Shown: positions 1-36,889 of the stretch, in pieces
How positions within the stretch are numbered: position 1 is the stretch's first letter
Layout: each line of letters begins with the position of its first letter
From: Candidatus Omnitrophota bacterium
GTDB taxonomy: Bacteria > Ratteibacteria > UBA8468 > B48-G9 > JAFGKM01
Assembly (NCBI GenBank): GCA_016928555.1
Contig: JAFGKM010000044.1
Span: forward strand, 1 to 36,889
Length of the DNA: 36,889 nt
Reading direction: 5' to 3'
Notes under the pieces: model-generated
Databases searched by the model: none
Told to the model about the DNA's origin: nothing
Seen by the model: the letters and a program-made list of their open reading frames with translations, nothing else
Made by a program: the position numbers and the translations under genes

Positions 1-13
1 GTTTTTCCACATG

Positions 14-38
14 CGCAACCTAAAGAGTTGCGGCTACC
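14..38. repeat. Dispersed hairpin ending GCGGCTACC
   Basis: CGCAAC (14-19) pairs perfectly with GTTGCG (27-32) across a 7-nt loop, and the unit ends GCGGCTACC (30-38). The same nine bases end a second hairpin at 35394-35402, so this looks like a dispersed intergenic repeat. I see no gene in 1-167. Confidence 0.5.
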
Positions 39-167
39 GGCGCTCAACCGCTCTATGTCGGAATTTTAGTGAAAGAGCAGAATTGAAAAATGAGGGCTTG
101 CGTTTTCAGTTCAAATAAAATAATGAGTCTGTTGCACTTAAAGCGCGGATTTACTGAAAAGATTAGG

Positions 168-1082
168 TTATTCCATAAGGTTCATGCTGATGACCAACCG
201 TGTTTTTGCAGGTATGTTAACAGGCTGGCTTTTATCCGGAGATTCTATCTCTTTTGCTATGCGCTCTACAATCCTTCCCGCCGCTTCGGTATCGGTTTTA
301 GCTTTCTGGGAAACGATAATTCCCTGTTCCATGTCAAACACGGCGTTGCCTTCCATGACTCCGTTGCGGCCTTTTGAGTGCATTTTTATGTATGCCCTGC
401 CTCCCTCTGCCTTCTCCAGCGTGAATTCCACTTCACCCATGTTCCTGTCCCCTTTATGCCATTTTTCACCTACGGCAACCGGTTCTTCCGGAAGCGGCAT
501 AATGAATGACTGAAGGAAAGGGTTGAAGGTGTTGGACGGAACCTTTGTCAGGTCTATTTTCAGGGGGATGCGGTCAAATCCTGGGATGTAAACTGCGAGA
601 CTTTTCTGAACGACCTTGAGAAATTCCGCCGCAACTTCCTGAAGGCCGGCGCTTTCCAGAACCTCGCCTTTGGGGGACATTTTGACGGTGACTATTTTTT
701 CCTGGGGGAATATCCTCTGGCCGTCCTGCCATCCCTGAAGGTAAAACAATTTACCGCTTCCGTTGCCTTCCCCGTCAACCGATTCAAACAGCTGGGAAAG
801 GTAAAGAATGGTTTTATTTTCGCTTTTTACTGTCCTGCCTCCTACATTGAACTCATCTTCCTTGTCCATGTTCATCTGGTAGAAAATTTCCCTTTCAAGC
901 GGGAACTTATAATAAAGGTTATAGCATTCTTCTTTCTCCTGCTCCGGTTCCGCCGCAGTTTCAGGTACCGCGGATTCCTGCAATGCCGCTTCCGTTGCAA
1001 TTACCTGAACGTTTTCCTCTGCCGTCAGGAAAGCAGGTGAAAAAAGGAATATAAACGCCGCTATATAAAATTTTTTAATCAT
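168..1082 (-). CDS. Exported protein of unknown function
   Basis: I do not assign this to a family with confidence; the general pattern recalls DUF6263-type exported proteins. The 304-residue product starts MIKKF followed by a hydrophobic Sec signal ending near FLTA-EE at about residue 21, with no lipobox cysteine, so a periplasmic or secreted soluble protein is likely. The mature part looks like a beta-rich domain with alternating hydrophobic strands, a GEKWHKGD turn about two thirds along, and a short hydrophobic C-terminal strand. The ATG at 1082 was chosen because GGGGGGC lies just upstream. A longer frame to 1145 would run through the palindromic repeat at 1106-1130. It follows the prepilin gene on the same strand after 78 bp and may share its transcript. 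Confidence 0.7.
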   Translation of the reverse strand: MIKKFYIAAFIFLFSPAFLTAEENVQVIATEAALQESAVPETAAEPEQEKEECYNLYYKFPLEREIFYQMNMDKEDEFNVGGRTVKSENKTILYLSQLFESVDGEGNGSGKLFYLQGWQDGQRIFPQEKIVTVKMSPKGEVLESAGLQEVAAEFLKVVQKSLAVYIPGFDRIPLKIDLTKVPSNTFNPFLQSFIMPLPEEPVAVGEKWHKGDRNMGEVEFTLEKAEGGRAYIKMHSKGRNGVMEGNAVFDMEQGIIVSQKAKTDTEAAGRIVERIAKEIESPDKSQPVNIPAKTRLVISMNLME

Positions 1083-1105
1083 TTTGCCCCCCATTATTGA
1101 CATGG

Positions 1106-1130
1106 ATCCCTGCTTAATATCCGCAGGGAT
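1106..1130. repeat. Dispersed palindromic repeat
   Basis: ATCCCTGC (1106-1113) and GCAGGGAT (1123-1130) form a perfect 8-bp stem with a 9-nt loop, followed by GACAGAATGC. It lies between the prepilin stop and the start of the next gene on the minus strand. No T-run follows the stem on either strand, so I read it as an intergenic repeat and not an intrinsic terminator. Confidence 0.55.
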
Positions 1131-1160
1131 GACAGAATGCGTCACTTTTTACGTTTTTAT

Positions 1161-1781
1161 CTAAATTTTCTGCCAGCGCACACTGCCGTCGAGAAACAGA
1201 ACGTTTATGCCGCCCGTATGAAAATAGCTTTTCCAGCCGCTGTCTTTCAACGGCGGGTCCGCAAGCAGCCATATTTTGGACGAGCCGAAGCTACCGTCTG
1301 TATCGGTCCACTGACCGTCCATGTTTTTTCCTTTGACTCCGGCATCGCCGGGCAGGGGAGACGTATTTATTATGTATGTTGTATGCGGAGTGACTGCACC
1401 GCCCAGGTGCGTGGTTGAAAAATCCTTGACCGCCCGCGTGCCTGTAGGGCAGAAATAAATTGCAGGCGGGTCCGGCCAGTCAAGAATGCTCATATTTGCA
1501 AGCTCCGGTTCCATAACCGGCCTGATGAAGTTGGTCCAGTTTATGTAGCAAAGAGGATATGCTTCCGCAATTCCTATATCCCTGGGAGGCACCTTTCCTC
1601 CGTAAGCCTCGCCGTAAAGGTAAAAGGCCAGATGGAGCTGTTTAAGGTTGTTAAGGCAAACTGTCTGCCTTGCTTTCTCCCTTGCCTGGCTCAGCGCAGG
1701 GAGAAGCATAGCCGCCAGTATCGCTATGATCGCGATAACCACCAGCAGTTCTATCAGGGTAAACCCCTTACTCCTTTTCAT
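1161..1781 (-). CDS. Prepilin-like protein with H-X9-DG C-terminal motif
   Basis: Type IV pilin/type II secretion pseudopilin-like protein of the DUF1559-related group expanded in Planctomycetes, Lentisphaerae and Omnitrophota-like bacteria. Residues 1-6 (MKRSKG) are the leader, cleavage is expected before F7, and E11 is the +5 glutamate; the hydrophobic helix is [20 protein letters not shown]. The C-terminus has H188, nine residues, then D198-G199, the processing-associated H-X9-DG signature. It should be processed by a prepilin peptidase not present in this window; its substrate or assembly role is unknown. An AGGTGA ribosome site overlaps the stop of the upstream gene (3-bp gap), so the two are probably translationally coupled. 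Confidence 0.9.
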
Positions 1782-1784
1782 TTT

Positions 1785-2711
1785 TCACCTCGCCTGTAGA
1801 AATTTAAGATACATTATCGTTACGAACTCCCTGAAATTCAAACGTTCAATTCTGAAATCGCTTTCCGAAAAAAGACGGTTGTATTTAAGCTTTGAAAGTT
1901 CAACGGATAGCAGGTTGTTATCTCTTTCTCCCTTAATATTTATAACATCGGGAAGATAATTGAAGTTATCTGCTTTTCCGTCGGGTTTAGGATACTTCAA
2001 CTGCATATATGTGTTCTTCCCGCCGGTGAAGCCTATCGCCGCAAAAGTCCAGAAATTGTCGTATATGGCGATGTCAAAAGTTCCGTTATCCGCGGGATAG
2101 GTAAAAAGATGCGTTTTTATCCCGTTGAGCGAAGCGTTTTTCTCTTCCATAACTATCTTTTCCCTTATCGTTTCCTCGTTTTCTGCAATGTAGGCGGAGA
2201 TGTAAGTAAAAAAGTTCGCAGGGAAAGACGCGGGGGTTTCAGGAATGGAAACCTGCTGTTGAATGATTTTACGTATCTCGTTTATATCGTCGTTTATGAT
2301 AACTCCGAGTTTGGGGATGTGAAGCTCTATGTCTTTTCCTGATTTTGCCATGGCAAAACTGCCTATGGATGAATTTGAGTAGAGAAACATATGCTCCGCT
2401 TTGTTCTCACCTGCCGTATTTTTAAATTTTATTCTTAAAAACCCGTCGCTTCTGAGGATGGAAGGCAGCCGCGAGCGGAATATATCGGAGATAAACGGCT
2501 GAAGTGCCGCCGCCGTTTCGCGGGAAAACGTTATTTCGGAGATTATGTCCGCTTCCATGCTTTCAATAGGCGGTATGTTCTTGGTCTGCATATCCTTTAT
2601 GGCGGCGAAAAAATTGTCCAGAATTCTGTCTTTCTCCTCATTATTTGCCGCGGAAAGAATCAGGCAAAACGAAAAGAGCACTGCAAAAAAAAGCGTTTTA
2701 AGTTTTCTCAT
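1785..2711 (-). CDS. Exported protein, possibly LolA-like
   Basis: 308-residue protein with a clear Sec signal (MRKLKTLFFAVLFSFCLILSA, cleavage near residue 21). The mature region alternates short polar and hydrophobic strands (MEADIISEITFS, FLRIKFKN, DIELHIPKLGVII, TFDIAIYDNFW) in a way that recalls the half-barrel of LolA/outer-membrane lipoprotein-sorting proteins, but no diagnostic motif lets me assert this. The ATG at 2711 is preceded by GGGGGAG at good spacing; an upstream ATG at 2741 would add ten charged residues before the signal. The next gene starts 3 bp after its stop, so it is co-transcribed with the prepilin. An envelope role is inferred only from the signal peptide. Confidence 0.7.
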   Translation of the reverse strand: MRKLKTLFFAVLFSFCLILSAANNEEKDRILDNFFAAIKDMQTKNIPPIESMEADIISEITFSRETAAALQPFISDIFRSRLPSILRSDGFLRIKFKNTAGENKAEHMFLYSNSSIGSFAMAKSGKDIELHIPKLGVIINDDINEIRKIIQQQVSIPETPASFPANFFTYISAYIAENEETIREKIVMEEKNASLNGIKTHLFTYPADNGTFDIAIYDNFWTFAAIGFTGGKNTYMQLKYPKPDGKADNFNYLPDVINIKGERDNNLLSVELSKLKYNRLFSESDFRIERLNFREFVTIMYLKFLQAR

Positions 2712-2763
2712 AATTATCTCCCCCTTGCCCCGTTTTTTCATTTACGGGGAACCGGCGTTTTTT

Positions 2764-2940
2764 GTCATTGCGAGCCGGAAAAGATTGCCCCCCCACCTAT
2801 CTTCCTCCCCCTCGAGGGGAGAGGATAAAAGGAGGGGGTGAATATTCAGCCGCAATCTCAACCTTATCTTGAAATTGCAGAGCCTGTTCCGAGTCTGTCA
2901 TTGAGATTGCTTCGTCATTTGAAGCATTCCTCGCAATGAC
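2764..2940. repeat. Composite of nested dispersed repeats
   Basis: This non-coding stretch is bounded by GTCATTGCGAG (2764-2774) and its exact inverse CTCGCAATGAC (2930-2940). Inside is a perfect palindrome CCCCTCGAGGGG (2808-2819) followed by GAGGATAAAAGGAGGGGGTG, related to the repeat at 31901-31936, and an internal GTCATTGAGATTGC fragment. It appears to be a repeat inserted in a repeat. It separates the membrane-protein gene (stop at 2960) from the exported-protein gene (start 2711). Confidence 0.6.
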
Positions 2941-2959
2941 AAGCAGTGAGGTTTTTTCG

Positions 2960-3460
2960 TCAAGTTTCACTTCTCACCGGCAATCTGGCGTTGTTTGCCG
3001 CCGCCGGCAGTATGATTTCGGGCGACAGCGTTTCAAAAAGCTTATAGAGCCCCAGCAGTTGATTCAGCCCTTCTTCCGCCGTTATATCAGGTTCTTTATT
3101 TACGGTTGCGAATATTTCGGTGTCGGCATGTTTTTGCGGTATTGACCGTTTAACTTCTGCGGCGGGAGGTTCTATAACAGGGATGACTGCCGCGATTTTC
3201 TCTGCGGGCGTCCCGGGACGCACTATGTTTTTTCTGCTCCGCATAAGCAGGAGTCCCTGAGTCAGGTTGCATATAAGCAGAAAGATTGCAAGAGACTGCC
3301 ATAATTTTCTCCGGTGGACAAATAATGTCTGCCTCCTGTCACGCAGAATCTCAACGGCAGAAGCTACCGTGTCTTTTTCCCACCGGAAATTTTCCGCTTC
3401 CGCCCTGATATCAGCGAGGGTTTTTTCTATCCTTTCAAAATCGTTGGTATTGTTGTCCAT
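2960..3460 (-). CDS. Single-pass membrane protein after ECF sigma gene; putative anti-sigma
   Basis: Unrecognised 166-residue protein. Residues 1-55 are charged and predicted helical (FERIEKTLADIRAEAENF), one transmembrane helix follows (WQSLAIFLLICNLTQGLLLM), and the C-terminal ~85 residues would be periplasmic, with a proline-rich linker. The topology, size and position 36 bp after an ECF sigma gene fit a membrane-bound anti-sigma factor, but the zinc-binding HX3CX2C motif of the common ZAS family is absent, so this is inference from context. The start at 3460 has AAGGAGCG six bases upstream. An in-frame ATG at 3490 lacks such a site. Confidence 0.6.
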   Translation of the reverse strand: MDNNTNDFERIEKTLADIRAEAENFRWEKDTVASAVEILRDRRQTLFVHRRKLWQSLAIFLLICNLTQGLLLMRSRKNIVRPGTPAEKIAAVIPVIEPPAAEVKRSIPQKHADTEIFATVNKEPDITAEEGLNQLLGLYKLFETLSPEIILPAAANNARLPVRSET

Positions 3461-3496
3461 TTTGCGCTCCTTATATGTTAGTTCCCGCAAAAGTCA

Positions 3497-4021
3497 TTAA
3501 GGTTCAATTATTCTTTTCATCAGGGTGCGGGCGTTGAAAAGCCTTGATTTCACTGTGCCTTCGGAGATGGACAGATTTTCGGATATTTCCCGGAGAGAGA
3601 GCTCTTCAAGATAATAAAGGGTTATTATTTCCCTGTGCATGGCGGGCAGTCTGGCAAGCGCGCCCCTTACTTTTTCTTTGCGGCTGTCTTCAAAAGAAGG
3701 AGAGTCATTTTCCGTTTCAACGCGGATGTTTCTGCCGAGTGCGTTAAGGAACGATTTCTGCCTTTTTTTCCTGCGGAATTTTTTATAGGCGGTGTTCATC
3801 ATTATGCGGTATATCCATGTATAAAAAGAAGACTGCATCCTGAATTTTTTTATTGACAGGAAAGCCGCAATGAAGGTTTCCTGCATGAGGTCCTCCGCTT
3901 CTTCGGCGCAAAGAGCGTAAGCGGTGTTTCTAAGCTGTTTTTCGCAGGAGCGCAAAAGGATTGAGAATGCTGCGGTATCGCCTTCCCGGGAGAGAACTAC
4001 CAGCTTTTTTTCGTCTGTCAT
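3497..4021 (-). CDS. ECF-type RNA polymerase sigma factor
   Basis: 174-residue sigma-70 family, extracytoplasmic-function type. Region 2 spans about residues 22-88, with EDLMQETF (43-50) and the WIYRIMMNTAYKKFRR promoter-melting/-10 segment. Region 4 (about 119-170) has LPAMHREIITLYYLEELSLREIS followed by the helix-turn-helix ISEGTVKSRLFNARTLMK. It would redirect RNA polymerase to an unknown regulon. The ATG at 4021 overlaps the lipA stop (ATGA), so its synthesis is coupled to lipoate synthase. The longer upstream frame only reads lipA in another frame. The following gene encodes a membrane protein that could be its anti-sigma. Confidence 0.92.
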   Translation of the reverse strand: MTDEKKLVVLSREGDTAAFSILLRSCEKQLRNTAYALCAEEAEDLMQETFIAAFLSIKKFRMQSSFYTWIYRIMMNTAYKKFRRKKRQKSFLNALGRNIRVETENDSPSFEDSRKEKVRGALARLPAMHREIITLYYLEELSLREISENLSISEGTVKSRLFNARTLMKRIIEP

Positions 4022-4863
4022 TGAATCAATTTTTCCGCCATATAGGAACTTCTGTAAAAGGTGCCGGCAAAGATATTTTTGAACCCAATCTTTTTGCCGG
4101 TTTCCTCCATTTCTCTGAAGACGCTTTCTTTGACGAACTCCTTTACGGGGAGAGCTTTTTTGGATGGCCTGAGATACTGGCCTATTACGAGATAGTCGCA
4201 TCCCGCTCCTTTCAATTCATACATCAGCGATAATACATCCTCTCTTTTCTCTCCGAGCCCTAGCATGAATCCGGATTTTGCTATGAATCCGTTCTTTTTA
4301 ACTTCTTTAAGAACGTTAATTGAAGTTCCGTAATCCGAAGAAGGCCTGACGTACGGGTAAAGTGATGCGGTTGTTTCAATGTTGTGGGAAATGACATCAG
4401 GCTTTGAGCTGAAGATTTTTTTCAGGCTCTCCGCATTTCCCTTGAAGTCTGGAATAAGGAGTTCTATCTTTGTTTCAGGATTGAACCTGCGGATTCTTTC
4501 GGCTACGGCTGCAAAATGGCCTGCTCCACCGTCGGGAAGGTCGTCTCTTGTGGGCGAGGTAATGACCGCATAGCTCATCCCCAGTTTTTTCACGGCAAGG
4601 GCTATCTTCTCCGGCTCTTCCGCGTCAGGCAGGACTGTCTTGCGAAGCGGCGAGACTCCGCAGAACCTGCAGTTTCTCGTACAACCGTTGCCGAGTATCA
4701 TAAAGGAGGCGTATCCTTTGCGGAAACATTCGTATATGTTGGGGCAGACCGCGCTTTCACATACGGTATTTATTGAAAGTTCTCTTAGAAGGAGACGCAC
4801 TTTTTCGCTGTCTCCGCCTGAACTGACCCTTTTTTTTATCCATGAAGGGATGGCTTGTTCCAT
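4018..4863 (-). CDS. lipA: Lipoyl synthase (radical SAM)
   Basis: Inserts two sulfurs into protein-bound octanoyl chains, making the lipoyl cofactor of 2-oxoacid dehydrogenases and glycine cleavage. Both iron-sulfur sites are intact: auxiliary cluster CX4CX5C at C35, C40, C46 and radical-SAM CX3CX2C at C61, C65, C68 (CTRNCRFC). DDLPDGGA and the C-terminal RSSY serine motif are also present; the length of 281 is normal. No octanoyltransferase gene is visible nearby. No clear Shine-Dalgarno precedes the ATG at 4863; a perfect palindrome at 4870-4883 lies directly in front. It is the first gene of a transcript continuing into the ECF sigma factor through an ATGA overlap, an unusual partner for this enzyme. 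Confidence 0.96.
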   Translation of the reverse strand: MEQAIPSWIKKRVSSGGDSEKVRLLLRELSINTVCESAVCPNIYECFRKGYASFMILGNGCTRNCRFCGVSPLRKTVLPDAEEPEKIALAVKKLGMSYAVITSPTRDDLPDGGAGHFAAVAERIRRFNPETKIELLIPDFKGNAESLKKIFSSKPDVISHNIETTASLYPYVRPSSDYGTSINVLKEVKKNGFIAKSGFMLGLGEKREDVLSLMYELKGAGCDYLVIGQYLRPSKKALPVKEFVKESVFREMEETGKKIGFKNIFAGTFYRSSYMAEKLIQ

Positions 4864-4869
4864 AATGAT

Positions 4870-4883
4870 TTATGTTAACATAA
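4870..4883. promoter_or_regulatory. Palindrome in front of lipA, possible operator
   Basis: TTATGTTAACATAA is a perfect 14-bp palindrome ending 7 bp upstream of the lipA start. Position and symmetry suit a dimeric regulator's site, but no convincing -35/-10 pair for lipA could be placed around it. Inference only. Confidence 0.35.
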
Positions 4884-4917
4884 CACTTGCATGATATAAA
4901 ATTTTGTACAGGACGTA

Positions 4918-4947
4918 TTGACAAAAGGCACAGGTAAATGTTATGTT
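4918..4947 (+). promoter_or_regulatory. Sigma-70 promoter of the UroD-like gene
   Basis: TTGACA (4918-4923), 18-nt spacer, TATGTT (4942-4947). It lies 40 bp before the gene start at 4988. The box contains an in-frame ATG at 4943, which argues against a start there. Confidence 0.6.
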
Positions 4948-4987
4948 TTTACGGCAGTTTTGCTCTTATATAAGGAGAAGATTAAAG

Positions 4988-6106
4988 ATGAACGGCAGAG
5001 AAAGATTGTTAAAAACCTTTAATGGCGAAAGCGTGGACAGAATACCTGTTTCTCTGTATGAGTTTGACGGTTTCTATGACAGCTGGATTTACAACTATCC
5101 GGAATATGCGGAAATTCTTGAATACGCAAAAGGAAAGACGGATAAAATGTATTTCTGGCGGCCTGAAGGGAATAAGCCTTCATTTCTATGGGGAGAGGTT
5201 GAAAAAGAGATGATTGATTACACTACATGGGAAGAGAAAAAAGCCGTCCACACAAAAACTACGATAAAAACTCCTTTGGGGGAAATTTCAGACCATACGC
5301 GGGCTGACGAAGGTGTCCATACTTCGTGGACTATTGAAAATTTTTGTAAAGACATAAAAGATGCTGAAAGGTTATTGTCTATTCCCTACATTCCATCAAA
5401 ACCGGATGTTAGCAGTTTTTCGGAAAAAGACAGGAAGGTTGGGGAAGAGGGGATTTTGATGGCGGATACCCCGGATCCTCTGTGTTCGACTGTGGAGATG
5501 TTTGGGTTTACAAAATTTTTAATGGTTTATATGGAAAACCCTGAAATTATTTTTAAGCTCATGAAGTTTTTCCATGAAAGGATTTTTAACAACCTGGAAC
5601 ATTTGTTAAAAAACGGTGCGGTAACTATATACCGTATAGTCGGACCGGAATATGCCACTCCTCCTTATCTGAGACCCGAAGAATTTGACAAGCTTGTCAC
5701 TCCTTTTGACAAGGAATTGGTTTCGCTTCTGCATCGTTACGGAGCAAAAGCACGCCTGCATTCCCACGGCAGAATCAAAAAGGCTTTGAATTCTTTTCTG
5801 GAGATGGGCATTGACGCCACTGACCCTGTGGAGCCTCCGCCCGACGGAGATGTTTCTCTCAGGGACGCAAGGGAAACACTGGGGGAAAAATGCGTGTTAA
5901 TAGGAAACATTGAAGAAAGGCTGTTTGAGGTAGGGAGCAAAAAAGACATGGAGGAAGCAGTTAAGAAGGCAATGGATGATGCGGCAGGGAAAGGGCCTTT
6001 TGTATTGTGTCCCACGGCAATGCCGTTGACAACCCCGCTTGACAAAAAAATTCAGGAAAATATTATCCATTACATTGACAGCGGGATAAAGTATGGAAAA
6101 TTATAA
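4988..6106 (+). CDS. Uroporphyrinogen-decarboxylase-like methyltransferase (MtaA/CmuA type)
   Basis: 372-residue protein of the UroD/MtaA TIM-barrel superfamily: N-terminal GRERLLKTFNGESVDRIPV, central PEEFDKLVTPFDKELVSLLHRYG, then the metal-site region and a C-terminal IDSGIKYGK. Relatives move methyl groups between corrinoid proteins, coenzyme M or other acceptors using zinc; true heme UroD is unlikely. The usual His-X-Cys zinc motif is here H258-S-H260, so the metal site differs from the paralogue at 27689-28786, which has HCC at the same position. AAGGAGA lies before the ATG at 4988. It precedes dcd with a 50-bp gap; no corrinoid protein is adjacent, so the substrate is unknown. Confidence 0.85.
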   Translation: MNGRERLLKTFNGESVDRIPVSLYEFDGFYDSWIYNYPEYAEILEYAKGKTDKMYFWRPEGNKPSFLWGEVEKEMIDYTTWEEKKAVHTKTTIKTPLGEISDHTRADEGVHTSWTIENFCKDIKDAERLLSIPYIPSKPDVSSFSEKDRKVGEEGILMADTPDPLCSTVEMFGFTKFLMVYMENPEIIFKLMKFFHERIFNNLEHLLKNGAVTIYRIVGPEYATPPYLRPEEFDKLVTPFDKELVSLLHRYGAKARLHSHGRIKKALNSFLEMGIDATDPVEPPPDGDVSLRDARETLGEKCVLIGNIEERLFEVGSKKDMEEAVKKAMDDAAGKGPFVLCPTAMPLTTPLDKKIQENIIHYIDSGIKYGKL

Positions 6107-6156
6107 GTTTGCAGAATGATGTTTATCTGCATTTCTTACTGTAACGGAGGAATCAC

Positions 6157-6690
6157 GTGGTTAAATCCGACGGATGGATAAAAAGAAGGGGTACGGGGAT
6201 GATAGAGCCGTTTCATCCTGAAAAAGTCAAAAAGGGAATTTCTTTCGGAGTTTCTTCATACGGTTATGATTTCACGCTGTCGGAGGAGTTTCTGATATTC
6301 ATGGGCAAGGGGCCGGTTTCCCCGAAAAAAATCAGGGATGCCGATTTTGAAAAATTTTCGGGGACGGTCTGTACTATACCTCCCAACAGTTTTATCCTGG
6401 GAAGGAGCGCCGAGTATTTCAGGATACCTCGGGATATAATGGGCATATGTTTCGGGAAATCCACCTATGCAAGGTGCGGAATAATTGTGAACGTGACGCC
6501 TCTGGAGCCGGAATGGGAAGGAAATATCACCGTGCAGATTGCCAACCTTGCTTCAGCGGAAGGCGAGGTCTACGCGGGAGAAGGCATTGCGCAGATAGTT
6601 TTTCTGGGCGCCGGCGAAGTATGCGAAAAATCATACAGAGACCTTGCGGGTAAATACCAGTCTTCAAGAGGGATTATACTGCCACGTTGA
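6157..6690 (+). CDS. dcd: dCTP deaminase family protein with Glu-to-Gln change at the catalytic position
   Basis: Trimeric dCTP deaminase/dUTPase fold; the family converts dCTP to dUTP for dTMP synthesis. Visible signatures: SSYGYDFTL (33-41), GKSTYARCGI (100-109), TPLEPEWEGN (114-123) and SYRDLAGKYQSSRGI near the end; 177 residues is normal. In dCTP deaminases the strand after the EWEG motif normally carries the catalytic glutamate (E138 in E. coli, as in VTLEFSN-type sequences); here it reads NITVQIAN, placing Q127 there (codon CAG). Deaminase activity may therefore be lost or changed, possibly leaving a dUTPase-like function. GTG start at 6157 with GGAGG six bases upstream. Its 3' end overlaps the convergent M48 gene by 27 bp. 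Confidence 0.88.
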   Translation: MVKSDGWIKRRGTGMIEPFHPEKVKKGISFGVSSYGYDFTLSEEFLIFMGKGPVSPKKIRDADFEKFSGTVCTIPPNSFILGRSAEYFRIPRDIMGICFGKSTYARCGIIVNVTPLEPEWEGNITVQIANLASAEGEVYAGEGIAQIVFLGAGEVCEKSYRDLAGKYQSSRGIILPR

Positions 6691-7425
6691 ACCGGATGAG
6701 GGCTTGAGAGTTTTTATGACGGCTCTCACATTTTCTATCCTGGCGTTTATATCAGGGTGGCTCCGGAGAAAGTTAATCTGCAGGGAAGAAGACTTGTTTT
6801 CAAGTTCCTGCAATTTCTGGAAGAAAGCTATCATTCCTTCGGGGTTGTAGCCTGCGCGGTGGGCATAGGTTACTCCGAGTGTGTCGGCCCTGATTTCATC
6901 CTCCCTGCTGTATTTCAGCATTGTAATGGTAAACGCCGCATCAACCGCCTGTTTTATGGCCTCGCTCCTGTTTTGCAAAAGAATCTGGGCCGGGATTGAA
7001 TAGAGGAGCGTTTTCTGCATCTGGTTGACGCCGTCTCTCGCGCATACATGTGCGATTTCATGTCCCACAACGTTTGCTATTTCATCGTAAGAATCGGACC
7101 GGTCGAGAAGCCCCGTGTACAGGTATATGTAGCCCCCGGGCAGGGCGAAGGCGTTCACTTCCTCGTTTTCCATTATCCTTATTGTATATTTCAGGCCGGG
7201 CCTGTCGGATACGGTCCCTATTTTTTCGCCAATCTGTCTTATCCTTGCCGGCGTTTCAATTATCTTGTTCTCTTTCTGCAGTTTTTCGTCGGCGGCGGCG
7301 CCCATGTCAATCTCATCCTGCTCGGAGTAGACCGTATATTCCGTTTTCTTGGTTACAGGGTTGTAATACGTGGTGCATCCGGCAAGCAGGCATGCAAGAA
7401 TCACTGCAAAAAATATCTTTTTCAT
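6664..7425 (-). CDS. M48 family metalloprotease lipoprotein
   Basis: Periplasmic zinc metallopeptidase of the LoiP/BepA/YcaL kind, likely acting on misfolded envelope proteins. Residues 1-17 are a lipoprotein signal with lipobox LAGC (C17). Motifs: NAFALPGGYIYLYTGLL (91-107), the HEXXH zinc site H122-E-I-A-H126, the third-ligand motif E177-I-R-A-D181, and SHPDINARIENV near the C-terminus; 253 residues is typical for the core family without TPR repeats. AAAGGAGT precedes the ATG. It lies 96 bp after mnmE on the same strand, separated by a GC-rich hairpin. Confidence 0.93.
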   Translation of the reverse strand: MKKIFFAVILACLLAGCTTYYNPVTKKTEYTVYSEQDEIDMGAAADEKLQKENKIIETPARIRQIGEKIGTVSDRPGLKYTIRIMENEEVNAFALPGGYIYLYTGLLDRSDSYDEIANVVGHEIAHVCARDGVNQMQKTLLYSIPAQILLQNRSEAIKQAVDAAFTITMLKYSREDEIRADTLGVTYAHRAGYNPEGMIAFFQKLQELENKSSSLQINFLRSHPDINARIENVRAVIKTLKPSSGSTWQYNPS

Positions 7426-7446
7426 GTTACTCCTTTACCCCGCTTG

Positions 7447-7464
7447 CCCCGGGCTTTTCCGGGG
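7447..7464. repeat. GC-rich hairpin between mnmE and the M48 gene
   Basis: CCCCGG (7447-7452) and CCGGGG (7459-7464) form a 6-bp stem with a 6-nt loop. No T-run follows on the minus strand, so it may be a repeat or an attenuating hairpin, not a canonical terminator. Confidence 0.4.
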
Positions 7465-7521
7465 AGCTCTCACATCCTGAACTTTCCAAGTGAGGGGCTT
7501 ATGATTTTGTTTTTCAGTTTT

Positions 7522-8898
7522 TTATTTTCCTATGCAGAAGCGCGAGAAAATGCTGTTGAGCGTATCCTCTGCAATGTTCTTTCCTGTCAGCTCGTCAATA
7601 TCCTTCAGGCAGTCTTTAAGGGATTCTGCAATCACGTCCGCAGTGACTCCGATTTTTATTTCTTCCCTTATTTCAAGAAGTTTTTTTCTCATTTCTTTTA
7701 TTCTACCCTCCTGCCGCATATTGAGAAATATACAATCTTCTTTTATCTCTGCGTGCCCCATGGATATCAAGCCGTATATCTTCTCTTCCAGCTCGGGGAT
7801 TCCCGCCCCCGTTTTAGCAGATATGGCAGCTATCCTGTCTGACGGGAAATCTTTTTCAATCCGTTTTTTGTCTATCTTCTGCGGCATGTCCGCCTTGTTT
7901 ATCATAATGATGTAATTCTTTCCTTTGATGTGACTCAGAAGCCCGCGGTCATAATCGTTTATTTTCTTTGTTCCGTCAAGCATGATAAGATTTACCTCTG
8001 CTTTTTCCATCCACTCTATCGCCCTGTCCACCCCCATTTTCTCAATCCTGCCGCGAACCTTTCTTATGCCTGCGGTGTCTATTATATTGACCGGTATGCC
8101 CCTGACGTTTACCGTTTCCTGAACGGCGTCCCTTGTTGTCCCGGGTACGTCGGTGACGATAGCCCTGTCCTCTTTCACAAGGTAGTTGAGAAGGCTTGAT
8201 TTGCCGGCATTCGCCCTTCCGGTTATGGCTGCGTTTATCCCCTGCCGTAATATCTTTCCCCTGCCTGCGCGTGAAAGAATCCCGTCTATAAATGCAGTCA
8301 GCTCATCAATCTTTTTTGCCGTTTCGAGATTAAGAGATTCTATCTCCTCTTCTTCGGGGAAGTTTATTTTTGCTTCTATTTCGGCAAGAATGCCCGAAAG
8401 AGCGGCCTGTATATCATTAAGGTGCGAGGAAAAGGAGCCTTTCAGCTTTTTTACCGATATCTCAAGGGCGCTTTCAGTTTTGCTTGAGATGACCTCAAGC
8501 ACGCTTTCCGCCTGCACGAGGTCTATCCTGCCGTTGAGAAAAGCCCTCTCAGTGAATTCTCCGGGTTCGGCCTGCCTCGCCCCGTTTTTGATGCAGAGCG
8601 ACAATACCTCTTTCAGGGGGACGATGCCTCCGTGGCATCCTATCTCGGCCATATCTTCTCTTGTATAGCTTCTCGGCCTGCGCATGACCGTCAGGAGTAC
8701 CTCATCCACGGTTCTGCTCCCGTCGGCAATATAGCCGTAGTGTACCGTATGCGTCGGGATATTGCTGATGTTGATTTTTTTTGCCGGCCGGAATATTTTC
8801 CCGATAATCTTGTACGAATCCGGACCGCTCAGCCGCACAATGCCTATGCCGCTTATTCCCAGCGGAGTTGAAACCGCGCATATGGTGTCGTTCTTCAC
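7522..8898 (-). CDS. mnmE: tRNA modification GTPase MnmE
   Basis: With MnmG installs (carboxymethyl)aminomethyl at the wobble uridine of several tRNAs. Full-length, 458 residues: N-terminal formyl-THF-binding domain, then helical domain with an inserted G domain. GTPase motifs are intact: GRANAGKS (227-234), DVPGTTRD (250-257), DTAG (274-277), NKAD (334-337), SAKTG (360-364), and the C-terminal catalytic FCIGK with C455. The GTG at 8898, preceded by GGGGGA, gives the conserved VKNDTICAVSTP N-terminus. A frame open to 8979 crosses the promoter of the divergent gene and is not used. No mnmG, yidC or jag neighbour in this window. Confidence 0.96.
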   Translation of the reverse strand: MKNDTICAVSTPLGISGIGIVRLSGPDSYKIIGKIFRPAKKINISNIPTHTVHYGYIADGSRTVDEVLLTVMRRPRSYTREDMAEIGCHGGIVPLKEVLSLCIKNGARQAEPGEFTERAFLNGRIDLVQAESVLEVISSKTESALEISVKKLKGSFSSHLNDIQAALSGILAEIEAKINFPEEEEIESLNLETAKKIDELTAFIDGILSRAGRGKILRQGINAAITGRANAGKSSLLNYLVKEDRAIVTDVPGTTRDAVQETVNVRGIPVNIIDTAGIRKVRGRIEKMGVDRAIEWMEKAEVNLIMLDGTKKINDYDRGLLSHIKGKNYIIMINKADMPQKIDKKRIEKDFPSDRIAAISAKTGAGIPELEEKIYGLISMGHAEIKEDCIFLNMRQEGRIKEMRKKLLEIREEIKIGVTADVIAESLKDCLKDIDELTGKNIAEDTLNSIFSRFCIGK

Positions 8899-8922
8899 CT
8901 TTCCCCCGTTATCCTCTATACT

Positions 8923-8950
8923 TTGACGCGGAATTAGTATAACATATATA
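8923..8950 (+). promoter_or_regulatory. Sigma-70 promoter of the DUF4416 operon
   Basis: TTGACG (8923-8928), 16-nt spacer, TATATA (8945-8950); TATAAA at 8947-8952 is an alternative with 18 nt. Start codon at 8970. Confidence 0.55.
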
Positions 8951-8969
8951 AACAGGACAGGGGGATTCC

Positions 8970-9512
8970 ATGGAAGCAAGGAAGTGCTATGATAAGGTCA
9001 AATTGTTTTGCGGCATAATATACAGGGATGAGGATATTGTGGCTGCGGCAAGAGAAAAACTCGTATGCAGATTGGGGGAAACAGACCTTGAAGCAGGGCC
9101 TTTTCCCTTTGATTTTACATCTTATTACCGCGGGGAGATGGGCGATAACCTTAAAAGAAGTTTTTTATCCTTCAAGGAGAAAATTTCCCCGGAAGATTCG
9201 TATGTGTGGAAGGTTTTTACAAACGAAGTTGAAAAGGAGTTTTTCGGAGCGGGAGAATTCCCGCGGAGGGTTAATCTGGACCCGGGATACCTTAACCTTT
9301 CCAGGGTTGTTCTTTTTTCCGCAAAAGATTATTCGCACAGGATTTATCTGGGCAAGGGAATCTTCGGAGAGGTGACACTCTATTTTGAAAAGAACAGGTT
9401 TATGTTCCTGCCGTGGACGTACCCCGATTACAAAACTGAAAACTACCTTGATTTTTTCACCAAGGCCAGAAATATTTACAGGGAGCAGATTAAGGATGAA
9501 GATGTGGTTTAG
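8970..9512 (+). CDS. DUF4416 family protein
   Basis: 180 residues matching the DUF4416 pattern from start to end: KLFCGIIYRDEDI, PFPFDFTSYYRGEMG, the RVNLDPGYLNLSRVVLFSAKDYSHRIYLGKG core, and WTYPDYKTENYLDFF. The function of this family is not known to me; conserved charged residues in the core suggest an enzyme or nucleic-acid-binding role, but that is speculation. No signal peptide or membrane segment, so cytoplasmic. GGGGG lies 5 nt before the ATG. First gene of a three-gene operon; its last codons overlap the start of the hydrolase. Confidence 0.92.
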   Translation: MEARKCYDKVKLFCGIIYRDEDIVAAAREKLVCRLGETDLEAGPFPFDFTSYYRGEMGDNLKRSFLSFKEKISPEDSYVWKVFTNEVEKEFFGAGEFPRRVNLDPGYLNLSRVVLFSAKDYSHRIYLGKGIFGEVTLYFEKNRFMFLPWTYPDYKTENYLDFFTKARNIYREQIKDEDVV

Positions 9513-10365
9513 GATTCTCATTGACGCGTTAATAATAGTGTTTGTTCTTACCCTGATTTTCGGATGGCGCGCGCTCATGCCCGTCAGGATGCAGGATTAC
9601 CTTCTGCCTTCCGATTTCGGGATGCCTTATGAGAATATTGTTCTTGAGACGCGGGACGGCGTAAAGCTTGGCGGATGGCTTATCCCTTCCGAAAAAAGCA
9701 AAGGAATAGTTATCTGCCTTCACGGCTATCCTGCAAACAAGTCCGACATTCTTCCCGTCATATCATTTCTCTACCCCGAATTTTCCCTCCTCCTCTTTGA
9801 TTTCAGGGCGCACGGAAACAGCGGAGGAAAAATTACCTATTTCGGTTTAAAGGAATCCCTCGATGTTGAAGCCGCCTTGAGGTTTATAAGGTCTGAAGAA
9901 GCCTTGAAAGATAAGAAGACAGGCATCTGGGGATATTCCATGGGAGGAGCGGTCGGGATAATTTCATCCGCCCGGTACGGCGGGATAGACGCTCTTGTTA
10001 CGGATTCGGCTTTCGCCAATTTCCCCGAGATGGTTATGCACTATTACGGGAATTTCGGCCCGCTAAAATATGTCTTTTCCGCTCTTTCCACGGTCCTCGG
10101 AAGATACGTGTTCGGGTTTGATTTCTTTGAGAACAGCCCTGAGAATTTTATCAACGGCATAAAAGCTCCGGTTTTCCTCATACATTCAAAACAGGATGAG
10201 TTTGTGCCCTACGGACATGCAGAACGACTCTTCATGAAAGCTCCTGAGCCGAAAAGGCTGTGGGCCGTTGAAGGGGCGCACACGGGGCTTGACCGCGCCT
10301 TTACCGGCGAATACCAGGATGCAGTAAAAGAATTTTTCCTTCTGCACTTAAACCCCGGAAGTTAA
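9502..10365 (+). CDS. Membrane-anchored alpha/beta hydrolase (S33/BAAT-like)
   Basis: About 287 residues. One N-terminal helix (FRILIDALIIVFVLTLIFGW) would anchor it to the inner membrane. The hydrolase core follows: oxyanion segment CLHGYPANK, FDFRAHGNSGG, nucleophile elbow GYSMGG (Ser), then HSKQDEFVP (acid Asp) and EGAHTGL (His), so a complete Ser-Asp-His triad. Likely an esterase or thioesterase; substrate unknown. Two ATGs are possible, 9496 and 9502. I chose 9502 because AAGGA sits 5 nt upstream. It overlaps the end of the DUF4416 gene, implying coupling, and the MATE gene starts 13 bp after its stop. Confidence 0.88.
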   Translation: MWFRILIDALIIVFVLTLIFGWRALMPVRMQDYLLPSDFGMPYENIVLETRDGVKLGGWLIPSEKSKGIVICLHGYPANKSDILPVISFLYPEFSLLLFDFRAHGNSGGKITYFGLKESLDVEAALRFIRSEEALKDKKTGIWGYSMGGAVGIISSARYGGIDALVTDSAFANFPEMVMHYYGNFGPLKYVFSALSTVLGRYVFGFDFFENSPENFINGIKAPVFLIHSKQDEFVPYGHAERLFMKAPEPKRLWAVEGAHTGLDRAFTGEYQDAVKEFFLLHLNPGS

Positions 10366-10378
10366 CCGCGGACAAATC

Positions 10379-11797
10379 ATGAGAGAAAAAAACAATCTGA
10401 CGGAGGGGCCGATTCTTCAGTCCCTGCTGACTATATCCCTTCCCATAATATTCGCCAATTTTCTGCATACGGCGTACCAGCTGACAGATACCTTCTGGGT
10501 GGGAAGGCTGGGGACTGCCGCCATTGCCGCGGTTTCCATAAGCTTCCCCGTTATCTTCCTTATAGTCGCCATGGGCGGAGGATTGTCCATAGCGGGCACC
10601 ATACTGGTTGCTCAATACAAAGGGAAAAATGACAAAAGAGCCGTGGACCATGTTACCGCCCAGACGCTGTTAACGGTTTTTACGGTTTCCGCGGCGCTTG
10701 CCTGCATAGGTTTTTTCCTTTCTCCCCACGTCATCAGACTGCTTGGCGCCGAAAAAGAGGTGTTCGCAAGTGCGGTTTCCTATATGAAGATTTCTTTTGC
10801 GGGGATAATATTCATGTTCACGTTCATGGTTTTCCAGTCCCTGATGAGGGGAGTGGGAGACGTAAAAACCCCCATGTACATCATACTCGGGACGGTACTG
10901 CTCAACCTTATCGTCGACCCGCTTTTCATAATGGGATACGGTTTTGTCCCAGCCATGGGCGTTTCGGGCGCGGCCCTCGCAACTATCGTTTCGCAGGGCA
11001 TAGCGGCTGTTATCGGGATGTATCTTATGCTGAGAAAAAAACGCCAGATACACCTTCACCTGAGAGACATGAAACCGGATTTCCCCTTAATAAAAAAAAT
11101 GTTAGCTCTCGGCATGCCTTCTTCCGTGGAGCACTCAACGGTGGCGCTGGGCATGAATTTTATTATATTTCTGGTGACAGGGTTCGGGACGACAGTTCTG
11201 GCGGCATACGGGATAGGGCATAGGATATTCGGCTTCGTCATTATCCCCACCCTCGGATTGTCCATGGCTACCTCTGCGCTGGTGGGGCAGAACATCGGGG
11301 CAGGCAAAATTGAGAGGGCGGAAAGGATAGTGCGGATGGCGGTATCCGTAGGCTTTGTCACCCTCACTCTGATTGGGGTATTAATGTTTCTGTTTGCCGA
11401 ACAGCTTTCCGCAATTTTTATACCTGGGGAATTTGAGACCATAAGGATGAGTGCTCAATTCTTGAGGATAATGGCTTTAACCTTCGGATTCATAGGGATT
11501 CATCACGTGTTGAACGGCGCCTTTATCGGCTCGGGCAACACCTTTACCTCAATGGCTCTCTCCATTATTTCGCTCTGGCTGTTGAGATTTCCTCTTTCCT
11601 ATTTCCTTTCTCGCCATACCGGACTCAGAGAGATGGGCATATGGATAGCTTTTCCCGCCACCAACGTTCTCACGGCGCTTATAACCGCAATATGGTTTTC
11701 AAGAGGAACGTGGAAAAAGAGAAAGATTACCGAAGAGATAAAACTGGTCGCCGAAACAACGGAAGAAGCGCTAATTGAAGAGGGACTGAACCCCTGA
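10379..11797 (+). CDS. MATE family efflux transporter
   Basis: 472-residue inner-membrane transporter with about 12 predicted helices in two related halves, typical of the NorM/DinF superfamily. The N-terminal LTEGPILQSLLTISLPIIFANFLHTAYQLTDTFWVGRLG and the corresponding SSVEHSTVALGMNFIIFLVTGFGTTVLAAYGIG of the second half are characteristic. Exports drugs or metabolites in exchange for sodium or protons; specificity cannot be read. Third gene of the 8970-11797 operon. The stop is followed within a few bases by the duplicated tRNA-Ala end at 11800. Confidence 0.94.
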   Translation: MREKNNLTEGPILQSLLTISLPIIFANFLHTAYQLTDTFWVGRLGTAAIAAVSISFPVIFLIVAMGGGLSIAGTILVAQYKGKNDKRAVDHVTAQTLLTVFTVSAALACIGFFLSPHVIRLLGAEKEVFASAVSYMKISFAGIIFMFTFMVFQSLMRGVGDVKTPMYIILGTVLLNLIVDPLFIMGYGFVPAMGVSGAALATIVSQGIAAVIGMYLMLRKKRQIHLHLRDMKPDFPLIKKMLALGMPSSVEHSTVALGMNFIIFLVTGFGTTVLAAYGIGHRIFGFVIIPTLGLSMATSALVGQNIGAGKIERAERIVRMAVSVGFVTLTLIGVLMFLFAEQLSAIFIPGEFETIRMSAQFLRIMALTFGFIGIHHVLNGAFIGSGNTFTSMALSIISLWLLRFPLSYFLSRHTGLREMGIWIAFPATNVLTALITAIWFSRGTWKKRKITEEIKLVAETTEEALIEEGLNP

Positions 11798-11799
11798 GA

Positions 11800-11838
11800 A
11801 TCCCTTTCCGGAGAAGAGAAAGTGGAGGATAAGGGATT
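11800..11838. repeat. Second copy of the tRNA-Ala 3' end (39-bp direct repeat, copy A)
   Basis: Identical over 39 bp to 11944-11982, which contains the last part of tRNA-Ala (acceptor 3' strand and T-arm edge) plus 23 bp downstream. The copy starts ATCCCTT and ends AAGGGATT, so it also carries short inverted ends. It starts 2 bp after the MATE stop. The 105 bp between the copies hold no gene. It resembles an att-site duplication or the scar of a deleted tandem tRNA. Confidence 0.8.
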
Positions 11839-11943
11839 GTGCATCTGTGAAGCGATGACGCACGGTCTCCTCATTTTTTCAGGAAAGATTGCTAACCTTC
11901 TTACGAGGTAAGATTAATCGTCGGCTCGAACCCAATGGTTCTC

Positions 11944-11982
11944 ATCCCTTTCCGGAGAAGAGAAAGTGGAGGATAAGGGATT
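11944..11982. repeat. 39-bp direct repeat, copy B, overlapping the tRNA-Ala 3' end
   Basis: Partner of 11800-11838, offset exactly 144 bp. Bases 11967-11982 are inside the tRNA gene (minus strand); the remainder is immediate 3' flank. Confidence 0.8.
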
Positions 11983-12039
11983 CGAACCCTTGACACCCAG
12001 ACTGCCAGCCTGGTGCTCTCCCAGCTGAGCTAATCCCCC
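11967..12039 (-). tRNA. tRNA-Ala (GGC)
   Basis: 73-nt cloverleaf on the minus strand: acceptor GGGGGAT/ATCCTCC with the G3-U70 wobble that identifies alanine tRNA, D-arm GCTC/GAGC, anticodon stem CCAGG/TCTGG with loop CTGGCAG (anticodon GGC), T-arm AAGGG-TTCGAAT-CCCTT, discriminator A. CCA is not encoded. The best promoter lies about 150 bp upstream, with a repeat element between. Confidence 0.95.
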
Positions 12040-12045
12040 GTATAT

Positions 12046-12164
12046 CGGATTAATTTCATCCGAAGAGCTTCGTTGGCATCGTCGCCAGCTTCCTCGGCGT
12101 ATTTTTTACATACGCCTCCTTGCCTCGCTCCTTGCCGCCTTGCTCTCCGGCGAACTGAATCCGC
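12046..12164. repeat. tRNA-linked stem-loop element, tRNA-Ala copy
   Basis: 119 bp. Ends are inverted (CGGATT 12046-12051, AATCCG 12158-12163). The left end also forms CGGAT-7 nt-ATCCG. The central hairpin is GGCGTAT (12096-12102)/ATACGCC (12110-12116). Right half TCCTTGCCGCCTTGCTCT is shared almost base for base with copies at 34029-34134 and 34165-34278. It lies inside the leader of the tRNA-Ala precursor, in the opposite orientation to the tRNA. Confidence 0.75.
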
Positions 12165-12192
12165 TATATTTTTTCAGTATATAAGCACATTT

Positions 12193-12220
12193 ATTATATA
12201 TTTAATCATAAGTTTGTCAA
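12193..12220 (-). promoter_or_regulatory. Consensus promoter reading towards tRNA-Ala
   Basis: On the minus strand TTGACA (12220-12215), 16-nt spacer, TATAAT (12198-12193). Predicted start near 12186 gives a ~147-nt leader before the tRNA, filled by the repeat element. Confidence 0.7.
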
Positions 12221-12229
12221 CTGAACAGA

Positions 12230-12258
12230 TTGACATTACTGCCGTAAGTTCATAAAAT
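12230..12258 (+). promoter_or_regulatory. Promoter of the isomerase-like gene
   Basis: TTGACA (12230-12235), 17-nt spacer, TAAAAT (12253-12258). Its -35 box is only 9 bp from the -35 box of the divergent tRNA-Ala promoter. Leader of about 135 nt contains the palindromic repeat at 12312-12360. Confidence 0.65.
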
Positions 12259-12311
12259 AAGGGAAACAAAGCCCCTCCTTGAAAAAGAGTAACAAGTGAT
12301 TAGTGAATTTA

Positions 12312-12360
12312 TAGCGGTGCGATTCATCGCACGGTTATAGTGGCATAAATGCCACCGCTA
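12312..12360. repeat. Composite palindromic repeat, three-way-junction form
   Basis: Outer arms TAGCGGTG (12312-12319) and CACCGCTA (12353-12360) are exact inverses. Inside are two perfect hairpins: GTGCGAT/ATCGCAC (12317-12332) and GTGGCAT/ATGCCAC (12340-12355). The first half recurs at 15749-15770 and 32969-32991. The unit is in the 5' leader of the isomerase-like gene. Confidence 0.75.
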
Positions 12361-12400
12361 CACAATAATTTATCAGACACGGGGAAAAGGAGATAGCGAT

Positions 12401-13807
12401 ATGAAACTTGAAAAGACGACGTTTGCGCTGTTTTTCGGCAACAGGGGATTTTTCCCTTCTTCTCTGATGGCATCGGCACGCAAGGAATTATCCGAAACGT
12501 TAAAAAGCATGGGGCATAAAATTCTTATGCTTGACGAAAAGACGACGCGTTTCGGCGCCGTGGAGACGGTTCAGGAAGGCAGGATATATGCGGAATTTCT
12601 AAGAAAGAACCGCGGAAAATTCGGAGGGGTCATCCTGTCGCTTCCTAATTTCGGGGATGAGAACGGTGCGGTTGAGGCGCTGAAGGAAGCGGGAGTTCCC
12701 ATATTGATTCAGGCTTATCCCGACGAACTGGATAAGATGAGGCCTGAATTGAGGCGCGATTCTTTCTGCGGCAAGTTTTCAATCATGGATGTTTTCTGCC
12801 AGTATGGAATTCCGTTCACGGCGTTAAAGCCGCATACGGTTCATCCGAAATCCCCCGCCTTTACCGGCAATATTGACCGCTTTGACAGGATTTGCAGGGT
12901 GGTAAACGGGATGAAAAATATGACCGTGGGAGCCATAGGTGCCAGGACTACGCCTTTCAAAACCGTCCGCATAGACGAACTGACCCTGCAGAAATATGGA
13001 ATTACGACCGAGACGTTTGACCTTTCTTCCGTATTTGCGAAAATGGAGGCTTTAAAAACCTCGGACAAGAGATTTTCCGCCAAGGCAAAGATTCTTAGCG
13101 GCTATTCAGTCTGGACAGGCGTTCCCAAAAAATCTTTTGAAAAAATCGTGCGGCTGGCCGTGGTTCTGGATGACATGATTGCAGAGTACGGGTTTGACGC
13201 AATTGCCGTACGGTGCTGGATGGAGATGCAGGAAATACTTGGAATCTCTCCCTGCGTGGCGCTCAGCGAGATAAACAACAGGCTTATTCCTGCCGCCTGC
13301 GAGGTTGACATAGGAAACGCCGTTACCATGTTTGCTTTAAGCAGGGCGGCGGGAAGCGTTGCAACCTGCCTTGACTGGAACAACAATTACGGCGAAGAAG
13401 AGAATAAGTGCATCCTGTTCCACTGCGGTCCAGTGCCTCAGTCCATGATGAAATGCAAGGGTAAAATTACCGACCATGCCATACTTGCGAACAGTGTGGG
13501 GCAGGGCTGCGGGTACGGCTGTAATTCAGGCAGGATTTCTCCGGGCCCTTTCACTTTCGGGAGCATGCTTACCGTGGAAGGCGATATGGAGTTTTATATA
13601 GGTGAGGGAAGATTTACGGATGATCCGATTCCCGCAGACTTCTTCGGATGCGCAGGCGTGGCTGAAATCCCGGATTTGCAGGAGGTTTTGCAGACTATCG
13701 GCTACCTTGGTCACCGGCATCATACGAGCGTTGTTCCTGCCTGCGTTGCGGAGACAGTTATAGAGGCATTTGAGGATTATCTGGGTTACGGCGTAATAGG
13801 AGTATGA
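12401..13807 (+). CDS. L-fucose/L-arabinose isomerase family protein
   Basis: 468-residue cytoplasmic enzyme resembling the L-fucose/L-arabinose isomerase superfamily. It has an N-terminal Rossmann-like part (ALFFGNRGFFPSSL, GGVILSLPNFGDENG), a middle region with VGAIGARTTPFKTVR, and a C-terminal part with AIAVRCWMEMQ, AACEVDIGNAVTMFAL and a His-rich GHRHHTSVVPA that likely contribute to a divalent-metal site. Family members interconvert aldoses and ketoses, but this type is distant from characterised FucI and the sugar cannot be named. AAAGGAGA stands 7 nt before the ATG. Transcribed alone or with lptD (40 bp downstream). Confidence 0.85.
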   Translation: MKLEKTTFALFFGNRGFFPSSLMASARKELSETLKSMGHKILMLDEKTTRFGAVETVQEGRIYAEFLRKNRGKFGGVILSLPNFGDENGAVEALKEAGVPILIQAYPDELDKMRPELRRDSFCGKFSIMDVFCQYGIPFTALKPHTVHPKSPAFTGNIDRFDRICRVVNGMKNMTVGAIGARTTPFKTVRIDELTLQKYGITTETFDLSSVFAKMEALKTSDKRFSAKAKILSGYSVWTGVPKKSFEKIVRLAVVLDDMIAEYGFDAIAVRCWMEMQEILGISPCVALSEINNRLIPAACEVDIGNAVTMFALSRAAGSVATCLDWNNNYGEEENKCILFHCGPVPQSMMKCKGKITDHAILANSVGQGCGYGCNSGRISPGPFTFGSMLTVEGDMEFYIGEGRFTDDPIPADFFGCAGVAEIPDLQEVLQTIGYLGHRHHTSVVPACVAETVIEAFEDYLGYGVIGV

Positions 13808-13847
13808 ATTTTTTTTAGTAAGATGCGATTAAATTCAGAAAGGATAT

Positions 13848-15752
13848 ATGGTCATAAGAGCCAAAAAATGTCTTTTCCTTTTTTTTCTGTTCTGCGGTTT
13901 TATTTTCGCGGAAGAAATTCCCGTATATTACAGTTCAGACAATTTCAGTGTAAAGTTTAACAAAGCGGGAGAATCCGAGGAAATAATTCTCAACGGCAAT
14001 GTAAAAATCTCCTTCAGCGATACAGCCATAACCTGTGAAAAGGCCGTGTTTAACAGAATCACCGGGGATATTTCGGCTGACGGCCCTGTTTATGTCGAAA
14101 CCCCTGAAGCAACTTTTACCGCAGATTACATCACGCATAACCTGAATAGCGAAACAGGGATTCTGCTGAACTCCTCTTTTAAAGCCCCTCCTGTGTACGG
14201 CAAAGCCGACAAGGTGGAAAAGAGAGAGGGAATTATAATCCTTAAAAACGGATATATAACGGCCTGCGACCTTGAAAAGCCGCACTACAGGATTTCAGCC
14301 GAGAATATGGAATACGTACCCGGCGACTACCTGCGCGCTGAAAAGCTCCGCCTTGTATTCGGAGAGAAATATACTCTTCTGTACCTTCCCGGATTTACGA
14401 TTGACGCACGGACGAAAGAGCCGCCTTTCAGCGTTATGCCGGGCTACAGCACGAGAGTGGGAAGGACTGTTGATGCTTTTTTCACCCACAGGGCGGGCGA
14501 TGAGACTGACGCTGTCGTTAAGGAGAGGATTTCTCTGGGAGGAGAAGGGATAGGCGCAGGCATGAAGGTGTCTTCCCGTAAGAACAGATACAGGCTTGAA
14601 GGATTTCTCTATAAGAGATGGGATGATGTCGGGCTTGAACCCGGACTAGTTGCGGAGTTCAATAAAAATTACAGTTCCCGTTCCGGCGAGGGAAATTTTA
14701 TTCTTAACTGGAGACTCATGGACAGCCGGGACCTTTTTTACGATTTTTTTAATGACGACTATGACGCAAAATCAAAGACCTACAATTACCTGTCCGCAAC
14801 ACATAATTTTAAGGCAGGGATTTTCAACCTGAATTTCCGGCATTCTGCGGACGAGAATTTTCTCAATGTTGAAAAAATCCCCGAAGTAAGGTTCCGCACG
14901 CCATTTTTGCGCATGGGGAATTCGCCTCTCTTTGTGGAGAATGATTTCCGCCTGACAAATTTTTATAAAGAGGGCGAAGAATGCTTGAGGGCGGCGGACA
15001 GGGTTAAGGTTTCAGTATCTTCCCTGACAGGGCTTTTTTCCGTTTCTCCTTACATATCTGCGGCGGGCATCAATTATTCCGGTTCAATGGAGGACAGGTT
15101 CAATTTTATGAGCGAAGCGGGAGTGAAGGTATCCGCGGCAATGAAAAAACAGCACGAAGGATATACGGGGTATTTCTCGCCTTCCCTCTCGGTTTTTTAC
15201 CGCGGGCTTGATTATGAAGCGGGAGAGATTGAGTATTTTGACGGTCTTGAGAGGTTAAACGGCGGAAGGTTTGTGAATCTCGGTTTAGACTGGTTTTTTC
15301 ACGGAAAGACGGAATACCTCGGGAGGGTGTCCGTAGAAAATGTTTATGACATTGACAGGGGTGCGTTTGACGGAAACCTTCTGAAATACGATGCCAGAAT
15401 AAACCCGCGCCTTCATATAGAAGGGCAGAACGAATTCAGCTTTTCCGAAGGAGAATACAGATTCGGGGTTAACGACCTGGTTGCGGATTTCGGAAAATAC
15501 AGTTATTCAATCGGAAACAGGTATGACGGAGAAAGCGGCATTTCAGGCATTGAAGGAAGGTTTGGGCACGCACTGAATGAAAACTGGCGCTACGGCATAG
15601 GAGCGCAGTATGACATTGAATCAGGGGGTTTTTCCAGAGCAAAGCTTGATGTATGGAGAAAACTTCACTGCTGGGAGATGCACTTCAGGATATCGGCGGA
15701 TGAAGACGATTTTTCTTTCTATCTCGTGGCGTATCCGATTTTTCTGATGTAG
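13848..15752 (+). CDS. lptD: LPS-assembly protein LptD-like outer-membrane protein
   Basis: 634 residues with a Sec signal (CLFLFFLFCGFIFA-EE). Residues about 25-170 form an OstA/LptA-type beta-jellyroll (SVKFNKAGESEEIILNGNVKISF, AITCEKAVFNR, ITACDLEKPHYRISAENMEYVPGDYLRAEKLRL). The remainder is a beta-barrel with alternating aromatic strands and a hydrophobic last strand ending VAYPIFLM. It would receive LPS from the Lpt bridge and place it in the outer leaflet; it is shorter than E. coli LptD (784 aa) but usual for distant phyla. It shows that this organism has an LPS-type outer membrane. The TAG stop lies within the repeat at 15749-15770. Confidence 0.82.
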   Translation: MVIRAKKCLFLFFLFCGFIFAEEIPVYYSSDNFSVKFNKAGESEEIILNGNVKISFSDTAITCEKAVFNRITGDISADGPVYVETPEATFTADYITHNLNSETGILLNSSFKAPPVYGKADKVEKREGIIILKNGYITACDLEKPHYRISAENMEYVPGDYLRAEKLRLVFGEKYTLLYLPGFTIDARTKEPPFSVMPGYSTRVGRTVDAFFTHRAGDETDAVVKERISLGGEGIGAGMKVSSRKNRYRLEGFLYKRWDDVGLEPGLVAEFNKNYSSRSGEGNFILNWRLMDSRDLFYDFFNDDYDAKSKTYNYLSATHNFKAGIFNLNFRHSADENFLNVEKIPEVRFRTPFLRMGNSPLFVENDFRLTNFYKEGEECLRAADRVKVSVSSLTGLFSVSPYISAAGINYSGSMEDRFNFMSEAGVKVSAAMKKQHEGYTGYFSPSLSVFYRGLDYEAGEIEYFDGLERLNGGRFVNLGLDWFFHGKTEYLGRVSVENVYDIDRGAFDGNLLKYDARINPRLHIEGQNEFSFSEGEYRFGVNDLVADFGKYSYSIGNRYDGESGISGIEGRFGHALNENWRYGIGAQYDIESGGFSRAKLDVWRKLHCWEMHFRISADEDDFSFYLVAYPIFLM

Positions 15753-15770
15753 CGGTGCAATTTATTGCAC
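15749..15770. repeat. Palindromic repeat overlapping the lptD stop codon
   Basis: GTAGCGGTGCAAT-TT-ATTGCAC. Same unit as 12312 and 32969, but the fourth stem pair is A-T here instead of G-C, a compensatory change that keeps the hairpin. Bases 15750-15752 are the lptD stop. Confidence 0.65.
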
Positions 15771-15860
15771 TACGTAACGGTGCAAATGGAAACCTGATGC
15801 AAAATCGGAACTCCTCACAAGCAAGCGTAATAAGAAGAGTTCGGAGTAAAGGAGACAAGA

Positions 15861-16601
15861 ATGGAAATAAAAAGAAGAGCGGGCAGGGCATTTGACCAGA
15901 TAAGGGAAATAAAAATAACAAAGAACTTCATAAAGTATGCGCTGGGTTCATGCCTGATAGAGATGGGGGACACAAAGGTTGTCTGTTCGGTGAACGCTGA
16001 AGATAAGGTGCCTCTCTTTTTGAAGGGAACCGACAGCGGTTGGCTGACGGCAGAATACGCCCTTCTGCCGTCCTCTACAAGCAATAGGGTGCCGAGGAAT
16101 TCGAATCTTACCGGCAGGAGCCAGGAGATACAGAGGATGATAGGCAGGTCTTTGAGGGGGGTGCTTGACGTAAAAAAGATAGGGGAGAGGACGTTGTGGG
16201 TTGACTGCGACGTTATTCAGGCGGACGGAGGCACCAGGGCGGCGGCCGTAACGGGCGGATTCGTAGCTCTTGTTGAAGGGCTTTCCAAGTTAAAAAAGGC
16301 GCGCCTTATCAAGCTTCCTCTTCTGCGCGACTACCTTGCGGCTGTCAGCGCGGGCATTGTTTACGGCAATAAGGTTATTGACCTTGATTATTCGGAGGAT
16401 TCGGAGGCAAGCGTTGATTTTAACGTTGCCATGACTGGCGGCGGAGAGTTCATTGAGATACAGGGCACCGCCGAAGGATATCCCTTTTCCCAGGAAGAAC
16501 TTGCCGAACTGCTCAAACTTGCGGACAAAGGCATAAAAGACATTATAGAAGTTCAAAAAAAGGTTTTGAAGGATGAAATCGAGTATTTACTTGGCCACTA
16601 A
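15861..16601 (+). CDS. rph: Ribonuclease PH
   Basis: Phosphorolytic 3'-exoribonuclease that trims tRNA 3' ends. 246 residues with RSLRG (96-100), GERTLWVDCDVIQADGGTR (108-126) including the phosphate-binding GGTR, LRDYLAAVSAGIV, and NVAMTGGGEFIEIQGTAEG. The N-terminus (MEIKRRAGRAFDQIREI) departs from the usual RxDGRxxxQLRP but aligns in place. AAGGAGA lies before the ATG. It overlaps rdgB by 29 bp, the common rph-rdgB pairing. Confidence 0.95.
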   Translation: MEIKRRAGRAFDQIREIKITKNFIKYALGSCLIEMGDTKVVCSVNAEDKVPLFLKGTDSGWLTAEYALLPSSTSNRVPRNSNLTGRSQEIQRMIGRSLRGVLDVKKIGERTLWVDCDVIQADGGTRAAAVTGGFVALVEGLSKLKKARLIKLPLLRDYLAAVSAGIVYGNKVIDLDYSEDSEASVDFNVAMTGGGEFIEIQGTAEGYPFSQEELAELLKLADKGIKDIIEVQKKVLKDEIEYLLGH

Positions 16602-17157
16602 GAATGCGAATAAACTTCGCGAGGTAAGGCATATCCTTCAGGGAACCGGACTTTTGATAAAATCCTGCCCTCCGGATATTGTCTTTCCCGAAGAGACGGG
16701 AGCGACTTTTGAAGAAAACGCGTTTCTTAAAGCCGAACATCTTAAAAGAATTACAGGGGGCGAATTTGTTGCGGGAGAGGATTCCGGACTCTCGGTTGAG
16801 AAGCTGAACGGCCTGCCCGGAGTTTTTTCGGCAAGGTTTGCCGGCGGCGGCGACGCGGAGAATATAGAAAAATTGCTTGGGATGCTCTCCGCCTATAAAG
16901 ATACCGCAGACAGAAAAGCGAAATTTATTACTGTAATAGTATTGCTCGGGCCCCTCGAAAAAATGACGTTTACCGGAGAAGTTGAGGGGTTTATAACATT
17001 CAGTCCGAGGGGTACGAACGGATTCGGATACGACCCCGTATTTGAAATTGCGGGTGCGGGCAGGACATTTGCGGAGTTGTCCGCCGAAGAGAAAAACAGG
17101 GTAAGCCACCGTTCAACAGCTTTCAGAAAACTTGCAGATTATCTGTTTACGTTGTAA
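16573..17157 (+). CDS. rdgB: XTP/dITP diphosphatase (HAM1/RdgB)
   Basis: Hydrolyses non-canonical purine triphosphates (dITP, XTP) to monophosphates, cleaning the nucleotide pool. 194 residues, with ATKNANK (8-14), FEENAFLKA (46-54), GEDSGL with D70 as catalytic acid/base, GTNGFGYDPVF and the SHRSTAFRKL terminus. The start overlaps the end of rph, so translation is coupled. tRNA-Met follows 17 bp after the stop. Confidence 0.96.
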   Translation: MKSSIYLATKNANKLREVRHILQGTGLLIKSCPPDIVFPEETGATFEENAFLKAEHLKRITGGEFVAGEDSGLSVEKLNGLPGVFSARFAGGGDAENIEKLLGMLSAYKDTADRKAKFITVIVLLGPLEKMTFTGEVEGFITFSPRGTNGFGYDPVFEIAGAGRTFAELSAEEKNRVSHRSTAFRKLADYLFTL

Positions 17158-17160
17158 AAT
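17132..17160 (+). promoter_or_regulatory. Promoter of tRNA-Met
   Basis: TTGCAG (17132-17137), 17-nt spacer, TAAAAT (17155-17160). It overlaps the end of rdgB; tRNA 5' end at 17175. Confidence 0.6.
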
Positions 17161-17174
17161 ATTTATTTTGCCAT

Positions 17175-17246
17175 GGCGGGGTAGCTCAGCGGCAGAGCAG
17201 CCGGCTCATACCCGGTAAGCCGGGGGTTCAAATCCCCCCCTCGCTA
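17175..17246 (+). tRNA. tRNA-Met (CAT)
   Basis: 72-nt cloverleaf: acceptor GGCGGGG/CCTCGCT, D-arm GCTC/GAGC, anticodon stem GCCGG/CCGGT with loop CTCATAC (anticodon CAT), T-arm GGGGG-TTCAAAT-CCCCC, discriminator A. The 1-72 pair is G-U and CCA is not encoded (ACTC follows). It looks like elongator Met. A CAT tRNA could also be the lysidine-modified tRNA-Ile2, which needs identity scoring. Confidence 0.9.
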
Positions 17247-17319
17247 CTCTAAGCAGCCGGGGTCAACTCTTGACACTTGACATCTTGATTGGCGGGAATG
17301 AATATTGCGGCGGTTAACA

Positions 17320-17865
17320 ATGCTGACGGAACAGCAGAAAGAAAAATTACTCGGGATTGCGAGAGAAACGCTTGCCTGCTACCTTTCAGGCAAAGAACTG
17401 CCTACGGTTGAAGCAGACGACCCTGTTCTGCAGGAAAAAAGAGGGGTATTTGTCACTTTGAAGGAAGGCAGCGAACTTCGCGGCTGCATAGGATACATTC
17501 AGTCGGTTAAGCCTCTTGCCGCCGCTGTAAGGGACATGGCGATACAATCGGCGACGGGCGACCCGAGATTTTCCCCCGTGAGTTACGGCGATTTGAAAAA
17601 TATAAGAATTGAGATATCCGCTCTTACCATGCCTGTCAGGGTTAAGAACGCGGGAGAAGTCGTATTGAAACGCGACGGCGTGATAATAAAGAGGGGACAC
17701 AGCCAGGGCGTTTTTCTGCCGCAGGTTGCGGATGAAACAGGGTGGAGCAAAGAGGAATTTCTTAGTAATCTCTGCCAGTATAAAGCCGGCCTGCCGCCCG
17801 ATGCGTGGAAAGAAAAAAGCACCGAGATTTATACCTTTCAGGCAGAGGTCTTCGGGGAAGATTAG
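17320..17865 (+). CDS. AMMECR1-domain protein (AmmeMemoRadiSam system protein A)
   Basis: 181 residues covering one AMMECR1 domain: GVFVTLKEGSELRGCIGYIQ with the conserved LRGCIG, PLAAAVRDMAIQSATGDPRFSPV, IRIEISALTMPVR, and GVFLPQVADETGWSKEEFLSNLC. In many genomes it accompanies a MEMO-like protein and a radical SAM protein, a set of uncertain function. Neither partner is in this window. The ATG at 17320 begins MLTEQQKEKLL, the usual N-terminus; a TTG at 17305 in frame is less likely. Confidence 0.92.
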   Translation: MLTEQQKEKLLGIARETLACYLSGKELPTVEADDPVLQEKRGVFVTLKEGSELRGCIGYIQSVKPLAAAVRDMAIQSATGDPRFSPVSYGDLKNIRIEISALTMPVRVKNAGEVVLKRDGVIIKRGHSQGVFLPQVADETGWSKEEFLSNLCQYKAGLPPDAWKEKSTEIYTFQAEVFGED

Positions 17866-17955
17866 CGTTCTACCCTATATAAGAGCCGCAGACTTGGAAT
17901 TTTGATAAATCAAGACCCATACAAAACATGTTCGGGGTAAAAGGGGAGGATTAAA

Positions 17956-18486
17956 ATGGAGGAGATAAAAGACGTAAAAGATGTGAAGAATATTCTGAAA
18001 AACAAGAGTGTGAAGGATATGGTCATTGCGGGGGTTGTGGTTTTTGCCGTGATGATAGGCGTGGCGATAGGCGTAAATATGCTGTTCGGCAGTTCTGCAA
18101 AAATTGCCACGGCAGACATGGAAAAGGTTATGAACGTACATCCGGCGTTTAAGGAAGCCATGACCAGTTTTCAGAAGGAAATTACTGCGATGCAGGAAAG
18201 GCTTGAAAAAATGACCGGCGAGGAAAGGGAAAAGGAACAGCAGAAGATGTCCCAGATGATACAACAGATAGGACTGCGCCTGCAGGAAGAAGCGCTTGCG
18301 ATTGTAACAGAAGATTTGGAGACCGTTGCGAAAAGGAAGGGGTATGCCTACGTGGTTGACAAAAGCGTGCTTATCGCAGGCGGAAAAGACATAACCGAGG
18401 ATGTTCTGAATTTTCTGAAGAACCAGGAAATAAAGGCGGAGGAAGGGAAGGATGCTTCCGAAATGCCGATGATACCGGTCGAGTAA
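17956..18486 (+). CDS. OmpH/Skp-like periplasmic chaperone with N-terminal anchor
   Basis: 176 residues. Instead of a cleavable signal it has a charged start (MEEIKDVKDVKNILKNKS) then a helix VIAGVVVFAVMIGVAIGVNMLF, so it is probably tethered to the inner membrane with the rest in the periplasm. The domain follows the OmpH/Skp plan: a first strand KIATADMEKVMNVHPAF, long coiled-coil arms rich in E, K, M and Q (about 70-125), and a C-terminal VAKRKGYAYVVDKSVLIAGGKDITEDVLNFL. Skp proteins hold unfolded outer-membrane proteins. GGGGAGGA precedes the ATG. Confidence 0.85.
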   Translation: MEEIKDVKDVKNILKNKSVKDMVIAGVVVFAVMIGVAIGVNMLFGSSAKIATADMEKVMNVHPAFKEAMTSFQKEITAMQERLEKMTGEEREKEQQKMSQMIQQIGLRLQEEALAIVTEDLETVAKRKGYAYVVDKSVLIAGGKDITEDVLNFLKNQEIKAEEGKDASEMPMIPVE

Positions 18487-18489
18487 TAA

Positions 18490-18517
18490 TTGACATTGAG
18501 GCTTTTGTGGCTATAAT
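18490..18517 (+). promoter_or_regulatory. Consensus promoter of tRNA-Lys
   Basis: TTGACA (18490-18495), 16-nt spacer, TATAAT (18512-18517): both boxes exact. tRNA begins at 18541. Confidence 0.75.
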
Positions 18518-18540
18518 TAATAGAACATTTGTTTGATAAC

Positions 18541-18613
18541 GGGCCGCTAGCTCATCTGGTAGAGCACCGCCCTTTTAAGGCGGGCGTGGCAGGTTCGAGT
18601 CCTGCGCGGCCTA
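18541..18613 (+). tRNA. tRNA-Lys (TTT)
   Basis: 73-nt cloverleaf: acceptor GGGCCGC/GCGGCCT, D-arm GCTC/GAGC, anticodon stem CCGCC/GGCGG with loop CTTTTAA (anticodon TTT), T-arm GCAGG-TTCGAGT-CCTGC, discriminator A. The 1-72 pair is G-U and the encoded end is ACTA, not ACCA, so CCA must be added. A frame through the gene gives the familiar false protein HLVEHRPFKAGVAGSSPA. Confidence 0.94.
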
Positions 18614-18625
18614 CTACCGTTCTTC

Positions 18626-18678
18626 TTCATCCACGTAGCGGCTTTGCCTGCGTTGTCAGCATCGTGCGGCGTACTATA
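18626..18678. repeat. Half copy of the tRNA-linked element behind tRNA-Lys
   Basis: Left half only: CCTGCGTTGTCAG and TGCGGCGTAC correspond to the left arm and first half of the central hairpin of the copies at 34029 and 34165. The matching TACGCC arm is missing; the sequence passes into the transposase remnant. Confidence 0.55.
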
Positions 18679-18702
18679 GGGGTATCGGAAAAGGAGAAGG
18701 CA

Positions 18703-18891
18703 ATGGAGAAGGCCGCCCATGTATTGGAAGAAACGGAAGAAGAGCAGGCAGTCAGTCCCGGCAGTGCCAGGAAACTCATCAGGAATGTAAGGAAAGCGAC
18801 CCGCCGTGAATTCACCGCAGAAGACAAAATCAGGATAGTATTGGAAGGTTTCCGCAAAGAAATCCCCATCAGCGAATTATGCAGGCAGGAA
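18703..18891 (+). pseudogene. Truncated transposase OrfA (IS3-like) remnant
   Basis: 63 codons starting MEKAAHVLEETEEE, with a good AAAGGAGA site, then KATRREFTAEDKIRIVLEGF and IPISELCRQE, the start of the helix-turn-helix of IS3/IS911-type OrfA proteins. After residue 63 (18891) the similarity stops; the frame runs on to 19005 with unrelated sequence that is the antisense of the neighbouring gene. No second ORF or terminal repeats are visible. The break is 3 bp from the stop codon of the convergent surface-protein gene, so an IS insertion and deletion probably formed this junction. Confidence 0.72.
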
Positions 18892-18893
18892 TT

Positions 18894-20156
18894 CTATTTC
18901 TTTTTTTTTCTGAGACAAGGCAGGATACCGGCAGATACGGCAATTGCCATAACCGGCAACAGTATTCCCTTGAGTACCGCAAAAGCAAAGAATATCAGTG
19001 GATAGAGAAGGATTCTCGCTGCCGCCCGCAGAAACGGCCGGGACTTGATATGTTTTGCTCCGATTGGCCCTTTTCTGTAATACCACCTGACAAAAGACCT
19101 GCCGGCGGTATTCGTCAACAGGTAATTATCTCTGAACTGCCTCAATATGCATATGTGCCGTTCTTGATAAGAGCCGAACGCCGCGGTTGCTATGAAGCAA
19201 CCTCCTCCCCCACCGCCGCCTCCATCGCCGTCAGACGGCGGAGAATAGCTTAATCCGGAAGGATCTACAATTACGCCGTTTTCTGTTCCGTCTGCATCCC
19301 CATCTCCTCCGTCAAGCAGAGTTATGTCTATTCTGGTATAACCTGGCGCTTCAGGAGTATTGTACGTAAACACAGAGTTTGCATACTCATACCAGCCTTT
19401 TACCGCGTCATGTTTATACCAGTAACCGTCTTCACAATCTCCCGGCACGTAAAAAGTAACAACCACCGTTGTCTTTCCCTCTGCAAGGCCGTCTATCCTG
19501 ATTGAAAACATTCCATAAATAAAATTGTCAGGTCTGCCTTCGTCTGGCAAATCATCAGGATTAATGGATTTTACGGTTATGTTCTCTTCGCACGCAAAGG
19601 TTATGGTTTCATTATTTGTGGAATCGCTCAAAACGGCGCCTTTAACGTAAGGGTCAATTATGTCTTCGGGAGGAGCTACCTGCTGTGCATCATGCTCTTC
19701 ATCCGAGTCAGCGGTGACAAAGGAAGAATACTCGCTCCATTCAGACCAGAGAGGTCCATACGTATCTTCATACCGTACTCTCCATATATACCTGGCAGCC
19801 GGTTCAAGCGTACCCCATGAGACATGGATACCGGTGAACGAAAGGTTTGGATTGAGGGCAAGTTGAACAAGGTTTACCGTTTGGTGCAGGATTGTCTCCG
19901 TTCCCGTTTCATCAAAGATTTGCCACTCGGTAAGAATCTGGGTGTCATCCTGGTCACTGTCTGAAAACGGCGAAGCAGAAAGTGTCGGGTCCAGGTTGTC
20001 AAGGGTGCCATCATATGAAGGTTCAACACACAAAGGTTGGTCCGGCGGAGTGTCGTAATGCAAAGAAATCTCTATATGCTGGGATTGGTCAGGAAATGCT
20101 CTGCATGAAAACATGAGCATCATGACCAGAGTCTGCAACAGAAACAATTTTTTCAT
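18894..20156 (-). CDS. CFI-box-CTERM protein with choice-of-anchor-U-like domain
   Basis: 420 residues. A Sec signal (MKKLFLLQTLVMMLMF) is followed by a fibronectin-like segment (IFDETGTETILHQTV to RYIWRVRYEDTYGPLWSEWSEYSSF). Next comes a domain matching choice-of-anchor U (SINPDDLPDEGRPDNFIYGMFS, GYWYKHDAVKGWYEY, ITLLDGGDGDADGTENGVI), then a run of eight glycines and the CFI box CFIATAAFGS (320-329). The tail carries RSFVRWYYRKGP, a transmembrane segment and a basic LRKKKK end, a sorting-type C-terminus. The product is predicted to be exported and retained by its tail. The ATG at 20156 lies 4 bp after the upstream stop. The basic tail abuts a transposase remnant, so its end may be altered. 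Confidence 0.85.
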   Translation of the reverse strand: MKKLFLLQTLVMMLMFSCRAFPDQSQHIEISLHYDTPPDQPLCVEPSYDGTLDNLDPTLSASPFSDSDQDDTQILTEWQIFDETGTETILHQTVNLVQLALNPNLSFTGIHVSWGTLEPAARYIWRVRYEDTYGPLWSEWSEYSSFVTADSDEEHDAQQVAPPEDIIDPYVKGAVLSDSTNNETITFACEENITVKSINPDDLPDEGRPDNFIYGMFSIRIDGLAEGKTTVVVTFYVPGDCEDGYWYKHDAVKGWYEYANSVFTYNTPEAPGYTRIDITLLDGGDGDADGTENGVIVDPSGLSYSPPSDGDGGGGGGGGCFIATAAFGSYQERHICILRQFRDNYLLTNTAGRSFVRWYYRKGPIGAKHIKSRPFLRAAARILLYPLIFFAFAVLKGILLPVMAIAVSAGILPCLRKKKK

Positions 20157-20160
20157 TCGT

Positions 20161-21000
20161 TCAGTTTTCATTTTTCTTAATCGTACGGACCCTGAAAAAG
20201 CCTGTAATATCATTCCCTTCTACAAAGACAACCTGTTCCCACGGCTTCTCTTCGGACTTGCCGGAATCCGGCAAATTCAGCGTAACGGGAATTTTTCTCT
20301 TGCCTCCCGCAGGAATCCTCACCGTCTCTTCCGTTTCAAGCAGGCTTATTTCCGGCAGAGGATTAAATCCCGCCGAAAGATAGGTTTTTACCCTTTCCCC
20401 GTCATTCAGCGGATGTATTTTGTACACCCCGGTATTTGCAGTGTTATTATAAATCGTAACATACTTTCTCGTTTCGTTTTGCTGAAACACCAACGTCCCG
20501 GGAACAACACCTATCAATCCGTCGGGTTTTTCCTTTATCCTTTCTTTCCGTTCCGTTTCAATCCTGACCCGCACATACACTCCGAGGGAAATTCCGGATG
20601 CAGGTTTACTCATTATTCCAATGGTCACAACCCAATTCTGGTTATAATATCTCTCCCCTTCCGGCAATGCCAGAAAGAGATTTACATTCTCCTGTCCGTG
20701 AGCCGGAATTTTGACTTCTGTACTGTCAAAAGTCAGCCATCCAGCGTCGGGTATCTCAAGGTAGCCTTTTTCCCATTTTCCCGCTTCCGAAGGCCTGTGG
20801 CTTGTTATCAGGTATACGTTATCGGTGTCATTATCGTTATATATCGTTATTCGCACCCCTGTATCCCTGTAAATGTCATAAACCTTGCCCGGTGAAACGC
20901 CGTGCAGGATGAATTCAGCGGGGCTTACTTTCAACCCGACGCTTTCCGCGCTGTAACTCAAGGCAACAAACGCCAGAATCACACACACTAATCTTTTCAC
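20161..21000 (-). CDS. Exported Ig-like protein (DUF916/PapD-like), surface operon
   Basis: 279 residues, GTG start with GGGGAG upstream. Signal peptide KRLVCVILAFVALSYSAES. Two beta-sandwich halves follow. Residues ~22-150 (VSPAEFILHGVSPGKVYDI, GVRITIYNDNDTDNVYLI, VKIPAHGQENVNLFLALPEG, NQNWVVTIGIMS) have the flow of a DUF916 or PapD-like Ig domain. Residues ~165-275 repeat the pattern (VVPGTLVFQQNETRKYVTIYNN, TVRIPAGGKRKIPVTLNLPDSG). No obvious anchor is present. In Gram-positive WxL loci a DUF916 protein partners small and large WxL proteins; the gene order here is similar, but family membership is my inference. Middle of a four-gene operon. Confidence 0.68.
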   Translation of the reverse strand: MKRLVCVILAFVALSYSAESVGLKVSPAEFILHGVSPGKVYDIYRDTGVRITIYNDNDTDNVYLITSHRPSEAGKWEKGYLEIPDAGWLTFDSTEVKIPAHGQENVNLFLALPEGERYYNQNWVVTIGIMSKPASGISLGVYVRVRIETERKERIKEKPDGLIGVVPGTLVFQQNETRKYVTIYNNTANTGVYKIHPLNDGERVKTYLSAGFNPLPEISLLETEETVRIPAGGKRKIPVTLNLPDSGKSEEKPWEQVVFVEGNDITGFFRVRTIKKNEN

Positions 21001-21040
21001 AATTCTCTCCCCTGTCTTACCATTACCTTTCTTAATTTAA

Positions 21041-21529
21041 CTAGTGTTTGCTTGCAGTCAGGGTAACGGTAAAAGCCTGGGAAACGCCGCCTCCTTTTGT
21101 ATCGGATATCGGAGCGCTGTATTGCAGCTTGAATTCCTCAGAAGCTGCCGATGCAAGGTTGGATATGAGACTTACATCGCTCGTTGAAAGAACTACATCG
21201 TACGCAGAGTAGGGACTCACGTCTGCCGCAACCTTGAACGTGTCGGCTCCCGGTGTTGCTCCGATTGTCCAGCCGCCCGCTCCATTTGCCGCCTTTATGC
21301 TGATATCTTCCGCAACGTTCCCGTCGTTTGTAACGGTAAAGGCAGAAGATTCATGCGTGCTTTCCGCAGTGATGGCGCCGATATTCCATGTGCCGCTGTC
21401 AATTGAAACGGAGATAGTCTCTACCATGGAAACGGTGACTGAAATGCTCGCAGTGCTCCCGGCATGTGCATATCTTGCTCCTAACAGACAGGTCGCCAGA
21501 ATGCAAAGCGCAATTAACATTTTCTTCAT
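21041..21529 (-). CDS. Small secreted beta-sandwich protein sharing the module of the C25 protein
   Basis: 162 residues: signal MKKMLIALCILATCLLGARYAHA, then one domain, ISVSIDSGTWNIGAI, FTVTNDGNVAEDISI, GGWTIGATPGADTFKV, EEFKLQYSAPI and a final TVTLTASKH. The C-terminal ~120 residues of the adjacent C25 protein show the same order (SVNPVAWDLQDV, FTLENDGNVQEDFTI, NWNAGATPGTDIFSM, FAFGLQFNAP, VTITATKSQ), so the two share a homologous module. It could be a surface subunit. The ATG at 21529 follows AAGGAGG at good spacing; a GTG at 21538 falls on the ribosome site. Starts 16 bp after the C25 gene. Confidence 0.75.
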   Translation of the reverse strand: MKKMLIALCILATCLLGARYAHAGSTASISVTVSMVETISVSIDSGTWNIGAITAESTHESSAFTVTNDGNVAEDISIKAANGAGGWTIGATPGADTFKVAADVSPYSAYDVVLSTSDVSLISNLASAASEEFKLQYSAPISDTKGGGVSQAFTVTLTASKH

Positions 21530-21545
21530 TTTTCTCACCTCCTTT

Positions 21546-24500
21546 TCATTGTGATTTTGTAGCAGTTATTGTTACGTTTATTAAATCGGACAGATTACCG
21601 TTGCTGGTCCCTGTAGGGGCGTTAAACTGAAGGCCGAAAGCAAAAACATCACTTGCCGGAATATTCTCTTTAAATGTCTGCGAAGTGCTGATATCTGTCC
21701 ATTCAGCAAGAACTCCGCCTTTTGCCTTCATTGAAAATATATCCGTTCCCGGAGTTGCCCCGGCATTCCAGTTCTGTCCGTCAGATGCTGCAATGGTGAA
21801 ATCTTCCTGCACATTCCCGTCGTTTTCAAGGGTGAAATAGTCTGCCGCCGTCTCTCTTGATTCTCCGGGCGATACATCCTGCAGGTCCCACGCAACTGGA
21901 TTGACGCTTACCGAGATTACATCCCCGGGCTCTTCAAAACATTCCACTTTGAAATCGTCAACAAACCAGCCGGGATATACGGTGCTTACCGTATCCTCCT
22001 CACAATAGAAATGGAACCTGATTTTTACCGCATTTCCGACATAGGGAGCAAGGTCAATTCTTTCTTCCCTCAATATCGCTCCCGTGCCCTGTTCATCCCA
22101 GATAACTGTCCAGGTATTTCCGCCGTCAGTCGTAATTTCAACCCTGCCCCAGTCAACCCACTGTCCGTCGCCGCACGAGAGCAGATGCCAGAAACTCAGC
22201 CGGGCTGTGGAAACGGAAGTAAGGTCTATGGAAGGAGAAGTCAGATAGCTGTGGACAGGCACGGGGTCATATATCGTCCCTACACCGGGATAGTAGTAGA
22301 AGATCCAGTCGAACGGAGGGTCCCACTCTTCCCGGCAGTAATGCCAGCTGTGCGTACCGCTGTTAGAAAAATGTCCGGTAATATACCAGTTATAACCCGG
22401 CGGAGTTGAAGCGTCGAACGATACTTCCCAGCTTCCCTGCCCGGATTCAATATCGTCTTCAAAAACTGCAATTGCGGTTTTTGTGGTAAAAGAATAGTAA
22501 CTTCCGCCGTTATCGTCTTCTGTTATATTGCCTGCCTCATCTCCCGACAGGACTTTGAAAAAATAAGTCGTTGATTCTTCCAGTCCGGAAAGTGCCAGGG
22601 AATGGGATGTAACAAAATCCCAATCGTTCGATGATGAACCGGGGGGGACAGTTATGCCGTATACCACCCGGCTGTCTGCCTGCTCGTCCGTATTCCATGA
22701 AATAGTTGCCGAGTCGTTGGAAACATTAACTGCTTCAACATTCGTTATTTGCGGAGCTACAAAATCAGCTGAGGCCGTTGCGGTTTTCGTCACGGTGTTT
22801 CCCAGTCCGTCGTCATTGTCAATATACGTGGCGGTAATTATTTCCTGGTCGGATGCCTCAAGTATACCGTTCCCGGTCTGCGGAGAGTTTTCGGAAAGAG
22901 GTATAACCCCTTCAAAAATCCCGGTATTTGCCGAAGTTTCATCGAGAACAAGGTTTTCCGAGTCGCCTCCGGAGAGTGTAACCGGTATAACGACCTGGTC
23001 CGCCGCCTCATGGTCGGCATTCAAATCCATGTCCATCACAGTGAGACCGACCGCGTCTCCATCGCTGTATTTGCTCTTGTCAAAAAACACTATCCCGTCC
23101 CTGCTTGCCGAACCCCCTATTGAAGTTTCGGGGTCTCCGAGCACGTTCAGCTGAAAATAGACCCATTTGTAACCGCCTGTCGTATCTGCAAGCAGATTGC
23201 CGTAGTTGTCTTCCTTTGAATCCTGGTTTGCACGCCCGAGATTCTTGATATTCTCGGTAAAAACCGCATCCCAGAATTCCTCGTCAAACTGCTGAGAAAC
23301 GCTTGCCTCTATATCCCCGGGCTGAAACCAGCCGTACCTGGAATTGAGGACAACTGCGAATGCGCCGTACTGGGAAGTCACAAAATTTTCTCCGACAGCT
23401 TCATCCGTAGCCCCCGGCATACCGCCCTCGTCAAAAGCACCCGCATAACACCCCTGAGAATATATGAAACACTTCTGCTCGTTCATTATGTCCTCGGGAT
23501 CTTCGGAAATGTCATAAAACTCCCAGTCGCCTATCCACATGAGCAGCCAGTAGTCCGAATGCCCCATATGGTTAATAAGGTGAACGCCCGCATTTATCTC
23601 GTCTACAATAAGCTCACCGTCACTGTTAAAGGTGCCGGTTTTGTCATACCTTTTCCTGATGGTATAGGTGGTTGGAAAAAGAGGTTCTATGGCGTCCTTG
23701 AAATCGCCTCCCCATGTCTCGGGGACATCATACAACAGCTCCCCTACGAAAAGGACCTTCTTCAGATTTTCGTCCCCGAAGCTGTTTTCATATTCCACAG
23801 TCTTTGAGACAAAATTCTGAACCTCTGTTTCGGTCTCGACAGGCGCCCTTCCGACAAATACTTCTGCGAAGAAATCAACATCATCTTCCTCTTCTCCGTA
23901 AGTTCCGTCTTCGTCAGCATCCCAGTTTCCGTCAAGGGCTCCGTAGTACATGTCGCATAGAATGTTGGTATCCTCATATCCTTCACATAATCCGTAAACT
24001 CCGCGCGCAGGGACAACCTCGGTATCTCCGCCCAGCAAAGCATAGTTCAGATTCCAGTTCAGATATGCATCAATGATAAAATTTCTTATCCGCTCCTGGT
24101 TGTCTGTTCCGGCATAGGCGGCATATATATCTTCAACCGTAACAATCCTTGCTGTCAGGCCCCGCTGGATTTTATGGTTTATCAGCGGCTGGAAATAGGG
24201 GCTCAAAGAAGCACTTGTAATTACTACATAGTCGTAAGGGCCGGTGTCTCCAAAAATAGAAAGCGTTTCCAGGGGCTGTTGAAGAGGTTCATAGCTTTCT
24301 GCCGCCGCGGGATTGCTGACAGAATCTTCTATGAGAGAAAAATCTTTCGGCAGGCGGCGCAGCATTCTCTCCGGCTTCAACGTTTCGGAATCATCTTCAA
24401 CGAAACTGACTGTGACGTCAACCCTTTTATAATAAAAGATTTTCTTGACTGAAGGCGTGTAGCGGTAAGGATAAATATTTATTGGGAGAATTTGAAAACC

Positions 24501-24929
24501 TCTAAGAGTCTGCACGCTGCCCGCATGGAAAGATTTAGCGGGATACGTTGAATTTGAGCCATATATCAGCGGCTCGGGCGGGGTGAAAGGAATACGCGAT
24601 TTTTTCGTCTGGTTTTTCCGCCACGCACTCAGGGGAACCTGCCGCTGTCCAGGCTTGACGTCATATGTCCCTTTAAGGAAAGTTTTTCCATGCCCGGTGA
24701 CTTGAATTTCACCAACCTTCTTTCCAAAAGGAACAAGAACTTCAATTGTCTTGTGAGGCAATACAGGATGTCCGGGATTACCGTGGTTTTTCAGTCCGGG
24801 AACCTTCAACACGCTATATCCATCTGCTTTTTGAACCTTTGGCAGGCCAAAATCGTATTCAAGTGTTATTGATTCGCTGAAAAGAAACGCAGGGAAAACA
24901 AAAATTAGAAGCAAAAATAACTTTTTCAT
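21546..24929 (-). CDS. Gingipain-like C25 family peptidase, multidomain surface protein
   Basis: 1127 residues with signal MKKLFLLLIFVFPAFLF. About 20-215: propeptide-like region (GNPGHPVLPHKTIEVLVPFGKKV). About 225-560: peptidase C25 domain (YDYVVITSASLSPYFQPLINHK, NYALLGGDTEVVPAR, FVGRAPV) with catalytic motifs NHMGH (H457) and SQGC (C494). Beyond: a strand-rich region, a fibronectin type III domain (VEAVNVSNDSATISWNT to YYSFTT), a lectin/MAM-like sandwich (YLTSPSIDLTSVSTARLSFWH), and a C-terminal ~120-residue module shared with the next gene. Predicted secreted cysteine protease, possibly maturing surface proteins. No type IX sorting tail seen. The ATG at 24929 was chosen because upstream in-frame codons fall in the promoter. 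Confidence 0.88.
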   Translation of the reverse strand: MKKLFLLLIFVFPAFLFSESITLEYDFGLPKVQKADGYSVLKVPGLKNHGNPGHPVLPHKTIEVLVPFGKKVGEIQVTGHGKTFLKGTYDVKPGQRQVPLSAWRKNQTKKSRIPFTPPEPLIYGSNSTYPAKSFHAGSVQTLRGFQILPINIYPYRYTPSVKKIFYYKRVDVTVSFVEDDSETLKPERMLRRLPKDFSLIEDSVSNPAAAESYEPLQQPLETLSIFGDTGPYDYVVITSASLSPYFQPLINHKIQRGLTARIVTVEDIYAAYAGTDNQERIRNFIIDAYLNWNLNYALLGGDTEVVPARGVYGLCEGYEDTNILCDMYYGALDGNWDADEDGTYGEEEDDVDFFAEVFVGRAPVETETEVQNFVSKTVEYENSFGDENLKKVLFVGELLYDVPETWGGDFKDAIEPLFPTTYTIRKRYDKTGTFNSDGELIVDEINAGVHLINHMGHSDYWLLMWIGDWEFYDISEDPEDIMNEQKCFIYSQGCYAGAFDEGGMPGATDEAVGENFVTSQYGAFAVVLNSRYGWFQPGDIEASVSQQFDEEFWDAVFTENIKNLGRANQDSKEDNYGNLLADTTGGYKWVYFQLNVLGDPETSIGGSASRDGIVFFDKSKYSDGDAVGLTVMDMDLNADHEAADQVVIPVTLSGGDSENLVLDETSANTGIFEGVIPLSENSPQTGNGILEASDQEIITATYIDNDDGLGNTVTKTATASADFVAPQITNVEAVNVSNDSATISWNTDEQADSRVVYGITVPPGSSSNDWDFVTSHSLALSGLEESTTYFFKVLSGDEAGNITEDDNGGSYYSFTTKTAIAVFEDDIESGQGSWEVSFDASTPPGYNWYITGHFSNSGTHSWHYCREEWDPPFDWIFYYYPGVGTIYDPVPVHSYLTSPSIDLTSVSTARLSFWHLLSCGDGQWVDWGRVEITTDGGNTWTVIWDEQGTGAILREERIDLAPYVGNAVKIRFHFYCEEDTVSTVYPGWFVDDFKVECFEEPGDVISVSVNPVAWDLQDVSPGESRETAADYFTLENDGNVQEDFTIAASDGQNWNAGATPGTDIFSMKAKGGVLAEWTDISTSQTFKENIPASDVFAFGLQFNAPTGTSNGNLSDLINVTITATKSQ

Positions 24930-24949
24930 TTTACCAGTTGCGTGAATAG

Positions 24950-24971
24950 TTTCTGGAACGGCCTCCAGAAA
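24950..24971. promoter_or_regulatory. Perfect inverted repeat over the surface-operon transcription start
   Basis: TTTCTGGA (24950-24957), 6-nt gap, TCCAGAAA (24964-24971). It starts 2 bp downstream of the -10 box and spans the predicted start (about 24967), so it is placed like a repressor operator. As RNA it could form only part of a 5' hairpin. Confidence 0.5.
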
Positions 24972-24973
24972 TA

Positions 24974-25002
24974 ATTTTAACGGCTTTATCTTCACATGTC
25001 AA
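24974..25002 (-). promoter_or_regulatory. Promoter of the surface-protein operon
   Basis: On the minus strand TTGACA (25002-24997), exactly 17 nt, TAAAAT (24979-24974). It drives the gene starting at 24929 and, by the short gaps, the next three genes. Confidence 0.75.
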
Positions 25003-25190
25003 CAGGCATCTTTTTGTAGACTTCCCATACTTGTTGAAAAAACATCTTCCTTGCTTGACTCCCAATGTGTTCAATAGGTTTAATGTATGAACAGTCACAA
25101 GAAATTTTTTATAAATGCCAATTTACTTTCCACTGCTGCCGCAATTTTTAACCAAGAGGGTTGTGATGACATTTAAAAAGAAATAGACGA
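25003..25190. other. AT-rich non-coding gap
   Basis: No gene, RNA or repeat recognised here. Base composition is visibly richer in A and T than the flanks, consistent with a remodelled or acquired stretch leading into the nuclease remnant. Confidence 0.4.
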
Positions 25191-25219
25191 TTGATGTTTA
25201 AATGATTAAACGATACGAT
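25191..25219 (+). promoter_or_regulatory. Weak promoter-like sequence before the nuclease remnant
   Basis: TTGATG (25191-25196), 17-nt spacer, TACGAT (25214-25219). Plausible spacing, imperfect boxes. Confidence 0.3.
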
Positions 25220-25258
25220 TTAGTGGAGGAAAAGTATTTTACGTAATATGAAAAAAAT

Positions 25259-25462
25259 ATGGAGGAAAAAGATAATTGGTTGTCAAAGAATGAATCAAGA
25301 CGTCAGGCATCAGCTACTATCCGTGAATATGCTTATCAGATTTTGAATAGCGTTTACGCCTGGCTGGAGTTAAAAGACGATGAAAGCTTATTCCTTGAAA
25401 GTGCGGAAGATTTTGATGCTGTTGCTGATGAAAAAGCTACTGTTGCTCAGGTAAAAGATTAA
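25259..25462 (+). pseudogene. N-terminal remnant of a Cap4/DUF4297-like dsDNA nuclease
   Basis: 67 codons, then TAA. ESRRQASATIREYAYQILNSVYAWLEL followed by LFLESAEDFDAVADEKATVAQVKD resembles the start of Cap4/DUF4297-type nucleases, where a conserved glutamine/tyrosine helix precedes a PD-(D/E)XK core: E of LES, D of EDFD and the QVK lysine. The protein stops directly after QVKD, whereas active members continue for hundreds of residues (nuclease remainder and ligand-sensing or helicase part), and nothing downstream continues it. Read as a broken defence gene; a free-standing 67-residue protein is possible. No strong ribosome site precedes ATG 25259. Confidence 0.55.
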
Positions 25463-25494
25463 CACTTTTTTATTTTGATGTTGGAAATTCAAAC

Positions 25495-25523
25495 TTGATA
25501 TACTTTTAGATTAATAGTATAAC
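25495..25523 (+). promoter_or_regulatory. Promoter of the ceramidase-like operon
   Basis: TTGATA (25495-25500), 17-nt spacer, TATAAC (25518-25523). About 100 nt of leader follow before the gene. Confidence 0.6.
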
Positions 25524-25627
25524 ATGTTTGGAGGCGGAGAAAATGACCTTATAATCTATGTTGTTCTTGCGGGCACTCATCAGGCATTAAAGATTATCTC
25601 AAAGGAGACGGATAGCGTGAAACAATA

Positions 25628-27142
25628 ATGGGGAAGCTCATGGACAGAGATGTAAAGAGAGAAAATAAAACAGGGATATTGAGGGCGGGGGCGGCGAAGA
25701 GCGACATTACCGTTTCCGGTAAAAGTGCGGATATTCATGACCCGCTGTACGCCAAAGCGCTTGTCCTTGACGACGGCGTCATAAGCGTTGTAATTATAGG
25801 GATGGATACCACGGCAATAGACGGAAGGCGTATAAGCAAGAGGATGCTTGATGACGTGGGCGACGATTTCCTCTCCAATTTACGCAGGAAGGTCCAGTCC
25901 GAACTGCAAATCCCAGGACGCAATGTTCTTGTGAACGCTTCCCATACACATCCTCCCTGCAGGCACCTGTGCGGCGATGAAGAGCAGGTTGAGAAGACGT
26001 TTGACGCGGTGCGAAGAGCCTTTGAAAACATGGCGGAAGTTAAAATAGGCTCGGGCATCGGATATGAGGACAGGATAACTATAAACAGGACGCTGAGGCT
26101 GAAAAACGGCAAACACTGGACCATCAGAAACAGCAATCCGTGCCCGCCGGACGAAGAGGTTGAAGGGCTGGGGCCTCTTGACGCGGGTATAGGCATTATC
26201 AGGATAGACAGGACGGACGGCAGTCCTCTTGCTGTCGTGTATAATTTTGCCTGCCATCCCCTGACAGGGGTTCAGGGGAGCCGCGTTTCGGCATACCTGC
26301 CTGGTTTTGCCTCAAAAGTGATTGAGGATACGCTTGGAAACGGTGTCATAGCGCTGTTTCTTCAGGGGGCAGGAGGAGATGCGGTGGACATTCTTTTTAA
26401 GGATATTAACCGGCCGAGAACGACAGAACCTCTCGGAACGATGCTTGCGCTCAGTACATTGAAGGCGCACGGAGATATCCGCACAGAGAGCGGCAGGGGA
26501 TTGAATGTAATAACCGAAACGATAGAGCTTCCTTTCAGGAGGGACATTCCCGGGCTGATTGAATCACTTAAGAAGGAACAGTCTGAACTGCTCGCTTCAT
26601 TAAGGGGTATGACTCTGAATCTGAAGGCGTTTATACCCCTGTACATAAGATACGGGCTTAACCATGATTATCCGGCGGATTATTCATACAGGTATCTGCA
26701 TGCGGACAGTATCGGGACGGATGAGTTTAAGCTTCTTGACGAAGAAAACCGCGGCAGGCTTAAGAAATACCTCCATAACATTGATGTAATGGAAAAACTG
26801 ACAAAAATTGAGGATGATATTGCTACTCTGGAGAAACACCAAGAGATAATCAACGACTTCGGAGGGGATGCTGTAACAACGGAGGTGCAGGGGATTAAAA
26901 TAGGTGAATGCGTTATAATTACTTCTGCCGCGGAATTGCTTACAGAGGTCGGATTAAACATCAAGAAAGCATCACCTTATAAACATACCTTCATTTCCGC
27001 TTTTTCAAACGGGTATCTCCACTACGGCCCTCCCGCATCATACTACGGCAGGGGAGGGTATGAAGTGACGGAGTGCCTGCTGGCTCCCGAATGGCAGGAG
27101 GTATACGAGAAGAAAGCGAATAATATAATTTCCCAACTTTAG
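25628..27142 (+). CDS. Neutral/alkaline non-lysosomal ceramidase-like protein
   Basis: 504 residues. The N-terminal part matches the neutral ceramidase catalytic fold: AGAAKSDITVSG, then DPLYAKALVLDDG, NVLVNASHTH (H106 and H108 as zinc ligands), NFACHPLTG (H210), and LFLQGAGGDAVD (246-254) in place of the usual GDVSP serine region. No signal peptide is present although classical enzymes are secreted, so it may act inside the cell on an amide or other substrate. Proteins of this type are frequent in Planctomycetes-like genomes with unknown substrates. The start is 25628; ATG 25640 with GGGGA upstream is an alternative. First gene of an operon with two methyltransferase-like genes. Confidence 0.82.
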   Translation: MGKLMDRDVKRENKTGILRAGAAKSDITVSGKSADIHDPLYAKALVLDDGVISVVIIGMDTTAIDGRRISKRMLDDVGDDFLSNLRRKVQSELQIPGRNVLVNASHTHPPCRHLCGDEEQVEKTFDAVRRAFENMAEVKIGSGIGYEDRITINRTLRLKNGKHWTIRNSNPCPPDEEVEGLGPLDAGIGIIRIDRTDGSPLAVVYNFACHPLTGVQGSRVSAYLPGFASKVIEDTLGNGVIALFLQGAGGDAVDILFKDINRPRTTEPLGTMLALSTLKAHGDIRTESGRGLNVITETIELPFRRDIPGLIESLKKEQSELLASLRGMTLNLKAFIPLYIRYGLNHDYPADYSYRYLHADSIGTDEFKLLDEENRGRLKKYLHNIDVMEKLTKIEDDIATLEKHQEIINDFGGDAVTTEVQGIKIGECVIITSAAELLTEVGLNIKKASPYKHTFISAFSNGYLHYGPPASYYGRGGYEVTECLLAPEWQEVYEKKANNIISQL

Positions 27143-27179
27143 ACAGAGGGGAAATACAGCATACACCCCCGTACAGGTA

Positions 27180-27692
27180 ATGAAAAATTCTGAAGAAAGA
27201 AGCAAGGTTCTGGAGATAGGAAAAGTAAGAAATAAAACTTTGCTTGACATAGGAACTGGACTTCTTGCAATGGTTGCGGCAAAGGATTTTAATTGCAATG
27301 TAACATCCATTGACATTTCCGAAGAAGCATTGGGAAAAGCAAAGAAGGAAGCGTTAAAAGAGAACATTAAAAAAATCAATTTTGAAGAAGAAGATGCGAC
27401 TGCCCTGTCTTATAAAGACAATTCGTTTGATGTTGTTGTGAGTTACTGCGCTTTGCACCACATCCCCTTGGAGAAAAGAAAAAATTTTATACATGAGGCT
27501 TACAGAGTTGCAAGACAGAGGATTGTCATTGCTGATTATAATGAGGCTGGATTCCCTCATTCTGCCGGAGAATATACAATAGTAGATTTCAACTGGCTTA
27601 AAAAAGAGTTAAATGCGCTAAATCCGAAAACAGAAGAACACGAATGGGAGAAGATAAAGATTTACACCTGTCTTAAAGGAGGGCAAGAATGA
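27180..27692 (+). CDS. Class I SAM-dependent methyltransferase
   Basis: 170 residues, a compact Rossmann methyltransferase. Motif I is LLDIGTGLLAMVAAK (21-35, GxG bent loop), the acidic end of beta-2 is SIDISEEAL, and motif IV is FDVVVSYCALHHI, as in the Methyltransf_11/25 group. Substrate unknown. It lacks the C-terminal strands of larger members but looks complete. Its stop overlaps the next start (ATGA), so it is coupled to a UroD-like methyltransferase, suggesting consecutive steps or one substrate. Confidence 0.88.
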   Translation: MKNSEERSKVLEIGKVRNKTLLDIGTGLLAMVAAKDFNCNVTSIDISEEALGKAKKEALKENIKKINFEEEDATALSYKDNSFDVVVSYCALHHIPLEKRKNFIHEAYRVARQRIVIADYNEAGFPHSAGEYTIVDFNWLKKELNALNPKTEEHEWEKIKIYTCLKGGQE

Positions 27693-28786
27693 AATATGCG
27701 ACAGAAAATCCTGAACCGGATTTTAAAACCCTTGAGAATGTCTTGAAAAAAAGAGAAAAACCGAAAAAGGTCCATTTCGTGGAATTGTTGATGGATGAAG
27801 AGATTAGGAAGATTATAGTAGAGGACCTTTTCGGGAAAAAATGGATTTCTTACTCAAAGGAGAACGAAAAACCTTATCTGCTACAGGATGTAGATTTTTG
27901 GTACAGGATGGGTTATGACTATATCAGGTTTGTGGGAGGGGGTAAGGTAACTTTATCTTGGCGAAGAAATGTAAGAGAAACAAAAGACACGGCCGTTGTT
28001 TCAAGAGGAGAAAGAATTTGGGTTGAAGAAGGGGCCGGAATAATTTCCTCATGGGAAAATTTTGAAAAATATCCGTGGCCCGACGTGAAAAAAATAGACT
28101 ATTCCCCGTATAAATTCATTTCTGAAAATTTACCTGATGGAATGAAAATGATGGTTTGCCCTTCTGACGGCGTCTTTGAAGTGGTGAGCGAAAGCCTCTT
28201 AGGCCTTGAAGGTTTGTCCTATCTTCTCGTTGATGAGCCGGGGCTTGTAAAAGAGGTTTTTAATAAGGTTGGAGAAACTATGCTTTCTTTTTACGAAAAC
28301 GTAGTTGAGTTAGACAACGTCGGAGGATTTTTCCAGGGAGATGACATGGGCTACAAAACATCTACTATTGTTAAACCGGATATTTTAAGAGAATTGGTTT
28401 TGCCCTGGCATAAAAAATTTGCAGAAGCGGCTCATAAACACAACAAAATGTATTGGCTTCATTGCTGCGGGAACGTCTCAACTTTAATGGATGATTTTAT
28501 TAACGATGTAAAAATTGACGCCTTCCACTCTTTTCAGGATGTCATTATCCCTGTCGGAGAGTTCATGAAAAAATATCCTCAGATAGCCGCCTTAGGGGGA
28601 ATAGACGTTAATAGCCTCGGGATAATGAAAGAAAAAGAGTTAAGGAAATATGTACAGAAGACATTAGATCAATGCATGCCCGGAAGATATGCCTTAGGTT
28701 CAGGCAACAGCATAGCTAATTATATCCCTGTGGAAAATTATCTTGCCATGTTGGATGAAGGGCTGAAATGGGAAAATGGCGGATAA
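27689..28786 (+). CDS. Uroporphyrinogen-decarboxylase-like methyltransferase
   Basis: 365 residues, UroD/MtaA superfamily. It shares the scaffold of the protein at 4988-6106 (GLEGLSYLLVDEPGLVKEVF, PDILRELVLPWHKKFAEAAHKHNKMYWLHCCGN) but keeps a typical zinc-binding motif H258-C-C260. The later C329 could be a third ligand. IAALGGIDVNSLG and YALGSGNSIANYIPVENYLAML are typical of the large uncharacterised clade found with glycan or methylated-compound catabolism. GGAGGG lies before the ATG. Convergent with the GckR-type gene, 4 bp between the stops. Confidence 0.88.
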   Translation: MKYATENPEPDFKTLENVLKKREKPKKVHFVELLMDEEIRKIIVEDLFGKKWISYSKENEKPYLLQDVDFWYRMGYDYIRFVGGGKVTLSWRRNVRETKDTAVVSRGERIWVEEGAGIISSWENFEKYPWPDVKKIDYSPYKFISENLPDGMKMMVCPSDGVFEVVSESLLGLEGLSYLLVDEPGLVKEVFNKVGETMLSFYENVVELDNVGGFFQGDDMGYKTSTIVKPDILRELVLPWHKKFAEAAHKHNKMYWLHCCGNVSTLMDDFINDVKIDAFHSFQDVIIPVGEFMKKYPQIAALGGIDVNSLGIMKEKELRKYVQKTLDQCMPGRYALGSGNSIANYIPVENYLAMLDEGLKWENGG

Positions 28787-28790
28787 TGGT

Positions 28791-30503
28791 CTAACTGCTG
28801 TTTTTGGCGGTTATCCTGCCGATTGCGTGCTGTACGGGCGACGGGTTTTCTTTACCCGTAGATTCGGTGTTTTCTATTTCCGCGATTGACTTGAAGAGTT
28901 CCCTGCAGGCTTCTTCGTATGATATTCCGCATAGTTCGGCTATAAGCCGGGTTGCCCGGTCGATAAGTTTTTTGCATGACGTTTGCACCCACGACATCCA
29001 GTTGCTTTCGACACGGCCCATCCGTACCATTGTTATGGTTGAAATCGTGTTCATCACGAGCTTCACGGCAAGGTGCTCCCACAGGTTTAAGGGAGATTTT
29101 TCAATCCGGCAGGGCAGGGTAACTGCTCCGGGAATGTTCTCTTCTTCTCCGATAAAAAGGAATCTGCTTTCAGAGAAATTCTTCTTATGACGGCCGAATC
29201 CTTCAATGAACCTTTCCATGTTTTGCGCGGTATCGGATACGGATACGACCGCAACGGCAGCCGAAGGTTTTACCCTGAATCTCCTCTCATCCTTTTCTCT
29301 GCCTATCCGGAATTTCAGGATTTCATTACTGCCGACCGCCGGCGGATTACCGGCTATTTTTTCAGAGGCGTTTAAGGATATGTAATCTTCTTTTGTCCAT
29401 TCCAGACAGCGCGGCGCTCTTCCGAGAACCCGCTCCCATGCTTTTTCAGTGGGATACAGCGGGCTTTTCACAAAGGACCATGATTGCGGAGAAACGTTGT
29501 CATCCGCTTTTACAAAAGGCGGGAGCATGAAGGTGGGATTTCTTTCCGTAGTGTCCGTCAGGATATCAATGAGCAGGTTATCGGCGAAATATGTTACAAG
29601 CCCGCCCTGCGAGTAGATGCCTTCCTCAAATTCAATCATAGAAGCAATGGCTTCAACCGCCTTATCTCCGTTGAGGCCGTCAAGGAGTTTTTCAAATATT
29701 GCCACAGGGTTTTCAGTTCTATCGGAATTTCCCGCACAGGCGTTGAATGCTTCCTGCAGGGCCCAACCCAGTATAAGCAGTTCTGTTGTTGTCGCCTGCA
29801 TCCTTGTTGAACCTGCTATAGCCATGGGCCCCGTACAGAGGTCAAGAACCGTGATGCGTGGGTCGGTTATTGCGATTCTGGAACGCTCTATTTTTCTATT
29901 GAGCAGTTCGGCGGGGTTATTGAAAGCGAGAAAAACCCGCGCTCCGTCGTCTGCCGCCTGCATCGCCGAGCCGAGAACAGACGAGGTTTCGCCTCCTTCG
30001 GTTACGGCAATAAAGGTGTCCGCGCCGCTTATGCCGAGGTCTTTTGCCTGCCTGCGCCCGAAACCCATGTAATCTTCAAACGACTCTACGGACCTGATTA
30101 ACGCATAATCTCCGCCGGTCATTATGCTGAGCACTCTCTCTGCCGTTCCGTTACGGGGACTGAATGATTTTCTCCATGCGGCTTCAAGCAATATGCTCAG
30201 CCGCCCCGTGGCTCCGCATCCCGAGAATATAATCCTGCCTTCTGAAGAGAGCGAGCTTTCAATCGAAGAGACGAGCATCTTGAATTGAGAGGAGGCAAAT
30301 ACTTCCGCGGCTTTCGGCGGTATGTCTCTGTCTACGCTCAACAGCATCCTTATTCCTGCCGGCAGATCAGCTTTGCACGCCTTGTCCAGTCCGGATGTTT
30401 TCTTATGCGGCTGTTCCGTCGGCAGAAAACCCAGCCTGAACTGTGTCTCCTCTTTCAGGAAATGCGCGGCTTTTTCTTCTGCGGCAATGTCTGTTTTTTT
30501 CAT
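28791..30503 (-). CDS. GckR/MurQ family SIS-domain protein
   Basis: 570 residues, about twice the length of MurQ (N-acetylmuramate-6-phosphate etherase) and close to glucokinase regulatory protein. Two sugar-phosphate isomerase (SIS) domains are expected. The first has GRIIFSGCGATGRLSILLEAAW (89-110) and IAVTEGGETSSVLGSA (about 166-181). The second has FLFIGEEENIP and the MurQ-like LAVKLVMNTISTITMVRMGRVESNWM near 490-518. It probably binds a phosphosugar, either as etherase in cell-wall recycling or as a regulator. Transcribed alone from the promoter at 30528-30556. Confidence 0.85.
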   Translation of the reverse strand: MKKTDIAAEEKAAHFLKEETQFRLGFLPTEQPHKKTSGLDKACKADLPAGIRMLLSVDRDIPPKAAEVFASSQFKMLVSSIESSLSSEGRIIFSGCGATGRLSILLEAAWRKSFSPRNGTAERVLSIMTGGDYALIRSVESFEDYMGFGRRQAKDLGISGADTFIAVTEGGETSSVLGSAMQAADDGARVFLAFNNPAELLNRKIERSRIAITDPRITVLDLCTGPMAIAGSTRMQATTTELLILGWALQEAFNACAGNSDRTENPVAIFEKLLDGLNGDKAVEAIASMIEFEEGIYSQGGLVTYFADNLLIDILTDTTERNPTFMLPPFVKADDNVSPQSWSFVKSPLYPTEKAWERVLGRAPRCLEWTKEDYISLNASEKIAGNPPAVGSNEILKFRIGREKDERRFRVKPSAAVAVVSVSDTAQNMERFIEGFGRHKKNFSESRFLFIGEEENIPGAVTLPCRIEKSPLNLWEHLAVKLVMNTISTITMVRMGRVESNWMSWVQTSCKKLIDRATRLIAELCGISYEEACRELFKSIAEIENTESTGKENPSPVQHAIGRITAKNSS

Positions 30504-30527
30504 GTTGTTTCTCTTCCTGCCCCCTTC

Positions 30528-30556
30528 ATAATAATTGTTTTCTTTTTTTTAGTCAA
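30528..30556 (-). promoter_or_regulatory. Promoter of the GckR/MurQ-type gene
   Basis: Minus strand TTGACT (30556-30551), 17-nt A-rich spacer, TATTAT (30533-30528). Start codon at 30503. Confidence 0.65.
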
Positions 30557-30602
30557 TTAAAGACTCTTTTATTTGGAGTTTTTCAAGAGTGATTGTATAA
30601 TT

Positions 30603-30633
30603 TTGACATATTGAAGATTACGGCAATTATACA
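30603..30633 (+). promoter_or_regulatory. Promoter of the rml cluster
   Basis: TTGACA (30603-30608) with TTATAC at 18 nt or TATACA (30628-30633) at 19 nt. It faces away from the GckR/MurQ promoter. Confidence 0.5.
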
Positions 30634-30665
30634 AAGATTGCAGTAATTGTTTAATCTCCGTAATC
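30616..30665. promoter_or_regulatory. Nested inverted repeat in the rmlC leader
   Basis: GATTACGG (30616-30623) pairs with CCGTAATC (30658-30665). CAATTA (30624-30629), directly adjoining, pairs with TAATTG (30644-30649). The structure overlaps the -10 region and leader, so it may be operator or RNA structure; no known riboswitch is recognised. Confidence 0.35.
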
Positions 30666-30702
30666 CGTCTTCTGGAATTTCTGTAATCATCATGGAGGGC
30701 TC

Positions 30703-31167
30703 ATGGGAAAGATAATTGCAGGAGTGAGGGTAAAACAACTGAATGTCATGCCGGACGAGCGCGGACGCCTGATGGAAATATTCCGGCGGGACGATGAGCT
30801 GTTTGAAAAGTTCGGGCAGGTGTATCTTACGACGGTTTATCCGGGAGTGGTGAAAGCGTGGCATGCCCACAGGTTTCAGAATGACAACATTGCCGTGGTG
30901 AAAGGAATGGCAAAAATCGTACTGTGTGATTTAAGAGCGAAGAGTAAAACGTTCAACGTTGTGAACGAGTTTTTTATCGGGGAGCAAAACCCCTGCCTTA
31001 TACATATCCCCGCGCTGGTTTATCACGGATTCAAGTGCGTTGGCAATAAAGAGGTTTTTGTGATAAATGTGCCTACGAACACATATGACTATAAAAAGCC
31101 CGATGAAATGAGACTGTCTTTTGACACCGAAAAAATCCCTTACGACTGGGGAAGGAGAAATTACTGA
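30703..31167 (+). CDS. rmlC: dTDP-4-dehydrorhamnose 3,5-epimerase family protein
   Basis: 154-residue cupin of the RmlC family, third step of dTDP-L-rhamnose synthesis. The N-terminus VKQLNVMPDERGRLMEIFRRDD is the RmlC substrate strand. GVVKAWHAHRFQNDNIAVVKGMAKIVLCDLR holds the active-site histidines, and IPALVYHGFKCV follows. It is shorter than classical RmlC (~180) and uses AWHAH instead of GLHFQ, so 3,5-epimerase activity is likely but a related sugar epimerase is possible. GGAGGG precedes the ATG. Its TGA shares a base with the rmlA ATG. Confidence 0.85.
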   Translation: MGKIIAGVRVKQLNVMPDERGRLMEIFRRDDELFEKFGQVYLTTVYPGVVKAWHAHRFQNDNIAVVKGMAKIVLCDLRAKSKTFNVVNEFFIGEQNPCLIHIPALVYHGFKCVGNKEVFVINVPTNTYDYKKPDEMRLSFDTEKIPYDWGRRNY

Positions 31168-31931
31168 TGAAAGGCGTGGTGCTTGCCGGCGGCCTAGGGA
31201 CACGGCTTTATCCCCTTACCAAAGTTACCAACAAACACTTGCTCCCCGTATATAAAAAACCTATGATTTATTATCCCATACAGACTCTCGTGGATGCGGG
31301 GATAAAGGATATCCTTATCGTGACGGGCGGCAATTCGGCGGGCGATTTCCTTAAGCTTCTCGGAAACGGGAAGGAATTCGGGCTCAAGCATCTTAACTAC
31401 ACCTATCAGGAAGGGGAAGGGGGCATTGCCGAGGCGCTTTCTCTGGCTCAGCATTTTGCCGGCAGCGGCAAGTTTGTAGTTATACTGGGGGATAATATCA
31501 TTGAGGGAAGCATAAAAGACGAGGTTAAGATATTTGCGAAGCAGGAAGAAGGAGCAAGGATACTTCTTAAAGAGGTTAATAACCCCCAGAGGTTCGGCGT
31601 GGCTGAAATAAAAGGGGACAGGATAATCAGGATTATAGAAAAGCCGAAAGCGCCTCCATCAAACCTTGCCGTCACAGGGATATACATGTACGACAGTTAT
31701 GCCTTTGAAATAATAAAGACGCTCAAGCCGTCAGGCAGGGGAGAGCTTGAGATAACAGACGTCAATAACGAATATATACGGAAAGGCACGCTTACTTTCG
31801 GCACGCTTAAGGGTTGGTGGACGGATGCAGGGACATTTGATTCGCTTATAAGGGCGGGCAACCTGGTTTACAGTGGCCAAAAGGATATCCCTCAGATGTT
31901 CCTCTCCCTTGAGGGGAGAGGATTAAGGTGA
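31167..31931 (+). CDS. rmlA: Glucose-1-phosphate thymidylyltransferase
   Basis: Makes dTDP-glucose from dTTP and glucose-1-phosphate, first step of the rhamnose pathway. 254 residues with LAGGLGTRLYPLTK (6-19), KHLLPVYKKPMIYYPI (23-38), ILGDNI, RFGVAEI and WWTDAGTFDSL. The natural end appears to be near YSGQKDIPQMF; the last residues, LSLEGRGLR, and the stop are encoded by a dispersed palindrome (31901-31936). Coupled to rmlC by a one-base overlap; rmlB follows after 15 bp. Confidence 0.95.
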   Translation: MKGVVLAGGLGTRLYPLTKVTNKHLLPVYKKPMIYYPIQTLVDAGIKDILIVTGGNSAGDFLKLLGNGKEFGLKHLNYTYQEGEGGIAEALSLAQHFAGSGKFVVILGDNIIEGSIKDEVKIFAKQEEGARILLKEVNNPQRFGVAEIKGDRIIRIIEKPKAPPSNLAVTGIYMYDSYAFEIIKTLKPSGRGELEITDVNNEYIRKGTLTFGTLKGWWTDAGTFDSLIRAGNLVYSGQKDIPQMFLSLEGRGLR

Positions 31932-31936
31932 GGGTG
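31901..31936. repeat. Dispersed palindrome forming the 3' end of rmlA
   Basis: CCTCTCCC (31901-31908) and GGGAGAGG (31914-31921) with a 5-nt loop, followed by ATTAAGGTGAGGGTG. Same family as 2804-2840. It encodes the C-terminal residues and stop of RmlA and reaches towards the rmlB ribosome site. Confidence 0.65.
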
Positions 31937-31946
31937 AAGGAAATAA

Positions 31947-32942
31947 ATGAATATAGTCGTGACGGGCGGCGCAGGTTTTATAGGCTCACATTTCATAAAG
32001 CATATACTGAGAAAATATTCGGGCTATAAGATTCTGAATATAGATAAGCTTACCTACGCCGGGAATCCTGAGAATCTTGAGGAAGCAGAGGATAATCCGG
32101 ACTATACCTTTGTAAAGGAAGATATATGCAGTAAAAGAATTATAGAAAAAGTAGTGGAGGGATATGACGTTATCGTCAACTTTGCCGCGGAATCACATGT
32201 GGACCGCTCCATAGAAGAACCGGAAGTGTTTTTAAAGACCGATGTAATGGGAACGTTTAATCTTCTGGAAATATGCAGAACGGCAGGTTTTAAAAAATAT
32301 ATTCAGATTTCCACGGATGAAACTTACGGAAGCGCGGGCGGAGGAGAGACTTTTTCGGAAGAGAGCCCTCTTAACCCTTCAAATCCCTATTCCGCAAGCA
32401 AAGCCGCGGCAGACCTGCTGGTACTCTCCTATTCAAAAACCTATAAACTGCCGGTGAACATAGCAAGGAGCACAAATAACTACGGGCCGAATCAGTATCC
32501 GGAGAAATTTATACCGCTTTTTGTGACAAACGCCATTGAGGATAAGCCCCTTCCCCTATACGGCGACGGGAAAAACGTGAGGGACTGGCTTTTCGTTGAG
32601 GATAACTGCAGGGGGATTGACGTTATACTGCATAAAGGCATTGACGGCGAAATTTACAACATAGCCGGGGAAAACGAGAGAGAAAACATCTTCATAGCGA
32701 AAAAAATCATTGAATGCCTGGATAAATCCGAACAGCTTATAAAACCTGTCAAGGACAGGCCCGGGCATGACAGAAGATACAGCATTTCATGCGGGAAGAT
32801 TAAAGGATTGGGATGGAAGCCGGAGGTTTCGCTGGAGGATGGGCTCCGCCTTACCGTTGACTGGTATAAAACGCATCCGCAGTGGTGGAAGAAAATAAAA
32901 AGCGGCGAATTCCTCGAGTATTACAAAAAACACTATAAATGA
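31947..32942 (+). CDS. rmlB: dTDP-glucose 4,6-dehydratase
   Basis: Second step of dTDP-rhamnose synthesis; extended short-chain dehydrogenase with bound NAD. 331 residues: TGGAGFIGSHF (6-16) dinucleotide loop, FAAESHVDRSI (79-89), catalytic T123-D124-E125 and Y148/K152 (YSASK), NNYGPNQYPEK, and HDRRYSI near the end. All catalytic residues present. It follows rmlA directly and precedes rmlD across a 96-bp gap with a palindromic repeat. Confidence 0.96.
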   Translation: MNIVVTGGAGFIGSHFIKHILRKYSGYKILNIDKLTYAGNPENLEEAEDNPDYTFVKEDICSKRIIEKVVEGYDVIVNFAAESHVDRSIEEPEVFLKTDVMGTFNLLEICRTAGFKKYIQISTDETYGSAGGGETFSEESPLNPSNPYSASKAAADLLVLSYSKTYKLPVNIARSTNNYGPNQYPEKFIPLFVTNAIEDKPLPLYGDGKNVRDWLFVEDNCRGIDVILHKGIDGEIYNIAGENERENIFIAKKIIECLDKSEQLIKPVKDRPGHDRRYSISCGKIKGLGWKPEVSLEDGLRLTVDWYKTHPQWWKKIKSGEFLEYYKKHYK

Positions 32943-32968
32943 CGTTGAAATTCTATTCAGCGATTCTG

Positions 32969-32991
32969 TAGCGGTGCGATTCATCGCACGG
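32969..32991. repeat. Palindromic repeat between rmlB and rmlD
   Basis: TAGCGGTGCGAT-TC-ATCGCACGG; stem GTGCGAT (32974-32980)/ATCGCAC (32983-32989). Identical in the stem to 12317-12332. Confidence 0.7.
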
Positions 32992-33038
32992 CTTTTAGCT
33001 GGATAAGTTCTACCGTCTCAGAAAAAAGGTGTTAATAA

Positions 33039-33896
33039 ATGAAGATTCTTATTACAGGCGGGAAAGGCATGGTCGGCGGTCTGCTGGCGGAATTTCTTAA
33101 GGACGGCAATACCGTTCATGCTCCCGGCAGGGAAGAGCTGGATATTACCGACAGGGAGAAGGCCGTAAAGGCCATAACCGATTTCAATCCCGATATTCTT
33201 TTCCACTGTGCGGCGTTCACAGACGTGGACGGGTGCGAGAATGAAAGGAAAAGAGCGTACCTTGCGAATGCTTTGGGCACCCAGCATGTTGCGGAGGGAT
33301 GTGCGGAAGCAGGCAGTAAAATGGTGTATTTGAGCACGGATTTCGTTTTTGACGGAAAGAAGGGGAAGCCGTACTCCGAAACGGACAATCCTTCTCCTCA
33401 AAGCGTGTATGCGGAAACAAAATTTCTGGGAGAGTACTATGTTTCGCATCTCCTGAACAGGTTTGCCATAGTTAGGATATCAAGGGTATTCGGGCGCAGC
33501 GGGAGGAATTTTTCATCGGTTTTGCCGCGGCTTATGAAAGAAGGGAAAAAGATTATTCTTACCGATAATCTGGTCAATTCCCCCACGTATGCGGACGACC
33601 TTGTAAAAGCGATGTCATTCCTTGTTGAAAAAGAATTCTGCGGGATAGTAAACGTCTGCAACAGGGGAGAGTGTTCATGGTATCAATACGGCATGGCGGT
33701 AAAAGATATGATGGGGATTGAAAACGCTGAACTTGTGCCGGTAAAGTTTGAAGGATTCAAAAAAGGTCAGGCTGAACGGCCTCGCTATTCCGTGTTGAGC
33801 ACCGAACTTCTTGAGACTCTCGGTTTTTCCATGCCTGGATGGCAGGATTCCCTCCGCCGCTACCTCGTGTCCGGACAATATATATCTTCTTGTTGA
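33039..33896 (+). CDS. rmlD: dTDP-4-dehydrorhamnose reductase
   Basis: Last step of dTDP-L-rhamnose synthesis. 285-residue extended SDR: ITGGKGMVGG (5-14), FHCAAFTDVDGCE (55-67), YLSTDFVFDG (97-106), active-site Y124 and K128 (VYAETK), RISRVFGRSGRNF. All as expected for RmlD. AAAGGTGT precedes the ATG. With rmlC, A and B it completes the pathway; the rhamnose probably goes to LPS O-chains or another surface glycan, though no glycosyltransferase is in view. The stop codon overlaps the -35 box of the tRNA-Glu promoter. Confidence 0.94.
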   Translation: MKILITGGKGMVGGLLAEFLKDGNTVHAPGREELDITDREKAVKAITDFNPDILFHCAAFTDVDGCENERKRAYLANALGTQHVAEGCAEAGSKMVYLSTDFVFDGKKGKPYSETDNPSPQSVYAETKFLGEYYVSHLLNRFAIVRISRVFGRSGRNFSSVLPRLMKEGKKIILTDNLVNSPTYADDLVKAMSFLVEKEFCGIVNVCNRGECSWYQYGMAVKDMMGIENAELVPVKFEGFKKGQAERPRYSVLSTELLETLGFSMPGWQDSLRRYLVSGQYISSC

Positions 33897-33922
33897 CACG
33901 CAATATAGCAAAACAGTATAAT
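33893..33922 (+). promoter_or_regulatory. Consensus promoter of tRNA-Glu
   Basis: TTGACA (33893-33898, overlapping the rmlD stop), 18-nt spacer, TATAAT (33917-33922). Confidence 0.75.
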
Positions 33923-33942
33923 AAACCTTCGTTTGATTTGAT

Positions 33943-34017
33943 GCCCCCATAGACTAGTGGTTAGGTCACCACTCTTTCAAGGTGGGCGGGCCGGTTCGAA
34001 TCCGGCTGGGGGCGCCA
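33943..34017 (+). tRNA. tRNA-Glu (TTC), CCA encoded
   Basis: Cloverleaf: acceptor GCCCCCA/TGGGGGC, D-arm GAC/GTC, anticodon stem CCACT/GGTGG with loop CTTTCAA (anticodon TTC), T-arm GCCGG-TTCGAAT-CCGGC, discriminator G34014, CCA at 34015-34017. It is the only tRNA here with encoded CCA. Its 3' end is repeated three more times downstream. Confidence 0.95.
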
Positions 34018-34028
34018 CTCCATCTTCA

Positions 34029-34134
34029 GCCGCATATCTGCGTTAACTTCGTCATCGGCTTTGTGCGGCGTACATTGCGTACGCCTCCGCGCCTCTTCCT
34101 TGTTGCCTTGCTCTGCGGCAGAATCCAGAGCGGC
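34029..34134. repeat. tRNA-linked stem-loop element, first copy after tRNA-Glu
   Basis: 106 bp with terminal inverted repeats GCCGC (34029-34033)/GCGGC (34130-34134), central hairpin GGCGTAC (34067-34073)/GTACGCC (34079-34085), and the shared right-arm motif CCTTGTTGCCTTGCTCT. Flanked by tRNA-Glu 3'-end copies at 34003-34017 and 34149-34161. Confidence 0.75.
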
Positions 34135-34148
34135 GCTATTCCCCGATG

Positions 34149-34161
34149 CGGCTGGGGGCGC
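34149..34161 (+). repeat. tRNA-Glu 3' end, second copy
   Basis: CGGCTGGGGGCGC, identical to 34003-34015. Preceded by TTCCCC, which could pair with the GGGG run as an acceptor-like hairpin. Confidence 0.75.
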
Positions 34162-34164
34162 TTT

Positions 34165-34278
34165 CGGATTATCTTTATCCGGATAACTTCGTTGTCTGCG
34201 TCGTCAGTTTCCTCGGCGTATGAGTATACGCCTCGTTACTTCCTCCTTGACGCCTTGTTCTACGGCAAATCTAATCTG
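34165..34278. repeat. tRNA-linked stem-loop element, second copy after tRNA-Glu
   Basis: 114 bp with ends CGGATTA (34165-34171)/TAATCTG (34272-34278), left hairpin CGGAT-7 nt-ATCCG, central hairpin GGCGTAT (34215-34221)/ATACGCC (34226-34232), right arm CTCCTTGACGCCTTGTTCT. Closest to the tRNA-Ala copy. Confidence 0.75.
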
Positions 34279-34286
34279 AAAGTACC

Positions 34287-34308
34287 GCCCCTATGGCTGG
34301 GGGCGCCA
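34287..34308 (+). repeat. tRNA-Glu 3' end, third copy; acceptor-stem-like hairpin with CCA
   Basis: GCCCC (34287-34291) can pair with GGGGC (34300-34304) around an 8-nt loop, followed by G and CCA (34306-34308). GGCTGGGGGCGCCAC (34295-34309) is identical to the tRNA end at 34004-34018. It looks like a tRNA-Glu gene with its middle removed. Confidence 0.6.
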
Positions 34309-34329
34309 CGGCGCAGGCCTTTATGGGTT

Positions 34330-34345
34330 ATCCGGCTGGGGGCGC
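34330..34345 (+). repeat. tRNA-Glu 3' end, fourth copy
   Basis: ATCCGGCTGGGGGCGC, 16 bp identical to 34000-34015. Only about 20 bp separate it from the third copy, and no stem-loop element lies between. The remaining bases to 34382 hold nothing recognised. Confidence 0.7.
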
Positions 34346-34382
34346 AAAAAAACAGTGGTTATGAATAGTGAAAAGCAGGATA

Positions 34383-35327
34383 CTACTTATTGAGATTGGA
34401 GCGGCGGTGGGCAAGCGCTCTTTTGAAATAATCGTCGAGCAGTTCTATTTCAAATTCCTTCACCATATCATATATGCATTTATCTTCCGTCTCGCAGGAA
34501 AGGAGCACCGAACCGAGAAGTCCCGGGTCATAAATCTTTACTCCTGTTCCATATTTCTTTTTCATTGCTTCAAACTTCCGCCAGTTATAATCTATATGAG
34601 CTACACAGCAGTCAAGGTTTACGGTTGCGGTGACAAACCTCGTGTAATGCGTTGTGTATGCTATGATACTGCCAATCGGAGAGATGATTGTGCCCTCTTC
34701 TTTCGGGTATCCGATTGCCCCGACGAAATGGACGCGGCAGGAGTATGCCCAGTATGCCTGCATAAGTCCGCCGTGGTACATTGAAGAAAATAGAATAATG
34801 TCGGGACGGGCCGCGGCATACTTAAGCCGCAGTTCGTCAAAATTAAGGTCAAAGCATATTGCGCACGCAACCGTTCCGAAGTCGCATTTTATTAAAGGCG
34901 CATCCGTTCCGTATTCGGTTCCGTACACGGTGTTTTCTTCAATCACCAGATGGTTTTTGTTGTATGCCCCGGCAATCCCGCCTTTGCGGTCTATGATTAT
35001 GGTGGAGTTGTGCCATTTTCCGTTTTTATCTTCCAGCACCGCGGAATAGGCGATATAGCAGTTGTTATTCCTGGCTGTTTCCCTGAAATGGTCAAGTATC
35101 TGATTCCCTCTTGTTTTATAATAAATATTTTTTTTCTCTTCATACAGGTTTTCGGGGCGGTCGCATGCCTCAGGCAGGACAATAAGGTCGGGTTTATCGG
35201 GAAGAACGGCCTGTATGCGGGCATCCAGGTGTTCTTTGACCTTTTCCACCATGATTTGATAATCAAGCCCGCGTTCAATGCGGCACGGGGAAGTACTTAT
35301 GTTGCTTATTTTTACGTATCTTGCCAT
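34383..35327 (-). CDS. Carbon-nitrogen hydrolase (nitrilase superfamily)
   Basis: 314-residue alpha-beta-beta-alpha enzyme with the full Glu-Lys-Cys triad: E53 (VLPEACD), K124 (YNKNHL) and C158 (AICFDLNF). A further acidic residue of the family is expected in the EEN segment after K124. Family members hydrolyse amides, carbamoyl compounds or nitriles; the substrate cannot be told, and the C-terminal ~90 residues look divergent. Cytoplasmic, no signal. No strong ribosome site before the ATG. It follows the LysM gene on the same strand after an 84-bp gap containing a hairpin repeat. Confidence 0.88.
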   Translation of the reverse strand: MARYVKISNISTSPCRIERGLDYQIMVEKVKEHLDARIQAVLPDKPDLIVLPEACDRPENLYEEKKNIYYKTRGNQILDHFRETARNNNCYIAYSAVLEDKNGKWHNSTIIIDRKGGIAGAYNKNHLVIEENTVYGTEYGTDAPLIKCDFGTVACAICFDLNFDELRLKYAAARPDIILFSSMYHGGLMQAYWAYSCRVHFVGAIGYPKEEGTIISPIGSIIAYTTHYTRFVTATVNLDCCVAHIDYNWRKFEAMKKKYGTGVKIYDPGLLGSVLLSCETEDKCIYDMVKEFEIELLDDYFKRALAHRRSNLNK

Positions 35328-35348
35328 AATATTTTGTTTAAAGGTGAT

Positions 35349-35402
35349 GCAGGCTGAAGTTTACCCGCCGAAGCTTTAGCATAGGCGGGACCTGCGGCTA
35401 CC
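35349..35402. repeat. Two-tier hairpin repeat ending GCGGCTACC
   Basis: Outer GCAGG (35349-35353)/CCTGC (35391-35395) encloses CCCGCC (35364-35369)/GGCGGG (35384-35389). It ends with the GCGGCTACC also seen at 30-38. Lies between the LysM and nitrilase genes; it could slow transcription but has no T-run. Confidence 0.55.
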
Positions 35403-35411
35403 TTTTTGAAA

Positions 35412-36212
35412 TTACGGGAGTATGAGTTTCTGTCCGGGATGTATGACGTCGTCTTTTAATTTATTGGCTTTTTTCAATGCGTCCACAGTTGTGTTGAATT
35501 TTTCTGCCAGCGCTCCCAGGGAATCCCCGCTTTTTACTACGTAGTTTTTTATAGCAGGAGGAGGGGCGGTTATGTTTTTAAGGTAAAATATATCGCTTTC
35601 CTGCCTTGTAAGCTCATCAAGGAATACCTGCATGTTGGCATTCATCTTCTGTTCGTTTGCCGATATGCGCTCTTCTATTTTTATCATATCGGCGGATAGC
35701 CTGTTGAGGGTTTCGGCAATTGCTACCTGCGCACGGTTTACGCTTAGAATGTCGTTCTGCATGGCGGTCAGGTTGGTGTTAAGGGAGGAAATGGACGTTA
35801 TGATGTCCGTATAAGTTTTTTTAAGCCCGTCTATGTCGCGCCGTATCTCAAAGTCCGTTTTCTGGTTTATCTCTCTCTCCGCTTTTATCTGCTCCTCCAG
35901 TTTATACCCTGTTTCGTCTATTTTCCCGGAGAGCTTTCTTATCTCGCTGTTTACGGAGAAGATGTCTTCCGAAAGCGACGCCCTTTCTTTTGCAATCTCA
36001 TCAAGTTTTGCGTCAACCTCTGCAAGCTTGCGGTTTGTTTCTTCCTCGCTCTTTTTGAACCTATCCGCTATCGCCTCCGATGCGGCATAGAGGTCGTCTT
36101 CAACGTACGTAACTTTCTTTTCAACTATATCAACATCGGATTGCGTTGCGACACAGCCGGCAAGCAATATAAGGCATATACAGATAACCGGAAATCCGTA
36201 ATTCCTCTGCAT
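35412..36212 (-). CDS. LysM-domain coiled-coil lipoprotein
   Basis: 266 residues. Lipoprotein signal with lipobox LLAGC (C20), then a long predicted coiled coil (about 25-210; RFKKSEEETNRKLAEVDAKLDEI, SVNSEIRKLSGKIDETGYKLEEQI), and one LysM domain at 222-266 (YVVKSGDSLGALAEKFNTTVDALKKAN to HPGQKLILP). It would be membrane-anchored, span part of the periplasm and grip peptidoglycan. The gene follows pal by 8 bp, so both tether envelope to wall. No Tol genes in the window. Confidence 0.92.
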   Translation of the reverse strand: MQRNYGFPVICICLILLAGCVATQSDVDIVEKKVTYVEDDLYAASEAIADRFKKSEEETNRKLAEVDAKLDEIAKERASLSEDIFSVNSEIRKLSGKIDETGYKLEEQIKAEREINQKTDFEIRRDIDGLKKTYTDIITSISSLNTNLTAMQNDILSVNRAQVAIAETLNRLSADMIKIEERISANEQKMNANMQVFLDELTRQESDIFYLKNITAPPPAIKNYVVKSGDSLGALAEKFNTTVDALKKANKLKDDVIHPGQKLILP

Positions 36213-36220
36213 TTTTTTAT

Positions 36221-36829
36221 TTATTCGGCCAGCTTAAATTCCGCTCGCCTGTTTTTCGCCCAAGCCTCTTCATTGCTTGCAGTGTCTACAGGCTTGTCTT
36301 TCCCGTAGCTCGCGGTGTGGAGGCGGGCGGAGGAAACGCCAAGGCTTACAAGGTATCTTCTAACGCTTAACGCGCGCTGTTCGCCGAGCACCATGTTATA
36401 CTCCCTGGTGCCTCTTTCGTCGCAATGCCCTTCAATCAGCACCTGCATTTTGGGGTTTGCCAGAAGATACTTGCCTATTCCGTTCAGAGTTTCCCTTGCG
36501 TCACTGCGTATTTCATAGCTGTCAAAATCAAAATGTACGTTCTTGAAGATTTTAGCAGCTTCGGCGCTGATGAGCGACGGTTCTTTGAAATCTTTTGCGG
36601 GTATCTTTCTTACGGGGATGTCCTCGCCCTTTATCGCTTTCGCTATTTCGGTGGATGTCGCTCTTCCTTCCTCAGAGGTAACTCCCGTCTTTGCATCGCC
36701 GGATTTAATTATTGACGACGCAGGCGTCCGTCCTGATTCTTCGGTTATTTCCCTTTTTCCGCGGCAGCCCGATAAAAGAGCCGCGATTACCAGCAAACTT
36801 ACTATTCCGGCATATCTTGGATTCGACAT
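36221..36829 (-). CDS. pal: Peptidoglycan-associated lipoprotein (Pal/OmpA-C domain)
   Basis: 202 residues: signal with lipobox LLSGC (C22), a flexible linker to about residue 90, then the OmpA-C domain (VHFDFDSYEIRSDARETL, LIEGHCDERGTREYNMVLGEQRALSVRRYL, ASYGKDKPV). The peptidoglycan-binding D and R residues of the family are present in GHCDERG and NRRAEF. Ties the outer membrane to the wall as part of Tol-Pal. GGGGGA precedes the ATG. First gene of the pal-LysM pair. Confidence 0.94.
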   Translation of the reverse strand: MSNPRYAGIVSLLVIAALLSGCRGKREITEESGRTPASSIIKSGDAKTGVTSEEGRATSTEIAKAIKGEDIPVRKIPAKDFKEPSLISAEAAKIFKNVHFDFDSYEIRSDARETLNGIGKYLLANPKMQVLIEGHCDERGTREYNMVLGEQRALSVRRYLVSLGVSSARLHTASYGKDKPVDTASNEEAWAKNRRAEFKLAE

Positions 36830-36874
36830 ACATTCCCCCTTCTTACCGTATAAAAAAACGGTTAAGTTTATAAT

Positions 36875-36880
36875 ATTATA
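36875..36880 (-). promoter_or_regulatory. -10 box of the pal promoter
   Basis: TATAAT on the minus strand, 46 bp before the pal start; the -35 box would lie beyond the window edge. A small ACCGT/ACGGT hairpin lies in the leader (36844-36862). Confidence 0.45.
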
Positions 36881-36889
36881 CTGTATAAA

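What the first reader, a model, noticed from the sequence alone, without database searches (positions are those of the whole stretch)
34018..34345. A ~105-120 bp stem-loop element recurs at tRNA genes, with co-varying arms
Two full copies (34029-34134, 34165-34278) follow tRNA-Glu, one (12046-12164) lies next to tRNA-Ala, and half a copy (18626-18678) follows tRNA-Lys. The copies differ in sequence, but the terminal inverted repeats change together (GCCGC/GCGGC, CGGATTA/TAATCTG, CGGATT/AATCCG), as does the last pair of the central hairpin (GGCGTAC/GTACGCC versus GGCGTAT/ATACGCC). That pattern indicates selection for a folded DNA or RNA. Three of four tRNAs in the window carry it, and I see no full copy away from a tRNA. 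I recognise no named family.
Basis: partly seen in the sequence, partly recalled or inferred. Interest (0 to 1): 0.78.

Follow-up and report, generated by a model that had tools for sequence, protein, structure and literature searches.

The report
Mobile DNA hairpins at gene ends
A roughly 130-150 base DNA hairpin has copied itself to about 30 places in this bacterium and to many more in distant bacteria, landing unusually often exactly on stop codons or right behind tRNA genes; it looks like a new family of a known kind of small mobile DNA, not a tRNA-specific RNA.

Summary
The element is real and its arms co-vary strongly, but the tRNA link is mostly an accident of this window. A covariance model from seven copies finds 29 full copies in the genome; 25 of 30 copies lie more than 600 bp from any tRNA (4 of 45 tRNA genes carry one: mild enrichment). 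The same family occurs patchily in the class and, with the same ~75-nt core but different arm ends, in Syntrophales and Geobacteraceae (up to 89 copies per genome). It behaves as a non-autonomous mobile element (MITE-like): inverted terminal repeats, a 3-bp TNA target duplication (p<=0.0003 in two phyla), and orthologous sites in relatives that lack the DNA. The first unusual point: in about a quarter of copies the left TNA is exactly the stop codon of a same-strand upstream gene, and several copies begin exactly at tRNA 3' ends. The second: about 10% of loci repeat the gene tail plus part of the element with a ~144-bp period; the four GGCTGGGGGCG repeats behind tRNA-Glu fit this. Mispairs do not favour G-U on the top strand, so covariation is not proof of an RNA. 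No autonomous partner was found and Rfam has no match. A 2009 Geobacter paper listed what is probably the same family as 'predicted short RNA elements'.

The parts
33943..34017 (+). tRNA-Glu(ttc); its 3' tail GGCTGGGGGCG (34004-34014) is repeated at 34150, 34295 and 34334
   Evidence: ARAGORN; tail positions; consensus promoter TTGACA-18-TATAAT at 33893-33922
34018..34149 (+). Hairpin element copy 1, starting directly after the tRNA CCA
   Evidence: model hit 34010-34142; single long hairpin; absent from orthologous tRNA-Glu site of G001
34162..34294 (+). Hairpin element copy 2
   Evidence: model hit 34159-34288; absent in G001
34295..34344 (+). Two further repeats of the tRNA-Glu tail (34295-34305, 34334-34344) with no element between
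12040..12173 (+). Hairpin element copy on the 5' side of tRNA-Ala (tRNA at 11966-12039, minus strand), in the presumed tRNA leader
   Evidence: model hit; promoter 12220-12193 minus strand
18615..18674 (+). Left half of an element copy starting at the 3' end of tRNA-Lys(ttt)
   Evidence: 73% identity over 51 nt to copy 1; same start position as a full copy behind tRNA-Lys in G005
18675..18894 (+). Transposase-like remnant (OrfA-like helix-turn-helix) that replaces the right half of the tRNA-Lys copy
   Evidence: weak Pfam HTH_Tnp_1 match, E 0.0047, below cut-off

Best explanation
A family of non-autonomous, MITE-like mobile elements whose whole length (about 130-150 bp) folds into one imperfect hairpin. 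SHOWN: many dispersed copies; terminal inverted repeats; a TNA duplication at the ends; orthologous sites without the insert; strong arm covariation; an excess of copies whose left end coincides with a stop codon or tRNA 3' end, in sense orientation. INFERRED: a transposase supplied in trans cuts the ends and inserts at TNA. Because TAA and TGA are TNA, insertion on a stop codon leaves a stop at the left end and spares the gene, and insertion just after a tRNA spares the tRNA; survival there, perhaps with some targeting of gene ends, gives the observed positions. The hairpin is kept by selection on a folded single strand needed for mobility and/or by arm-to-arm template correction. Replication slippage at the hairpin repeats the gene tail plus part of the element with a ~144-bp period; this best explains the repeated tRNA-Glu tails.
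For: 29 genomic copies and patchy presence in 11 of 61 genomes searched. TNA duplication: 7 of 9 usable G025 copies have identical 3-mers against 2.1 expected, p 0.0003; 13 of 27 Desulfobacterota copies against 4.1, none of 10,000 shuffles. Sites without the insert: tRNA-Glu in G001, about 15 bp where the own genome has about 370; C45:67987 lacks it in G001, G003, G005 and G006, where the two genes abut or nearly abut; C34:20180 lacks it in G001. Left TNA equals a same-strand stop codon in 29 of 117 copies against 9 loosely matched right ends. Covariation. Tail-plus-element direct repeats of 11 bp or more in 8 of 77 copies against 2 of 600 mismatched flank pairs, period mostly 141-147. 24-bp palindromes flanked by TNA in G033 and G001 look like TIR-only remnants.
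Against: No IS-length element with these ends was found in 35 genomes of the class. Many older own-genome copies have degraded ends without a clear TNA duplication. The stop-codon excess could be survivorship, and the ORF calls behind it were mechanical. The covariation could reflect a functional RNA. Two of the four relatives' alignments (loci B and D) are too diverged to place the insertion exactly.
Confidence: 0.8

Rival explanations
1. A structured RNA in 3' untranslated regions and behind tRNAs (processing, stability or attenuation), spread as a mobile element but now kept for its RNA function in sense orientation.
For: Sense bias at stop codons, 29 left against 9 right; near-perfect covariation; core conserved between this class and Desulfobacterota while the arm ends change; copies lie within presumed transcripts of tRNA-Glu and tRNA-Ala.
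Against: On the sense strand G-T mispairs are fewer than A-C (44 against 136 cells; column sign test p 0.06 in one alignment, 0.03 in another), the opposite of what a sense RNA should tolerate. At tRNA-Ala the element is transcribed antisense. Patchy presence, lacking in most close relatives. No terminator-like hairpin plus T-run in the 541-bp tRNA-Glu region scanned. No Rfam match to the element.
Confidence: 0.15
2. A tRNA-specific element or tRNA-borne integration site.
For: 4 of 45 own tRNA genes carry a copy within 13 bp; tRNA-Lys carries one at the same position in two genera; tRNA-Gln carries one directly after its CCA in a Syntrophaceae genome.
Against: 25 of 30 own copies are >600 bp from any tRNA or on contigs without one; among the relatives' loci scanned for tRNAs, only the G005 tRNA-Lys and Syntrophaceae tRNA-Gln loci have a tRNA abutting the copy.
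Confidence: 0.03
3. REP-type palindromes mobilised by a RAYT (Y1 transposase).
For: Interspersed extragenic palindromes; Y1_Tnp genes are present in G000, G005, G029 and G033.
Against: No Y1_Tnp match in the carriers G001, G020 and G025 (G025 is only 65% complete); length of 130-150 bp, TIRs and a TNA duplication are unlike 20-40 bp REPs.
Confidence: 0.05

Closest known systems
[quoted passage not shown] Aklujkar 2009, PMC2700814, Additional file 4)
   Same: Intergenic repeat with central palindrome GRCGTA-N7-TACGCC, the same central hairpin and loop length as the Geomobilimonas copy here (GACGTACCATCTGTACGCC); similar sequences were reported in other Geobacter and Desulfotalea
   Different: Described from nucleotide alignment as a short RNA; the passages read do not mention TSD, empty sites, stop-codon docking or other phyla. 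The supplementary alignment could not be opened, so identity is likely but unproven.
YPAL/RU-2 of Yersinia (as reviewed in PMC2229807)
   Same: About 168-bp palindromic mobile repeat, intergenic, may affect upstream transcripts, targets next to dyad symmetry, filled and empty sites known
   Different: TSD of 3-26 bp, internal inverted repeats and no TA ends; here a fixed TNA duplication and terminal repeats
ERIC/RU-1, RUP, Correia/NEMIS and Nezha MITEs
   Same: Short non-coding palindromic elements with TIRs and short target duplications, no transposase of their own
   Different: Those in PMC2229807 are mostly described with TA ends; here TNA, a different core, an excess at stop codons, and tail-plus-element repeats
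E. coli tyrT tandem repeats / rtT RNA (from memory)
   Same: tRNA 3' tail repeated downstream with a fractional number of repeat units
   Different: No Rfam hit; here the unit contains a mobile hairpin, and protein genes show the same pattern

Membership tests
MITE (miniature inverted-repeat element) | Short non-coding multicopy interspersed element | tested here: met
   about 130-150 bp, 29 full copies in the own genome, 6-89 in six Desulfobacterota genomes
MITE (miniature inverted-repeat element) | Terminal inverted repeats | tested here: met
   TACYRAWTTG.../mirror ends in G025; TACC...GGTA and TTCC...GGAA ends in Syntrophales
MITE (miniature inverted-repeat element) | Target-site duplication | tested here: met
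   TNA, p 0.0003 and <0.0001
MITE (miniature inverted-repeat element) | Sites without the insert in relatives | tested here: met
   tRNA-Glu, C45:67987, C34:20180
MITE (miniature inverted-repeat element) | Autonomous partner with the same ends | tested here: inconclusive
   no IS-length pair of ends in 35 genomes of the class; not searched in Desulfobacterota
REP/RAYT | RAYT (Y1 transposase) in carriers | tested here: not met
   no match in carriers G001, G020, G025
Rfam families (all 4227) | Match at gathering score | tested here: not met
   only the tRNAs match; permissive search gives nothing on the element
Intrinsic terminator | Hairpin followed by a T-run | tested here: not met
   none in 33880-34420
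Geobacter Gmet_R1005 family | Central palindrome GRCGTA-N7-TACGCC in an intergenic repeat | tested here: met
   Geomobilimonas copy L072 against PMC2700814 legend
Geobacter Gmet_R1005 family | Full-length alignment with the 24 published copies | not testable with these tools
Integron attC sites | Paired core sites and an integron integrase | not tested
   considered because of the folded bottom strand; no dedicated search was made

The most novel reading that the evidence does not exclude
A transposition system that recognises the 3' ends of genes (stop codons and tRNA tails) in one orientation, using a folded bottom strand whose ~75-nt core is conserved across phyla while its ends are exchanged to suit different transposases.
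Probability: 0.2. Interest if true: 0.75.

Novelty: new variant of a known kind. Interest (0 to 1): 0.48.

Why it matters
If gene-end docking is targeted rather than only survivorship, it would be a bacterial mobile element with a built-in way of inserting without harm, at the stop codon or just behind the tRNA. The family also offers many phylogenetically spread filled and empty sites to test why bacterial hairpin repeats keep perfect stems (selection or template correction), and it shows a concrete route by which tRNA tails become tandemly repeated.

Tried and rejected
Tail repeats as long TSDs: rejected for most loci, because the repeat also contains the element's own 5' part and the copies with clean ends have a 3-bp TNA duplication. 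RAYT as partner: rejected on distribution. IS-length partner with the same ends in the class: none (an earlier pattern was mis-specified and is ignored). Known Rfam RNA: none. Intrinsic terminator: none. Viral carriage: no exact core match in viral contigs. Plasmid carriage: no match to the Geomobilimonas copy. A degenerate element between the repeated tRNA-Ala tails: no model hit.

Full report
CHECK OF THE OBSERVATION. Two full copies follow tRNA-Glu (model hits 34010-34142 and 34159-34288), one lies at 12040-12173 beside tRNA-Ala, and a left half (18615-18674) follows tRNA-Lys. The tRNA-Ala gene is on the minus strand, so that copy is on its 5' side, between a perfect TTGACA-16-TATAAT promoter and the tRNA. 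The half copy stops where a transposase-like remnant begins (weak HTH_Tnp_1 match, E 0.0047, below cut-off). Neither Rfam search shows a match to the element.

GENOME-WIDE. A covariance model from seven own copies (A1; single long hairpin, 34 pairs, 19 with double-sided change) finds 29 full copies in 1.95 Mb; the 22 not used in training score E 1e-16 to 4e-25. 45 tRNA genes were found. Counting the half copy, 5 of 30 copies lie within 150 bp of a tRNA, at four tRNA genes (Glu twice, Ala, Lys-ttt, Lys-ctt); the other 25 are more than 600 bp away or on contigs without a tRNA. Simple nulls give p about 0.0006-0.015 for four or more tRNA loci, post hoc.

FOLD. In an independent MAFFT alignment of the 29 copies, RNAalifold predicts one long hairpin; 24 of 29 pairs have double-sided changes. 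In a model-fitted alignment of 84 copies from the class, 30 of 34 pairs do, with 380 double-changed cells against 118 +/- 8.7 in shuffles and 62-92 when slid. Mispairs on the top strand are A-C more often than G-T (136 against 44 cells, two fixed T-G columns left out); by column the imbalance is borderline (sign test p 0.06 in A4, 0.03 in A6, 0.45 in the Desulfobacterota alignment). A sense-strand RNA should show the reverse, so the covariation is better read as maintenance of a folded DNA strand, arm-to-arm correction, or a bottom-strand RNA; cells are not independent, so this is a hint only.

RELATIVES. 11 of 61 genomes searched carry it, all from the same genus, family, order or class, patchily. 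A DNA pattern of the core finds it in Syntrophales, Smithella, Geobacteraceae and Geomobilimonas; six such genomes hold 6-89 copies. The Desulfobacterota copies share the ~75-nt core but have other outer arms. No exact core match occurs in viral contigs.

MOBILITY. In G025 eleven near-identical copies show the ends: TACCGAATTG... to ...AATTAGTA flanked by TNA. Among usable copies the flanking 3-mers are identical in 7 of 9 (2.1 expected by shuffling, p 0.0003) in G025 and 13 of 27 (4.1 expected, 0 of 10,000 shuffles) in Desulfobacterota. Orthologous sites lack the insert: tRNA-Glu in G001; C45:67987, where in G003 and G006 the flanking genes abut directly and in G001 and G005 nearly so; and C34:20180 in G001. 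In the C45 case the own gene has lost its native final codons and stops inside the element. Loci B and D also appear to lack it in relatives but are too diverged to place the junction. TIR-only 24-bp palindromes with TNA flanks occur in G033 and G001. No IS-length partner was found in the class, and a RAYT does not track the element.

GENE ENDS. With mechanical ORF calls, the left TNA is exactly the stop codon of a same-strand upstream gene in 18 of 77 class copies and 11 of 40 Desulfobacterota copies; right ends match a convergent stop, by a looser criterion, in 8 and 1. In the window, 25 CDS stops are TNA against 237 intergenic TNA sites, so roughly 5% would be expected per orientation if insertion were even. 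tRNA cases follow the same rule: the tRNA-Lys copies in G000 and G005 start at the same base, and a tRNA-Gln copy in a Syntrophaceae genome starts directly after CCA. Whether this is targeting or survival cannot be decided here.

TAIL REPEATS. In 8 of 77 copies the gene tail, usually with the element's 5' part, is repeated after the element (direct repeats of 11 bp or more; 2 of 600 mismatched flank pairs reach that), with a period mostly of 141-147 bp. The tRNA-Glu tail GGCTGGGGGCG at 34004, 34150, 34295 and 34334 fits this, although its two elements have diverged while the tails stayed identical, which slippage alone does not explain.

LITERATURE. [quoted passage not shown] metallireducens with central palindrome GRCGTAGCGCTGCTACGCC, also in other Geobacter and Desulfotalea; the spacing matches the Geomobilimonas copy here. 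The supplement could not be opened, so this is a strong lead, not a proof. YPAL and the other small mobile repeats reviewed in PMC2229807 are the closest analogues in behaviour.

Noticed in passing
window 11800-11838 and 11944-11982: An exact 39-bp repeat holds the 3' end of tRNA-Ala plus 22 bp downstream, at a spacing of 144 bp, the same period as the element's tail repeats, but no element is detected between the two.
   Followed up: partly
window 12310-12332, 15748-15770, 32967-32989: A 23-bp interspersed palindromic repeat, TGTAGCGGTGCGATTCATCGCAC.
   Followed up: no
window 2792-2829 and 31889-31926: A second interspersed palindromic repeat (TTCCTCTCCCTTGAGGGGAGAGGAT); the 31899-31938 copy matches many places in relative G006 at 90-97%.
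   Followed up: no
L013:1673-1794 (G000 contig C45): Three exact 41-bp tandem copies of CTCTAAATCCACCCTAACCCTCCTTTACGAAAGTAGGGGAC directly after a partly duplicated element.
   Followed up: no
L138:2755-2778, L139:2421-2444, L140:2029-2052: 24-bp palindromes TACTAATTTGACGTCAAATTAGTA flanked by TNA: possible minimal elements made of two terminal repeats only.
   Followed up: partly
L065:5244-5374 and L069:801-931: A related hairpin family with different ends (TGTTCAAAAACGCCCATATG.../...TTTTTGAACA) in Desulfobacterota, matched weakly by the model.
   Followed up: no
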